A DNA stretch of 64,000 bases from assembly GCA_902595815.1 (NCBI GenBank), contig CACJRL010000002.1, forward strand, positions 62,001 through 126,000. Direction: 5' to 3'. Made by a program: the position numbers and the translations under genes. The notes under the pieces were generated by a model. That model saw nothing but the letters and a program-made list of their open reading frames with translations. It had not been told where the DNA came from and searched no databases. Shown here one piece after another: positions 1 to 64,000 of the stretch; positions within the stretch are counted from its first letter, which is position 1, and each line of letters begins with the position of its first letter. The DNA is from an uncultured Pelagibacteraceae bacterium. GTDB taxonomy: Bacteria; Pseudomonadota; Alphaproteobacteria; Pelagibacterales; Pelagibacteraceae.

Positions 1-635
1 ATTTCAAATCTGAAGTTGGTCAATATATTGAAATACTTGATTTAGAACAATTTGGAAAAGCTTTATTTATTGATAATGAAATACAAGTAGCTGAAAGTGA
101 TGAACATTTGTATAGCTCAACCTTTGTAAATTCAGGTCTTAATTTAAATTCAAACAAAGAAAAAGCTGCAATTATTGGTGGAGGTGATGGAGGTGTTGCA
201 AGAGAGTGCATTTCACAAAACTTTGGCTTTATAGATTGGTATGAATTAGATCCTGAAGTTGTGGATGTGTGTGATAAACACCTAAGTAAAATTGGTGAGA
301 AGTCCACAGAAAAGAATTCAGTTAAATGCGTTTGGGGAGATGCTTTTGAAAGTATTAAATCTGTCAAAGATAATACTTATGATCAAATATTTGTAGATCT
401 AAATGATGATCAATTTTGTATAGATTTGGCTGCAAAAAATATGTCATCTTTAGAAAGAATTTTAAAACCTAAAGGTGTAATTACCGCTCAAGTAGGAAGT
501 CAAGACAAAAAACCAAAACAAGTTGAAAATTGGTTAAATGTTTTTAACAAAAATTTTGGAAATACAAAACTTTCAAGAGTTTATATACCAAGTTTCGATT
601 GTTCTTGGAATTTTTCCTCGTCAATAAATCATTAA
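1..635 (+). CDS. speE: Spermidine synthase-like methyltransferase (5' truncated by window edge)
   Basis: Frame 3 is open from base 3 (FKSEVGQYIEILDLEQFGKALFIDNEIQVAESDEHLY...), continuing into IIGGGDGGVARECISQ and YELDPEVVDVC motifs typical of spermidine synthases. Confidence 0.85.
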   Translation, partial: FKSEVGQYIEILDLEQFGKALFIDNEIQVAESDEHLYSSTFVNSGLNLNSNKEKAAIIGGGDGGVARECISQNFGFIDWYELDPEVVDVCDKHLSKIGEKSTEKNSVKCVWGDAFESIKSVKDNTYDQIFVDLNDDQFCIDLAAKNMSSLERILKPKGVITAQVGSQDKKPKQVENWLNVFNKNFGNTKLSRVYIPSFDCSWNFSSSINH

Positions 636-693
636 TTTTTCTTTTTAAAACAATAATTTTATGAAATAATCTTTAAAATTTTTGGAGGAAAAA

Positions 694-1521
694 ATGAAAA
701 AATTAAAAGTATTAGGACTTGGTATTTTAATATCATCATTTCTAACAATTTCTTCAATTGCAGATCAAATTAAAATAGGAACCGAAGGCGCATATCCGCC
801 TTGGAATTCTAAAGATTCAGCAGGAAATTTGATTGGCTTTGAAGTCGAATTAGCAAATGAATTATGTAAAATTATGAAACATGATTGCACAATTGTAGAG
901 CAAGACTGGGATGGAATGATACCAGCTTTAGTCTCAAGAAAATTTGATGCCATCATGGCTGGAATGTCAATAACTGGTGAGAGAATGAAAACAATTAACT
1001 TTTCTCAAGGTTATGCTGATGAAGTTGCATCATTAGCTGTTATGAAAGGATCGAAAAACGAAGGCCTTAAAACAATGTCAGCTATAAATTTATCTGACGT
1101 AAGTGCTGATGAACAAGCAACACTAGATGTTTTGACCAAAGCATTTAAAGGTAAAACTATTGGTGTTCAAACAGCAACGATTCACCAGAACTTTCTAGAG
1201 TCTGGTTTAATGGGTAATGTAAAAATTAGAACTTACAAAACTCAAGATGAAGTAAACTTAGATTTATCTGCTGGTAGAATAGATGCGGCACTAGCTGCAG
1301 CAGTTGCTTTTACAGATTATGCAGAGAAATCTGGTAAAGGAGTTGTATTAACTGGACCAACATTTGCAGGTGGAGATTTTGGTAATGGTGTTGGTGTAGG
1401 TATTAGAAAAGGTGACTCTAAACTTTTAAATGATTTTAATGCAGCAATTGATAAAGCTAGAGATGATGGCATTATCAGTAAGCTTGCTATAAAACATTTC
1501 GGTTTTGACGCTTCTATGTAA
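694..1521 (+). CDS. ABC transporter substrate-binding protein, polar amino acid type
   Basis: Signal peptide, then IKIGTEGAYPPWNSKDSAGNLIGFEVELANELCK. Start moved from the track's TTG at 682 to ATG 694, preceded by GGAGG. Confidence 0.92.
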   Translation: MKKLKVLGLGILISSFLTISSIADQIKIGTEGAYPPWNSKDSAGNLIGFEVELANELCKIMKHDCTIVEQDWDGMIPALVSRKFDAIMAGMSITGERMKTINFSQGYADEVASLAVMKGSKNEGLKTMSAINLSDVSADEQATLDVLTKAFKGKTIGVQTATIHQNFLESGLMGNVKIRTYKTQDEVNLDLSAGRIDAALAAAVAFTDYAEKSGKGVVLTGPTFAGGDFGNGVGVGIRKGDSKLLNDFNAAIDKARDDGIISKLAIKHFGFDASM

Positions 1522-1530
1522 TAAATTATT

Positions 1531-1558
1531 TATGGGTGGCTATAATTAGCCACCTATA
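1531..1558 (+). promoter_or_regulatory. Intercistronic stem-loop between SBP and permease genes
   Basis: TATGGGTGGCTA-TAAT-TAGCCACCTATA: 12-bp stem with one G:U and a 4-nt loop. No T-tract. Ends 2 nt before the permease ATG (1561). Confidence 0.75.
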
Positions 1559-1560
1559 TT

Positions 1561-2253
1561 ATGGAACTTCTATATTTTGGTGATAAAGGTTGGGGAGACG
1601 AGTTATTCTTTGCAACCTTAATGACAATTGCGGTTTCAATAACCGCAATGATAATAGGCTTTATATTTGCTGCCTTATTTACTCCATTAAAATTATCTAA
1701 TAACAAATTTCTTAATTCTATTGGTAATGCTTACACCACTGTTATTAGAGGTGTACCTGAGCTACTAGTAATTTATTTATTTTTCTTTGGTGGAAGTGGA
1801 GCAATTATGTTTGTTGCTTCAATATTTGGTTATAATGATTACATCGAAATTAATGCTTTTTTAACTGGTTCATTTTCAATAGGGATAATTTCGGGAGCGT
1901 ACTCTACTGAAGTATTTAGAGGAGCACTACAATCAATTGATAAAGGCCAGTTCGAAGCTGCAAAAGTTTTAGGATTTAATAAATATATTTACTTCTTTAA
2001 AATTATTTTGCCTCAAATGCTAAGACTAGCAATCCCAAACTTAAGTAATGTTTGGCAAATTACATTAAAAGATACTTCTCTTATATCTGTAACTGGTTTA
2101 GTTGAAATAATGAGACAATCCTATATTGCGGCTGGCTCAACTAGAGATCCATTATTTTTTTACTCGTTTGCAGCAGTTTTATACTTAATGCTCACATTTT
2201 TAAGTATGCAATTATTAAATAGATTAGAGACAAAATATAGCAAAGGTTATTAA
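1561..2253 (+). CDS. ABC transporter permease (HisQ/ArtQ-like)
   Basis: Membrane protein with EAAKVLGFNKYIYFFKIILPQMLR, an EAA-type permease motif; follows the SBP gene. Confidence 0.92.
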   Translation: MELLYFGDKGWGDELFFATLMTIAVSITAMIIGFIFAALFTPLKLSNNKFLNSIGNAYTTVIRGVPELLVIYLFFFGGSGAIMFVASIFGYNDYIEINAFLTGSFSIGIISGAYSTEVFRGALQSIDKGQFEAAKVLGFNKYIYFFKIILPQMLRLAIPNLSNVWQITLKDTSLISVTGLVEIMRQSYIAAGSTRDPLFFYSFAAVLYLMLTFLSMQLLNRLETKYSKGY

Positions 2254-2930
2254 TGGATATTGAATTAATGATTAATAGTTTTCCTAAGTTGCTGAATGCA
2301 ACTTTGATTACTCTTAAACTACTATCCGTTTCTCTAATTCTTGGTCTTTTTATTGGATTAGGTTTTGCAATTTTGAGAATGAATAATAATAAATTAATTA
2401 ATAAATTTGCTTACGGATACTCATATATTTTTAGAGGAACACCTCTTTTGGTTCAAATCTTCATAATATATTTTGGATTAGGTCAAATTGAATATTTAAG
2501 AACTACATTTTTGTGGGTAGTTTTAAAAGAACCATATTGGTGTGCGATAATAGCATTTTCATTAAATACTGGGGCTTATACTTCAGAAATATTGAGATCA
2601 GCTTTTCAAACTATAAAACCAGGATATTTAGAAGCTGGAAGAAGTCTAGGTATACCTTCAAAGATTATTTTTACAAAAATACAAATTCCTATTGCAATTA
2701 AACAGTCTTTACCAGCTTATGGTAATGAAATTATTTTGATGCTTAAAGGTACATCTCTAGCAAGCACAGTGACACTAATGGACTTAACCGGTGTTGCTAA
2801 ATATATAATTTCAACAACATTTAAGCCTGTTGAAGTATTTATTGTGGCAGGAGGTATTTACTTGTTTATGACTTTTATAATTCATAATGTAATTAAATAT
2901 TTAGAAAAAAAATATGGATTTCAAACATGA
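2253..2930 (+). CDS. ABC transporter permease (HisM/ArtM-like)
   Basis: EAGRSLGIPSKIIFTKIQIPIAIKQSLPAYGNE motif; overlaps the preceding permease. Confidence 0.92.
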   Translation: MDIELMINSFPKLLNATLITLKLLSVSLILGLFIGLGFAILRMNNNKLINKFAYGYSYIFRGTPLLVQIFIIYFGLGQIEYLRTTFLWVVLKEPYWCAIIAFSLNTGAYTSEILRSAFQTIKPGYLEAGRSLGIPSKIIFTKIQIPIAIKQSLPAYGNEIILMLKGTSLASTVTLMDLTGVAKYIISTTFKPVEVFIVAGGIYLFMTFIIHNVIKYLEKKYGFQT

Positions 2931-3712
2931 AAATAGCCTGTATACAACTATCTAGTGGAGAAAATTATGAAAGTAATTTTAAAGATATCCTTAAATACGT
3001 AAATCAAGCTATAAAAAATAAATCTGATTTAATTATTACACCCGAAACCTCTTCTTTGATGTCCAGTAGTAGAGAAACACTTTTTAAATATTCATTTGAA
3101 ATGAATAAAGATCCAATTTTGAAGAAAATTAAAGAAGTTTCAAAAAAATATAAGAAATGGATTTTACTTGGATCAATTTGTATTAAGGTTAAAAATAAGC
3201 TCAGAAATAGATCTATACTAGTTGGACCAAATGGAAAAATTGTCAAATATTATGACAAAATTAATATGTTTGATGTTAAAATTCCAAATAAAGAGCAACA
3301 TAAAGAAAGTAAAACTTTTAAAGCAGGAAATAAATTAGTATCTGCTAACTTACCTTGGGGCAAAATAGGTTTTACAATCTGTTTTGATCTAAGATTTCCT
3401 GAACTTTATAGAAATTTATCAAAAAAAAATTTAAGCTTTATAGCTGTTCCTTCAGCTTTCACAAAGTTTACCGGACAAAAACATTGGTTAACACTTTTAA
3501 AAGCAAGGGCAATTGAAAATTTTTGTTATATTTTTGCACCAGCTCAAACTGGTAAAAATACCCCTAAAAGAGAAACGTTTGGTCATTCAGCAATTATTTC
3601 ACCAGATGGAAAAGTATTAGCATTAAAAAAATTAGGGAAGGGAGTGATTTATAAAAAAATTAATCCTAAGCTTTCTATGGATTTAAGGAAAATAATACCA
3701 AGTTTAATTTAA
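2927..3712 (+). CDS. Carbon-nitrogen hydrolase (nitrilase superfamily)
   Basis: TPETSS, KINMFD and FTICFDLRFPELYR motifs with E-K-C catalytic triad context. Confidence 0.9.
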   Translation: MKIACIQLSSGENYESNFKDILKYVNQAIKNKSDLIITPETSSLMSSSRETLFKYSFEMNKDPILKKIKEVSKKYKKWILLGSICIKVKNKLRNRSILVGPNGKIVKYYDKINMFDVKIPNKEQHKESKTFKAGNKLVSANLPWGKIGFTICFDLRFPELYRNLSKKNLSFIAVPSAFTKFTGQKHWLTLLKARAIENFCYIFAPAQTGKNTPKRETFGHSAIISPDGKVLALKKLGKGVIYKKINPKLSMDLRKIIPSLI

Positions 3713-5157
3713 TTTCTACTATCTACGATTAATGTATCTTTAGATCCACCACCTTGAGAGCTATTAACGATTGTACTACCTTTTTTTAGAGCTACTCTTG
3801 TCAATCCCCCAGTTGTTACATAAGTTGATTTACCTGTTAAAATGAAAGGTCTTAAATCTAAATGTCTTGGTTCTATGTTATCAGGTGTAATTGTAGGAAC
3901 AGTAGAAAGAATTTCTAATGGTTGTGCAATATAATTTCTGGGATTTTTTTTTATATTTTTAATCATTTCTTCTTTTTCTGCTTTTGAGGCTTTAGGACCA
4001 ATCATAATTCCGTATCCGCCTGATGCATTTGATGGTTTAACCACATACTTAGATATATTATCTATAACATGCTCTCTATTTTTTTTGTCTCCACATAGAA
4101 GAGTTTCAACCTGATCAATAATTGGTTGCTCACCTAAATAGTAAATTATCATTTTATTAACATAAGAATAAACTGCTTTATCATCCGCAACTCCTGTTCC
4201 TAATGCATTAATTATTCCAACATTTCCTTTTCTCCAACATTTGAAAACGCCAGGCACACCTAATAAAGATCCTTTGAAAAAAACTTTTGGATCCATAAAA
4301 TTGTCGTCTATTCTTCTGTATATACAATCCACCTTTAAAGGACCTTTAACGGTTTTCATGTAAACATGATCGTTTTCAACAAATAAATCTTTACCCTCAA
4401 CCAATGCTATTCCCATTTGTTCTGCTAAAAAAGAGTGTTCAAAATAAGCAGAATTATAAATACCAGGTGTCAACAAAACCATATGTGGGTTATTGGTCTT
4501 TTTTGGAATACACTCTGTCATGCAGTTATATAACTTATTTGCATATTGATGAACTGAGGAAACTTTATATCTCGTAAATAATTCTGGAAAAATATCTCTC
4601 ATTACCATCCTGTTTTCCAGCATATATGAAACCCCAGATGGAACTCTCAAATTATCTTCTAGAACCAAAAAATCTCCATCAATATTTTTTATAAGATCAA
4701 TTCCAGATATATTGGACCATGCCTTATGCTTTGGAGAGAAACCCTCACATTCTTTCAAATATAATGGAGAATTAAAAATTAATTCTTTAGGTATTACTTT
4801 GTCTTTAAATATTTTTTTTGCATTGTAGACATCATCGATGAATAAATTTAATGCTTTAACTCTTTGTGCAAGTCCTTTCGCAACTTTAAGCCATTGACTT
4901 TTTGGAATAATTCTAGGAATAATATCTAAAGGCCATTTTTTTTCTTCAGCCCTATTATTTGCAGCATAAACTCTAAAATTTATTCCTCTTGCACTTATCG
5001 TACTTTGACAATTCTTTTCTATTTCTTGTAATTTTTTCTTACCATATTTTTCAAGTATACCTGCAATGATCTTAGCGTGACTTCTCAACTTCTTCTCTTT
5101 GCTGATATATCCATCAAATGTTGATTTTGAATCGTAATTTTTCCAGAAATCAGACAT
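3709..5157 (-). CDS. Circularly permuted ATP-grasp protein (COG2308 family)
   Basis: NNPHMVLLTPGIYNSAYFEHSFLAEQMGIALVEGKDL and VVKPSNASGGYGIMIGPKAS; typical of the COG2308 family. Confidence 0.9.
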   Translation of the reverse strand: MSDFWKNYDSKSTFDGYISKEKKLRSHAKIIAGILEKYGKKKLQEIEKNCQSTISARGINFRVYAANNRAEEKKWPLDIIPRIIPKSQWLKVAKGLAQRVKALNLFIDDVYNAKKIFKDKVIPKELIFNSPLYLKECEGFSPKHKAWSNISGIDLIKNIDGDFLVLEDNLRVPSGVSYMLENRMVMRDIFPELFTRYKVSSVHQYANKLYNCMTECIPKKTNNPHMVLLTPGIYNSAYFEHSFLAEQMGIALVEGKDLFVENDHVYMKTVKGPLKVDCIYRRIDDNFMDPKVFFKGSLLGVPGVFKCWRKGNVGIINALGTGVADDKAVYSYVNKMIIYYLGEQPIIDQVETLLCGDKKNREHVIDNISKYVVKPSNASGGYGIMIGPKASKAEKEEMIKNIKKNPRNYIAQPLEILSTVPTITPDNIEPRHLDLRPFILTGKSTYVTTGGLTRVALKKGSTIVNSSQGGGSKDTLIVDSRN

Positions 5158-5272
5158 AATCTGTTAATTTTTTTACATAAGAGTTAAATAAGCAAATGAT
5201 TAAATTAGATATCTGATATGAAATAAATGGGTTTTATTGTAATCACATATAATTTAAATAGTTAACTTTATT

Positions 5273-5995
5273 ATGACTTACTGCATTGGTATTAAAACAG
5301 AGACGGGTTTAGTATTTGCATCAGATTCTCGAACAAACGCTGGATTAGATAACGTAAATATATATTCCAAAATGCTCACACACGATGTTGGAGATAGAAC
5401 AATTGTTATTGTTACATCAGGAAATCTTGGGACATCACAAGCAGTTTATAACTCAATTAAAAAAGATTTAAAAAGCGAAACAGGCATTATGAACTTAAAT
5501 ACATGTAGTGATTTTGAACAAATTGCCTCTTATATTGGCTCACTTAATATTGAACATTCATCTCCTCAAGGAATTAACACGGATAGCGTTTTACTAGGCT
5601 CGACCTTTATTGTTGGTGGTCAAATAAAAGATCAACCACCTGAATTATATTTAGTTTACCCACAAGGTAATTATATTCGTCCAGCAGATAGCAAACCGTA
5701 TTTAGTTATAGGAGAAGTTAAATATGGAAAACCTATTTTAGATAGAGTAATCACACCAAAAGTTTCAATTGGAGATGCATCGAGATGTGCATTGATATCT
5801 ATGGACTCAACTTTAAAAAGTGATTTAACCGTTGGTCCGCCAATAGATTTTGCTGTGATAAAAAAAGATGAAATTAAAATAGCATCACTTAAATGTTTAA
5901 ATATGAATGACCCTGAATTTTCCACTGTTTGTAATCAATGGTCTCAAGGAATATTTAAAATATTCGATTCATTTCAAAGATTTGAATGGGAATAA
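5273..5995 (+). CDS. Anbu-type proteasome-like peptidase (COG3484)
   Basis: MTYCIGIKTETGLVFASDSRTNAGLDNVNIYSKM: Thr-2 nucleophile candidate and Ntn-hydrolase proteasome-like start; divergent from the COG2308 gene. Confidence 0.88.
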   Translation: MTYCIGIKTETGLVFASDSRTNAGLDNVNIYSKMLTHDVGDRTIVIVTSGNLGTSQAVYNSIKKDLKSETGIMNLNTCSDFEQIASYIGSLNIEHSSPQGINTDSVLLGSTFIVGGQIKDQPPELYLVYPQGNYIRPADSKPYLVIGEVKYGKPILDRVITPKVSIGDASRCALISMDSTLKSDLTVGPPIDFAVIKKDEIKIASLKCLNMNDPEFSTVCNQWSQGIFKIFDSFQRFEWE

Positions 5996-6005
5996 TTTAT
6001 TAAAT

Positions 6006-7199
6006 TCATACAAGTTGAAATAGTTTCTTATAATAATTTCTTGTAAAATATATAATAATTATCATAAGATTAGATATTAAAAACAAATCCATCAAATTTT
6101 TAAAAACATACAACCAATCTGTACCATGTTCTTTTAAAATAATTCTTGCTAGTATAAATACGAAATATCTAAACATTATAAAATATAATAAATACTTCAA
6201 ATATTTTTCTTTTTGATATTTTATAAAAAAAGGCAAACAACCAATAAGAAATATTTCTCTATAGTAAACATTATCAAATACAAAAAACATAATTACCAAT
6301 ACTAATGAACTTAAAATTAATAACTGATACTCATTCTCGTCAAATCTATTGTAACTTACATTCAAACTATTTTTTTCTAAATTAAAGGATACTATAAGTA
6401 ATAAAAATAATAATACATAAGTAGATATTGTTGGATATTTAGAAATTACAACAAATTTATCACTTGCTATTTTTTCAAAAGCATCAATGCTAAAAATAAA
6501 ATATTTTGATGCTGTTATTTGACTCGAGCTTTTATTTATTAACTCTAAGTTTTCATATTCAAAAAATATTAAAATTGAAAATAACATTATAGATATTAAA
6601 GAAAAAATTAAATTTTCTTTAAATTTAGCTTTATTAAAAAATAAAAAAATAGATGCTAAAATAATCGACCAAAATTTCATTGAAAAAATTATTATTAAAG
6701 TAAAAAATTTTATTATATTTCTTTTAGCAAATACAAGAAAAACCATTCCTAAAAAAATTATTAAATCAAAATTAAATCTTTCGAACAATAATAGGGTTGA
6801 AGGATTAAAAATTGCTAAAAAATATATAATAAAAGAAAATAAGTTAGCGGGTTTTATTAAATATAAAACAACAATAATAAATGAAATTATAAAAATTAAT
6901 GGAAATATTAAGAAAAAAAAAAATTTAAATTTTGTTATGGTTGGTAATAATAGAAATATTGAGCCATATACATGAATTCTTTTTAAAGGATCACAAGGAT
7001 TTTCAAAGAAAACATTTATACCTTGATTATCACATTTTATAGCACTTACTATTGCTGTCCAATCTCCAAATAAAAAAATTCTACCATTCGAAACAATTGG
7101 TGGAACAATCTCAAATAAATATTTTGAGTAATATAGTAGATATATACAGCCTATTGTAAAAAGAAAAACAAAGAATAGCTTTATTATATCATTATTCAT
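6006..7199 (-). CDS. Polytopic membrane protein, possibly GT-C-like glycosyltransferase
   Basis: 397 aa, many hydrophobic segments, FGDWTAI early acidic loop; adjacent to glycan genes. Confidence 0.5.
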   Translation of the reverse strand: MNNDIIKLFFVFLFTIGCIYLLYYSKYLFEIVPPIVSNGRIFLFGDWTAIVSAIKCDNQGINVFFENPCDPLKRIHVYGSIFLLLPTITKFKFFFFLIFPLIFIISFIIVVLYLIKPANLFSFIIYFLAIFNPSTLLLFERFNFDLIIFLGMVFLVFAKRNIIKFFTLIIIFSMKFWSIILASIFLFFNKAKFKENLIFSLISIMLFSILIFFEYENLELINKSSSQITASKYFIFSIDAFEKIASDKFVVISKYPTISTYVLLFLLLIVSFNLEKNSLNVSYNRFDENEYQLLILSSLVLVIMFFVFDNVYYREIFLIGCLPFFIKYQKEKYLKYLLYFIMFRYFVFILARIILKEHGTDWLYVFKNLMDLFLISNLMIIIIYFTRNYYKKLFQLV

Positions 7200-7206
7200 T
7201 TATGAA

Positions 7207-7596
7207 CTAATAGTCAGTATATTCTTTTATTTCCTTAATTTTTGATCCAGTATATTCATTAATACTTAATTTAATTGTCGCTCTTTTATCATTTAAAAAA
7301 TGTACATCTCTTGAAAGTTTTATAAAAGTCTCTCCAAAATTCTTATTTTTCTCACACTGTCTTTTATCATCCTCTATTACCCAAAGTTTATAATTAATTT
7401 CTTTTAAAGATTTAAATAAATTATCTATTTTGTTATCTATATTAATATTTAAATTTAATTGCTTTTTTAAAATTTTATACTCATTATTAATATACTTTAA
7501 TTTTTCTGGATCTTGTATTTTCTCTAATTTAATTTCTAAAATCGAAATTTTATCTAATAACTCGCCGGCTGACACTTCTACAAGAATTTTATTCAT
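7207..7596 (-). CDS. DUF6165-like protein
   Basis: MNKILVEVSAGELLDKISILEIKLEKIQDPEKLKYI... matches my memory of DUF6165 proteins near glycosyltransferases. Confidence 0.6.
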   Translation of the reverse strand: MNKILVEVSAGELLDKISILEIKLEKIQDPEKLKYINNEYKILKKQLNLNINIDNKIDNLFKSLKEINYKLWVIEDDKRQCEKNKNFGETFIKLSRDVHFLNDKRATIKLSINEYTGSKIKEIKEYTDY

Positions 7597-7628
7597 ATAA
7601 AATTATATTATGTTAAATTGTTAAAAAT

Positions 7629-8570
7629 ATGTCTAATATACTTATCATAAAACATGGTTCTTTAGGTGATATAGCTCAAGCAAGTGGTGCAATTCAAGAT
7701 ATATCTGATAATCATCCAAATGATGATCTTTATATACTATCAACCAAACCTTATTATGATTTATTAAAAAAAAATCCAAATATAACTGATGTCATTTTAG
7801 ATAAAAGACTCTCTAGGTTTAACTTAATTTATTTATATTTATTAATGAGAAAGATAAAAAAATATAAATTTATTAAAGTTTATGACCTTCAAAATTCTAA
7901 AAGAACTAGTTTTTATAAAAAAGTTCTCTTTCCAAAAGCCATGTCAGATATCTGGTCATCAACAGAAACAACACTTCCTAAAGGAACTAGTAAGACAGAT
8001 TTCGATAAAGATTCTGTTCTCAAAAGATTTGAACATCAATTGACTATTTCTGGTGTCAAAGTAGCAAATGTTCTTAAACCAGACTTTTTATGGAGTTGCG
8101 ATGATATTTCTTCTATAAAAAAAAAATATAATTTAGATAAATATATAATATTATTTCCATTTTCATCATCTCATTTAACTATTAAGAGATGGCCTTATTA
8201 CAAGGAATTAGCAAATCAATTAATTTATTTATATGGAAATAAATATAAAATAATAACAGCTCCAGGTCAAAACGAGATTAATGAAGCTAGTGAACTGGAT
8301 GCGACTTGTATACTAGAAAATAATAAAGCATTAAGTATAACAAAACTCGCATCATTAATTAAAGATAGTCAGTTTATAATTTCAAATGATACTGGACCTG
8401 CTCATATGGCTGCTCATATGAATGTAAAAGGGTTGGTTTTATTCGGTTCCCATACAACTGCAAATAAAGTAGGTATGATTAGAGATAATATTAAAATTAT
8501 AGAAGTACATGATTTAAAAAAATTATCTACTGAGAAGGTATTGAATTATATTAAGCAATTAATTAATTAG
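7629..8570 (+). CDS. Glycosyltransferase family 9 (heptosyltransferase-like)
   Basis: ILIIKHGSLGDIAQASGAI N-terminus and ISNDTGPAHMAAHM motif. Confidence 0.9.
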   Translation: MSNILIIKHGSLGDIAQASGAIQDISDNHPNDDLYILSTKPYYDLLKKNPNITDVILDKRLSRFNLIYLYLLMRKIKKYKFIKVYDLQNSKRTSFYKKVLFPKAMSDIWSSTETTLPKGTSKTDFDKDSVLKRFEHQLTISGVKVANVLKPDFLWSCDDISSIKKKYNLDKYIILFPFSSSHLTIKRWPYYKELANQLIYLYGNKYKIITAPGQNEINEASELDATCILENNKALSITKLASLIKDSQFIISNDTGPAHMAAHMNVKGLVLFGSHTTANKVGMIRDNIKIIEVHDLKKLSTEKVLNYIKQLIN

Positions 8571-9643
8571 TTTTTTTTAAATTTTGATAATAAAAAAGGC
8601 AAAAATAAAACTATAATAAAAATTCTCAAAAAATGATGATAGCTTACAAATATTGGATCAATATTGTAGGCAACACTAATAACAACCATTTCATGTATTC
8701 CCCCAGGTGCAAAACTTAAAAAAGTTGGGATAAATTCAAAACCTACATAAGTAAGCAAATAAGCAGTTATCATTGCAACAATTACCAAAATTGAACTGAC
8801 AATTATTCCATGAAATATAAAAAATAATAATTCTTTAATTTTTAAACCGTTTAATCTGGTACCTAAAGCAGTACCTAGAAATATAAATGCAATATTTATA
8901 AATGCGTCTGGAAATCTGGCATTAATTATTTCAAAGGTATAAAAAGCACCGGATAAAGCCATTGCACCAACCAAAGTGGGCGATGGAATTCTATAATTTT
9001 TCAAGATATTTGCAAAAATGAAACAAATAATTAACAAAAATAATATCTCTAAAAAATATTTTTCATTATAGATATTTTCATAATTATAACCTGTCATCTC
9101 TGAAAAGCCTAAATTATTAATAAAAAAAACAGGAACAAAACTTACAATAAATATTACTCTAGTAGCCTGAGGGATCAATACACCTTTATCATTTTTGCTT
9201 TTACCAAATTCTAATAAAGCCGCAGATATTGGAACAAATGCACCTGGAAGAGCTGCCAAAACTGAAATGAATTTACTAAATTTACAAACTTTAAAAAAAT
9301 AATAACCCGCAAGAATAGTACTGACTATTGTACAAATTAACATCGCTAATGACGAAAAAACCCATAAATGAATTTTATACAATAATGTTACATTCAAAGT
9401 TCCACCAAGAATTATACCAACAATCAAAAATATAGGATTTAATAATTTAGTAGGAAAAATTATTTTGTAATTAGTAAAAGCAAAACATAAATTCAAACCT
9501 AAAGAGCCCAATAACCAAGGTAAAGGTAAATTTATCAATGTACCAAGGTATCCACCGATAAGTCCTATAAAAAGAGCCTTATAACTACCTATTAAAGCTA
9601 AGAAATATTCTTTAATATTTTTTAATAGATTATATTTGAGCAT
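8567..9643 (-). CDS. AbrB-family membrane protein
   Basis: LPLPWLLGSLG and SFAPGGIHEMVVISVAYNIDPIFVSYHHFLRI motifs typical of AbrB-duplication membrane proteins. Confidence 0.85.
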   Translation of the reverse strand: MLKYNLLKNIKEYFLALIGSYKALFIGLIGGYLGTLINLPLPWLLGSLGLNLCFAFTNYKIIFPTKLLNPIFLIVGIILGGTLNVTLLYKIHLWVFSSLAMLICTIVSTILAGYYFFKVCKFSKFISVLAALPGAFVPISAALLEFGKSKNDKGVLIPQATRVIFIVSFVPVFFINNLGFSEMTGYNYENIYNEKYFLEILFLLIICFIFANILKNYRIPSPTLVGAMALSGAFYTFEIINARFPDAFINIAFIFLGTALGTRLNGLKIKELLFFIFHGIIVSSILVIVAMITAYLLTYVGFEFIPTFLSFAPGGIHEMVVISVAYNIDPIFVSYHHFLRIFIIVLFLPFLLSKFKKN

Positions 9644-9704
9644 TGACTAAAAATTATAAGTTATGTTTAATGATGAGTTCATAAATATAATAAGAGAGGA
9701 AATA

Positions 9705-10679
9705 ATGAAACTATTTAAAACTTTTATTTCAGTTTTATTCTCTGCATTCCTTCTGTTTTCATCAACAAGTTCATTTGCGGTTGAAAAATTACATTTTTTA
9801 ATTGGCGGTGGTGCTGGTGGTGGTTGGGATGGAACTGCTAGAGGTACTGGAGAAGCATTAACAAAAGCTGGTTTTTTGAAAAGTGCGTCATTTGAAAATA
9901 TGTCAGGTGGTGGAGGTGGTAAGGCTTTAGCTTACCTAATCAATAACGCTCCAAAAGATACAGTTTTAGTTCAGTCAACACCATTGGTGTTAAGATCTAT
10001 TACAAGACACAAAGGTTATGTAAAAGGTACTGGTACATTATCTTATAAAGATGTTAAACCAATTGCAGGTGTAATTGGAGATTATGGTGCAATAGTTGTA
10101 GCAAAAAATTCACCTATCAAAAATTTTAAAGATGCAGTTGATCAATATCAAAAAGATCCAAAATCAATTAAAATGGCTGGTGGATCTGTAAGAGGAAGCA
10201 TGGACCATTTAATTGGTGCGTTAGCTTTCCAAGCAGCTGGAGCAAATCCTAACGATGTGATTTATGTTCCATATGATGCTGGTGGAAAGGCACTTGCTGG
10301 ACTTTTATCTGGAGAAACTCAAATACTTTCAACAGGTTTAGGTGAAGTAATGGGTGCTAGAGATCAAGTAAGAATAATTGGTATCACTGCTCCTGAAAGA
10401 GTAGGTGATGCACCAGATGCTCCAACATTAAAAGAACAAGGATATGATGTTCAGTTTGTTAACTGGAGAGGTTTCTTTGCACCAAAAAGCATGAGTATGA
10501 GTGACTATAACAAAATCTCTAAAATGCTTGGGGATGTTCAAAAAACGCCAGAGTGGGAAGCTGTTAGAAAAAGAAATGCATGGGTAAATATTTATAACCC
10601 AGGTTCTAAATTTGATGCGTTCTTGGAAAAACAAACAGTTGAAATGACAGCTCTGATGAAAAAACTTGGAGTAATATAA
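9705..10679 (+). CDS. tctC: Tripartite tricarboxylate transporter substrate-binding protein
   Basis: LHFLIGGGAGGGWDGTARGTGEAL, PYDAGGKALAGLLSGE; start moved to ATG 9705 (signal peptide, AGAGAGGA upstream). Confidence 0.92.
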   Translation: MKLFKTFISVLFSAFLLFSSTSSFAVEKLHFLIGGGAGGGWDGTARGTGEALTKAGFLKSASFENMSGGGGGKALAYLINNAPKDTVLVQSTPLVLRSITRHKGYVKGTGTLSYKDVKPIAGVIGDYGAIVVAKNSPIKNFKDAVDQYQKDPKSIKMAGGSVRGSMDHLIGALAFQAAGANPNDVIYVPYDAGGKALAGLLSGETQILSTGLGEVMGARDQVRIIGITAPERVGDAPDAPTLKEQGYDVQFVNWRGFFAPKSMSMSDYNKISKMLGDVQKTPEWEAVRKRNAWVNIYNPGSKFDAFLEKQTVEMTALMKKLGVI

Positions 10680-10709
10680 TCTTTATAGATTATTAAAGAA
10701 TGTAAAGCA

Positions 10710-11180
10710 GTGAGAATAAGTCCTACAAAATTTATCTCACTGCTTTTTTTAGTTTTATCAGTATTTTATCTATACACAGCTTACAATATTCAAGTATTTG
10801 CATTCGATGAGAATGCACCATTCAATGCTAGGACTTTTCCAATATATTTAGGTTGGGCAGGTATAATTTTATCAAGTTTAAAAATAATTTTACCTGAGAA
10901 AATTACTACAGAGGTAAATCATAAACACTTAGATTATAAAAGTATAATCTATCTAATAATAATCTCTCTAATATATGCAGCTGTAATTTTAAAAATTGGA
11001 TATTTTATATCAACTTCTTTATTTCTTTTTGCATCTTACTATTTCTTAGGTGAAAGAAGATGGGGATTAATGTTTGTTTTATCTTTTCCATTTGTTGCTG
11101 CATTTATGTATTTATTACATGGTTTATTAAACATTTATCTTCGTGATCCATTTTTAAAATATATTGGAGTTATGGGATGA
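10710..11180 (+). CDS. tctB: Tripartite tricarboxylate transporter small membrane subunit
   Basis: Small 4-TM protein between tctC and tctA; GTG start. Confidence 0.85.
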   Translation: MRISPTKFISLLFLVLSVFYLYTAYNIQVFAFDENAPFNARTFPIYLGWAGIILSSLKIILPEKITTEVNHKHLDYKSIIYLIIISLIYAAVILKIGYFISTSLFLFASYYFLGERRWGLMFVLSFPFVAAFMYLLHGLLNIYLRDPFLKYIGVMG

Positions 11181-12676
11181 TCGAAGGAATACTTATCGGA
11201 TTATCAACAGCGCTATCATTAACGAATATTTTAATGGTGATGGTTGGTTGTTTTGCTGGAACAATAATTGGAATGTTACCAGGACTTGGACCAATGACTG
11301 CAATAGCATTAATGATACCAATTACTTATGGATTTGATCCATCAACAGGCTTAATTTTAATGGCTGGTGTTTACTACGGTGCAGTATTTGGAGGATCTAC
11401 ATCTTCTATTTTGTTAAATGCACCTGGAATACCAGGAACTGTTGCAACAGCATTTGATGGATATCCAATGGCACAACAAGGAAAAGCTGGTAAAGCTTTA
11501 GCAATCGCCGCTTATAGTTCATTTGCTGGTGGAACAATTTCTGCAGTTTTTTTATTAGTTGCGGCACCTAGTTTGTCAAAAGTAAGTTTAGCTTTTAGAT
11601 CACCTGATTATTTTGCACTAATGATTTTAGGTTTAACTGCAATTTCTGCATTTTCATCTAAAGGACAGTTTTTAAAAGCAATGATGATGGTAGTTTTAGG
11701 ATTAATGTTAGCAACAGTTGGTCAAGATTCATTGTCAGATATTACAAGATTTACCTTTAACAACATGAATTTAACTGATGGAATAAGCTTTGTATTAATC
11801 GTCATGGCGACATTTGCAATGAGTGAAGCTTTAACGATTATTTTTAGAGGAAAAGACCCTAACAGAGCTGCAAAACAAATATCATTAACAGAATTAGGCT
11901 CAATTAAAGTAAATAAAGAAGAAACTATCAAAATGGCTAAAACGATACCTCGATCCTCAATACTTGGTTTCTTAATTGGTGTTTTACCTGGCGCGGGTGC
12001 AACAATTGCATCTTTCCTAGCATATGGAATGGAGAGAAATTATGTAAATGAAGAGGAGAAACAAAAATTTGGAAAAGGCAGCGTTCATGGTTTATCAGCA
12101 CCAGAAACTGCAAATAACGCGGCTTGCTCAGGCTCATTTGTTCCATTACTAACATTAGGAATACCTGGAAGTGGTACAACTGCTGTAATGCTTGGAGCTC
12201 TTTTAGGATTTGGTATTCAGCCAGGACCAAGACTTTATCAAACCAATCCTGAAATTTTCTGGTCAGTAATCATGTCTATGTACATTGGAATGGTTGTTCT
12301 TTTAATTTTAAATTTACCTTTAATCCCTTATATCGCTAGAATTTTAGCGGTGCCAAGAAATTATTTAATTCCATTAATTTTATTTTTCTCAGTGACGGGA
12401 ATTTATTTAATGTCATTTAATAATTTTGATATTTTTTTAATGATTGGTATTGCAGTGATTGCAACTTTTTTAAGGCTTTATGATTTCCCCATGCCACCTT
12501 TAATATTGGCTTTTGTACTCGGGGGATTAATGGAGGAAACATTGAGAAGATCACTATTAATAAGTGATGGTTCACCTAATTTTTTATGGGATAGGCCAAT
12601 AACTTTAATAATATTATTGATCACAATAACAATTGTTGGTTGGCAAATTTTTTCAACTTTTAGAAAAAAAAATTAA
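11177..12676 (+). CDS. tctA: Tripartite tricarboxylate transporter large membrane subunit
   Basis: GMLPGLGPMTAIALMIPITYGFDPSTGLILMAGVYYGAVFGGSTSSILLNAPG. Confidence 0.96.
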   Translation: MIEGILIGLSTALSLTNILMVMVGCFAGTIIGMLPGLGPMTAIALMIPITYGFDPSTGLILMAGVYYGAVFGGSTSSILLNAPGIPGTVATAFDGYPMAQQGKAGKALAIAAYSSFAGGTISAVFLLVAAPSLSKVSLAFRSPDYFALMILGLTAISAFSSKGQFLKAMMMVVLGLMLATVGQDSLSDITRFTFNNMNLTDGISFVLIVMATFAMSEALTIIFRGKDPNRAAKQISLTELGSIKVNKEETIKMAKTIPRSSILGFLIGVLPGAGATIASFLAYGMERNYVNEEEKQKFGKGSVHGLSAPETANNAACSGSFVPLLTLGIPGSGTTAVMLGALLGFGIQPGPRLYQTNPEIFWSVIMSMYIGMVVLLILNLPLIPYIARILAVPRNYLIPLILFFSVTGIYLMSFNNFDIFLMIGIAVIATFLRLYDFPMPPLILAFVLGGLMEETLRRSLLISDGSPNFLWDRPITLIILLITITIVGWQIFSTFRKKN

Positions 12677-13089
12677 ATATAAATTTTATCGGCTAGACCG
12701 TAGCAAAGAATTCCACTTAGCACTGTTAAAATTCCCGATGCAATGACACCTTCACTATTTGTTTTTTCGTTATGTCCAAGCTTATTGACATAAATTGTAT
12801 ATATCCCTATTAAAAAATATAAAACGTTTTGTGCAAAAATTAGTGTAAAGAAACCCCATGTTCCTGCTAAACCATCCGCTTTGATTAACATTATGTAAAG
12901 TGCCACTAAAATTGATGCAATAAAAGGTGCTCCAAAAAATCTAACCATCACTGCTGCAGAATGATCTATATTGTATTGATCTAAAAATGATTTTGTTGCA
13001 ACCACTGTTCTGAAAGCGTAAACGGCATAAACGATAAAATGAACGATAAAAATACTTAAATAAATTATTCCATTAAATTTATCGAGCAT
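12673..13089 (-). CDS. Small polytopic membrane protein, unknown function
   Basis: 138 aa, four predicted hydrophobic segments; intact ORF. Confidence 0.6.
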   Translation of the reverse strand: MLDKFNGIIYLSIFIVHFIVYAVYAFRTVVATKSFLDQYNIDHSAAVMVRFFGAPFIASILVALYIMLIKADGLAGTWGFFTLIFAQNVLYFLIGIYTIYVNKLGHNEKTNSEGVIASGILTVLSGILCYGLADKIYI

Positions 13090-13098
13090 AAAGCAATT

Positions 13099-14181
13099 TT
13101 ATAGGATTCTTTTGTAGTTTTCAATTATCTTATCCCAAAGAAAATTTTCAGAATGTGTTTTGCACTCTTTTCCAAATTCAATATATTTATTTCCCTCAAA
13201 TAAATTATCTATACTTGAATAAATTTCATCTAGACTGTTACCATTGCAAAGTAACCCCGTTTTATTATGAACAATTGCATCAGAAGCTCCACCATCTTTG
13301 CCACCAATAGACGGTATCCCATATTGTGCAGCCTCAATAAAAGAAATACCAAAGCCCTCAACTGAAGTTTTGTGAATTACAGATGGCATAATAAAAATAT
13401 TGGACTTTGCTATTAGTGCATTTTTTAATTCATTAGAGATATCACTTAAAAAAACTACATATTTATCAAGTTTTAGTTCTACAACTAATTTTTTCAAATT
13501 TTCTTCTTCATCTCCGTATCCTATACAAGTGTAAGTAATATCAGGATATTTCTCTTTTAAATTCCGAACAGCCATTATAACTTTTTCGTGATTTTTTCTT
13601 TTATCAAATCTAGAAACAGTAATTAGCCTTTGTTTTTTCCCTTTTAGCATTGCTTCTGCTTGTTTAAGGTCGTCTTTTGGAATTTCTTCAACAGGATCTA
13701 CACCTGGATTTATGACTATTAATCTTTTTTCTTCAACTCCAAGACTAACCGCTAAATTTTTCGTAAAGTTTGAGTTTGCCACCACATGGTCAACATTATT
13801 TAAAACCTCTAAAACTTTTTTGTTTAATCTAGATCCTTTAGGGTGATTAATTTCTTTAGAATGAATTAAACATATTTTCTTTTTTGGGGATTTTATAAGT
13901 TCCAAGCTTTTCCAGTGATCTGCAATGATACAATTTACATTTTTGTTTTCATTTAAATATTCATTTATTAGTATAGATTTTCTATATTTTCTTAATAATT
14001 TAACTCCACTAACTCTTTCAATTGTAAATGAAACTTTATCATCAAATTTTTTATGGTCTTCGTGATAATCAGCAAAAACTTTAATCATATCAATTTTTGA
14101 TAAAGATCTTGCCAATCCCCACATTAGATTTTGCATACCACCAACTTCAGGAGGGAAAGTTCTAGTTATTATTAAATACAT
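13099..14181 (-). CDS. Glycosyltransferase family 4
   Basis: PPEVGGMQNLMWGLA, TVSRFDKRKNHEKVI, VEGFGISFIEAAQYGIPSIGG. Confidence 0.92.
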   Translation of the reverse strand: MYLIITRTFPPEVGGMQNLMWGLARSLSKIDMIKVFADYHEDHKKFDDKVSFTIERVSGVKLLRKYRKSILINEYLNENKNVNCIIADHWKSLELIKSPKKKICLIHSKEINHPKGSRLNKKVLEVLNNVDHVVANSNFTKNLAVSLGVEEKRLIVINPGVDPVEEIPKDDLKQAEAMLKGKKQRLITVSRFDKRKNHEKVIMAVRNLKEKYPDITYTCIGYGDEEENLKKLVVELKLDKYVVFLSDISNELKNALIAKSNIFIMPSVIHKTSVEGFGISFIEAAQYGIPSIGGKDGGASDAIVHNKTGLLCNGNSLDEIYSSIDNLFEGNKYIEFGKECKTHSENFLWDKIIENYKRIL

Positions 14182-14735
14182 TAATTAGATGACCACTTTA
14201 TACCACAACCCATACTTGGGAATTGTTCTTCAGGACCTTTGCCTGTTTCTGAAACTTGTTTCATAGCAATAAATAAATCACTATCTCCAGATCTCACAGG
14301 TTTTAGTTCTCTTAACTCTCTAATTCTTCCTCTATATTGAAGACCGAAATCTTTATCATAACCAAAAAAATCTGGAGTGCATACAGCATCATATTTTCTT
14401 GCAATGTCTTGTGTTTCATCAATTAGGTAAGGAAAATTAAACTTATGTTTAATTGCAAACTCTATCATTTTTTCAAAAGAGTCTTCTGGATAATTAATTG
14501 GATCATTAGAACATATAGCAACTGAATTTATTCCAAAATCATTAAGTTTAGTACAATCCTCCACCATATCTTTTATAATTGCTTTTACGTATGGACAATG
14601 ATTACAGATAAACATTATCAACGTTCCATTTTCACCTTTGATATCATTTAATGATATTAATTTGTTCTCTGTAGATTTTAATTCAAAGTTTTCTGCTTTT
14701 TTTCCAAAATCACATACTGGTGTTTTAATAGGCAT
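14181..14735 (-). CDS. Thioredoxin-family / AhpC-TSA-like protein
   Basis: FICNHCPYVKAIIKDM (CxxC-like) and thioredoxin-fold context. Confidence 0.88.
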   Translation of the reverse strand: MPIKTPVCDFGKKAENFELKSTENKLISLNDIKGENGTLIMFICNHCPYVKAIIKDMVEDCTKLNDFGINSVAICSNDPINYPEDSFEKMIEFAIKHKFNFPYLIDETQDIARKYDAVCTPDFFGYDKDFGLQYRGRIRELRELKPVRSGDSDLFIAMKQVSETGKGPEEQFPSMGCGIKWSSN

Positions 14736-14755
14736 AATGTAATAATATATAAATT

Positions 14756-15268
14756 ATGTTTTACGATTTAAAAGATAAAAAACCAAAAAACTCTGGCGAA
14801 AATTGGGTGGCACCAAATGCAACTATAATAGGAGATGTCACTTTAGAAAAAAACTCTAGCGTTTGGTTTAACGCTGTAATTAGAGGGGATAATGAAAACA
14901 TTCATGTTGGAGAAGGTTCAAATGTTCAAGATGGGAGCGTTCTACATACTGACCCAGGCTGCCCATTAAGAATAGGTAAAGACGTAACTATCGGTCATAT
15001 CGTTATGCTTCATGGATGTACGATTGGAGATAACAGTTTAATTGGTATTGGAGCTGTCATTTTAAATAATGCGAAAATTGGCAAAAACTGCATCATTGGT
15101 GCAAAAGCATTAATAACTGAAAACAAAGAAATTCCAGATAACTCACTAGTAGTTGGAGCACCAGGAAGAGTAATTAGAAAACTTACTGATGAGGAGATAG
15201 GCAAAATATCAGAAAACGCTAAACATTATCAAGATAATTGGAAACGGTATTCAAAATCAATATTTTAA
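14756..15268 (+). CDS. Gamma carbonic anhydrase-family protein
   Basis: Left-handed beta-helix hexapeptides; VWFNAVIRGDNENIHVGEGSNVQDGSVLH and GHIVMLHGCTIGDNSLIGIGA. Confidence 0.93.
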   Translation: MFYDLKDKKPKNSGENWVAPNATIIGDVTLEKNSSVWFNAVIRGDNENIHVGEGSNVQDGSVLHTDPGCPLRIGKDVTIGHIVMLHGCTIGDNSLIGIGAVILNNAKIGKNCIIGAKALITENKEIPDNSLVVGAPGRVIRKLTDEEIGKISENAKHYQDNWKRYSKSIF

Positions 15269-16564
15269 ATGAAAAAAATATTCGTAACCATATTTTTTAG
15301 CTTCATATGGTGCGAAACTTCTAATGCAGAAAATCAAAAAATATGTGATTGGATTGTTGATGAAGTTTATATAGACCTTTTAAATCAAGGTTCTAATGAT
15401 CATCTTTTTGTTGTAGTTGGGAATGATGGAAGATGTGAGTATGGACGTGGAACAGAGAAGCAAGATGGATTTAATGATTGTGAAAAACACAGAAAAGAAA
15501 AAGGAATAAATGGTGAGTGTAAACTCTTTGCAATTGGCAAAAAAAAATTTTTAGAAAATAAAACAGCACTAAAGACTGGCTGCATAAAAGGTAATTGCAT
15601 CAATGGAAAAGGAACTTTTAAATGGCCAAATGGAGATAGATATGAAGGTGATTGGGTAAATGGTCAAAGAACTGGACAAGGTAAATATTTTTATAGTAGT
15701 GGCGGAGGTGTTTATACCGGTGAATGGAAAAATAATAATAGACATGGTGAAGGAACAATGATTTGGAACGATGGTGTAAAACAAGTTGCAATATGGGAGG
15801 TGGACAAACCTGTAAAAACTATAAGTTTAAGCAAAAATTTTATTTTTAAAGGTGGTAGTGAGTGGAAAGATGGAGACATAATAAATAAAAAAGACCCTAG
15901 TAATTTTATAAATTTATCATTTGTAGAGAAAAAAAAAGTACTGGGTTACGATAAGAGAACCTTAACAAACAAATATACGAAAGATGGTTGGGGTAAAAGT
16001 AGTTTTACAGTTTTTGTCTTTAACGCAAGTTTTGAAAATAGTAAGGATATATTAATAAATGTTAATGATGAATTTAAAACAAATAAAAAGGCAAAAAAAC
16101 AAGCAATTAAATGGGCAAAAATATACGGGCAAATGCCAAAATTTTTAAAAAAAAATGTTAAAGAAATATTTATACATAAAGGCAAAGTAGGCTGGGCAGG
16201 AGGAAAAGGTACTGTAGTAATTCACACAGATTATCTTACAAATGAAAATAAAAAATATGCTGAGGAGTTAATGTTTCATGAATTAACTCACGCTTCACTC
16301 GATTGGTGGTGGGGTGGATCTGTTAACGAGAAAAAATGGTTAAATGCTGTTAGTACTGATAAGTATTATATTTCAGAATATGCTTGGGAATTACCAGGAA
16401 ATGAAGACTTAGCTGAAACTGTATTATGGTGGTATGCATCAAGGTGTAAAGTAGATAGAATTTCCAAAAAAAATAATGAAAAAGTTAATAAATTTTTAAC
16501 TAATCGTTTTCAATACCTAGATGAACAAAATTATGACACGCATCCATCTAACTGTATTAATTAG
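15269..16564 (+). CDS. Secreted MORN-repeat protein with C-terminal HExxH (zincin-like) segment
   Basis: Signal peptide; GKGTFKWPNGDRYEGDWVNGQRTGQGKYFYSSGGGVYTGEWKNNNRHGEGTMIW (MORN); MFHELTHASLDWW near the C-terminus. Confidence 0.75.
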   Translation: MKKIFVTIFFSFIWCETSNAENQKICDWIVDEVYIDLLNQGSNDHLFVVVGNDGRCEYGRGTEKQDGFNDCEKHRKEKGINGECKLFAIGKKKFLENKTALKTGCIKGNCINGKGTFKWPNGDRYEGDWVNGQRTGQGKYFYSSGGGVYTGEWKNNNRHGEGTMIWNDGVKQVAIWEVDKPVKTISLSKNFIFKGGSEWKDGDIINKKDPSNFINLSFVEKKKVLGYDKRTLTNKYTKDGWGKSSFTVFVFNASFENSKDILINVNDEFKTNKKAKKQAIKWAKIYGQMPKFLKKNVKEIFIHKGKVGWAGGKGTVVIHTDYLTNENKKYAEELMFHELTHASLDWWWGGSVNEKKWLNAVSTDKYYISEYAWELPGNEDLAETVLWWYASRCKVDRISKKNNEKVNKFLTNRFQYLDEQNYDTHPSNCIN

Positions 16565-16583
16565 AGAGATTAAAGGAGAATAA

Positions 16584-16874
16584 ATGTCAGCAGGGTATGT
16601 AATTGCGCAATTAAGGGTAACTAATCCAGAAAATTATAAAGAGTACGTTGAAAAAGTTAATCCAATTGTAAAAAAATTTGGTGGAGAATTTTTGGTAAGA
16701 GCAGGTGAATTTCAAATATTTGATGGCGAGACAAATTTTCCAAGAATAATCATTTTAAAATTTCCAAGTTATGAGAGAGCTCTTGAGTGGTATAATTCAG
16801 AGGAATATAAACCAATAAAACAAATAAGATTAGATAATGCTGAAGGAACAAATATAATAATTAAAGGACTTTGA
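16584..16874 (+). CDS. DUF1330 family protein
   Basis: GYVIAQLRVTNPENYKEYVEKV...GGEFLVRAGEFQIFDG...IILKFPSYERALEWYNSEEYKPI. Confidence 0.9.
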   Translation: MSAGYVIAQLRVTNPENYKEYVEKVNPIVKKFGGEFLVRAGEFQIFDGETNFPRIIILKFPSYERALEWYNSEEYKPIKQIRLDNAEGTNIIIKGL

Positions 16875-16878
16875 AAGA

Positions 16879-17274
16879 TTAATCTTTTAGCGACAAAATT
16901 TTAAAATTTATGTTTAACTCTGGAAACTTTCTATCCATAATTGATTTGATTTTTTTAAAAGAATCCTTGTGAATTTTCTTTTCAATAGTTGAATTAAATT
17001 CTTTCTTTCCATTCACTATTTTAGCTGCACCACAACCTTCGTGATTAATAACTATTAATTTATTAATATTATGCAACTTTATTGAAGTTGATAAATTATC
17101 TAAAAAGGTTGATTGCCATTTTTTAAATTTTTTAGAAGTTACACCAATGGCGGCTCCAGCAATGGTAAATGAACTATATTTTCCAGTTAATTTCTTTTTT
17201 TTTAAATAATTAAAAACTTTAGGCTGAAACCTTGGATCGATACAAGACAAAACCATAGCTTCATATTTTTTCAT
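16879..17274 (-). CDS. Short beta-carbonic anhydrase-like protein
   Basis: VLSCIDPRFQP (CxDxR) and VINHEGCGAAK (HxxC). Start placed at ATG 17274, overlapping the upstream stop as TAATG. Confidence 0.7.
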   Translation of the reverse strand: MKKYEAMVLSCIDPRFQPKVFNYLKKKKLTGKYSSFTIAGAAIGVTSKKFKKWQSTFLDNLSTSIKLHNINKLIVINHEGCGAAKIVNGKKEFNSTIEKKIHKDSFKKIKSIMDRKFPELNINFKILSLKD

Positions 17275-17879
17275 TATGGTACCAACCAAGTATCTTTACT
17301 ATTATCAATGTCAAATCTAGCTCTTCGATGACCTTTTGCAGCTAAATATAGCCATTCCATAGATTTAATTTTACACTGTATAACAGTGAAGTTTTTGTAT
17401 CCTTCTTCGCTTTGTTCTTTTGTATAATCAAAATTATCTAATTCAGGTTTTAAACCAGATGTTGGAATATCAGACTCTGTACCTGGTCCATTATCTACTA
17501 AGTAACATTTACGACTTATATGTTGGGTTTTTTCCCATGATTGTTTTGTTATATCATTATTGTGATTGATAATTGCTTCGACTTTTAATCTGACCTGAAT
17601 TTTTTCATCTTTATCGTAAAATAACATAGATGAAATAGGATTTTTTTCTAAGATTTTAATTTTATCAGATCTAATGTCACTGTGAAATTGCACTACATTA
17701 TTTTGTTCATCTGATTTTCTTAGAACAACAATTCTACTTTCGATATCGCTCTCACTACCACATGAAAAAACAGGTATCCTAAAAGGAGATGATCTATTAG
17801 TAACCGCATCAGTTAGCATTAACCAAATTTTCTTTTTTATTTCGGAAAAATCCTCGTAGTAGGGAACAGTGGTAGACAC
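17274..17879 (-). CDS. Pyridoxamine 5'-phosphate oxidase-family flavoprotein
   Basis: SRIVVLRKSDEQNNVVQFHSDIRSDKIKILEKNPISSMLFYDKDEKIQVRLKVEA. Confidence 0.85.
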   Translation of the reverse strand: MSTTVPYYEDFSEIKKKIWLMLTDAVTNRSSPFRIPVFSCGSESDIESRIVVLRKSDEQNNVVQFHSDIRSDKIKILEKNPISSMLFYDKDEKIQVRLKVEAIINHNNDITKQSWEKTQHISRKCYLVDNGPGTESDIPTSGLKPELDNFDYTKEQSEEGYKNFTVIQCKIKSMEWLYLAAKGHRRARFDIDNSKDTWLVP

Positions 17880-17881
17880 AA

Positions 17882-18757
17882 TTATTTTTTCTTTTTTAAT
17901 CTAGCTATTAAACTTGAGCTATCCCAACGATTTCCACCCATTTTTTGAACTTCAGCATAATAACCATCAACAATCTCAGTTACTGGTACAGGTGATCCAT
18001 TTCTTTGTGCTTCTTCAATACAAATTTTTAAATCTTTTCTCATCCAATCTACAGCAAATCCGTAATCAAATTTATCAGCGACCATAGTTTTATATCTATT
18101 TTCCATTTGCCATGACTGAGCTGCACCTTTGGAAATAGTTTCCATAACTTTATCCATATCTAAACCTGCATTAATTCCAAAATTTACTGCTTCTGATAAT
18201 CCTTGAACTAATCCTCCTATACACATTTGATTAACCATCTTAGTTAATTGTCCACTACCTGATGGTCCGATTAAAGTTACTTTTTTACTATAACAATCAA
18301 TTATTGGCTCTGCTTTTTTAAAATCATTGTCATCTCCACCAACCATGACAGTTAATATTCCACCTTCAGCACCTGACTGTCCTCCTGATATAGGAGCATC
18401 TAAAAAACCAAATCCTTTATCTTTTGCAGCTTTATAAAGTTCTCTAGAAATTTCAGCAGACACTGTTGAATTATCTATATATACACATCCTTCTTTAGCA
18501 TTATGAAATAACCCATTATCACCTAAAGAGACTTGTTTTAAGTCATCATCATTTCCAACACACGTAAAAATAAAATCAGCATCTTTAGCTGCTTCAGATG
18601 GTGTATCAGCCATATTACCTTTGTATTCACTAATCCACTTTTCTGCTTTTGATTTTGTTCTGTTAAAAACAGTTACATTATGTCCTGCTTTTGATATATA
18701 TCCTGCCATTGGATAACCCATTACACCAAGACCTATGAAAGCAACTTTAGAAGTCAT
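17882..18757 (-). CDS. NAD(P)-dependent beta-hydroxyacid dehydrogenase
   Basis: VAFIGLGVMGYPMAGYISKAGHNVTVFNRT; GFLDAPISGGQSGAEGGILTVMVGG. Confidence 0.93.
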   Translation of the reverse strand: MTSKVAFIGLGVMGYPMAGYISKAGHNVTVFNRTKSKAEKWISEYKGNMADTPSEAAKDADFIFTCVGNDDDLKQVSLGDNGLFHNAKEGCVYIDNSTVSAEISRELYKAAKDKGFGFLDAPISGGQSGAEGGILTVMVGGDDNDFKKAEPIIDCYSKKVTLIGPSGSGQLTKMVNQMCIGGLVQGLSEAVNFGINAGLDMDKVMETISKGAAQSWQMENRYKTMVADKFDYGFAVDWMRKDLKICIEEAQRNGSPVPVTEIVDGYYAEVQKMGGNRWDSSSLIARLKKKK

Positions 18758-18765
18758 ATTTTTTT

Positions 18766-19974
18766 ATGTTTAAAAATTTAAGTTTAAAAGTAATTGTATT
18801 TGGATTTATATTTACATTTTTTTCAAGCTTTGGACAGAGTTTTTTTCTTGGAATATTCAATACAAGTATTAGAGAGACACTCTCGATAACTCATGGACAA
18901 TTTGGCTCAATATATGCATCTGCAACATTGTGCAGTAGTTTATTACTTATTTGGGTTGGAAAGAAAATTGATGATATAAATATTTTCCGATTTGCAATCT
19001 ATGTAACATTACTTTTATCATTTTCTTGTTTTTTCTTTTCAAAAATTTCATCTATAGTTTTTTTATTCATTGCGATTTTCTTAATGAGATTTTCAGGTCA
19101 AGGAATGATGTCTCATACCGCAACAACAACAGTTTCAAGATATTTTACAAAATCTAGGGGTAGGGCATTAAGTATTTGCTGGTTTGGTTTATCAAGCGCT
19201 GAATTTATTTTACCTGTTTTAATGGTATTTTTGTTGTCATTAACAACTTGGCAAAATATTTGGACAGTAATTGCTTTATTAATTTTAATATTTTTACCGA
19301 TTGCATCATTCTTTTTAGTTCGAACTGTTAAACTTGATACGAGAGAAAGCACTGAAGGTGAAGAATTTAAAGAGGAAAATATTAAGCAATGGAAAAGAAT
19401 TGAAGTAATAAAAGATTATAAATTTTATATAGTAAGCATGAATATGCTGGCCATGCCTTGGATTGCAACTGGTGTATTTGTTTATCAGTCATTTATTACT
19501 GAGTCAAAAAACTGGGGACCATTTGTAATTGCCCAATCTTTTATGTCTTATTCATTATTTTCAGTAATTACACTTTTAATATCGGGTTTTTTAATTGATA
19601 AATTCACAAGTCGAAAACTTTTAATTTTTATGAATATCCCTTTATTTCTATCGACTTTTGTAATTATTTATTTTGATGCACAATTTACTGCATTTATATT
19701 TTTAGGTTTAATTGGAATATCAAATGGTTTGGCAAACGTTTTGGGATCTTCCACTTGGGCTGAGGTTTATGGCGTAAAGCATATTGGATCTATTAAAGCT
19801 TTGACAACTGCTCTTATGGTTTTTTCAACAGCTTTCGGAACTGCTCTTTTTGGTATTTTAATTGATATCGGATTTTCAATTGAGAAAATTGCTATAATAT
19901 CTGCACTTTATATACTTATTTCTTTTATTCTTCTTTTTTTAGTTAGAAAAAAATTAAATCCAATTTTAGTATAA
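18766..19974 (+). CDS. MFS transporter
   Basis: 12-TM protein, RFSGQGMMSHTATTTVSRYFTKSRGRALSICWFG. Confidence 0.9.
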   Translation: MFKNLSLKVIVFGFIFTFFSSFGQSFFLGIFNTSIRETLSITHGQFGSIYASATLCSSLLLIWVGKKIDDINIFRFAIYVTLLLSFSCFFFSKISSIVFLFIAIFLMRFSGQGMMSHTATTTVSRYFTKSRGRALSICWFGLSSAEFILPVLMVFLLSLTTWQNIWTVIALLILIFLPIASFFLVRTVKLDTRESTEGEEFKEENIKQWKRIEVIKDYKFYIVSMNMLAMPWIATGVFVYQSFITESKNWGPFVIAQSFMSYSLFSVITLLISGFLIDKFTSRKLLIFMNIPLFLSTFVIIYFDAQFTAFIFLGLIGISNGLANVLGSSTWAEVYGVKHIGSIKALTTALMVFSTAFGTALFGILIDIGFSIEKIAIISALYILISFILLFLVRKKLNPILV

Positions 19975-20015
19975 AACACTTGATTTTGTTGATCTTGGAG
20001 TATATTTAATCGCCC

Positions 20016-20543
20016 ATGGCAAGAGTTACCGTTGAAGACTGTATAGACAAAGTAGATAGCCCTTATGAATTAGTTTTAGTTGCTAAAGAAAGAGCTACTC
20101 AACTAAATTCAGGAATTGAACCTACATTAGATAGAGATAACGACAAACACACAGTTATTGCTTTGAGAGAAATAGCTGAAGAAACAATTAAAGTTCCAGA
20201 TTTAACCGAAGCTGCAATTTACAAACTAAGAAAACATGTTGAACAAATTGATGATACCACTGAAGAAGATGAAGATATTGGTGATGATTTTGAGAATTTG
20301 TATAAAGGTGAAATTTCAAAAAGTGGTGTACCAATTCTTCCTTCTAAAAGAGCTAGAAAAATCCCTGAAAAAATTCAAGTTTCAAAAGAAGATCTTGCTG
20401 AATTATCACCATCAGCTCAACCTGATGTTAATGTAGAAGCTCCAAGTGAGGCTGAAGAAAATGATGATGTGTCACTAGATCAAGTTTCAGAAGCAGAAGA
20501 ACAAGTTTCAGACAACGTAAACGAAGAAGAAAATAATTCTTAA
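20016..20543 (+). CDS. rpoZ: DNA-directed RNA polymerase omega subunit with acidic C-terminal extension
   Basis: [33 protein letters not shown]...[18 protein letters not shown]; about 100 aa Asp/Glu-rich tail. Confidence 0.93.
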
Positions 20544-21686
20544 TTAAGAAAACTCTTTTAGTATTTTTTCCCTGTGTTCATCAAGATCAGGAATGTCCCC
20601 TCTAGTACTTTTATCCTCGTATGAAGACATCTTTATTGGATTGCCAGCTAATCTAAAATCACCAACTACTTTATGATAGGCCTTAACAATCATGTTTCTC
20701 GCCTCTACTTGAGGATTTTCCACTGCTTCTTTAATATTAAATATTGGTCCACAAGGTATCTTTAATTTTTCCATTTCATTTACCCATTCAGAAGTATTTT
20801 TTGAAGAAAGTTTATCTTCAAAAATTGATTTTAGTTCATTCATATTTTCACATCTTAATGAATTAGTATTAAATCTTTTATCACTTACCATCTCAGGTAT
20901 TCCTAGAACTTCACAAAGTTTTTCGTATAATTTATCGTTACCTGCAGCAATGATTATATAACTATCTTTTGTTTTAAATGCTTCAAACGGAGCGATTGAA
21001 GGATGTCTAGATCCCATCGGTTTAGGAATTTCATTTTTAGATAAATATCTTGCAATTGCATTTTCTAAAATTGCAATTTGGCAGTCTAACATAGAAACAT
21101 CTATAAACATTCCCTTACCTGTTTTTTGTCTATCATACAAAGCTGCATTAATTCCGATTGCAGTAAAAAGGCCTGCTGTAATATCACCAATTGATGTTCC
21201 AACTCTTGTTGGTTCACTATTTGGATGACCTGTAACACTCATCAGTCCACCCATTCCCTGAACGACCATGTCATAAGCAGGTAATTCTTTTAAAGGTCCG
21301 GTTTGACCAAAACCAGATGCAGATGCATATATTAATTTTGGATATTTTTTGCTTACATCTTTCCAACCATATCCCCATTTTTCTAAAGTACCTGGTTTAA
21401 AATTTTCTACTAAAATATCTGCTTTTGCTAAAATTTTATCAAAGATTTTTTTATCATCTTCAATTTTTAAATTAAGAGCAATACTTTCTTTTCCTCTATT
21501 CAGTGACATAAAATATGCCGAATATTCTTTTACAAAAGGTCCAAATTTTCTTGAATCGTCACCAATTTCTGGTGCTTCTACTTTAATTACACGTGCACCG
21601 AGATCAGATAAAATCATTGTACAATATGGACCTACCAAAACCCTAGTAAGATCAACAACTAATAAATTTTTTAAAGGACCATCCAT
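20544..21686 (-). CDS. CaiB/BaiF class III CoA-transferase
   Basis: GPLKNLLVVDLTRVLVGPYCTMILSDLGARVIKVEAPEIGDDSR; FGQTGPLKELPAYDMVVQGMGGLMSVTG. Confidence 0.95.
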   Translation of the reverse strand: MDGPLKNLLVVDLTRVLVGPYCTMILSDLGARVIKVEAPEIGDDSRKFGPFVKEYSAYFMSLNRGKESIALNLKIEDDKKIFDKILAKADILVENFKPGTLEKWGYGWKDVSKKYPKLIYASASGFGQTGPLKELPAYDMVVQGMGGLMSVTGHPNSEPTRVGTSIGDITAGLFTAIGINAALYDRQKTGKGMFIDVSMLDCQIAILENAIARYLSKNEIPKPMGSRHPSIAPFEAFKTKDSYIIIAAGNDKLYEKLCEVLGIPEMVSDKRFNTNSLRCENMNELKSIFEDKLSSKNTSEWVNEMEKLKIPCGPIFNIKEAVENPQVEARNMIVKAYHKVVGDFRLAGNPIKMSSYEDKSTRGDIPDLDEHREKILKEFS

Positions 21687-21767
21687 ATTAAGTATGACAT
21701 TTCCTTATATTGACTCTTTCACTCAAGTTCAATTTAATATCTTCAATATAAATAAAAGGGGAAAACT

Positions 21768-22778
21768 ATGTTAAGAAAAGTAACATTATATTTGTCTTCA
21801 ATAATTATAGCTTTTTCAATAGTAGGATCTGCATATGCAGTTACATTAAAAGCAAGTCACCAATGGCCAGGAACACCAAGAGCTGATGGCTCTTTTGACC
21901 CACGTCATGAAATGGTACAAATTATTGCTGATGAAGTAAAAAAAGCAAACGTTGATTTAGAAATTAGAATTTATCCAGCTAAGTCACTTTATAAGCCAAA
22001 AGAACAGTGGAAACCTATGACTACAGGTCAATTAGATATTTCTGCTTTCCCATTAGCTTATGCATCAAAATTCCATCCAGAATTTGATGCTACATTGATG
22101 CCAGGAACTGTAAAAAATCATGAGCATGCATTGAGATTTAATAAAGGTCCAATGATGACTGAGATTAAAAAAATAATCAGTGATGCTGGTGTTGTAGTGC
22201 TATCAGATGCATGGTTAGGTGGTGGTTTCGCATCAAAAACTAAATGTATCAAGAATCCAAGTGATGCCAAAGGACAAGTGATGAGAGCTGCAGGAAAAGC
22301 TTTCAACCAAATGTTAGAAGCTGCTGGTGCAGGTATTCAAAGTATGCCATCATCTGAAATTTATACTGGATTACAAACTGGTGTATTAACAGGTGCAAAT
22401 ACTAGTTCAGGAAGTTTTGTAAGTTACAAAATTTACGAACAAGTAAAATGTGCAACTCCTCCAGGAAAATTTGGTTTATGGTTTATGTATGAACCAATTT
22501 TAATGTCTAAGAAAAGTTACAATGCATTAAATTCAAGCCAGCAAGTGGCTTTGATGAAAGCAGGAAAAGTTGCTGAGAAATATATGACAGCTCAAGTAGA
22601 AAACTTAGATAAAAAGTTTGAGGAAGCATACAAAGCTGCAGGTGTTAAATTAGTTTATATGGATGCTAAGGATCACGCTGCATGGGTTGATATTGCAATA
22701 AAATCATCTCACAAAGCTTTTGCTGAAAAAGTTCCAGGTGGCGATAAGCTAATGGAAATGGCTTTAGCAGTTAAATAA
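21768..22778 (+). CDS. dctP: TRAP transporter substrate-binding protein
   Basis: Signal peptide; DctP-like LKASHQWPGTPRADG...LEIRIYPAKSLYKPKEQWKPMTTGQLD. Confidence 0.93.
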   Translation: MLRKVTLYLSSIIIAFSIVGSAYAVTLKASHQWPGTPRADGSFDPRHEMVQIIADEVKKANVDLEIRIYPAKSLYKPKEQWKPMTTGQLDISAFPLAYASKFHPEFDATLMPGTVKNHEHALRFNKGPMMTEIKKIISDAGVVVLSDAWLGGGFASKTKCIKNPSDAKGQVMRAAGKAFNQMLEAAGAGIQSMPSSEIYTGLQTGVLTGANTSSGSFVSYKIYEQVKCATPPGKFGLWFMYEPILMSKKSYNALNSSQQVALMKAGKVAEKYMTAQVENLDKKFEEAYKAAGVKLVYMDAKDHAAWVDIAIKSSHKAFAEKVPGGDKLMEMALAVK

Positions 22779-22792
22779 AATAATATATAAAG

Positions 22793-22828
22793 AACCCCTA
22801 TTTATTCTGTATAAGTAGGGGTTTTTTT
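22793..22828 (+). terminator. Stem-loop plus T-tract between dctP and dctQ (attenuator-like)
   Basis: AACCCCTATTTAT-TCTGT-ATAAGTAGGGGTT (13-bp stem, one G:U) followed by TTTTTTT, abutting dctQ ATG 22829. Confidence 0.85.
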
Positions 22829-23323
22829 ATGAAAGAAAAATACTTAAAATTCTGTGATTATGTTGCAAGAGCTTGTGGAGCTTTTGCTGTATTAGCTTTA
22901 CTCTTATCAATTCTTGTAATTGTTGAATTAGTTTTTGAAAGATACTTTTTTCAAAGAGCGATAACTTGGCAAACTGAATTAGTTACAATGCTTCTTGTTG
23001 CTTCAACATTTATAGGAAGTGCATATGTTTTAAGTGAAAAAGCTCATGTCAGCATGGAGTGGATTTACGATTTTTTATCAAAAAAAAATATTTTAAGACT
23101 TAAAATTTTTACTTCCTTAGTCAGTTTATTATTCTTTTTAATTTTATTTTATTTTGGTTTTTTAATGGTTGAGGAAGCGTTTACTAAAAATTACTCAACA
23201 GGAACAGTTTGGGACCCTCCTTTGTGGGTACCATATTCTTCAATGATGATAGGTGCTGCATTAATGATTTTACAATATATAGCAGAGATTATTAAGCTTA
23301 CAGACGAAAAGGATTCTAACTAA
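22829..23323 (+). CDS. dctQ: TRAP transporter small membrane subunit
   Basis: 4-TM DctQ-like protein; FERYFFQRAITWQTELVTMLLVASTFIGSAYVL. Confidence 0.92.
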   Translation: MKEKYLKFCDYVARACGAFAVLALLLSILVIVELVFERYFFQRAITWQTELVTMLLVASTFIGSAYVLSEKAHVSMEWIYDFLSKKNILRLKIFTSLVSLLFFLILFYFGFLMVEEAFTKNYSTGTVWDPPLWVPYSSMMIGAALMILQYIAEIIKLTDEKDSN

Positions 23324-24654
23324 TGGATCCATTAATAATTGCAATAATCGTTGCTGTTTTTACTTTGATAGTATTATTTTCCGGAATACCAATTGCTTTT
23401 GGTTTAAGCTTTGTATCAATAGCTCTTTTAGTTGCATTCGAAGGTTTTCAAATGTTAGATGTTTTTGCCGAAACTTTCTATGCAGGTTTAAATTCATTTG
23501 TTCTGCTTTCAATACCAATGTTTATTTTAATGGGAATGGCAGTAGCAAATTCTCCAGCAGGAAAAGATTTATATACAGGATTGGACAGATGGTTATGGAG
23601 GGTGCCTGGAGGTTTGGTTATTTCTAATATAGGAGCTTGTTCAATCTTTGCTGCACTAAGTGGATCAAGTCCAGCAACATGTGCTGCAATTGGCACTATG
23701 GGAATTCCTGAAATGAGAAAAAGAGGATACTCAGATCAAATTGCAACAGGCACTATAGCAGCAGGGGGAACTTTAGGAGTATTAATTCCTCCAAGCATTG
23801 TTTTAATTGTTTATGGAATTGCAACTGGAACATCAATTGGAAGATTATTTTTAAGCGGATTGATACCTGGATTTATGCTTGCAGGTATGTTCGCTATCTG
23901 GGCACTGATACACAGTTACTTTATTGATAAAGACTCGGCTAAAGCTCTAAAGAATAGAACACCTCCAACTTTTAAAGAAAAAATTGAGGTTTTACCAAGG
24001 ATACTTCCTTTCTTAGCAATCATTGCTGGCGTTTTATATGTTTTATATGGCGGTGTTGCTACTCCATCAGAGGCTTCAGGGGTTGGAGCCTTTTTAGTTT
24101 TTGTTTTGATTGCTGTTGTTTACAAAATTTATCAACCAAAAAAAATATGGAATATTGTTAAAGTTTCAATGAAAGAAAGTGTGATGATAATGTTTATCAT
24201 TGCAGCTTCTTATCTTTTTGCATTTACATTATCACAACTTTACGTAACTCAATCATTAGCTCAAAGCATGGTGGAGATGAGCTCTAATAAATGGGTAGTA
24301 TTTATTTTAATAAATATATTTCTGTTGATTGCAGGTTTCTTTTTACCTCCAGTTGCCGTGATTGTTATGACCTCAGCAATATTATTGCCAGTTATAACTC
24401 AACTGGGATTTGATCCGTACTGGTTTGCAATTGTATTTACAATTAACATGGAAATTGGTCTCATTACCCCACCCGTTGGATTAAACCTTTATATAATCAA
24501 AGGTATTACACCTGATGTAAGTTTGTCAGAAATTTTAAAGGGATCTATACCATTTATGATAATTATGGCTTTAGCTATACTTATTTTATGTATTTTTCCT
24601 GAGATTGTGACTTGGTTACCTGACAAAATAATGGGTAAAAGTTTAGGTTTTTAA
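23323..24654 (+). CDS. dctM: TRAP transporter large permease
   Basis: GIPIAFGLSF, SSPATCAAIGTMGIPEMRKRGYSDQIATGTIAAGGTLGVLIPPSIVLIVYGI. Confidence 0.96.
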   Translation: MDPLIIAIIVAVFTLIVLFSGIPIAFGLSFVSIALLVAFEGFQMLDVFAETFYAGLNSFVLLSIPMFILMGMAVANSPAGKDLYTGLDRWLWRVPGGLVISNIGACSIFAALSGSSPATCAAIGTMGIPEMRKRGYSDQIATGTIAAGGTLGVLIPPSIVLIVYGIATGTSIGRLFLSGLIPGFMLAGMFAIWALIHSYFIDKDSAKALKNRTPPTFKEKIEVLPRILPFLAIIAGVLYVLYGGVATPSEASGVGAFLVFVLIAVVYKIYQPKKIWNIVKVSMKESVMIMFIIAASYLFAFTLSQLYVTQSLAQSMVEMSSNKWVVFILINIFLLIAGFFLPPVAVIVMTSAILLPVITQLGFDPYWFAIVFTINMEIGLITPPVGLNLYIIKGITPDVSLSEILKGSIPFMIIMALAILILCIFPEIVTWLPDKIMGKSLGF

Positions 24655-24669
24655 TATATAAAAAACACC

Positions 24670-25977
24670 ATGTTAAATATAAAAAGAATATTCGAGACGA
24701 TTGCTGATGCTGGTCAAAAAATTTTAGAGAAAAAATCATTAAAAAAATTCTCTAAAAAAAGAGATTTGATTGAGCTATGTGATGACTTGTTATCATCTAA
24801 AGGAGCAGCATTTGGAATTACATTAGCAAGAGATATTCTTTTTAGATATCATAACTTATCTCATGAAGATAAATTAAAATTCTTACTACAAGTAAATGAA
24901 AAATATAAACCTGATACAGCAAATATTGACAATGCTATAAAAGACTATACCGAAAATAAAAATAGCAGATCAATTTTAAATTTATCAAGAATTACATCGG
25001 GAATTAGAAAAGAATTGTTTGTAAGATTAAACATGGCACCAAATGGAACGGCTGAGATTGTTTCTTTGAGAGAAGATTTACAATTGTTTTTAATAAAAAA
25101 TCCTGAATTAAAAGAATTAGATTATGATTTGATTGATATATTTAAAAATTGGTTCAACCCTGGATTTTTAAAATTAAGAAAAATAACTTGGGACACAAAA
25201 GCTGCAATATTAGAAAAATTATTAAAATATGAAAAAGTTCATTCAATGAAAGATATGAATGAATTGAAAATTAGATTAGGAGAAAACAGAAGATTTTTTG
25301 CTTATTTTCATCCAGCATTAGAAGATGAGCCAATAATTTTTGTTGAGATTGCATTAACTAAAGGACTAGCTAAATCGATACAAGAATTGACAAGACCTAA
25401 TGATGGAAAAAAAGAAGATTATGATACAGCTACTTTTTATTCAATTAGTAACTGTCAAGAGGGACTATCAAGAGTTACACTTGGGAACTTCTTAATAAAA
25501 AGAGTAGTATACGAGTTACAAGAAGAGTTACCAGAAGTTAAAAATTTTGGAACTTTGTCACCAATGCAAGGTTTTGCTAATTGGGTTAAATCATCTGAAA
25601 ATGAGAAAATTAGTGAGATAGTTCAAAAAGATAATTTTGTAAAAGTTGAGTTTTTAAAATCATTAGATCTTAAAATTGGAGATAGAAAATTTATTGATAA
25701 TAAAGATTTACTTACAAAACTTGCTTTAAATTATCTGGCTGTACAAAAAAATGATCTAGGTTTTCCTATAAACGATGTTTGCAGGTTTCACTTAAAAAAT
25801 GGAGCTGAAATTGATGATATCGTAATTAATGCCAATGTTTCTGATGTGGGTTTTAAAAGATCATTTGGAATAATGGTTAATTATAAATATGAACTGGGAA
25901 AAATTGAGCAAAATCATCAAGAGTATGTAAACGAAAAGAAAATTAATATATCAAGTAAACTCAAAAAATATGTCTAA
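24670..25977 (+). CDS. Malonyl-CoA decarboxylase
   Basis: ITWDTKAAILEKLLKYEKVH, RFFAYFHPALEDEPIIFVEIALT, FYSISNCQEGLSRVTLGNFLIKRVV and LSPMQGF are characteristic MCD motifs. Confidence 0.95.
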   Translation: MLNIKRIFETIADAGQKILEKKSLKKFSKKRDLIELCDDLLSSKGAAFGITLARDILFRYHNLSHEDKLKFLLQVNEKYKPDTANIDNAIKDYTENKNSRSILNLSRITSGIRKELFVRLNMAPNGTAEIVSLREDLQLFLIKNPELKELDYDLIDIFKNWFNPGFLKLRKITWDTKAAILEKLLKYEKVHSMKDMNELKIRLGENRRFFAYFHPALEDEPIIFVEIALTKGLAKSIQELTRPNDGKKEDYDTATFYSISNCQEGLSRVTLGNFLIKRVVYELQEELPEVKNFGTLSPMQGFANWVKSSENEKISEIVQKDNFVKVEFLKSLDLKIGDRKFIDNKDLLTKLALNYLAVQKNDLGFPINDVCRFHLKNGAEIDDIVINANVSDVGFKRSFGIMVNYKYELGKIEQNHQEYVNEKKINISSKLKKYV

Positions 25978-26971
25978 ATTAAATAGAACTGTTTCTGTAG
26001 CTCCTATGATGGACTGCACAGACAAACATGAAAGATTTTTCCTAAGACTAATTAGTAAAAACGTTCTTCTCTACACTGAAATGATTGTTTCAGAAGCTAT
26101 TGATAGAGGAGATAAAAAGAAACTATTAGAATTTGATATGAGGGAAAAACCTGTTGCTCTGCAACTTGGAGGTTCTTCTCCAAAATTATTAGGAAATGCT
26201 GCTAATTTAGGAGAAGAATTTGGGTATGATGAAATAAATTTGAATTTAGGCTGTCCAAGTAAAAAAGTTCAAAAAAATCGATTTGGCGCTTGTTTAATTC
26301 AAGAACCCAATCTTGTAGCTGATTGTTTAAGTTCCATGATTTCAAAAACGTCACTTCCTGTAACAGTTAAAACTAGAATTGGATATGACAATGTTGATCA
26401 ATATGAAAATTTATATAATTTTATAAATATTTTGAAAGAAACAGGTGTTAAAACTTTTATAATTCATGCCAGAAAAGCAATGCTAGGAAAATTTACACCT
26501 AAACAAAATTTAAATATTCCACCTTTGAAATATGAATACGTAAATAAATTAAAGAAAGATTTTCAAAATTTAGAAATAATAATAAATGGTGGTATAACTT
26601 CTGCTGATCAAATTAAAGAACATTTAAATAAAGTAGATGGTGTGATGATTGGAAGATCTATTTATCATTCTCCTTACATGTTAGCAGATATTGAAAATAA
26701 AATTTTTAACAACAGTGAAGTTTTGACAAGACAAGAAGTTGTTGAAAAACTAATTGAATATGTAAAAGAAGAGATAAAAAAGGGTACAAGATTAAATCAA
26801 ATTATGAGACATACTCTTGGTTTATTTCATGGTCAAACTGGTTCAAGTTTTTGGAAAAGATATTTAAGTGAAAATATGTGTGTAAGAGATGCCGATGTTA
26901 AGAAAATTGATCACATAATGGATAAAGTAAAATTTAATCCACAGAGTATATCGGCAGGTCAAATTGAATAA
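25970..26971 (+). CDS. dusA: tRNA-dihydrouridine synthase A
   Basis: VAPMMDCTDKHERFFLRLIS, NLNLGCPSKKVQKNRFGACL, SVKTRIG-like VTVKTRIGYD. Confidence 0.94.
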   Translation: MSKLNRTVSVAPMMDCTDKHERFFLRLISKNVLLYTEMIVSEAIDRGDKKKLLEFDMREKPVALQLGGSSPKLLGNAANLGEEFGYDEINLNLGCPSKKVQKNRFGACLIQEPNLVADCLSSMISKTSLPVTVKTRIGYDNVDQYENLYNFINILKETGVKTFIIHARKAMLGKFTPKQNLNIPPLKYEYVNKLKKDFQNLEIIINGGITSADQIKEHLNKVDGVMIGRSIYHSPYMLADIENKIFNNSEVLTRQEVVEKLIEYVKEEIKKGTRLNQIMRHTLGLFHGQTGSSFWKRYLSENMCVRDADVKKIDHIMDKVKFNPQSISAGQIE

Positions 26972-27797
26972 TACTCTTTTAGAGATTAATAATATTTATT
27001 TTATTTTTTTAATGATGGCAGCCGCTGTTCCAGTTGGTTTCTTTGCGGGATTTTTTGGAATTGGTGGGGGTTTGATATCTGTACCGTTTTTGTTTTTTGT
27101 GTTTGAAGCATTTAATGTAGATAAAGATTATTTAATGCATTTATCTGTAGGGACAGCTTTTTCAATAACAATTTTAACAGCTACAGCTTCAGTATTAACT
27201 CATAGAAAGTATAATGCTGTTGATTTTAATATTATAAAAAATTATGGAACATTTGTAATAATAGGCGTTTTTTCTGGAACATTGATGGCAGCATTGATGA
27301 ATACTAAAACTTTATTATTCTTTTTTTCTGTCGTTGTTTTCTTTTTTGGAGGTTATTTGTTGTTACAAAGTGAAAGGAAAAAAAAAATTAAAAAAAAATT
27401 TAATATTTTTCCTAGAATAATATTTGGATTTTTGTCAGGATTAATATCTGCTCCTATGGGCATAACAGGAGCTATGATGAATGTTCCTATATTAAGATAC
27501 TTTGGTTATCCTATTAACTTAGCAATAGGAAGCTCTGCAGCCATAGGATTTATAATAGCTTTATTTGGATCAATTGGTTTTTTTACATCTGGCTTAATGT
27601 TAAAAGCCGATATCCCACTCAGTATTGGATTTATTAATATACCTGCATTTATAATTTTTGTTCCAATAACCACATTCATGGCAAGGATTGGAGCAAAGAC
27701 AGTTCAAGATCTAGATAGAGTTAAAACACAAAGATTATTTGGTGTTTTTCTTTATGTTATTGGTACTTTATTTCTATATAGATTTTTAGTGACCTAG
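26964..27797 (+). CDS. TSUP (TauE/SafE) family membrane transporter
   Basis: GFFAGFFGIGGGLISVPFLFFVF and GFLSGLISAPMGITGAMMNVPIL. Confidence 0.9.
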   Translation: MNNTLLEINNIYFIFLMMAAAVPVGFFAGFFGIGGGLISVPFLFFVFEAFNVDKDYLMHLSVGTAFSITILTATASVLTHRKYNAVDFNIIKNYGTFVIIGVFSGTLMAALMNTKTLLFFFSVVVFFFGGYLLLQSERKKKIKKKFNIFPRIIFGFLSGLISAPMGITGAMMNVPILRYFGYPINLAIGSSAAIGFIIALFGSIGFFTSGLMLKADIPLSIGFINIPAFIIFVPITTFMARIGAKTVQDLDRVKTQRLFGVFLYVIGTLFLYRFLVT

Positions 27798-27832
27798 GAG
27801 ACGAGGTGGTTTCAGTCTCCCTCCGCCACCTC
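27797..27832. other. GC-rich interleaved inverted repeats (H-type pseudoknot topology)
   Basis: GGAGAC(27797-27802) pairs GTCTCC(27815-27820); GAGGTGG(27803-27809) pairs CCACCTC(27826-27832). 23/36 G+C in an AT-rich region. Confidence 0.6.
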
Positions 27833-27885
27833 AATTACATATTAATCGATTCTCTAATTTTTTCTTAACTCTTTATAGTTGAATT

Positions 27886-29340
27886 TTAAATTTTTTGATC
27901 ATAATCCCCAACTTTACCAGTTTGTTGAAGGAGATTATCAATAAAGTCAAAAATCTTCTTTTTTCTCTCTTCGGAGGTTGGACTTTCGGTAACTACAACT
28001 AAAGAGGGTTTATTAGAAGATGCTCTTATTAATCCCCAAGACCCATCATCAAAAGAAAATCTTACTCCATTAACAGTTAGTATTTCTCTAATTTCTTGAT
28101 CATCTACTTTAGTTTTATTTTCTTTAATGTTTGTTATTTCTTTAACTAAATTCTCAACTACGTCGTATTTTTCACTATCTTTACAATAAGGAGCCATAGT
28201 CGGACTTTGATAAGTTGTTGGTAATTCAGCAAGTATTTCACTCATTTTTTTGTTATTTTTATCGAGTAGCTTACAGACCTGTATTGCGGAATTAATTCCA
28301 TCATCATAGCCATATCCCAAAGGTTTATTAAAAAAGAAATGACCACTTTTTTCAAATCCTGCTAAAGCGTTATCGGTATTTACCTTTCTTTTGATATGGG
28401 AATGACCAGTTTTCCAATAAATTGTTTCACATTTATTTTCTTTTAATATTTTGTCATTGGAATAAAGTCCTGTCGATTTTACATCAACAATAAATTTACT
28501 GTTTTTATGATCTTTCGAAAGATTTCTAGCAATTAATAACCCTATTTTATCTGAAAAGATTTCATTACCTTTATCATCTATAACCCCAACTCTATCCCCA
28601 TCTCCATCAAAACCAAATCCAATATCAGCATTATTTTCTTTAACGGCTTTTGAAATTGCATGTAACATTTCTAAGTCTTCAGGATTTGGGTTGTATTTTG
28701 GAAAAGTCCAATCAAGTTCACAATCAAGTTCAATTACCTCGCACCCAATACTTCTTAAAATTTCTGGTGCAAATATTCCTGCTGTTCCATTGCCACAAGC
28801 AACTACTGCTTTAATTTTTTTATTTAATGGGTTTTTTGTTATCAAATCATTCTTATAAACATTGTGAAAATCATCAATTTTTTTTACATCACCTTCACCA
28901 TTAATAAAATTTTGATTTAGAGTAATATCTTTTAGTTCTTTCATTTCCTCAGGCGCATGAGTAAGTCCTTTTTTGATACCCATTTTTACACCCGTCCAAC
29001 CATTTTCATTATGACTAGCTGTAACCATAGCTATCGCATCTGAATTTAAATTAAATTGAGCGAAGTAAACCATCGGGGATAAAGATAATCCTATATCCTC
29101 GATTTTGCATCCAGTTGAAACTAAACCCTCTTTTAATTTTTCTTTGATATGTTCACTGTAAGACCTGTAATCTTGGCCAACAATAATTCTTGGATTGTTT
29201 TTCTTTGTATGATTAATTATTTGAGTTCCAAGACCTTTACCAAGTTGAACGATTCCATCGTCATCTATGTCTTTTTCGTATACCCATCGTGCGTCATATT
29301 CCCGAAAGCCGTAGGTATCAATTTTTCCCGAATTTTTCAT
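27886..29340 (-). CDS. Phosphomannomutase/phosphoglucomutase
   Basis: TASHNENGWTGVKMG, GFGFDGDGDRVGVIDDKG motifs. Confidence 0.94.
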   Translation of the reverse strand: MKNSGKIDTYGFREYDARWVYEKDIDDDGIVQLGKGLGTQIINHTKKNNPRIIVGQDYRSYSEHIKEKLKEGLVSTGCKIEDIGLSLSPMVYFAQFNLNSDAIAMVTASHNENGWTGVKMGIKKGLTHAPEEMKELKDITLNQNFINGEGDVKKIDDFHNVYKNDLITKNPLNKKIKAVVACGNGTAGIFAPEILRSIGCEVIELDCELDWTFPKYNPNPEDLEMLHAISKAVKENNADIGFGFDGDGDRVGVIDDKGNEIFSDKIGLLIARNLSKDHKNSKFIVDVKSTGLYSNDKILKENKCETIYWKTGHSHIKRKVNTDNALAGFEKSGHFFFNKPLGYGYDDGINSAIQVCKLLDKNNKKMSEILAELPTTYQSPTMAPYCKDSEKYDVVENLVKEITNIKENKTKVDDQEIREILTVNGVRFSFDDGSWGLIRASSNKPSLVVVTESPTSEERKKKIFDFIDNLLQQTGKVGDYDQKI

Positions 29341-29414
29341 GTGGATATATGTACATTTTTTTAAAATTTTTATTGATAAATATTTAATAAGTTCTATAAA
29401 TGTTCTATTGATTT

Positions 29415-29460
29415 ACAATTTATATAGTATATCAGGTAAATCTACACACTATATCTAGTT
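29415..29460 (+). promoter_or_regulatory. Two putative NrdR boxes upstream of nrdA
   Basis: acaatttatatagta (29415-29429) and acactatatctagtt (29446-29460), 31 bp apart, resembling the NrdR box acaCwAtATaTwGtg. Confidence 0.6.
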
Positions 29461-29501
29461 ATTTACTAGATTTTTTAGTATAAAGATAAAAAGGGAGTTT
29501 A

Positions 29502-31439
29502 ATGAACAAAATATTGTCTCAGGCAATCAGGAAAGCTGTCTCTGATTATAAACCGGTGGAAAAAATCAGCAATAATGACAAAAGACCAGACTTATTTTCA
29601 CTAAATAACAACACAGAGTTGTTTCAAAATTCTAAAGGGATAACTATTAAAATAGATAGATCAAGAGATGATAATTTAACAGATTTTGGAAGAGCAACAC
29701 TAAGTGATAGATACCTTGGAGAAAACGAGTCTTTCCAAGATTTATTTGCAAGAGTTGCAAGTCATTATGCAGATGACAACTTACACGCCCAAAGATTATA
29801 TAACTATATCAGTAATTTATGGTTCATGCCAGCAACACCAGTTTTATCAAACGGTGGAACAAAAAGAGGTTTACCAATTTCTTGTTTCTTAAATGAAGCA
29901 GGGGATAGCTTAACTGGAATATTAGATCTATGGAGTGAAAATGTTTGGTTGGCTGCCAAAGGCGGAGGTATTGGAAGTTATTGGGGCAACTTAAGATCTA
30001 TTGGAGAAAAAATTGGAAGAGTTGGAAAAACTTCAGGCATTATTCCTTTTATAAAAGTTATGGATTCTTTGACAATGGCGATCAGTCAAGGTTCTTTAAG
30101 AAGAGGATCAGCAGCTTGTTATCTTCCAATTGATCATCCGGAGATAGAAGAATTTATTGAAATGAGAAGACCAACAGGTGGTGATCCAAATAGAAGATCA
30201 TTAAATTTACACCACGGTGTTTTAGTTTCAGATGCATTTATGAGAGCTGTAGAGCTAGATGAACAATGGGCATTAAAAAGTCCAAAAGATCAATCAGTAC
30301 AAGCTACTGTTTCTGCAAGAAATTTATGGATTAGATTATTAACTGCAAGAATTGAAACCGGAGAACCTTATATTGTCTTCATTGATACAGTTAATAGAAT
30401 GATACCTCAACATCATAAGCTTGCTGGTTTAACTGTTAAGACATCTAACTTGTGTAGTGAAATAACTTTACCAACAGGAATTGATAAAGAGGGTAGAGAT
30501 AGAACGGCAGTATGTTGTTTATCATCTTTAAATTTAGAAACTTACGAAGAATGGAAAGACGATGAAAACTTTGTTCCAGACGTAATGAGATTTTTAGACA
30601 ATGTATTAACAGACTTTACTGAAAAAGCACCCGAGTCATTTAGTGATGCTGTTTACTCAGCATTGAAAGAAAGAAGTGTTGGTCTAGGTGTTATGGGACT
30701 TCATTCATTCTTCCAACAAAAAATGATACCTTTTGAGTCAGTGATGAGTAAAGTTTGGAATAAAAAAATATTTGAAAGCATCCAAAAACAAGTTGATCAA
30801 GCTTCAAAAGATTTGGCCGATGAAAGAGGTGCATGTCCGGACGCTGCTGATTATGGTATTAATGAAAGATTTTCAAATAAAACTGCAATAGCTCCAACTG
30901 CTTCAATTTCAATTATTTGTGGTGGAACTTCTCCAGGTGTAGAACCAATTGCAGCAAATAGTTATACACATAAAACTTTGTCCGGATCATTTAACGTTAG
31001 AAATAAATATCTAAGTAAATTATTAGAGAAGCACGGTAAAAATGATGATGAAACATGGTCAAGTATAACAACTAATCAAGGCTCGGTTTCTCATCTTGAT
31101 TTTTTAACCCAACAAGAAAAAGACGTATTTAAAACAGCTTTTGAACTAGACCAGAAATGGATTGTGGAGTTAGGTGCAGATAGAACTCCTCATATTTCTC
31201 AAGCACAATCAATAAATATATTTATACCTGCAGATATTCATAAAAGGGACTTACACCAAATCCACTTCCAAGCTTGGAAAAAAGGATTGAAGAGCCTTTA
31301 TTACTGCAGATCTAAATCAATACAAAGAGCGGAAAACGTAAACGATGCAAATTCTACAGATGTAACAGCAAACGTTTACAAATCAAAGAAACAAGAAAAT
31401 CAACAACCAGAATATGAGGAGTGTTTATCATGTCAGTAG
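29502..31439 (+). CDS. nrdA: Ribonucleoside-diphosphate reductase alpha subunit
   Basis: PATPVLSNGGTKRGLPISCFLNEAGDS, NLCSEI, PTASISIICGGTSPGVEP, C-terminal CLSC. Confidence 0.96.
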   Translation: MNKILSQAIRKAVSDYKPVEKISNNDKRPDLFSLNNNTELFQNSKGITIKIDRSRDDNLTDFGRATLSDRYLGENESFQDLFARVASHYADDNLHAQRLYNYISNLWFMPATPVLSNGGTKRGLPISCFLNEAGDSLTGILDLWSENVWLAAKGGGIGSYWGNLRSIGEKIGRVGKTSGIIPFIKVMDSLTMAISQGSLRRGSAACYLPIDHPEIEEFIEMRRPTGGDPNRRSLNLHHGVLVSDAFMRAVELDEQWALKSPKDQSVQATVSARNLWIRLLTARIETGEPYIVFIDTVNRMIPQHHKLAGLTVKTSNLCSEITLPTGIDKEGRDRTAVCCLSSLNLETYEEWKDDENFVPDVMRFLDNVLTDFTEKAPESFSDAVYSALKERSVGLGVMGLHSFFQQKMIPFESVMSKVWNKKIFESIQKQVDQASKDLADERGACPDAADYGINERFSNKTAIAPTASISIICGGTSPGVEPIAANSYTHKTLSGSFNVRNKYLSKLLEKHGKNDDETWSSITTNQGSVSHLDFLTQQEKDVFKTAFELDQKWIVELGADRTPHISQAQSINIFIPADIHKRDLHQIHFQAWKKGLKSLYYCRSKSIQRAENVNDANSTDVTANVYKSKKQENQQPEYEECLSCQ

Positions 31440-32443
31440 AAAGTCTAAAAGATACGAAACAAAAAATTGTAGAACCAAAAAAAATGGGTCTATTAGTTGA
31501 GAACCCAGTTTATAAACCATTCAGATACCCATGGTGTTACGATGCTTGGTTAACTCAACAAAGAATTCATTGGTTACCAGAGGAAGTTCCACTTGGTGAT
31601 GATGTTAGAGATTGGCAAAAAAATCTTTCAGAGTCAGAAAAAAATTTATTAACTCAAATTTTTAGATTTTTTACTCAAGCAGATGTTGAAGTTAATAACT
31701 GTTATTTAAGACATTACACAACCGTATTTAAACCAACAGAAGTTTTAATGATGATGACAGCATTTGCCTCAATGGAGACAGTTCATGTAGCAGCTTATTC
31801 ACATCTATTAGATACTATCGGAATGCCAGAATCTGAATATTCTGCATTCATGAAGTACAAAGAGATGAAAGATAAATATGATTACATGCAAAACTTTAAT
31901 GTAAACTCAAAAGAAGATATCGCAAAAACTGTTGCAGTATTTAGTGCCTTTACAGAAGGTCTACAGTTATTTGCAAGTTTCGCAATTTTATTAAACTTTC
32001 CAAGACACAATAAACTTAAAGGAATGGGTCAGATAGTTACTTGGTCAGTAAGAGATGAAACTCTACATTGTAATTCTATGATTAGAATTTTTAAAGAGTT
32101 CATTAAAGAAAATCCTGAGATTTGGACACCAAAACTTAAAAAAGAACTTTATGAAGCTTGCAGAACTATAATTGAACATGAAGATGCATTTATTGATCTA
32201 GCTTTTGAAATGGGTCCAATGCAGGGTTTAACAGCTCAAGAAGTTAAAGATTATATAAGGTTCATTGGAAACAGAAGATTAACTCAGTTAGGTCTTGAGC
32301 CAATATATGATGTTCAGAAAAACCCATTAACATGGTTAGATACAATGTTAAATGCAGTAGAGCATATGAACTTCTTTGAAGGCAGAGCCACTGAATATTC
32401 AAAAGCATCTACACAAGGTAATTGGATAGACGCTTTCTCCTAG
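31430..32443 (+). CDS. nrdB: Ribonucleoside-diphosphate reductase beta subunit
   Basis: Di-iron protein motifs MMTAFASMETVHVAAYSHL, SVRDETLHCNSMI. Start moved to ATG 31430, inside the nrdA end. Confidence 0.95.
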   Translation: MSVESLKDTKQKIVEPKKMGLLVENPVYKPFRYPWCYDAWLTQQRIHWLPEEVPLGDDVRDWQKNLSESEKNLLTQIFRFFTQADVEVNNCYLRHYTTVFKPTEVLMMMTAFASMETVHVAAYSHLLDTIGMPESEYSAFMKYKEMKDKYDYMQNFNVNSKEDIAKTVAVFSAFTEGLQLFASFAILLNFPRHNKLKGMGQIVTWSVRDETLHCNSMIRIFKEFIKENPEIWTPKLKKELYEACRTIIEHEDAFIDLAFEMGPMQGLTAQEVKDYIRFIGNRRLTQLGLEPIYDVQKNPLTWLDTMLNAVEHMNFFEGRATEYSKASTQGNWIDAFS

Positions 32444-32449
32444 GATTAA

Positions 32450-32698
32450 GTGATAGTAAGTCCCTGTATAAGTATTTGTAAGACTGATCCAGTATCGGGT
32501 CTTTGTTATGGATGTGGAAGATCTGATGAAGAAAAAAAAATCTGGAAAGATCCTGAAACAACTGATGACTGGAAGAACAATAATTTAAAAGAGATAGAAA
32601 ACAGACTTTCAGGTTGGCAATTAGAGAGCTTTAAAATGTCTTACAAAAACAAAATTGAAAAAGGTATTTCTTTGTATAAACAAAAACAATCTAAATAG
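32450..32698 (+). CDS. DUF1289 family protein
   Basis: SPCISICKTDPVSGLCYGCGRSDEEKKIW Cys-rich motif; GTG start. Confidence 0.88.
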   Translation: MIVSPCISICKTDPVSGLCYGCGRSDEEKKIWKDPETTDDWKNNNLKEIENRLSGWQLESFKMSYKNKIEKGISLYKQKQSK

Positions 32699-32744
32699 AA
32701 TATATTTTATAATTAAAGAAAATTAACTAATTAGATTTAAATAA

Positions 32745-33407
32745 TTAAATTTTTTCTTTATCTTCATAATTTTCTTCTTCATTAGAAACTTTATTCTTCT
32801 TTGTATTTAAAATATCAGCAAAACTATGATTCACATCTCTATGTCCAGCTTCATCATCTCTAATAACCTTTACAACATCTTTCAATCTAGAATTTAATGG
32901 AAGATTCCAATAATTTATTGCTATCTCTGGAGCCTTAATATTTTCTATTTTACCCTCCTCTATTTCATTTAGGTACTCAGTGTAGCTTATGACGGCTTCT
33001 TCTTCAAAATACCCAACAATTCTATGAGCAGTCTTTTGTGAAATCAAATATATAAATAGATACATCAAAATAAATATAAATTGTGCAACCATTATAATTA
33101 ATCTTTCAATAAACGTAGGTTTTGCAATTTTAATAAAGGTCATTAAATGCATTCTTTCATTTGCAGCTTCATCTAATAGAATTTTGATCCAACCTTTATC
33201 ATCTTGCATTTTTCTTAAAGATTTTAGGTGAAGTAACATTCCAGCTACCATACCTGGAACAGCTGCTACAGTTTCTAAAACAACTGCTCTATGCCCATAT
33301 TTTTTTTTAAAAAAAGTATCAGCCAAGAATCTTAAAAATTTTGTGAATCCAAAAGCAATCTTATCACTTAAGTCTTGTGGTTTATGATGCCTATTTAAAT
33401 TTTCCAT
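32745..33407 (-). CDS. aox: Alternative (cyanide-insensitive) ubiquinol oxidase
   Basis: LETVAAVPGMVAGMLLHLKSLR, LLDEAANERMHLMTFIKIAKP, FEEEAVISYTEYL, VIRDDEAGHRDVNH: all AOX di-iron motifs. Confidence 0.95.
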   Translation of the reverse strand: MENLNRHHKPQDLSDKIAFGFTKFLRFLADTFFKKKYGHRAVVLETVAAVPGMVAGMLLHLKSLRKMQDDKGWIKILLDEAANERMHLMTFIKIAKPTFIERLIIMVAQFIFILMYLFIYLISQKTAHRIVGYFEEEAVISYTEYLNEIEEGKIENIKAPEIAINYWNLPLNSRLKDVVKVIRDDEAGHRDVNHSFADILNTKKNKVSNEEENYEDKEKI

Positions 33408-33508
33408 ACTATATATATGGCAATAATAAAATATTTTTAAATGGGTAAAATTAGACCTATCTTTGGTTCAAAAGTATAAATTTCTGTATTTACTTACTTT
33501 ATATTTAT

Positions 33509-33988
33509 TTAATTATGCCAAGGATCATTAGCATTAGGTGGAGGAATAGGGTCTACAACTGGATTAGTCACAGGAAGATTAGGCGGATTATTTGAAGGTG
33601 CTTGATTATTATTATCATTCGTATTTGAATTTCTCTGATTTATAGATCTAATTGTATTTGAAGCGATATGGTCACGAGATTTATCTGAAGTATTTCCACT
33701 TTCATGATTTCTTATAAACGATTTTGACAATTGTGTTAGCTTGCAGTCTTCAATTTTTTTGAATTTTTTTTTTGTAAAATCACAAGTTACATTTAGCCAA
33801 TGATAAACTTTCTTATTGAAAGCTTGATAATAAGTTTTAACAATTTCTTTGTTTTTATTTAATACATCTACTTTGCGTAAATCACTTGATACATTTGTGA
33901 AAGATTTGTTCGAACATCCTGATAATAGAGATATTGTCACAAAAATTACCAATGCATTAGCATAACGAATCATGCCTTTGTTATACAA
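33509..33988 (-). CDS. Hypothetical lipoprotein with Asn/Pro-rich tail
   Basis: Lipobox LLSGC near the N-terminus; low-complexity C-terminal NNNNQAPSNNPPNLPVTNP. Confidence 0.6.
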   Translation of the reverse strand: MYNKGMIRYANALVIFVTISLLSGCSNKSFTNVSSDLRKVDVLNKNKEIVKTYYQAFNKKVYHWLNVTCDFTKKKFKKIEDCKLTQLSKSFIRNHESGNTSDKSRDHIASNTIRSINQRNSNTNDNNNQAPSNNPPNLPVTNPVVDPIPPPNANDPWHN

Positions 33989-34050
33989 CTATTAGGAGAA
34001 TTTAAAAAACTACAGATAGTAGTTAAAAATATATAAATATCTAAATGTAG

Positions 34051-35175
34051 TTATCTTTGATTTAAAAGCATAACTTTTCGATATTTGCTACCTTTGTATT
34101 TAGCTAATGGTCTAATTAATTTATTAGATGAATGTTGTTCCATTATATGAGCTGACCAACCAGTAATCCTTGAAATTACAAATATAGGTGTGAAGAAATC
34201 TGTATCAAAACCCATTAGATGATAAGTTGGTCCTGTTGGGTAATCTACATTTGGATGAATATTTTTTTTACTAATCATTACTTTTTCTACGATATCGTAA
34301 ATCTTTAAAAACTTTTTATCTTTTTTAATCTTAGCAACTTTTTTGAAATAAGCTTTCATGGTTGGAACTCTAGAGTCTCCACTTTTATAAACTCTGTGTC
34401 CAAAACCCATCACAACCTCTTTTTTCTTTAATGCATTATTGATCCATTTTAAAGCATTCTCAGGTTTTTTGATTTTATTCATCATATGCATAACTTCTTC
34501 ATTTGCTCCACCGTGTAATGGTCCTTTTAGACTAGCTATAGCACCTGTTATAGCACCATGAATGTCAGATAAACTACTCGTTATAGTTCTAGCTGTAAAA
34601 GTTGAAACATTGAAACTGTGTTCTGCGTATAAAATTAAAGACACATCAAATGCTTTTACGATTTCTTTTTGAGGAACCTTTCCAAAACACATGTAGAAAA
34701 AGTTTTCTGCAAAAGTTAATTCTTTTTTTGGTTTAATAATCTTTTTACCTTTTCGAATTCTATAAAACGCTGCTAAAGCAGTTGGAGTTTTAGCTAAAAT
34801 TCTTAGTGCTTTTCTTGTATTTGCTTCCTGAGAATTATCTGTTGTCTCTTTATCTTCTAATCCCATTACGCTAACTGCAGTTCTAGCAACATCCATAGGA
34901 TGAGATTTTTTTGGCATATGTTTGATTATTTCGTAAAGATTTTTTGATAAATCTCTCTGTCCTCTTTCAATTTTCTCAAATTGTCTTAGTTCAATACTAT
35001 TTGGTAAATCACCCTTTAAAATAAGATATGCTGCTTCTTCAAATCTACAAAATTCACATAGGTCTTGAACAGCATAACCTCTATAAGTTAATGAGTTAAT
35101 TTCAGGCATAACTTTAGAAACTTCTGTTTCATCAACAACAATTCCTAATAAACCTTTTTTTACTTCTTCACTCAT
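34051..35175 (-). CDS. prpC: 2-methylcitrate synthase / citrate synthase family
   Basis: LKGPLHGGANEEVMHMM, VMGFGHRVYKSGDSR, SAHIMEQHSSNKLIRP; operonic with prpB/prpD homologues. Confidence 0.92.
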   Translation of the reverse strand: MSEEVKKGLLGIVVDETEVSKVMPEINSLTYRGYAVQDLCEFCRFEEAAYLILKGDLPNSIELRQFEKIERGQRDLSKNLYEIIKHMPKKSHPMDVARTAVSVMGLEDKETTDNSQEANTRKALRILAKTPTALAAFYRIRKGKKIIKPKKELTFAENFFYMCFGKVPQKEIVKAFDVSLILYAEHSFNVSTFTARTITSSLSDIHGAITGAIASLKGPLHGGANEEVMHMMNKIKKPENALKWINNALKKKEVVMGFGHRVYKSGDSRVPTMKAYFKKVAKIKKDKKFLKIYDIVEKVMISKKNIHPNVDYPTGPTYHLMGFDTDFFTPIFVISRITGWSAHIMEQHSSNKLIRPLAKYKGSKYRKVMLLNQR

Positions 35176-36071
35176 TATTCATGTCCCTCTGTACTAAAAT
35201 TATATATCTTTTCGTCTAAAGAATTGTATTTTTCATACTCAACCAAATCATACAATCTTTTTCTGGTTTGCATTTTATCTATAATATTATTTTGATGTCC
35301 ATCGGCAAAAATGGCACGTAATCCATCCTCAACACTTTTCATCGCTAATCTTTGTGTTGTAACTGGATAAATTACAATATTGTAACCAAGGTCTTCTAAT
35401 TGTTTAAAATCTAGCAACTTCGATTTACCAAACTCAGTCATATTAGCTAAAAGATAACAATCTAGTGATTTTCTAACTTTTTCAAATTCAGTTTCATCTT
35501 TTAATGCTTCTGGAAAAACAATTTCTGCACCAGCATCAATATAAGATTTGCAACGATCAATCATTTTATCAATACCTTCTACACTTTTAGCATCTGAACG
35601 TGCAATGATTTTAAATTGTTTGTCTGATCTTGCTTCTACACATTCTTTAATTTTTTTTGTCATATCCTCTTTAGATATCAATTCTTTATTATCTAAATGG
35701 CCACATCTTTTCTGTTCAATCTGATCTTCTAAATGAATTGCTGAAATACCAAAATTTTCAAATGTTTGAACAGTTTCCTTACAAGATTTAAATCCTGTGT
35801 CAACATCTACAATGGTTGGAAGATTAGTTACACGTGCAATTTGTTTTGATCTGTTGCTTACATCATTAAGAGTTGTTAATCCTATATCTGGATAACCCAA
35901 ATCATTAGACATAACACCACCAGATACATAAACTCCATCATATCCGATTTCTTCAATAATTTTTGCTGTTAATGGATTATATGCACCAGGTATTCTTAAA
36001 ATTTTACTAGATTTAAGTTTATTATCTAAATCAATTCTTTTACCTTCAGGTTTTTTTTCAACAAAGTGCAC
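35175..36071 (-). CDS. prpB: Methylisocitrate lyase (isocitrate lyase/PEP mutase family)
   Basis: VSGGVMSNDLGYPDIGLTTLNDV, DVDTGF, AIHLEDQIEQKRCGH. Confidence 0.9.
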   Translation of the reverse strand: MHFVEKKPEGKRIDLDNKLKSSKILRIPGAYNPLTAKIIEEIGYDGVYVSGGVMSNDLGYPDIGLTTLNDVSNRSKQIARVTNLPTIVDVDTGFKSCKETVQTFENFGISAIHLEDQIEQKRCGHLDNKELISKEDMTKKIKECVEARSDKQFKIIARSDAKSVEGIDKMIDRCKSYIDAGAEIVFPEALKDETEFEKVRKSLDCYLLANMTEFGKSKLLDFKQLEDLGYNIVIYPVTTQRLAMKSVEDGLRAIFADGHQNNIIDKMQTRKRLYDLVEYEKYNSLDEKIYNFSTEGHE

Positions 36072-37573
36072 TAGAATATTCCTTTTTTATTATTTGATTT
36101 TAAATATTTTTTACTCACTTCAATATTTAATTTTGTTAGTTGATTATTTTTTAATTTTTTTAAATTTTGAACATCTTTTAAAAATCTATCACTTTCCTTT
36201 TTAGAAATAATATTTTCTGTTAAAATTTTAAATTTATTTATATAATCTATTCTTTCAAAAGGTCTTTTTCCGTAAGGATGAGCATCTGCTCTTTCTAATT
36301 CTTCGATTACTTTTTTCCCATTATTTAATGTTACAACTACCCTTGCACCAAAAGATTTCTTTTTTGGATCGGGATCATGATATTTCTTCGTCCATTTTTT
36401 GTCCTCATGTGTTTTAATAGATCTCCATATTTTAATTGTGCTTTTTTTGTTAGCTCTCTTTTTAGTATAAGACCTTACATGATGCCAATCTGCATCTTCT
36501 AAAGCTACAGCAAAAATATACATTATTGAGTGATCTAATGTTTCTCTACTAGCATTTGGATCCATTTTTTGTGGATCATTAGCTCCAGTTCCAATTACAT
36601 AATGTGTATGATGACTTGTATATATATCTATTTTTTTAATTGTATTTAAATTATCAATTTTTTTATTAAGTGACTTTGCAATATCAATTAATGCTTGAGC
36701 TTGATATTCAGCTGAATATTCTTTTGTGTATGTTTCAAGAATAGCTTTTTTTTCCTCATTCTTTTTTGGCAAAGGAACAAAATATTTAGCATTTTTTCCA
36801 TCTAATATTCTTGCTATTACACTATCTTCACCTTCGTAAATAGGACTTGGAGCTCCTTCACCTCGCATTGTTCTATCAACAGCTTCAATTGCTAATTTTC
36901 CTGCATGAGCTGGAGCATACGCTTTCCAACTTGAAATCTCACCTTTTCTTGATTGTCTTGTTGAAACACTCACATGTAATGCTTGTTGAACAGCTTGATA
37001 AATAGTTTCTGTATTTAATTTTAACATTGATCCAATGCCTGCGGCAACACTAGGTCCTAAGTGAGCGATATGATCAACTTTATGTTTATGAAGACAAATA
37101 GCTTTTACAAGATTAACTTGAACTTCATAAGCAGTTATAATTCCTCTTAATAAATCATTTCCATTTTTTTTTAATTGTTGTGCCACTGCTAAAAGAGCAG
37201 GAATATTATCACCAGGATGGCTGTAATCAGCCGCTAGAAATGTATCATGAAAATCTAATTCTCTAACAGCAGTTCCATTTGCCCACGCAGCCCATTCACA
37301 ATCAAATTTAAGTTTTGAATTTATGCCAAAAAGATTAGCTCCATTTTTTCTAACATGTTTTTTTGCCATTTCTCTTGCTGATATTACTGGTCTTCTATTT
37401 AACGAAGCTATAGCAACAGAAGCGTTATCAATAATCCTATTAATAACCATTTCTATTGAATTTTTATTTAATTTAGCATTATCACTAGCTATCTCTGCTA
37501 TTTTCCAAGCAAGCTGTTTCTTCTTTGGAAGATACATTTTTGATGGATATACTTTAATTGTATGTAATAACAA
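36071..37573 (-). CDS. prpD: 2-methylcitrate dehydratase (MmgE/PrpD family)
   Basis: [59 protein letters not shown]. Confidence 0.92.
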
Positions 37574-37626
37574 AATAACTCCTAATTTGTGATTTTGTTT
37601 TAATAGTTAAAATAAATTAATCAATA

Positions 37627-38307
37627 TTAAAGATATTGGGATACAATTTTTTCAATACCTACAAAGTCTTTTATCAAGTGATTATGATAAATTTCATCAA
37701 TACTTTTTTCAGTATATCCATCCTCCAATAAAATCATTGGAATTTCTGCCGCTTTAGCGGCGTTTGCATCCGACTCACTATCACCAATCATAATTGATTT
37801 ATTTTTACTACCATTTAAAATTTCTATGATTGTTGTTATATGTCTCGGATCAGGTTTACAATAATCAAAAGTATTATAACCAGCAACATACTCGAAGTAA
37901 TCATATATCCCAATTTTTTTTAAAAGATCTACTGCAAGATGTTCTGTTTTATTCGTACATACAGCCATTGATATATTTTCTTTTTTACACCAATTTAAAA
38001 AACCTTTTACACCAGGCATCAGAGTACTTTCATTTAAAATATTATTTCCATAATAAGATATAAATTCATCTGTCATTTCATTTTTAATTTTCTCATTAAT
38101 CGAAGTTAATTCTTTTTTGGCCTGGCTCCATATAGATCTTCCAATCATTGCCCCAGCTCCTTGACCAACAGTATTTTTAAGTTCATCAAGAGACTTTGTA
38201 GGATATCCAAATTTCTTCATAACATGGTTATGAGCAAGCATTAGATCAGGTGCTGTGTCAACTAACGTACCATCTAAATCAAAAAGAACTGTGAATTTTT
38301 GTTTCAT
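37627..38307 (-). CDS. gph: HAD-family phosphoglycolate phosphatase-like protein
   Basis: VLFDLDGTLVDTAPDL, VCTNKTEHLA, MIGDSESDANAAKAA. Confidence 0.88.
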   Translation of the reverse strand: MKQKFTVLFDLDGTLVDTAPDLMLAHNHVMKKFGYPTKSLDELKNTVGQGAGAMIGRSIWSQAKKELTSINEKIKNEMTDEFISYYGNNILNESTLMPGVKGFLNWCKKENISMAVCTNKTEHLAVDLLKKIGIYDYFEYVAGYNTFDYCKPDPRHITTIIEILNGSKNKSIMIGDSESDANAAKAAEIPMILLEDGYTEKSIDEIYHNHLIKDFVGIEKIVSQYL

Positions 38308-38376
38308 TTAAAAAGTATTAATAAGAAATAAATTGTGAATTAATTAAACTAATACCCAGTTATATACAACTATCTA

Positions 38377-38985
38377 ATGAATAGTCAAAATTTGCAAAAT
38401 AAGCTTAGAAATAAATTTTTAAAAAAAGGTGTCAAAATGAAAGGGCCGGAGACAGTTTTTTTTTCTAAAGATACAAAAATTGGAAAGAATGTAGAGATAG
38501 AGCCTTACGTTGTCTTTGCTGATAAAGTTCAAATAGGAAATAATGTAAAAATCTTATCGTTCTCACATCTTGAGGGTGTTAAAATAGATAATAATGTCAG
38601 TGTAGGTCCATATGCCCGTTTAAGACCTGGAACAAAAATTAAATCTGGATCAAAGATAGGAAATTTTGTTGAAGTAAAAAAAAGTACAATAAATAAAAAT
38701 TCTAAAGTTAATCATTTATCATATATTGGAGATGCAGTATTGGGGAAGGACGTTAATATTGGAGCTGGAACAATAACTTGTAACTATGATGGAAGAAATA
38801 AAAGTAAAACAAACATCAAGGATAAAGTATTTGTAGGTTCAAATACATCTTTGGTAGCACCAGTTACTTTAAATGAAAAAAGTGTTATTGGTGCAGGATC
38901 AGTAATTACAAAAAACGTAACTAAAGGGTCACTAGCATTAACAAGACCAAAGCAACAAGAAAAAAAAAATTATAAAAGGAGATAA
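38377..38985 (+). CDS. Stand-alone GlmU C-terminal (glucosamine-1-phosphate acetyltransferase) domain
   Basis: [63 protein letters not shown]. No uridylyltransferase N-domain in the 202-aa ORF. Confidence 0.88.
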
Positions 38986-38991
38986 GAAGTA

Positions 38992-40812
38992 ATGTGTGGA
39001 ATAGTTGGAATCACAAGCTCTAAAGAAGTCACTCCCAGAATTATAAGTTCATTAAAAAAACTTGAGTATAGAGGCTACGACTCTGCAGGTTTAGCAACAC
39101 TTTCAAATGGAAACATAAATGAGGTCAAATGTGAGGGTAGAGTAGACGCTTTAGAGAAAAACATTATACAAACTAAAATATCTGGCTCTATTGGTATCGG
39201 ACACGTTAGATGGGCCACACATGGAAAACCTAGTTCAATTAATGCACATCCTCATTCATCAGAAGATGTATCTGTAGTTCACAATGGTATAATTGAGAAT
39301 TCAACTATTCTAAAAAAGGTATTAGAAAATAAAGGCTACAAGTTTAAATCTCAAACAGATACAGAAGTAATAGTTCATTTAGTAACTGATTATCTAAAAA
39401 AAAATAACCTTAAAAATACAATTATAAAAGTTTTAAAAAAATTACACGGTAGTTTTGCACTAGGAATAATATTTAAAGACCAACCAGACTTAATAGTTGG
39501 GGCAAGAAGAGGATCTCCTCTTGCAGTTGGTTATGGTCCTAACGAACATTATCTTGGTTCAGATTCTTACGCATTAAAGTCAATGACTAATAAAATTTCA
39601 TATTTAAATGATGGAGAATTTTGCATATTAAAAAAAGATCAAGTTGAATTTTTTGATGCTGATGGAACTAAAGTAAACAAAAAAATTTTAAATCTTTCTA
39701 AAGATGATCAAAATTATGAAAAAGGAGATTACAAATATTATATGGCCAAAGAAATAGACGAGCAGCCAATCACTTTAAAAAATTGTATTAATGAGTACAT
39801 CGACAAACATAATAAAGACATAAATATTTACAATTTTCCTTGGAAAATAAGTGAAATTTCATCGGTAGTTTTGATTGGATGCGGAACAGCATATCATTCA
39901 TGCCTTGTTGCTAAGTATTGGTTTGAACAAAATACAAGTTTAGATGTCAGTGTTGATATAGCATCTGAGTTTAGATATCGAAAAATAAAATTTAAAAAAG
40001 ATTGTCTTTATGTGTTTGTTTCACAATCAGGAGAAACTGCAGATACATTTGCAGCATTAGATTTGTGCAAAAAAAATAATGTTAAAACTTGTGCAGTAGT
40101 AAATGTTGTTGAAAGCTCAATTGCTAGAGATGCTGATTTAGTTTTGCCTATACATTGTGGTCCAGAAGTTGGTGTTGCATCAACAAAAGCTTTCTTAGGA
40201 CAAATGTTAGTACTTTATTTATTATGCACAAAGCTTTCTTATGAACATAAATCAATTGATAAAAAGGATTATCAAAAGAAGATAAAAGATTTGTTATCTT
40301 TATCTAAATCTGCAAAAAATACATTGAATATTGAAAATAAAATTCAAACACTTGGAAAAGATTTTGCTAATTCTAAAGGATCAATGTTTCTAGGTAGAGG
40401 CTATTCATATCCAATTGCACTTGAAGGCGCTTTAAAACTAAAAGAGCTTGCTTATGTTCATGCTGAAGGTTATCCAGCAGGTGAAATGAAACATGGACCT
40501 CTTGCGCTTATAGAAGAAGGTATGCCAGTAGTTGTAATTGCCCCAAGAGACGAGCATTACAAAAAAACTATTTCGAATATGCAAGAAGTTATATCTAGAG
40601 GCGCAAAAGTTTTACTTATAACAAATAAAAGTACTGATGAAATTTATTCAGAAAATATTTGGGAGCAAATAGAAGTTGATGCCATATCTGATGAACTCAT
40701 TCCTTTTTTGACCACTATACCTTTGCAAAAGTTAGCTTATTACTCTGCATTAGATAAAGGATACGATATAGATAAACCTAGAAACTTAGCTAAATCTGTC
40801 ACTGTTGAATAA
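38992..40812 (+). CDS. glmS: Glutamine-fructose-6-phosphate aminotransferase (isomerizing)
   Basis: MCGIVGI N-terminus, GIGHVRWATHGKPS, DKPRNLAKSVTVE C-terminus. Confidence 0.98.
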   Translation: MCGIVGITSSKEVTPRIISSLKKLEYRGYDSAGLATLSNGNINEVKCEGRVDALEKNIIQTKISGSIGIGHVRWATHGKPSSINAHPHSSEDVSVVHNGIIENSTILKKVLENKGYKFKSQTDTEVIVHLVTDYLKKNNLKNTIIKVLKKLHGSFALGIIFKDQPDLIVGARRGSPLAVGYGPNEHYLGSDSYALKSMTNKISYLNDGEFCILKKDQVEFFDADGTKVNKKILNLSKDDQNYEKGDYKYYMAKEIDEQPITLKNCINEYIDKHNKDINIYNFPWKISEISSVVLIGCGTAYHSCLVAKYWFEQNTSLDVSVDIASEFRYRKIKFKKDCLYVFVSQSGETADTFAALDLCKKNNVKTCAVVNVVESSIARDADLVLPIHCGPEVGVASTKAFLGQMLVLYLLCTKLSYEHKSIDKKDYQKKIKDLLSLSKSAKNTLNIENKIQTLGKDFANSKGSMFLGRGYSYPIALEGALKLKELAYVHAEGYPAGEMKHGPLALIEEGMPVVVIAPRDEHYKKTISNMQEVISRGAKVLLITNKSTDEIYSENIWEQIEVDAISDELIPFLTTIPLQKLAYYSALDKGYDIDKPRNLAKSVTVE

Positions 40813-40846
40813 ATAATAAAGTCTGTTAAAACAATTCTGAGTTGAA

Positions 40847-42226
40847 ATGAAAAATTGGAAAATAAATAGCTGGAGAAAATACCCCGTCAAACATATTCCT
40901 CAATATGAAGATGAAAAGGAATTAGAGATGGTTTTAAATAAATTGAAAACCTTTCCTCCATTAGTTTTTGCAGGTGAAACAAGACATTTGAAAGATCAGT
41001 TGGCAATGGTCAATGATGGAAAAGCATTTCTATTACAAGGCGGTGATTGTGCGGAAAGTTTTGCAGAATTTCACCCTGACAATATAAGAGATACTTTTAA
41101 GGTTATTCTTCAAATGGCATTGGTAATGACATACTCAGCATCTTTACCAATTGTAAAACTTGGAAGAATTGCTGGACAATTTTCAAAACCAAGAAGCGCA
41201 CCAACTGAAAAACAAGGTGATAAAGAATTACCAAGTTATTTGGGAGACAATATAAATGCAATAGATTTTAATGAAAAAGCTAGAAGACCTGATCCAAAAA
41301 GAATGTTTAAGGCTTATTCACAATCTGCTTCAACTTTAAACCTTTTAAGAGCATTTTCAAAAGGTGGTTTTGCTGATCTAAACAAGGTTCATTTATGGAA
41401 TTTAGACTATATTAAGAAAAGTCCGCAAGCTAAGAAATTTAAAGAATTAGAAGATAAAATAGCAGATGCATTAGCTTTTATGGATGCTTGTGGAATTACA
41501 TCAGATTTTAATAATAGATTGTATACTGTTAACTTTTGGACTTCTCATGAAGCTTTACACTTACCTTTCGAGGAAAGTATGACAAGAGTAGACTCAACTA
41601 CAGGAGAATATCACGATACTTCAGCTCACTTTGTTTGGATAGGGGATAGAACAAGACAATTAGATGGTGGACATGTAGAGTTTTGTAAAGGAATAGAAAA
41701 TCCAATTGGCATCAAGTGTGGTCCTACATCAAAACCTGATGAGATTGCAAAAATATGTGAGGTTATAAATCCTAAAAATGAAAAAGGAAAAATAACTTTA
41801 ATTTCAAGATTTGGTCATCAAAACGTTGAAAAATTTTTACCAAAATTAATTAGAGGAATTAAAAAGGAGGGTTTAAATGTTGTTTGGTCATGTGATCCAA
41901 TGCATGGTAATACAATTAAATCAACTACTGGTTTTAAAACGAGACCATTTAATGATGTTGTAAGCGAAGTTAAAAATGTATTTGCAGTTCATCAAGCAGA
42001 AGGTTCTTATGCAGGAGGTCTTCATGTTGAAATGACAGGACAAGATGTGACAGAGTGTACTGGTGGAGCAAAAAAAATATCAGATGCAGATTTATCAAGT
42101 AGATATCATACGCACTGCGATCCAAGATTGAACTCTGATCAAGCTATAGAATTAGCGTTTTTAATTTCAGATGAGATAAAAAAGAATAGTTTGTATTCTA
42201 AATCTGCAATTAAAGCGGCATCTTAA
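40847..42226 (+). CDS. Class II 3-deoxy-7-phosphoheptulonate synthase
   Basis: FLLQGGDCAESF, GRIAGQFSKPRS, SCDPMHGNT, GGLHVEMTGQDVTECTGG. Confidence 0.97.
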   Translation: MKNWKINSWRKYPVKHIPQYEDEKELEMVLNKLKTFPPLVFAGETRHLKDQLAMVNDGKAFLLQGGDCAESFAEFHPDNIRDTFKVILQMALVMTYSASLPIVKLGRIAGQFSKPRSAPTEKQGDKELPSYLGDNINAIDFNEKARRPDPKRMFKAYSQSASTLNLLRAFSKGGFADLNKVHLWNLDYIKKSPQAKKFKELEDKIADALAFMDACGITSDFNNRLYTVNFWTSHEALHLPFEESMTRVDSTTGEYHDTSAHFVWIGDRTRQLDGGHVEFCKGIENPIGIKCGPTSKPDEIAKICEVINPKNEKGKITLISRFGHQNVEKFLPKLIRGIKKEGLNVVWSCDPMHGNTIKSTTGFKTRPFNDVVSEVKNVFAVHQAEGSYAGGLHVEMTGQDVTECTGGAKKISDADLSSRYHTHCDPRLNSDQAIELAFLISDEIKKNSLYSKSAIKAAS

Positions 42227-42263
42227 CAGTTTAAAAATAAATTTTTTTTCTTATATTTAAATT

Positions 42264-43001
42264 ATGACACCCAAAGATAAAGTGAATCACATTAAAAATT
42301 GGATTGCGGATTATGTGAATTCTATGCCAAAAAAAGCTCAATCTTTAGTGATCGGTATTTCTGGTGGAATAGACTCTTCTGTCTCAAGTACATTAAGTGC
42401 AATGACAGGTTTAAAAACAATTGTTTTATCAATGCCTATTAAACAAAAATCGGCACAACATGATTTAAGTTTGGCACATCAAGAATGGTTAAAGAAGAAT
42501 TTTAACAATGTAGAGGGTCACACATTAGAGTTAGATAGTTTATTCAAAACATTTGAAGGAACACTAAACAATTTTGGTAGTGAACATGGAATGGCAAACT
42601 CTAGAGCAAGATTAAGAATGACAACGCTTTATCAAGTAGCTGCTGCAAACAATGGAATTGTTGTTGGAACAGGAAATAAAGTTGAAGATTTTGGAGTTGG
42701 TTTTTATACAAAATATGGTGATGGTGGAGTAGATATTTCTCCAATAGCAGATTGTAATAAAACTGAGGTATGGGAACTTGGTAAAGAACTTGGAATTTTA
42801 AAAGAGATTATTGATGCTCCTCCTACAGATGGTTTATGGGATGATGGTCGTACGGATGAGGGACAGCTTGGTTTGTCATATAAAGAATTAGAAGAAGCGA
42901 TGGATAATGAAAATTCGGTAAATAGAGATAAATATAATTCAATTCGAAGTGCAAATTTGCATAAAATGGAACCTATTCCTGTATGCAAAATTCCTAATTA
43001 A
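42264..43001 (+). CDS. nadE: NH3-dependent NAD synthetase
   Basis: VIGISGGIDSSVSS, GTGNKVEDFGVGFYTKYGDGGVDISPIADCNKTEV. Confidence 0.95.
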   Translation: MTPKDKVNHIKNWIADYVNSMPKKAQSLVIGISGGIDSSVSSTLSAMTGLKTIVLSMPIKQKSAQHDLSLAHQEWLKKNFNNVEGHTLELDSLFKTFEGTLNNFGSEHGMANSRARLRMTTLYQVAAANNGIVVGTGNKVEDFGVGFYTKYGDGGVDISPIADCNKTEVWELGKELGILKEIIDAPPTDGLWDDGRTDEGQLGLSYKELEEAMDNENSVNRDKYNSIRSANLHKMEPIPVCKIPN

Positions 43002-43046
43002 TCAAATAGATTCACAAATCTATAATTTAAGTATATTCCTAGTTGT

Positions 43047-44408
43047 ATGGCTAAAGATATATTTTTAACTAATAGTCTAGGTGGTAAGAAAGAAAAATTT
43101 ACACCCAAAAATGAAAAATCTATAGGCATGTATGTTTGTGGTCCTACTGTTTATGATGATCCACATATTGGAAATGCTAGACCATTAGTTGTTTTTGATA
43201 TTCTTTATAAAATTTTAAAAAATAGATATGGATCAAAATCTGTAAAATATATTAGAAACATAACAGACATAGATGACAAAATAATCAAAGCATCTAATGA
43301 TCAAAATATTTCTATAAACGACTTAACTTCAAAAATTACTGATAATTTTCATAAGGATTGTAATTACTTAAAATGTGAAACACCAAATAGCGAACCAAAG
43401 GCAACAGAAAATATAAAACAAATGATTGAAATGATCACAGAACTAGAGAAAAAAGGGTTTGCATATTCAAAGGATAGGCATGTTTATTTTGAAGTTAAAA
43501 AATTTAGTGATTATGGAAAACTATCTAATAAAAAGTTAGATGAATTAATAGCTGGTTCACGAGTAGAGGTTTCAGAAATAAAAAAAAATCCTGAAGATTT
43601 TGTATTATGGAAACCATCAACAGATAAGGAGCCTTCATGGGAATCTCCTTGGGGCAAAGGTAGACCAGGTTGGCACTTAGAATGTTCGGTTATGTCTAAA
43701 AGATATTTGGGTGAAGAATTTGATATTCATGGGGGTGGTAGAGACTTGATTTTTCCTCATCATGAAAACGAGATTGCTCAATCAAGATGTGCAAATGAAA
43801 CAAATTCGTTTGCAAATTATTGGGTTCATAACGGATTTATAACCCTTTCTAATGAAAAAATGGCAAAATCTCAGGGAAACATATTAAAAATAAAAGATTT
43901 TAAAAAAAAATATAATGGCCAAGTTTTAAGATTAGCATTAATTAGCGCTCACTATAGACAAGGATTAGATTGGAATGAAAAACTAATATCAGAGTGTGAA
44001 AAGACTTTAAGCAAATGGTATTCAGCCTATTCTGATGTGCATAAAAATACAATATTACCAGATGAATTATTAGATCCTTTATATGACGATTTAAACACTC
44101 CAGGCTATATTGCTAATTTACATTCTTTATATAGTAAAGCTTCAAATGGAACGAACGAGGATAAAGCAACTTTTGTAAAAGCTTGTAATTTTATTGGTCT
44201 ATTAACTGATAATTTAGAAGAGTGGCTACAAACAAAAAAAAATACAATTTCTCTTTCAGAGGATGAAATTAATTCAAAAATAGTTGAGAGAAATAAAGCA
44301 AGAGATGAAAAAAATTATGAATTAGCTGACAAAATAAGGAAAGATCTTTTAGACAAGGGTATTTTAATTGAAGATAAAGATGGTACAACCACCTGGAAAT
44401 TAAAATGA
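43047..44408 (+). CDS. cysS: Cysteinyl-tRNA synthetase
   Basis: MYVCGPTVYDDPHIGNARP, GWHLECSVMS, HGGGRDLIFPHHENEIAQS, KMAKSQGN. Confidence 0.98.
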   Translation: MAKDIFLTNSLGGKKEKFTPKNEKSIGMYVCGPTVYDDPHIGNARPLVVFDILYKILKNRYGSKSVKYIRNITDIDDKIIKASNDQNISINDLTSKITDNFHKDCNYLKCETPNSEPKATENIKQMIEMITELEKKGFAYSKDRHVYFEVKKFSDYGKLSNKKLDELIAGSRVEVSEIKKNPEDFVLWKPSTDKEPSWESPWGKGRPGWHLECSVMSKRYLGEEFDIHGGGRDLIFPHHENEIAQSRCANETNSFANYWVHNGFITLSNEKMAKSQGNILKIKDFKKKYNGQVLRLALISAHYRQGLDWNEKLISECEKTLSKWYSAYSDVHKNTILPDELLDPLYDDLNTPGYIANLHSLYSKASNGTNEDKATFVKACNFIGLLTDNLEEWLQTKKNTISLSEDEINSKIVERNKARDEKNYELADKIRKDLLDKGILIEDKDGTTTWKLK

Positions 44409-46006
44409 GTAGAGAAAAAATCTATATATTTGATACTACACTTAGGGATGGGGCACAAACTCAAGGAGTAGATTTTTCATTAAATGAAAAAGAAAAAATT
44501 GCTAAATCTTTGGATAATTTGGGAGTTGATTATATAGAAGGTGGTTGGCCAGGAGCAAATCCAACTGATACTGAATTTTTTAACAAAGATCAGAATTTTA
44601 AAAATGCAAACCTTACTGCTTTTGGTATGACTAAAAAATCAGAACATAGCGCAAAAAACGACCCTATGTTGTCATCTTTGATTAATTCAAAGAGTTCATC
44701 AGTTTGTTTATTTGGTAAAAGTTGGGATTTTCATGTTGATGTTGCCTTAGGTATTTCTAATGATCAAAATTTAGAAAATATAACTGAGAGTGCAAAGCAT
44801 ATAGTTAATTCAGGTAAAGAATTTATGTTTGATGCTGAACATTTTTTTGATGGTTATAAATCAAATCCTGAATATGCAATATCATGTTTAAAAGCTGCAT
44901 ATGATAACGGTGCAAGATGGATTGTTTTATGTGATACTAATGGAGGGACATTACCTCACGAAGTTTCTAAAATCGTTGAGGAAGTAACAAAACATATACC
45001 TGGAAAAAACCTTGGAATTCATGCCCATAACGATACAGAAAATGCAGTTGCTAATAGTCTAGTAGCTGTGCAAGCAGGAGTTAGACAGGTTCAGGGTACA
45101 ATAAATGGACTTGGAGAAAGATGTGGTAATGCAAATTTAATGTCTTTGATCCCAACTTTTTTTTTAAAAAAAGATTTTTCAGACAAATATGAAATTAATA
45201 TTAAACCTGAAAACATTAAAAACTTAACTCAATGTTCAAGATTATTAGATGAAATATTGAATAGAAAACCTAACAAACATTTACCTTATGTGGGCGCTTC
45301 TGCATTTTCACACAAAGGTGGAATGCATGTATCAGCTGTCCAAAAAGATCCAAAAACTTATGAACATATTAATCCTGATGAAGTAGGTAATGCAAGGAAT
45401 ATTGTTGTTTCTGATCAATCAGGTCAATCTAATATAATGTCTAGATTAAATGCAATTGGCATTAATATTAAAAAAGACGATCCAAAAATTAAAAAACTTC
45501 TTCATGAAGTAAAAGATAGAGAGTTCATAGGATATAGTTACGATGGTGCTGATGCATCTTTTGAGCTTTTAGCTAGAAGATTGATGGGTGAAATACCAAG
45601 ATATATTTCAATTAATGAATATGATGTTTCTGTTAAGAAAGATTCTACTGGTGAAGTAATATCATTTGCAAAAGCAAAACTTGAGGTGGATGGTCATGAA
45701 ATATTATGTGAAGGCGAGGGTAACGGACCTGTTAATGCTTTAGATAATGCAATTAGAAAAAATGTAAATAAACTTGAAAAGTATTCAGAATACTTAAAAG
45801 ATCTAAAATTAGTTGATTATAAAGTTAGAATTTTAAATACAGGAACTGGAGCTGTTACTAGAGTTTCAATAGAAAGTGCAGACTCAAAACATGGTAATTG
45901 GTTTACTATAGGAGTTTCTCCAAATATTATTGATGCATCTTTTAAAGCTCTAATTGATAGTTTAGACTACAAGCTATTTAAGGATAATGCTCCTGCAAGT
46001 ACTTGA
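44405..46006 (+). CDS. cimA: Citramalate synthase
   Basis: IYIFDTTLRDGAQTQGVDFSLNEK, GIHAHNDTENAVANSL, SAFSHKGGMHVSAV. Confidence 0.94.
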   Translation: MSREKIYIFDTTLRDGAQTQGVDFSLNEKEKIAKSLDNLGVDYIEGGWPGANPTDTEFFNKDQNFKNANLTAFGMTKKSEHSAKNDPMLSSLINSKSSSVCLFGKSWDFHVDVALGISNDQNLENITESAKHIVNSGKEFMFDAEHFFDGYKSNPEYAISCLKAAYDNGARWIVLCDTNGGTLPHEVSKIVEEVTKHIPGKNLGIHAHNDTENAVANSLVAVQAGVRQVQGTINGLGERCGNANLMSLIPTFFLKKDFSDKYEINIKPENIKNLTQCSRLLDEILNRKPNKHLPYVGASAFSHKGGMHVSAVQKDPKTYEHINPDEVGNARNIVVSDQSGQSNIMSRLNAIGINIKKDDPKIKKLLHEVKDREFIGYSYDGADASFELLARRLMGEIPRYISINEYDVSVKKDSTGEVISFAKAKLEVDGHEILCEGEGNGPVNALDNAIRKNVNKLEKYSEYLKDLKLVDYKVRILNTGTGAVTRVSIESADSKHGNWFTIGVSPNIIDASFKALIDSLDYKLFKDNAPAST

Positions 46007-46725
46007 TGTCATTTAAGAATATAACTTTCATTTTACACAAACCTCAATTGTCAGAAAATATAGGAGCCTGTGCTAGAGCTTTAAAAAACTTTAATTTTAA
46101 TAACCTATCAATTATTAATCCAAAACCCTCATTTCCAAATGATAAAATTATTGCAACATCTGTAGGGGCAAAGGATATTATTAATAAAGCAAAAGTATAT
46201 GAAAATTTAGAAACATCATTAAGTAATTTGGATATATTAGTTGCAACATCTGCAAGATTTAGAAATAAAAATATTAAACATATATCAATAACTGATCTAA
46301 ATAAGATTAATTACAAAAAAAAGGTTGGTTTTCTTTTTGGATCAGAAGCATCAGGGTTATCAAATAATGAAGTCAGTTACGCTGATTATACTTTACAAAT
46401 TCCAAGTAATAAGAATTTTAGATCTTTAAATTTGTCTCATAGTCTAATTATAGTAGCTCAAATAGTAAGTGGCCTAATTTCAAATAAAAAGTTTACTTTT
46501 GAAAAGTCAAAAAAAATTAAAAGTGCAAATAAGAATGACATTCAAAGAATGTTGAATTTATGCATTAATAATTTAGAAAATAAGAATTTTTTTCATCCAC
46601 CTGAAAAAAAACCGATCATGATGGAAAATTTAAGAAATATTTTCTATAAACTTAATCTTTCAGAAAAAGAAACTCGTATTTTATCGAGTGTATTTGCTGG
46701 TTTAAGTAAGGAAAAGGTTGATTGA
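46006..46725 (+). CDS. trmJ: TrmJ-like tRNA/rRNA 2'-O-methyltransferase (SPOUT)
   Basis: LSENIGACARALKNF, GFLFGSEASGLSNNE, RSLNLSHSLIIVAQ. Start set at ATG 46006, overlapping the cimA TGA. Confidence 0.9.
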   Translation: MSFKNITFILHKPQLSENIGACARALKNFNFNNLSIINPKPSFPNDKIIATSVGAKDIINKAKVYENLETSLSNLDILVATSARFRNKNIKHISITDLNKINYKKKVGFLFGSEASGLSNNEVSYADYTLQIPSNKNFRSLNLSHSLIIVAQIVSGLISNKKFTFEKSKKIKSANKNDIQRMLNLCINNLENKNFFHPPEKKPIMMENLRNIFYKLNLSEKETRILSSVFAGLSKEKVD

Positions 46726-46749
46726 CAAAACATAACTTAGGCTTATAAG
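46722..46749 (+). promoter_or_regulatory. Sigma70-type promoter candidate for rpsD
   Basis: TTGACA (46722-46727), 16-bp spacer, TATAAG (46744-46749). The -35 overlaps the trmJ stop. Confidence 0.5.
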
Positions 46750-46760
46750 ACCTCATACTA

Positions 46761-47378
46761 ATGACAAAAAGATTAAACTCTAAACATAAAGTAGATAGAA
46801 GATTAAAAGTGAACTTGTGGGGGAGACCCAAAAGTCCCTTTAATACAAGAGCTTATCCTCCAGGACAACATGGACAAACAAAAGCCGGAAAACCTTCAGA
46901 TTATGGAATTCAACTTCAGGCAAAACAAAAATTGAAGTCTTATTATGGAAACATGAATGAAAGACAGTTTAGAAATGTTTATAAGAAAGCGATCATGAAA
47001 AAAGGCGATACAGCTGAAAATTTAATTGGATTATTAGAGAGAAGACTAGATGCTGTAATTTATAGATCAAAGTTATCAAACACTATTTTTTCATCAAGAC
47101 AATTAATTAATCATGGTCATGTTAAAGTTAATGGAAAAAAAGTTAATATAGCAAGTTACCAGGTTAAAGAAGAAGATACGATTGAAATTAGAGATAAATC
47201 TAAACAACTTGCTTTAATTGATATTGCTCTTGCCAACAAAGAAAGAGAAGTTCCAGAATATCTACAATTAGATGAAAAGAATAAAAAAGTTAAGTTTGTT
47301 AGAGTTCCATCTTTCGAAGAAGTTCCTTACCCAGTTGTGATGGAGCCAAATTTAGTAATTGAATATTACTCTAGATAA
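46761..47378 (+). CDS. rpsD: 30S ribosomal protein S4
   Basis: [54 protein letters not shown] (S4 domain). Confidence 0.98.
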
Positions 47379-47717
47379 TTAATTTTTAGCCTTAAAGTTT
47401 ATTCCTTTAGACTCAAAAAGTTTAGCGAGTTCTCCACTCTCATACATTTCTTTTACGATATCACATCCACCTATAAACTCATTTTTAACATATAGTTGAG
47501 GAATGGTTGGCCAATCACTAAATACTTTTATACCTTCTCTTAGCTTTTGATCTGCTAAAACATTTACACCTTTAAAATTTACTTCAAGAACTTTTAAAAT
47601 GTTTGATGTTGCCATTGAAAATCCACACTGAGGTGCATCAGGTGTACCTTTCATAAAAAGACATACATCGTTATTTTCAATTTCACTTTTTATTAAATCA
47701 TTTGTTTCTTGTTCCAT
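47379..47717 (-). CDS. grxD: Monothiol glutaredoxin
   Basis: VCLFMKGTPDAPQCGFS, WPTIPQLYVKNEFIGGCDIVKEMYESGEL. Confidence 0.96.
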   Translation of the reverse strand: MEQETNDLIKSEIENNDVCLFMKGTPDAPQCGFSMATSNILKVLEVNFKGVNVLADQKLREGIKVFSDWPTIPQLYVKNEFIGGCDIVKEMYESGELAKLFESKGINFKAKN

Positions 47718-47948
47718 TTAAATTTCCTTTGTTTTAATTGCTAAAGCGTGAAGCTCATTTCCCATTTTACCTTTTAAAGAATTATATACCATTTTGTGTT
47801 GTTCTATTTTACTCTTACCTGAAAATTCAGATGATGTCACTGTAGCAGAATAGTGATTTCCATCACCCGCTAAATCTTGAATTTCAACTTTTGCGTCAGG
47901 TAATCCTTCCTTAATTAAACTCTCAATTTCTTTTAAATCCATTGCCAT
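47718..47948 (-). CDS. BolA family protein
   Basis: LPDAKVEIQDLAGDGNHYSATVTSSEFSGKSKIEQHKMVYNSLKGKMG. Confidence 0.95.
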   Translation of the reverse strand: MAMDLKEIESLIKEGLPDAKVEIQDLAGDGNHYSATVTSSEFSGKSKIEQHKMVYNSLKGKMGNELHALAIKTKEI

Positions 47949-50140
47949 TAGCTATCCATATACTTCTTTAACCAATATTTATGCGCATCTGCCAATTCTT
48001 CAATAGGCAAATTGATATCATCTTTATATTCGATGGATTGTCCATTAACTGTCCCTAATTCATCGAAATGTACAGAATATTTGTTTAAAATATCATTTAC
48101 TTTCTTCAAACTAGCTTTAGGTATTTCGATAATATAACGAGCCTGATCTTCACCAAAAAAATATTCATATTTATTTGTTAAACCCTTAAGGGTATTAATT
48201 GTTATTCCTTTTTTTCCTTTAATACACATTTTTGATACTGCTGTTAAAATTCCACCTAATGATACATCATGGCAACTCACAATAAGATTTTTTCTAGATA
48301 AATCTAATACAGTTTCACCAATGTTTTTTTCATTAAATAAATTAACAGTTGGTGGTGGACCTTTTTTTTCATTTAAAAGCTGTCTTGCAAAAATACTTTG
48401 ATCTAAATGTCCATCGGTTTTACCAATTACGTAAACTAAGTTTCCTTCAGTTTTAAAATCCATAGTAAGCATTTGTTGATAATCAGAGATTAGTCCAACA
48501 CCTCCAATTGTCGGTGTAGGTTTGATACCTTTATCTTTTGTTTCATTATAAAATGAAACATTTCCAGATACGACTGGAAAATCTAGATACTTGCTTGCTT
48601 CGGTAATTCCTTCAACACATTCTACAAATTCACCCATATTTTTCTCTTTTTCTGGGTTTCCGAAGTTTAAACAATTCGTAATAGCAATAGGTTTAGCTCC
48701 TACTGAAATAAGATTTCTATAGCTCTCACAAACTATTTGTTTTCCTCCAGTTAATGGATGCGAGAAACAATATAATGCAGAAGAATCTACTGATGCTGCT
48801 ACCGCTTTATTGGTCCCGTGAACTCTAACAACACCAGCATCACCTCCAGGTTTTTGAATTGTATCACCCATTACTGTGTGGTCGTATTGATCCCATATCC
48901 ATTTTTTATCTGAAATATTTGAATTGCTTAAAATCTTCTTCAAGCAATCTGATAATTTTAAAGACTTAAATTCATCTTTATCAAATTTTAATTTTTGTGG
49001 TAATTTAGTTTTTTTCCAAGGACGATCATAAATTGGAGCGTTTTCAGCAAGAAGATCAATTGGAATTTCGGCAACTTTTTTATTATCAAATATTAATTCT
49101 ATTTTTTTTGAGTCTGTAGTTTTTCCTATAACTGCAAAATCTAGGTTCCATTTATCAAATATTTTCTTCGCATGTTCTTCTTTTCCTTTTTCAAGAACTA
49201 TTAGCATTCTCTCTTGACTTTCAGACAACATAATTTCATATGGTGTCATTTTTTCTTCTCTACAAGGGACCTCGCTAAGGTTTAATTCAATCCCGAGATT
49301 TCCTTTTGAGGCCATTTCAACACTAGAAGAAGTTAATCCTGCTGCGCCCATATCTTGAATTGCAATAATTGAATTATCAGCCATTAATTCTAGGCATGCT
49401 TCTAATAGTAATTTTTCAGTAAATGGGTCTCCGACTTGAACTGTTGGTTTTTTTTCTTCAATTTTGTCATCGAAAGTTGCTGAAGCCATACTGGCACCAT
49501 GAATTCCATCTCTTCCAGTTTTTGAACCGACATATATTACTGGTTTATCTAAACCAGCTGCTTTTGAGTAAAAAATCTTATTTTTATTCACTAAACCAAG
49601 TGTCATGGCATTTACTAAAATATTTCCATTGTAAGACTCATCAAAAGTAGTTTGTCCTGCAATCGTTGGAACTCCAATACAATTTCCATATCCACCTATA
49701 CCCTTAACAACTCCTCTTAATAAGTTTCTTGTTTTTTTATGTTGGGGTGAACCAAAATGAATTGAATTTAGATTTGCTATTGGTCTTGCTCCCATTGTAA
49801 ATACATCCCTCATAATTCCACCAACACCAGTCGCAGCTCCTTGATAAGGCTCAATAAACGAAGGGTGGTTGTGGCTTTCAATTTTAAATACAATCGCATC
49901 GTCATCTCCAATATCAATGACACCCGCATTTTCTCCAGGTCCTTGAATGACTTGTTTTCCTTTGGTGTGCATTTTTTTTAAATGTTTTCTAGAAGACTTA
50001 TAGGAGCAATGTTCGTTCCACATTGCAGAAAATATCGCAAGCTCAGTTAAATTAGGTGTTCTCTTAAGAAGTTCACATATTTTAGAAAATTCTTCTTTTT
50101 TTAATCCGTGGTCTATTGCAACTTCTTCTGTGACTTCCAT
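47948..50140 (-). CDS. purL: Phosphoribosylformylglycinamidine synthase subunit PurL
   Basis: [52 protein letters not shown]. Confidence 0.98.
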
Positions 50141-50823
50141 TATTTAAAATTATCTAAAATATTTTTGAAAAATAATGAACCATCTTCACCTGATAAATAT
50201 TTGTCTATCATTCTTTCAGGATGAGGCATCATTCCCAATACATTTTTATTTTTATTAAATATTCCAGCTATATTTTTTATCGCTCCGTTAGGATTAGTTG
50301 TTTCATTTTCTGTACCATCTACTCCACAATACGTTACAGCTATTTGACTATTATCCTCTAATGATTTTAATTCATCATCACTACAAAAGTAATTTCCTTC
50401 ATTGTGGGCAATATGAAGTTCTAAAAGTTCTTTTTTTAAATCTTTAAAATATTTATTTTGTTTATCTTTAACTTTTACATAAACATTGCTGCATATAAAA
50501 TTTAGAAACTTATTTTGTTGTAAAATTCCATTTAGTAGGCCAGTTTCAGTTAAGATTTGAAATCCATTACAAATACCTAGTACTAGACCTCCAGAATTAG
50601 CAAAATCAATCACTGATTTTATAATTTTTGATTTAGAAGCAATACTTCCACATCTCAAGTAGTCACCGTAAGAAAAGCCACCTGGCAATACTATTAAATC
50701 TGACTTTGGAATAGATTGATCATTATGCCAAACCATTTGATTTTTAAAACCAAATTTTTTCAGAGCCACATCCATGTCTCTATCACAATTTGATCCTGGA
50801 AAAATAATGACTGATGATCTCAT
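50140..50823 (-). CDS. purQ: Phosphoribosylformylglycinamidine synthase subunit PurQ
   Basis: [41 protein letters not shown]. Confidence 0.97.
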
Positions 50824-50826
50824 TTA

Positions 50827-51060
50827 TTAAACTATTTTGTAATCCTCAATAACAAGATTGGCCAATAGCTTTTTGCACATATCATCTACTAAAGACTTTG
50901 CTTTTTTTTCATCTTTCTCTTTAACTTCAATTTCAAAATATTTACCTTGTCTTACATCTTCTACATTCCCAAAGTTCATTCCATTAAGTGTTTGTTGAAT
51001 AGCTTTTCCTTGAGGATCTAAAACTCCATTTTTAAGAGTTACAATTACTTTAATTTTCAT
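50827..51060 (-). CDS. purS: Phosphoribosylformylglycinamidine synthase subunit PurS
   Basis: VTLKNGVLDPQGKAIQQTLNGMNFGNVEDVRQGKYFEIEV. Confidence 0.96.
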   Translation of the reverse strand: MKIKVIVTLKNGVLDPQGKAIQQTLNGMNFGNVEDVRQGKYFEIEVKEKDEKKAKSLVDDMCKKLLANLVIEDYKIV

Positions 51061-51845
51061 TACTTCTTTTTAATCTTTACTGCTTGTGGCTTGGTGTATT
51101 TTAATGGTCTTATATTTGATTGCTCATGAAGTATATCTAATCTTCTAGCAACTTCTTGATAAGCCTCAATTAGATTACCAAGGCCTTTTCTAAACCTATC
51201 TTTATCTAATTTTTTATCACTATTTACGTCCCATAGTCTGCATGTGTCTGGACTTATTTCGTCTGCAAGCATGATCTCTTTTTTTCCATTTTTTTCATAT
51301 CTTCCAAATTCTACTTTAAAATCTACAAGTTTAATTCCAACACCCCTAAACATACCTTGAAGAAAATCATTAATTCTTTTTAACTCTTTATTAATTAAGT
51401 TTAGTTCATCGGTCTCCATCCACTTAAAAGCCAAGATGTGCTCAGTACTTACTAATGGATCCCCTAAATCATCATCTTTTAAGCAATATTCTATTAATGG
51501 ATTATCTAAGACTGTTCCATCTTCAATTCCCAATCTTTTAGTTAATGAACCGGTTGCAATGTTTCTTACAATAAATTCAATAGGTATAATTTCAACATGC
51601 TGAACGAGTTGTTCTCTCATATTTAAACGTTTTACTAAATGATTTTTGATACCAACATTGTTCAACTGGGTTAATATATGTTCAGAAATCCTATTATTTA
51701 AAATTCCTTTACCATCCATAACTGCTTTTTTTTGATTATTAAATGCAGTTGCGTCATCTTTAAAATGTTGGATAACATATTTTTTATCATTACTTGCAAA
51801 AATTATTTTTGCTTTACCTTCGTATAATTTTTTTCCTTTTTTCAT
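51060..51845 (-). CDS. purC: SAICAR synthetase
   Basis: KKLYEGKAKIIFAS, RNIATGSLTKRLGIEDG, LADEISPDTCRLWD. Confidence 0.97.
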   Translation of the reverse strand: MKKGKKLYEGKAKIIFASNDKKYVIQHFKDDATAFNNQKKAVMDGKGILNNRISEHILTQLNNVGIKNHLVKRLNMREQLVQHVEIIPIEFIVRNIATGSLTKRLGIEDGTVLDNPLIEYCLKDDDLGDPLVSTEHILAFKWMETDELNLINKELKRINDFLQGMFRGVGIKLVDFKVEFGRYEKNGKKEIMLADEISPDTCRLWDVNSDKKLDKDRFRKGLGNLIEAYQEVARRLDILHEQSNIRPLKYTKPQAVKIKKK

Positions 51846-53137
51846 TATTTGAATACTCTTTTAAATATATAATTTACATTTTTTAAGTGTTTGTCATAAG
51901 TAAAGATTTTATCTAATCTTTTTTCACTTATTTTACTAGTGATCGATTTATTATTTTTTAAAAGTGTTAATAGGTTTGTATTCTTTGCAAAACTAGCTTT
52001 TGCATGAGATTGAACCAATCTATAAGCTTTCTCTCTAGCAATACCTGATTTAGTAAGTTCTAACATTACTTCTTGAGAAAAAACAAGGCCTCTTGTTAAA
52101 TTTAAATTTTTTGTCATCGTTTTTGGATAAACAATCATTTTCTCTAAAATTCCTGACAGTCTAACTAAAGCAAAATCTAAAGTTATGTTTGCGTCTGGAC
52201 CAATATTTCTTTCAACACTAGAATGAGAAATATCTCTTTCATGCCACAAAGAAATATTTTCTAAAGCTGGAATCACATAGCTTCTCACCATTCTTGCAAG
52301 CCCTGTAAGATTTTCACTTAATATTGGATTTTTTTTATGAGGCATAGCGGAAGAACCTTTTTGATCTTTTGAAAAGTATTCTTGTAATTCATATACTTCT
52401 GATCTTTGTAAATGCCTTATTTCTGTTGCAACTCTTTCAACAGATCCAGCAATAATCCCAAGCACAGAAAAATAATGCGCATGTCTATCTCTAGGAATAA
52501 TTTGAGTTGAAATTGGCTCAACTTTCAATTTTAATTTTTTTGCGACATAAGTTTCTACTTTAGGATTTATATTTGCAAACGTTCCTACCGCTCCTGAAAT
52601 TGCACATGTTGATACATTTTCTATTGCATCTTTTAATCTTAATTTATTTCTTTTAAATTCTTCATAAAATGATGCTAATTTTAGACCAAATGTAATTGGT
52701 TCCGCATGAATTCCATGACTTCTTCCAATACATGGAGTTAATTTATATTTTTTTGCTTGTTTTTTTAGAACAGATAAAATTTTATCAATGTCCTTTAATA
52801 AGATGTTTCCTGATTGAACCAATTGAATATTTAAAGTTGTATCTAAAACATCAGATGAAGTCATACCTTGGTGTAGGTATCTTGCTTTAAGACCGGCTTG
52901 TTCTGAAATTGATGTCAAAAAAGCAATTACATCATGCTTAACTTTTGCCTCTATATCATGAATTCTTTTAACTTTGATTTTACCTTTTTTTTTAACTAAT
53001 GAAGCAACTCCTCTAGGAATAATTTTATATTTTTCCATTGCCTCAGCTGCAGCAATTTCTACATCTAGCCAAATTTTATATTTGTTTTCTTCAGACCAAA
53101 TACTGACAAGTTCTTTTCTAGAATATCTTGATATCAT
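51845..53137 (-). CDS. purB: Adenylosuccinate lyase
   Basis: GRSHGIHAEPITFGLK, GSSAMPHKKNPILSENLTGLARMVR. Confidence 0.97.
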   Translation of the reverse strand: MISRYSRKELVSIWSEENKYKIWLDVEIAAAEAMEKYKIIPRGVASLVKKKGKIKVKRIHDIEAKVKHDVIAFLTSISEQAGLKARYLHQGMTSSDVLDTTLNIQLVQSGNILLKDIDKILSVLKKQAKKYKLTPCIGRSHGIHAEPITFGLKLASFYEEFKRNKLRLKDAIENVSTCAISGAVGTFANINPKVETYVAKKLKLKVEPISTQIIPRDRHAHYFSVLGIIAGSVERVATEIRHLQRSEVYELQEYFSKDQKGSSAMPHKKNPILSENLTGLARMVRSYVIPALENISLWHERDISHSSVERNIGPDANITLDFALVRLSGILEKMIVYPKTMTKNLNLTRGLVFSQEVMLELTKSGIAREKAYRLVQSHAKASFAKNTNLLTLLKNNKSITSKISEKRLDKIFTYDKHLKNVNYIFKRVFK

Positions 53138-53907
53138 TAATTATATGGGGGCCTCGTATAACCTTTAACAGATTCTGTGAAAATTTCATATGAATCTTCT
53201 GTGATACCAACAGTATGCTCAAATTGTGCTGATAATGATTTATCTTTAGTTACTGCTGTCCACCCATCATTCAAAACTTTTGTGTCATATTTTCCGTAAT
53301 TTATCATTGGTTCAATAGTAAAAGTCATACCAGGTATTAGTTCTTTGCCAGTATTTTTAGATCCATAATGAAGTATATTAGGAGGCTCATGAAATACATT
53401 ACTTATTCCGTGACCACAAAAATCTCTTACAACTGAATAACCTTTGCTTTCAACAAAAGATTGAATTTCAAATCCTATATCACCAAGTTTTTTACCTGGT
53501 TGTAAAATTGATATTGCTTTCATCAAAGATTCATAGGTTGTTTCAATTAAATTTTTTGCCTTAACTGGTATATTTCCAATTTCATACATTCTGCTTGTAT
53601 CGCCATAATAATTATCAACTACTGCTGTTACATCAACATTTACTACATCACCATCTTTCAAAACTCTATCAGTAGGTATTCCATGACAAACTACATGATT
53701 TAATGATGTACAAAGTGATTTTTCAAATCCTCGATAAAATAATGGAGCTGAATAGCCACCATTATCTTTTATAAATTCATAACCTAATTTATCAATTTTA
53801 TCTGTTGACATTCCAGGCTTAATATAATCCGTAAGCATATCCAAAGTCTTTGATGCAAGCTTTCCAGCAACTCTCATCTTTTCAAATTTTTCTTTATAAT
53901 CACTCAT
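53137..53907 (-). CDS. map: Methionine aminopeptidase type I
   Basis: NHVVCHGIPTDRVLKDGDVVNVDVTAVVDNYYGDTSRMY, DFCGHGISNVFHEPP, FTIEPMI. Confidence 0.97.
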   Translation of the reverse strand: MSDYKEKFEKMRVAGKLASKTLDMLTDYIKPGMSTDKIDKLGYEFIKDNGGYSAPLFYRGFEKSLCTSLNHVVCHGIPTDRVLKDGDVVNVDVTAVVDNYYGDTSRMYEIGNIPVKAKNLIETTYESLMKAISILQPGKKLGDIGFEIQSFVESKGYSVVRDFCGHGISNVFHEPPNILHYGSKNTGKELIPGMTFTIEPMINYGKYDTKVLNDGWTAVTKDKSLSAQFEHTVGITEDSYEIFTESVKGYTRPPYN

Positions 53908-54586
53908 CTATAATATTAATTTTTTTTTCAATTTTAATCTCTTTAGAACTAAGTTTGCATCTATAAGCGAGAAATTTTACTCCTGCTTTTTTTGCTTTTT
54001 TGTAATTTTCAAAATAAATTTGATCAATATCTTTTGCAATTCTAAAATTATTTATATTTTGAATTTGCGTTAAAAATAAGACATATGGTTTGTAACCTTT
54101 TTTTATTGATTTAATTAACATATTTAAATGCTTTGTGCCCCTTGATGTTACCGCATCAGGAAATTCAGCAATATCATTTTCTCTAAATAAAGTAACATTT
54201 TTTACTTCTATTAAATAATTATCACATAAAAAATCAAATCTTGTATCATCACTAAATTTAAATTCTGGTTTAATATTTTTAATAGTTTTGAATTCTGATA
54301 TTAATTTATTTTCTAATCCATGATTAACAATTTTATTAGCTCTATGGGTATTTACCCCAACAAATCTTTTTTTTGCTTTTATTATCTCTAAAGTAAATTT
54401 CAGTTTTCTTTTTGGATCATTGTGTTCTGTAAGCAAAACCTCGTTACCTTGATCCAAAAGACCCTGCATAGATCCAGTGTTTGGACAATGTGCCGTTATA
54501 ATCTTGTTATTTACTTTTATATCGGCGAAAAATCTTTTATATCTTTTTAATAATTTTCCTTTAATAAGGCTATTTGTAAATTTCAT
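53900..54586 (-). CDS. sfsA: SfsA family protein (DNA/RNA nuclease SfsA)
   Basis: KRYKRFFADIKVNNKIITAHCPNTGSMQGLL; FPDAVTSRGTKHLNMLI. Confidence 0.93.
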   Translation of the reverse strand: MKFTNSLIKGKLLKRYKRFFADIKVNNKIITAHCPNTGSMQGLLDQGNEVLLTEHNDPKRKLKFTLEIIKAKKRFVGVNTHRANKIVNHGLENKLISEFKTIKNIKPEFKFSDDTRFDFLCDNYLIEVKNVTLFRENDIAEFPDAVTSRGTKHLNMLIKSIKKGYKPYVLFLTQIQNINNFRIAKDIDQIYFENYKKAKKAGVKFLAYRCKLSSKEIKIEKKINIIDE

Positions 54587-54608
54587 ATAAATTTACTTAT
54601 ATTTACAT

Positions 54609-55358
54609 ATGCAAAATAAAAAAGAGATAAATGCTGGTATTTTAATTATCGGTAACGAAGTTCTATCAGGCAGAACACAAGATGTTAACACAAGTACGTT
54701 AGCTATTTGGTTAAATTCTTTAGGTATACCTGTAGCAGAAGTTCGTGTAATCCGTGATGATGAAAGTATTATTATAAACACAGTTAATGAATTAAGAAAA
54801 AAATATTCTTATATTTTTACCACAGGAGGAATAGGACCAACTCACGATGATATTACTGCAGAATCTGTTTCTAAAGCATTTAATGTTGAATACGGTTTCC
54901 ATAAGGAGGCTTTTTCAATATTAGAAAATTATTATAAGCCAGGAGAATTTAATGAAGGTAGACAAAAGATGGCTAAAATGCCTGTTAGTGCTAATTTAAT
55001 TTTAAATCCATCTAGCGGAGCTCCAGGATTTTATGTTGAAAACGTATTTTGTCTTCCAGGTGTGCCATCTATTATGAAAGCTATGCTTGGAAGTTTAAAT
55101 AACCTTATAGTTGGTGGAGAGCCAATATTAAGTGAAACAATTAATTTAAGAACTGTTGAGAGTGAAATAGCTAAATCTTTAACAGAGGTTCAAAATAATA
55201 ATTCTGAAGTTGAAATCGGAAGTTATCCATTTTTTAAAGCTGGAAAATTAGGAGTGTCTATTGTTGTAAGATCAGTAGATAAAACAAAAATTGATAAATG
55301 CAATTCTGAAATCCTTAAATTTGTAAAAGATAAACAAATTGAAATAGTTGAGCGTTAA
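54609..55358 (+). CDS. Molybdopterin-binding/CinA N-terminal-like protein
   Basis: AGILIIGNEVLSGRTQDVNTSTLA, YIFTTGGIGPTHDDITAESVSKAF. Confidence 0.9.
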   Translation: MQNKKEINAGILIIGNEVLSGRTQDVNTSTLAIWLNSLGIPVAEVRVIRDDESIIINTVNELRKKYSYIFTTGGIGPTHDDITAESVSKAFNVEYGFHKEAFSILENYYKPGEFNEGRQKMAKMPVSANLILNPSSGAPGFYVENVFCLPGVPSIMKAMLGSLNNLIVGGEPILSETINLRTVESEIAKSLTEVQNNNSEVEIGSYPFFKAGKLGVSIVVRSVDKTKIDKCNSEILKFVKDKQIEIVER

Positions 55359-55360
55359 TT

Positions 55361-55765
55361 ATGCTTTATTTTGCTTACGGGAGTAATCTAAATCATTTTC
55401 AAATGAAAAGAAGATGTAAGGATTCCAAATTTATTAAAAAGATAAATTTAAAAGGATATATACTTAATTTCAGAAGCAAGTATCGTGCAGCCGATATAGA
55501 AAAGAAAAAAAATTCTATTGTGCCTGGTGGATTGTACGAGATATCAAAAAGTGACGAAAAAAAACTAGATATTTATGAAGATTATCCAATTCTTTATAAA
55601 AAAATGTATTTTAAGTATTACAACAATACTGTGATGACTTATATCATGCCTAAAAAAACAATTTTTAGATATCCCACAGAAAGATATCTAAACGTTGTTA
55701 AGCAGGGCTATAAAGATTGTAAATTAGATAAAAAATATCTCAAAAAAGCTTTAGTGAATTTTTAA
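55361..55765 (+). CDS. Gamma-glutamylcyclotransferase-like (AIG2-like) protein
   Basis: MLYFAYGSNLNHFQMKRRC; VPGGLYEISKSDEKKLDIYEDYP. Confidence 0.85.
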   Translation: MLYFAYGSNLNHFQMKRRCKDSKFIKKINLKGYILNFRSKYRAADIEKKKNSIVPGGLYEISKSDEKKLDIYEDYPILYKKMYFKYYNNTVMTYIMPKKTIFRYPTERYLNVVKQGYKDCKLDKKYLKKALVNF

Positions 55766-55768
55766 TTA

Positions 55769-56455
55769 ATGCTATCAAAATCTAAAATATTTTTAAGAGG
55801 AACTACAGATGTTTTACCTCATATGTTATCTGTAATTCCTTTTGGTATAATAACGGGAGCGATTGGTGTTGAATTTGGTTTTGATCCTTTGCTTGTTTAT
55901 GCAACATCTTTAATTATTTTTGGTGGAGCATCTCAGATAATATTTATGCAACTTTTGTCAGGTGGAGCATCTTCATTAGTTGCCATTACTTCTGTAGGAG
56001 TAATCAATTCTAGACATTTACTATATGGGGCTGTCTTGTCTGAGTATTTGGAAAAACTAAGCTTTTTTAAGAAATTATTTATATCCTATTTTATAGTTGA
56101 TCAAGGTTTTGCTGAATCTAATAAATACCTAAAAAAAAATAATTCTCAAAAGAATTTACATTTTCATGTTTTAGGTGGTGGAATTACTTTATGGTTCTTT
56201 TGGCAGATTTCAACAATAAGCGGAATTATTTTGGGCTCATTTATTCCTGAAGAATTGGGTTTAAAATTTGCGATCCCTCTCACTTTTTTAGCGATTATTG
56301 TAAATGACTTAAGAAAATTAGATCATGTTTTTGTGATGTTGGTATCTGGATTTGCATCATTAATTTTATTTGATGCTCCTTTTAAGTCCTACATAATATT
56401 ATCACCAATAGTTGCATTAATTGCAGCCTTTATAATGTTGAGGTTTAAAAAGTGA
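55769..56455 (+). CDS. azlC: AzlC family branched-chain amino acid exporter subunit
   Basis: IPFGIITGAIGVEFGFDPLLVYATSLIIFGGASQIIFMQLLSGGAS; NSRHLLYGA. Confidence 0.93.
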   Translation: MLSKSKIFLRGTTDVLPHMLSVIPFGIITGAIGVEFGFDPLLVYATSLIIFGGASQIIFMQLLSGGASSLVAITSVGVINSRHLLYGAVLSEYLEKLSFFKKLFISYFIVDQGFAESNKYLKKNNSQKNLHFHVLGGGITLWFFWQISTISGIILGSFIPEELGLKFAIPLTFLAIIVNDLRKLDHVFVMLVSGFASLILFDAPFKSYIILSPIVALIAAFIMLRFKK

Positions 56456-56763
56456 CTTGGTTTTCTATTATTGTATCTGGAATTGTTACTTATTTTTCTA
56501 GGATGGCGATGATAGCTCTAATAGATAGAGATATGCTTAGTTCAAAAGTTAAAGAGGTTCTTAATTATGTTCCTGCAGCTGTATTTCCAGCAATAATATT
56601 TCCTGGAGTTTTTTTTAATGATTTTGGTTTATTTGTAGATATCACAGATCCAAAAATTTATGGAGCAATAGTTGCATTAATCGTAGGGTTTTATTCAAAA
56701 AATGTAATTGCAACTATTTTATCTGGTTTATTATCTTATTGGTTTATTATATTTCTTATTTAA
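56452..56763 (+). CDS. azlD: AzlD family protein
   Basis: Small 4-TM protein, YFSRMAMIAL...LNYVPAAVFPAIIFPGVF; overlaps azlC. Confidence 0.9.
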   Translation: MTWFSIIVSGIVTYFSRMAMIALIDRDMLSSKVKEVLNYVPAAVFPAIIFPGVFFNDFGLFVDITDPKIYGAIVALIVGFYSKNVIATILSGLLSYWFIIFLI

Positions 56764-56770
56764 ATGAAAA

Positions 56771-57121
56771 CTATTCAATAATTTTTATTTGTTTAACAAT
56801 ACTTACAATTTTATTGTTTTTTACTTCAGCCTCAACTAACATACACTTATAAAGTGCAGATGAAGTCATTTCTGCAATTTCTTTTTTAATTAGACAATCT
56901 TCATAGCTCGGCATCATGAGGTGCTCTTTTAATTCGGGCGGATTACCCAAAAACATCATTAAGCCTACAACTTCCTTATTATTTGATTTTTTTACTTTAT
57001 CTACTTCAAGAGTTTTATTAACTTTTTCTGCAACTTCTAAACTGTCATCCATGAAACTACTAAAACCTAAGTAGACTAGATAAATTATAGCAAAAAAACC
57101 AATTATTTTGACGTACTTCAT
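56771..57121 (-). CDS. Hypothetical membrane-anchored protein
   Basis: N-terminal hydrophobic anchor, intact 116-aa ORF. Confidence 0.5.
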   Translation of the reverse strand: MKYVKIIGFFAIIYLVYLGFSSFMDDSLEVAEKVNKTLEVDKVKKSNNKEVVGLMMFLGNPPELKEHLMMPSYEDCLIKKEIAEMTSSALYKCMLVEAEVKNNKIVSIVKQIKIIE

Positions 57122-57202
57122 TATAACTTCGTAAATTTAAATTATAAAAAATTTATATTACACAATACAATAATTTTATTTATAACTTAATAAGAAAATT
57201 TA

Positions 57203-58495
57203 ATGTATTTATACACAAAGCTCCAAAATCTCAAAGAACCTATAAAAATTGGTTTTATAGGATGTGGAAAGTTTGTTTCCATGTTTCTGGCTCAATACAA
57301 TCAATTAAACAAAATAATTTTAGATTCCATAGTTGAACTTGATATTGGTAGAGCAAAAAAAAATTGTTTAAGTAGTGGATTGTCTAATGAAACGATAGAT
57401 AAGATTAATTTTACAGACAATTTAGATAAAATTTTAGAAAGAGATATTGATGTTTATATTGAAGCAACAGGTAATCCCATAGCAGGGACAATCCATGCAA
57501 AAAAAATAATCGAAAATAAGAAACATGTAATTATGGTCAATGTAGAGGCAGATGTTTTATGTGGAAAATATTTGTCTGATTTAGCAAAAGAGAATAAAGT
57601 GATCTGTTCAATGGCTTATGGTGATCAACCATCCTTAATATTAGAACAAATTGAATGGGCAAAATTAAATGGTTTTGAAGTTATATGCGCGGGAAAAGGT
57701 ACAAAATATCATCCGTCCTTTGAATATTCGACGCCAGAAACTGTTTGGGGCCATTATGGATTAACTAAAGAGAGAGCCGAAAATGAATCAGGGATGAACC
57801 CCAAAATGTTTAACAGTTTTTTATGTGGAGATAAGTCTTCAATTGAAATGTGCGCAGTCAGTAATGCAACAGATTTAAAGTGCCCAGACGATGGCTTAAC
57901 TTATCCTCCTATTGGGGTTTATGATATCGCAAAAAAATTAATTCCTAAATCTGATGGAGGTTTATTAGATCATCCAGGTCAAGTAGAAGTTATTTCAAGC
58001 ATAGATCTAGATAAAAAAGATATACCTAATGATCTTAGATGGGGAGTGTATATTGTTATTAAAGCACAAAATGATTATGTAAAAAATTGTTTCAAAGATT
58101 ATGGGATGGTAACTGACACTTCTGGAAGTTACTCAGCAATATGGAGACCTTATCATTATATTGGATTAGAATTAGCTCAATCAGTTTATTCTATAGTTCT
58201 TGATAATAAAGCAACAGGTCATACAAAAAACTTTAATGCAGAGATAGGAAGCGTTGCAAAAAAAGATTTAAAAGCAGGTGAAAAATTAGATGGTGAAGGG
58301 GGTTATTGCGTAAGGGGAAGATTGATTTCCTCTAAAAGATCTAAACAGGAAAGAATTTTACCTATGGGGTTAACTGATAATGCAATTTTAAAAAGAAATA
58401 TTATGAAAGACGAATTTATATGCTTAGACGATGTTACACTTAATTTGAATAAAGAAATAATTGAAGCTAGAGAATATCAATACAATTTGATATAA
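57203..58495 (+). CDS. Homoserine dehydrogenase-like oxidoreductase with C-terminal SAF domain (COG4091-like)
   Basis: Rossmann IKIGFIGCGKFVSMFLAQY; C-terminal VAKKDLKAGEKLDGEGGYCVRGRL (SAF). Confidence 0.85.
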   Translation: MYLYTKLQNLKEPIKIGFIGCGKFVSMFLAQYNQLNKIILDSIVELDIGRAKKNCLSSGLSNETIDKINFTDNLDKILERDIDVYIEATGNPIAGTIHAKKIIENKKHVIMVNVEADVLCGKYLSDLAKENKVICSMAYGDQPSLILEQIEWAKLNGFEVICAGKGTKYHPSFEYSTPETVWGHYGLTKERAENESGMNPKMFNSFLCGDKSSIEMCAVSNATDLKCPDDGLTYPPIGVYDIAKKLIPKSDGGLLDHPGQVEVISSIDLDKKDIPNDLRWGVYIVIKAQNDYVKNCFKDYGMVTDTSGSYSAIWRPYHYIGLELAQSVYSIVLDNKATGHTKNFNAEIGSVAKKDLKAGEKLDGEGGYCVRGRLISSKRSKQERILPMGLTDNAILKRNIMKDEFICLDDVTLNLNKEIIEAREYQYNLI

Positions 58496-58517
58496 AAAAA
58501 TATATTTTAAATTTAAC

Positions 58518-59273
58518 TTAGTTTATTTTTTTTAAAATAATTCTTCTGTTTAGTGCAAATATACCTGGCATAAATTTTACCAAAAGATGGTCTATAAAAT
58601 GAATTATTTTTAGGAAAAAGTAATTCATTGGAATATAAGGGGTATTTACGCCATTGCCACTACAATTTAAAAATATAAAAAATTCACTCAAATCATTTTC
58701 AATTATTTTATAATCATTAAGAAATTTTTCATTTTTTTTAATATTTGCAAAAAGTAATTTACCTGTAGAATTATTTTCATACCAAAAATTTTTATTTTTT
58801 TTATTACTGATATCATCGTCATATCTTTCATGATTGAAAACTTTAAGAAAAATCTTAAACACAAAAGATGTTTCAGGTTCATTTATTAAAATAAAACCAT
58901 TTTTTTTTATTATTTCTTTAGATATTTTTTTTAAAACTTTTAATGGATTTTTTGAATGATGTAAGCAATGATTAAATATTAGAACATCATATTTTTTTTT
59001 AAACTTTCTTGGAATATTTAAATTATTCATATCAAGAGTAAAATCTATAAACTTATTTTTTAATATATCTGTGCAGACTACTTTTTCACCTAATACTAAT
59101 TTTGATAGACAGTTACTACTTCCAAATTCCAATATATTAGACTTTTTTTCTGTATATTTTTTCATCCATTTAAGTCTTTTATTAACCAAGAATACAAAGT
59201 TTTTATTACCATTTATAAATTTATATCGACTAACTTCTGGACTTATAAATTTAAGTAGAGACTTATTTTTCAT
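58518..59273 (-). CDS. Class I SAM-dependent methyltransferase
   Basis: NILEFGSSNCLSKLVLGEKVVCTDI; YDVLIFNHCLHHSKNPLKVLKKISKEIIKKNGFILINEP. Confidence 0.8.
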   Translation of the reverse strand: MKNKSLLKFISPEVSRYKFINGNKNFVFLVNKRLKWMKKYTEKKSNILEFGSSNCLSKLVLGEKVVCTDILKNKFIDFTLDMNNLNIPRKFKKKYDVLIFNHCLHHSKNPLKVLKKISKEIIKKNGFILINEPETSFVFKIFLKVFNHERYDDDISNKKNKNFWYENNSTGKLLFANIKKNEKFLNDYKIIENDLSEFFIFLNCSGNGVNTPYIPMNYFFLKIIHFIDHLLVKFMPGIFALNRRIILKKIN

Positions 59274-59349
59274 GATTGTATGAATTTTAAATAAATAAAA
59301 ATAATTTGTTATTCTTATTGTTTTATTTTAAAACATGAAATAAAAAAAC

Positions 59350-59404
59350 ATGAAATTAACTCATGCCCTCGTGGTGAAATTGTTAGACACAAAGGACTTA
59401 AAAT
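59350..59404 (+). repeat. Direct repeat 1, copy A (5' leader plus 5' half of tRNA-Leu)
   Basis: 53/55 identical to 60971-61025 by eye. Confidence 0.9.
59365..59404 (+). pseudogene. Truncated 5' half of tRNA-Leu (remnant/att-like copy)
   Basis: gccctcgtggtgaaattgttagacacaaaggacttaaaat matches the intact tRNA-Leu at 60986 with one mismatch, then diverges just past the anticodon. Confidence 0.9.
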
Positions 59405-59528
59405 AGTTTGAATTGAGGAATTTTGGAGTCTCTTATAGTCTCTAATAGTCTTATTCTCTTATAATCCAGTAAGTTTTAAAATATTGGATTACTATTATTG
59501 AAAAATCTTAATAATTAATCCTCAGATT

Positions 59529-59561
59529 CTCGGATCATTCTCGGATCTGGGGAGATAAAAT
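59529..59561 (+). repeat. Direct repeat 2, copy A (33 bp)
   Basis: ctcggatcattctcggatctggggagataaaat; 31/33 identical to 60884-60916; contains CTCGGATC twice. Confidence 0.88.
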
Positions 59562-59575
59562 GGTATAAGATATTA

Positions 59576-60862
59576 ATGAAAAAATTTATTTTAATTTTTT
59601 TTTCGAGTCTAATTTTCAACAATTTTTCTTATGCTTCAATTATTGAATTTGGAAAGTGTTATGGTTCATATAAAGAAGAACTGTGGAATGAGGAGAATTA
59701 TAATATTGCGAAAAATTTTTACAGAAAATATGAAGAAAAACCTTATCTTAAAGATGGAAAATGGATATTTGAAGATTTTCACACAGGACACGATCTTGTT
59801 GATGATTTAAATGAAGACGAAGAAACCATAAAATATGTAAATGAAATTATAGAAAATTACAAAAATATAAAAGTTCATGATAAATATATAGTTTCTATAA
59901 ATACTGCTAATTCAACGGTTACTATTTTGGAAGAATATACAAATGAAAGAATAGATAGCTTGTATTTATACTACAGAACTTTGGCTCAACTAATAAAAAA
60001 GGGTGGAGGTAGCGAAGCACAAAAAAATAGTGCTAAGAATCCATATGTCCCTGAAAAAACTACAATAGAAAAATATAGTATCTCTGATTATGTAGGAGGA
60101 ATAATTCTTGCTTTTAACGAAAGAGGCTATGGGGTTAAAATTGATCTCAATACGTTGAATATTAATTATGGATCTAGAGATAAACCAAATTTTCAAAACC
60201 CTTACTTTAGGTGGGTATGCACTGAGAACTTCAACAATCAAATTGCTGATGAAGGTTCAAAGAATAAATCGTCAAGTGGAACTGCTTTTTTTGTCTCTAA
60301 CAAAGGTTATTTACTTACAAACCATCATGTTGTTGAAGGCTGCTCTGTTTCTAAAATAACTTATAATAATAAAGATTATGATACGGAATTAATAGCAACA
60401 GACGTAAATTTAGATCTGGCGTTGCTTAAGTCACAAGCTAATAATAAATCATTTATAAACTTTTCAAATAAAGATTTAAAAAAAATGCAAAGAATTTATG
60501 TTGGAGGTTATCCATTAGGAAAAGGATTAAGTGATGATTTAAAAATTTCGTCTGGAATTGTTAGTTCACTGAAGGGCTTTAATGATAACTCAAACGAAAT
60601 ACAAATAGATGCAGCAATTAATCCTGGTAATAGCGGCGGGCCAATAATTAATCAAAGTGGAGAACTTGTGGCTATTGCAGTAGCAGGTCTATCCAAAGAT
60701 GTTACTGAGGGAATTAATTTTGGTATAAAAGCTTCAGCTGCTGAAATGTTTTTAAAGTCAAATAAATTGAAACCTTCGTATTCTAGATTTACAAAAGAGA
60801 AAAAAAATGACCAGTTATTGGAAATATTAGAGGAGTCGACAGTTTATACTTACTGTGATTAA
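59576..60862 (+). CDS. Secreted trypsin-like serine protease (S1C/DegP-like catalytic domain)
   Basis: Signal peptide; GTAFFVSNKGYLLTNHHVVEGC (His), VNLDLALLK (Asp), DAAINPGNSGGPIINQSGELVAIAVAG (Ser). Confidence 0.9.
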   Translation: MKKFILIFFSSLIFNNFSYASIIEFGKCYGSYKEELWNEENYNIAKNFYRKYEEKPYLKDGKWIFEDFHTGHDLVDDLNEDEETIKYVNEIIENYKNIKVHDKYIVSINTANSTVTILEEYTNERIDSLYLYYRTLAQLIKKGGGSEAQKNSAKNPYVPEKTTIEKYSISDYVGGIILAFNERGYGVKIDLNTLNINYGSRDKPNFQNPYFRWVCTENFNNQIADEGSKNKSSSGTAFFVSNKGYLLTNHHVVEGCSVSKITYNNKDYDTELIATDVNLDLALLKSQANNKSFINFSNKDLKKMQRIYVGGYPLGKGLSDDLKISSGIVSSLKGFNDNSNEIQIDAAINPGNSGGPIINQSGELVAIAVAGLSKDVTEGINFGIKASAAEMFLKSNKLKPSYSRFTKEKKNDQLLEILEESTVYTYCD

Positions 60863-60883
60863 TTATAGGACTTTATAGGATAA

Positions 60884-60916
60884 CTCGGATCATTCTCGGA
60901 TCTAGAGAGATAAAAT
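60884..60916 (+). repeat. Direct repeat 2, copy B (33 bp)
   Basis: ctcggatcattctcggatctagagagataaaat. Confidence 0.88.
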
Positions 60917-60970
60917 AAAAAAAATTTACTTATTAACCTTGTTCAATTATAAATATTAGCATAAACACTC

Positions 60971-61025
60971 ATGAAAATAACTCATGCCCTCGTGGTGAAA
61001 TTGGTAGACACAAAGGACTTAAAAT
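60971..61025 (+). repeat. Direct repeat 1, copy B (leader plus 5' half of intact tRNA-Leu)
   Basis: atgaaaataactcatgccctcgtggtgaaattggtagacacaaaggacttaaaat. Confidence 0.9.
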
Positions 61026-61071
61026 CCTTGCCCTTTTGGGAGTGCCAGTTCGAGTCTGGCCGAGGGCACCA
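60986..61071 (+). tRNA. tRNA-Leu(TAA)
   Basis: Acceptor GCCCTCG/CGAGGGC, anticodon loop CTTAAAA, long variable arm, T-loop GTTCGAGTC, encoded CCA; 86 nt. Confidence 0.95.
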
Positions 61072-61074
61072 TTA

Positions 61075-61845
61075 ATGATAAATCCTTTTATAGTTGCCGA
61101 TAAGAATGTACGATCAAATAAAATAAAGAATGCAGTTTTAAAAAAAGAAAAAACATATTCATTAGCAAAATCTAATTTAATTATCGTAATAGGTGGTGAT
61201 GGTTTCATGCTAGAAACTTTAAAGAAATATAATAAATATAAAAAACCATTTTATGGAATAAATTCAGGAAACTATGGTTTTTTGATGAATAAATTTTCAA
61301 AAAAAATAGATTTTAAAAGTCTAAATCAAGCAAGATTAGTTTCCATTTTACCACTTGAGATGAGTGTCAAAACTAAATCAAATAAAGTTAAAAAGTCTAT
61401 AGCTATAAATGAAATTTCAATTCTTAGACAAAGTAGACAAACCGCATCATTAACTATTTCAAATGGAAAAAAACAAATTATTAAGAATTTAATTTCAGAT
61501 GGCGTTTTGGTATCAACTCCAGCTGGTAGTACTGCATATAACTTATCTGTTCATGGTCCTATTCTCAGTATAGACTCAAATAAGTTATCTATAAGTCCCA
61601 TAAGTGCATTTAGACCTAGAAGATGGAAAGGAAAAATAGTGAGTGACAAATCTAAAATAGTGATTAGAAATCTGAATCCTATCAAAAGACCAATAAGTGC
61701 TGTTGCAGATAATATTGAAGTTAGAAATGCAAAAACAATATTTATAAAAACTAACAGAAAAATAAGATTTAATTTATTATTTGATAAAAATAGAAGCCTG
61801 CAGAAAAAAATAAAAATTGAACAATTAAGAAACGAAACTAATTAA
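61075..61845 (+). CDS. nadK: NAD kinase
   Basis: LIIVIGGDGFMLETL, GINSGNYGFLMN, ISDGVLVSTPAGSTAYNLSVHGPIL. Start set to ATG 61075; the track's 61036 start lies inside tRNA-Leu. Confidence 0.95.
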   Translation: MINPFIVADKNVRSNKIKNAVLKKEKTYSLAKSNLIIVIGGDGFMLETLKKYNKYKKPFYGINSGNYGFLMNKFSKKIDFKSLNQARLVSILPLEMSVKTKSNKVKKSIAINEISILRQSRQTASLTISNGKKQIIKNLISDGVLVSTPAGSTAYNLSVHGPILSIDSNKLSISPISAFRPRRWKGKIVSDKSKIVIRNLNPIKRPISAVADNIEVRNAKTIFIKTNRKIRFNLLFDKNRSLQKKIKIEQLRNETN

Positions 61846-61921
61846 TGGTGCCCCCGCACGGACTCGAACCGCGGACCTATTGATTACAAATCAATTGCTC
61901 TACCAGCTGAGCTACAAGGGC
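61846..61921 (-). tRNA. tRNA-Thr(TGT)
   Basis: Reverse complement GCCCTTGTAGCTCAGCTGGTAGAGCAATTGATTTGTAATCAATAGGTCCGCGGTTCGAGTCCGTGCGGGGGCACCA. Confidence 0.95.
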
Positions 61922-61954
61922 ATGAAGAGTTTTGTATTACGATTTTTAATATTA

Positions 61955-62698
61955 TCAAGTTTTATTTTTATATTGATTTATATGATGAAAAACTATTGCT
62001 GCGCTATTAGATATATTTAAACTCTCAATATTTTTATTTATATCTATTTTCACATTAAAATCTGTGTATTTTTTTGTGTGTTCTCTCATACCAAACCCTT
62101 CAGAGCCAAATAGTAAAACGTTATTTCCATCCCATTTGATATTATTAAATTTTTTATCACTTTTTGCTTCAAAACCATAAATCCAAAAATTTTTTTCTCT
62201 TAAGAATTTAAGAGTGGTATTTATATTAGATACTTCAAATATATTTATGTGTTCCATACAACCACTTGCGGATTTATACATAAGTTTACTTTCTGATGGA
62301 AAGTGCCTTTCTTTAATGATTATTCCATCAATATCAAATGATGCTGCACTTCTTATTAATGAACCTATATTTCTTGGATCTGTAACTTCATCTAAACATG
62401 CAAATGTTAAATCTTTTTTGATTTTGATAAATTCTTTTAAATTAACTCTCTCAATATGTTCAATTTCAGCGACGTAGCCTTGATGAGTAATTCCGTCTTT
62501 TGAGCAGTATTTATCCAACTCTCTTCTTGTTTTATAATAAATTTTTAAATCTTTCAGAAGATTTCTTTTAGAACTTGCCCGGTGTATATTTTTTTTACTT
62601 TCTTCTGTTAGAAAAATTTTTAAAACTTTCCTTTTTGGATTTTTTAAAGCCTCAATAACCGCATGTTTTCCAACTATGAAAAAAGATGATTTGTTCAT
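61955..62698 (-). CDS. rlmB: TrmH-family 23S rRNA (guanosine-2'-O)-methyltransferase
   Basis: VGKHAVIEALKNPKRKV, LDEVTDPRNIGSLIRSAASFDIDGIII, LLFGSEGFGM, SLNISNSAAIVFHHI. Confidence 0.93.
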   Translation of the reverse strand: MNKSSFFIVGKHAVIEALKNPKRKVLKIFLTEESKKNIHRASSKRNLLKDLKIYYKTRRELDKYCSKDGITHQGYVAEIEHIERVNLKEFIKIKKDLTFACLDEVTDPRNIGSLIRSAASFDIDGIIIKERHFPSESKLMYKSASGCMEHINIFEVSNINTTLKFLREKNFWIYGFEAKSDKKFNNIKWDGNNVLLFGSEGFGMREHTKKYTDFNVKIDINKNIESLNISNSAAIVFHHINQYKNKT

Positions 62699-62751
62699 GA
62701 TAAATGTTGAATTTACACTATTTTTTAAGCTATTTACCTATATTTCTCGTA

Positions 62752-62779
62752 TTGCATTTGTACAATAAAAATATATAAA
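62752..62779 (+). promoter_or_regulatory. Sigma70-type promoter candidate for tRNA-Tyr/tRNA-Gly/tuf
   Basis: TTGCAT (62752-62757), 16-bp spacer, TATAAA (62774-62779). Confidence 0.4.
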
Positions 62780-62837
62780 ACGCATGTTGTTTAAAGCTTT
62801 ATTGAACATGGGGTGCTTCCCCCTAAAACTTTATTAA

Positions 62838-62923
<86 letters not shown>

Positions 62924-62964
62924 TTCAATAATTTTTTTTATAACGTGGAGTATACTTGGGTGTT

Positions 62965-63038
62965 GCGGGTGTAGTTCAATGGTAGAACGCTAGCCTTCCA
63001 AGCTGGATGTAAGGGTTCGATTCCCTTTACCCGCTCCA
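62965..63038 (+). tRNA. tRNA-Gly(TCC)
   Basis: gcgggtgtagttcaatggtagaacgctagccttccaagctggatgtaagggttcgattccctttacccgctcca. Confidence 0.96.
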
Positions 63039-63080
63039 ATAAATTAAATTAAGAAAAAAAATAAAAGAGGTAAACAAGTA

Positions 63081-64000
63081 ATGTCAAAAGAAAAGTTCGT
63101 AAGAAATAAACCGCACTGTAATATTGGTACTATAGGTCATGTCGATCATGGTAAGACAACATTAACTGCTGCGATTACAAAAGTATTAGCAGAGACTGGT
63201 GGTGCACAATTTACTGCTTATGATCAAATTGATAAAGCTCCAGAAGAAAAAGAGAGAGGAATTACAATTTCAACTGCTCACGTAGAATATGAGACTGAAA
63301 AAAGACACTATGCACACGTAGATTGTCCTGGTCACGCAGATTATGTAAAAAATATGATTACAGGTGCAGCTCAAATGGATGGTGCAATTTTAGTCGTTAA
63401 TGCGGCTGATGGTCCAATGCCACAAACTAGAGAGCATATTCTTTTAGCAAGACAAGTTGGAGTTCCGGCTATAGTTGTTTACTTAAATAAAGTTGACCAA
63501 GTTGATGATAAAGAAATGATCGAACTTGTAGAGGAAGAAATCAAAGATTTATTAACATCTTATAAATTTCCTGGAGATAAAACTCCAATTATAAAAGGTT
63601 CAGCACTTGCCGCTGTTGAAGGTAGAGATGATGAAATTGGAAAGAATTCAATAATGGAACTTATGAAATCTGTTGATGAATTTATACCACAACCAGACAG
63701 ACCAAAAGATAAAGATTTCTTAATGCCTGTTGAAGATGTTTTTTCAATTTCAGGAAGAGGTACTGTTGTAACTGGTAGAGTAGAATCTGGAATTATTAAA
63801 ACAGGAGATGAGATTGAAATCGTAGGAATAAGAGAAACAAAAAAAACAGTATGTACTGGGGTAGAAATGTTTAGAAAACTATTAGACTCAGGTGAAGCTG
63901 GTGATAATATTGGAGCACTTTTAAGAGGTGTTGAAAGAACAGATGTAGAGAGAGGCCAAGTATTATGCAAACCTGGCTCAATCACTCCACATACTAAATT
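63081..64000 (+). CDS. tuf: Elongation factor Tu (3' truncated by window edge)
   Basis: [38 protein letters not shown]...; frame open to the window end, so absent from the ORF track. Confidence 0.98.

Follow-up and report, generated by a model that had tools for sequence, protein, structure and literature searches.

Hairpin in the tauE/pgm intergenic region

The window, i.e. the whole 64,000-nucleotide stretch of DNA analysed here, comes from an uncultured Pelagibacteraceae bacterium and harbours a short intergenic element flanked by the genes for TauE and phosphoglucomutase/phosphomannomutase (Pfam assignments; the latter pgm hereafter). The two genes are convergent in the window, with pgm ending at 27886 on the other strand. 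Two perfect, interleaved inverted repeats had been described in this gap by a sequence-only reading, and both were present. The 6-nt repeat comprises GGAGAC (27797-27802) and GTCTCC (27815-27820) with 12 nt between them, and the 7-nt repeat comprises GAGGTGG (27803-27809) and CCACCTC (27826-27832) with 16 nt between them. The repeats do start on the last base of the upstream stop codon, tauE ending at 27797. Folding energy of the element was unremarkable on either strand (z = -1.32 and -1.47 for the minus and plus strand, respectively). The 7-bp stem, which shows compensatory changes, and its loop are conserved beyond chance.

On the minus strand the 7-nt repeat forms a hairpin (27803-27832) consisting of the 5' arm GAGGTGG (27832-27826), a 16-nt loop CGGAGGGAGACTGAAA (27825-27810) and the 3' arm CCACCTC (27809-27803). 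The two arms vary in concert in the alignment (GAGGTGG/CCACCTC, GAGGTGA/TCACCTC, GGGTGG/CCACCC). A covariation check over homologues, as had been suggested, revealed compensatory changes in 6 of 8 pairs of this stem, and 94.9% of its cells were paired among 99 distinct SAR11 copies. The loop, YTTCAGTCTCCCT in plus-strand reading, hardly varies in the SAR11 alignment, and its core GGGAGACTGAA (27811-27821, minus strand) is near-invariant in SAR11 copies. The module is thus a near-invariant loop motif, GGGAGACTNAA, on a stem of free sequence. An additional A9-U17 pair inside the loop was rejected, as position 9 varies and position 17 does not.

The interleaved repeats had been interpreted as an H-type pseudoknot, in which GTCTCC directly 3' of the hairpin (27797-27802, minus strand) would pair with GGAGAC of the loop. 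In the window neither stem has a mismatch, close relatives retain GTCTCC, and two of its variants still form G-U pairs on the minus strand. However, GTCTCC was present in only 6 of 99 distinct 3' flanks, with one-base variants in 2 more, and the same 99 copies showed no second-helix pair with a change on both sides, so the covariation check gave no compensatory change for the 6-bp stem. The plus-strand GGAGAC at 27797-27802 is kept only in near-identical genomes of the window's own clade, and everywhere else the GGAGAC of the minus-strand loop is retained without a pairing partner. The second stem is clade-specific, and a pseudoknot is extremely improbable.

Occurrence among SAR11 genomes

BLAST analysis of 81 bases against 60 related genomes revealed one clear copy in about 20 genomes of the same genus. 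With a covariance model, the element was found in 133 of 247 genomes of the order, all matches but one (marginal, E 0.09) falling within two genera of one family (f1), and most Pelagibacteraceae genomes with a match carried one orthologous copy. In a separate genome scan, all 80 of the 80 genome-contig matches listed had titles naming Pelagibacteraceae or Pelagibacterales/Pelagibacter, that is, SAR11. Some genomes carry two copies; two diverged copies lie about 0.5 kb apart in genome G244 (L057) and 3.3 kb apart in genome G147 (L053). About 20 well-assembled genomes of the same genus yielded no convincing copy, and the element is therefore not essential. Weak matches in these genomes (24-28 bits, without the hairpin) were judged to be chance, as were weak model matches antisense inside a coding gene (L061, L062 and L200).

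Strand, upstream blocks and neighbouring genes

The strand assumed earlier was wrong. Three kinds of sequence evidence, namely T-tracts, G-U pairs and the direction of phage genes, agree that the RNA is read on the minus strand. Of 169 SAR11 copies, 98 have a T-tract 3' of the hairpin on this strand, as compared to 1 of 169 on the plus strand. The earlier remark that no T-tract is present therefore stands for the window genome, on both strands, but does not extend to its relatives. In minus-strand reading the stem cells included 57 G-U against 28 A-C combinations (57 against 14 without the outermost pair). In 83 of 106 viral places both flanking phage genes have the same orientation as the loop strand, and in 8 both have the opposite one.

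The extent given earlier was too short, since conservation continues for 50 bases upstream of the hairpin, up to 27883. In 5' to 3' order on the minus strand, there is a block TTCAAYTAWTAMGWGTT (27883-27867), an AT-rich spacer, the AGAATC motif (27855-27847 region), a short spacer and the hairpin. The conserved stretch AGAGAATCG (27847-27855, minus strand), with AGAATC as its core, is probably unpaired in the RNA; AGAATC was invariant in 20 copies and GAATC was conserved to at least 9/10 in 99 copies. The upstream block, TTCAACTATAAAGAGTT (27867-27883, minus strand), is conserved in the alignment and may be a promoter-like or regulator site. A mismatch-free match to it was found only at its own locus in each of 6 genomes searched, and it therefore belongs specifically to the element and does not represent a promoter of general use. 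No recognisable sigma-70 promoter and no conserved -35 box were detected in this block. In one subclade (L015, L060, L064, L065, L066) the block is displaced further upstream, and the same copies have an extra hairpin GATTCGCaaggaGAATC (GATTC..GAATC) formed with the AGAATC motif.

Neighbouring genes vary among the copies. Upstream neighbours include pgm, a coiled-coil protein and a lipoprotein (the last two named from sequence by eye) and downstream neighbours include TauE, DUF2061 and a HIT protein (HIT named by eye), the next gene in SAR11 being usually convergent. The upstream gene was divergent in 59 of 169 copies. Because of these divergent genes and the varying neighbours, the element is best read as a gene of its own for a small RNA of about 70-90 nt on the minus strand. 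Its predicted ends are 27797 and 27866, as judged from conservation, the divergent upstream genes and the T-tracts in relatives. Neither the 3' UTR of pgm nor a terminator of tauE can account for the varying neighbours and the divergent upstream genes. A small structured RNA, one of the possibilities raised earlier, is compatible with the evidence, and so is a protein-binding site.

A DUF2061 membrane-protein gene was the downstream neighbour on the element's own strand in 45 of 169 copies (e.g. L047:1501-1603, L070). In about half of these, some 8 nt separate the hairpin from the ATG of this gene, which comes immediately after the T-tract, and the gene could be leaderless or under read-through control.

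The hairpin in phages infecting SAR11

Variable stems tend to escape BLAST searches with hairpins of 30-50 bases, and viral sequences were therefore scanned by pattern. A hairpin-pattern scan of viral contigs revealed 15 that carry the hairpin without the upstream parts; AGAATC is missing from the phage copies. In wider patterns, only the loop and GG..CC were fixed. These matched 116 distinct viral places; in 98 of them the three inner pairs left free by the pattern are all complementary. The GGGAGACTRAA loop occurs in 106 viral places, which were chosen by that very pattern, and the loop sequences GGGAGACTTAA and GGGAGACTCAA occur in two cultured phages. For 58 phage/viral hairpins together with the window copy, a set preselected for pairing, the covariation score was 0.825 as compared to 0.203 when shuffled, and 92.7% of cells were paired as compared to at most 54.9% for slid partners. 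Because of this preselection, the 98 of 116 places provide the fairer test.

We scanned 27 whole phage records and checked the matches for the stem. The hairpin was present in 16 of 20 SAR11 phages, once per genome, with the exact loop in 12 and with loop variants on a perfect stem in HTVC304P, HTVC027P, HTVC168P and HTVC109P. It was not found in the SAR11 phages Eistla, HTVC119P, HTVC200P and HTVC023P, nor in any of the 7 related phages of other hosts, a small set of five Roseobacter phages and the cyanophages Syn5 and P-SSP7. The chance of such a split is about 4 in 10,000 if the records were independent; the phages are related, and the real strength of the split is therefore lower. A pattern scan of 289 genomes of the class matched two SAR11 genomes and gave one stemless site among the other 287.

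The cultured examples are Pelagibacter phages, in which the hairpin lies between the genes for lysozyme and primase or between those for capsid and tail tubular protein A; in other viral groups it lies between a protein of unknown function and primase. In T7, the lysozyme/primase and capsid/tail tubular A gaps hold the RNase III site R3.8 and the T-phi terminator. The phage copies of the hairpin occupy these same gaps, but the T7 sites have, to our knowledge, no common loop sequence, whereas the present hairpins have a constant loop and occur singly in the genomes that carry them. Upstream of the hairpin in HTVC021P and HTVC031P, 24-mers did not recur beyond chance, and a phage promoter at this position was rejected.

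The element might be no more than a conserved intrinsic terminator, serving pgm on one strand and tauE on the other. The convergent genes in the window and the T-tracts of relatives are in line with this, as is the location of phage copies in gaps where sibling phages carry other hairpins or terminators. The GC-rich stem plus U-tract of an intrinsic terminator is found in the 98 SAR11 copies mentioned above and is absent from the window copy and from most phage copies. Thus, 71 of 169 SAR11 copies are devoid of a T-tract, and only 12 of 106 phage copies have one within 14 nt. Moreover, terminators do not need a fixed loop, the upstream gene is divergent in 59 copies, and several Pelagivirus genomes have a separate terminator-like hairpin before the module. 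In the lysozyme/primase gap of L395-L398, for example, such a hairpin (CTAGTTAGAAATAGCTAG.. then GCGTTT) stands directly before the common one. A mere terminator is quite unlikely.

In phages the hairpin mostly lies 8-36 nt ahead of a start codon, often that of primase or tail tubular protein A, and there is a single copy per genome. This resembles an operator that acts in cis on the translation or processing of phage mRNAs and is recognised by a protein of host or phage, as in the coat-protein operator hairpins of RNA phages; the SAR11 small RNA would then be a decoy for that protein. The downstream genes, however, vary among phage groups and the next gene in SAR11 is usually convergent, and we regard an operator as unlikely.

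Frequent adjacency to phage primase genes and the single copy per genome would also suit an element that acts as DNA, for example an inverted repeat bound by a protein, a site for single-strand priming or one related to integration. In HTVC019P (L395), a reversed tRNA-Cys-like stretch, seen by eye, directly follows the hairpin and is perhaps the phage attachment site, which would fit the last of these. Against a DNA element, the bias of G-U over A-C and the T-tracts fall on one and the same strand, and freely variable arms are not expected for a double-strand DNA-binding protein; such an element is very unlikely.

Comparison with known RNAs and candidate partners

No Rfam 15 family scored above its gathering threshold at the element in the window, the relatives or the phages. 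The two-piece alphaproteobacterial tmRNA suggested earlier was checked with ARAGORN and Rfam (tRNA-like ends, tag frame), with a negative result. A tRNA-Ser 3' end or attachment-site remnant, an idea formed by eye, was rejected as no tRNA model matched. A replication origin was also rejected, as DnaA boxes were at chance level and no GC-skew switch was seen at the site. The model of the rhtB sRNA, RF01814, did not match at the element, and identity with the published rhtB element was rejected on account of the different locus and model. In one genome (G066, 1,308,759 bp), RF01814 scored 90 bits at the place published for rhtB. We take this genome to be HTCC1062, which the position of the rhtB match supports. 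The copy of the element in this genome (1142938-1143040) lies almost wholly within gap 1142870-1143031 of a Pelagibacter RNA survey, for which 29 BLAST hits were reported and no RNA was assigned (Meyer et al. 2009, PMC2704228). No description of the element was found in the main texts of the open-access literature, and the hairpin is, on these searches, a previously undescribed RNA element.

The rhtB sRNA (Meyer et al. 2009, PMC2704228) is similar in being a single hairpin with a conserved loop in SAR11, with a U-tract in about half of its copies and no one fixed neighbour, but differs in sequence and locus. The SAR11_0636 element of the same study (PMC2704228) was likewise proposed as a stand-alone SAR11 small RNA with variable neighbours; it is a published three-stem junction, whereas the present element is one hairpin. 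The manA and wcaG RNAs (Weinberg et al. 2010, PMC2864571) are also structured RNAs shared by marine bacteria or metagenomes and marine phages. They precede metabolic genes, in contrast to the single fixed-loop hairpin with a SAR11 host link reported here.

We looked for possible partners in six SAR11 (Pelagibacteraceae) genomes. Hfq and CsrA are the usual partners of sRNAs. Neither Hfq (PF17209) nor CsrA (PF02599) was detected in any of the six, while the controls were detected, and no partner protein was identified among these two candidates. The element does not resemble an Hfq-dependent sRNA, as Hfq was not found in the 6 genomes, nor a CsrA sponge of the CsrB/RsmZ type, as it has a single hairpin in place of repeated GGA loops. 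In a loop-only search for antisense targets, loop complements were not enriched in SAR11 genomes and no candidate emerged. Outside the element, 8 such sites were present in 7 genomes as compared to about 20 to 28 expected, a depletion which argues against many antisense targets via the loop. The loop complement, TTYAGTCTCC, was about 3 times rarer outside the element than window-derived Markov models predict (G062, G063, G066, G067, G068, G070, G012). The only other exact site in the window's own genome (C28) is antisense to a coding frame by eye and was rejected.

Proposed role of the hairpin

We consider it probable, on sequence comparison, that the element is a minus-strand small-RNA gene of Pelagibacteraceae whose hairpin is both the 3' end and a loop-recognition module common to phages. 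The comparison itself establishes the structure, its strand, its distribution and its presence in phages. The RNA would probably start just past the promoter-like block (27867-27883), carry the unpaired AGAATC stretch and finish with the 3'-terminal hairpin, followed in more than half of the copies by a U-tract that would act as terminator. The hairpin would be the recognition module, in which any pairing stem may serve provided that GGGAGACTNAA stays constant in the loop. SAR11 phages have this module alone, as a single intergenic copy in each genome that carries it.

A partner that reads the loop would need just this combination, a constant loop on a stem free to change. Since SAR11 viruses have nearly the same loop, a shared binding partner is indicated, and because different phage groups with a SAR11 host have the hairpin in common, this partner should exist in SAR11. 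We therefore propose that a SAR11-encoded factor, a protein or an RNP, may read the loop, and that phages may carry the hairpin to use or titrate this factor. Whether the hairpin would act by processing, stabilising, repression or titration cannot be told from the sequence. More tentatively, as a possibility that we hold to be less likely than not, SAR11 and its phages may share one RNA recognition code, in which the small RNA is the cell's own source of the loop and each of the unrelated phage groups has one copy for capturing or recruiting the host factor during infection.

SAR11 are among the most abundant bacterial groups of the ocean and have few known regulators. The hairpin could serve as a specific bait for finding the putative protein partner, and an RNA module present in SAR11 as well as in several phage groups would be, for this clade, a rare handle on host-virus contact at the RNA level.
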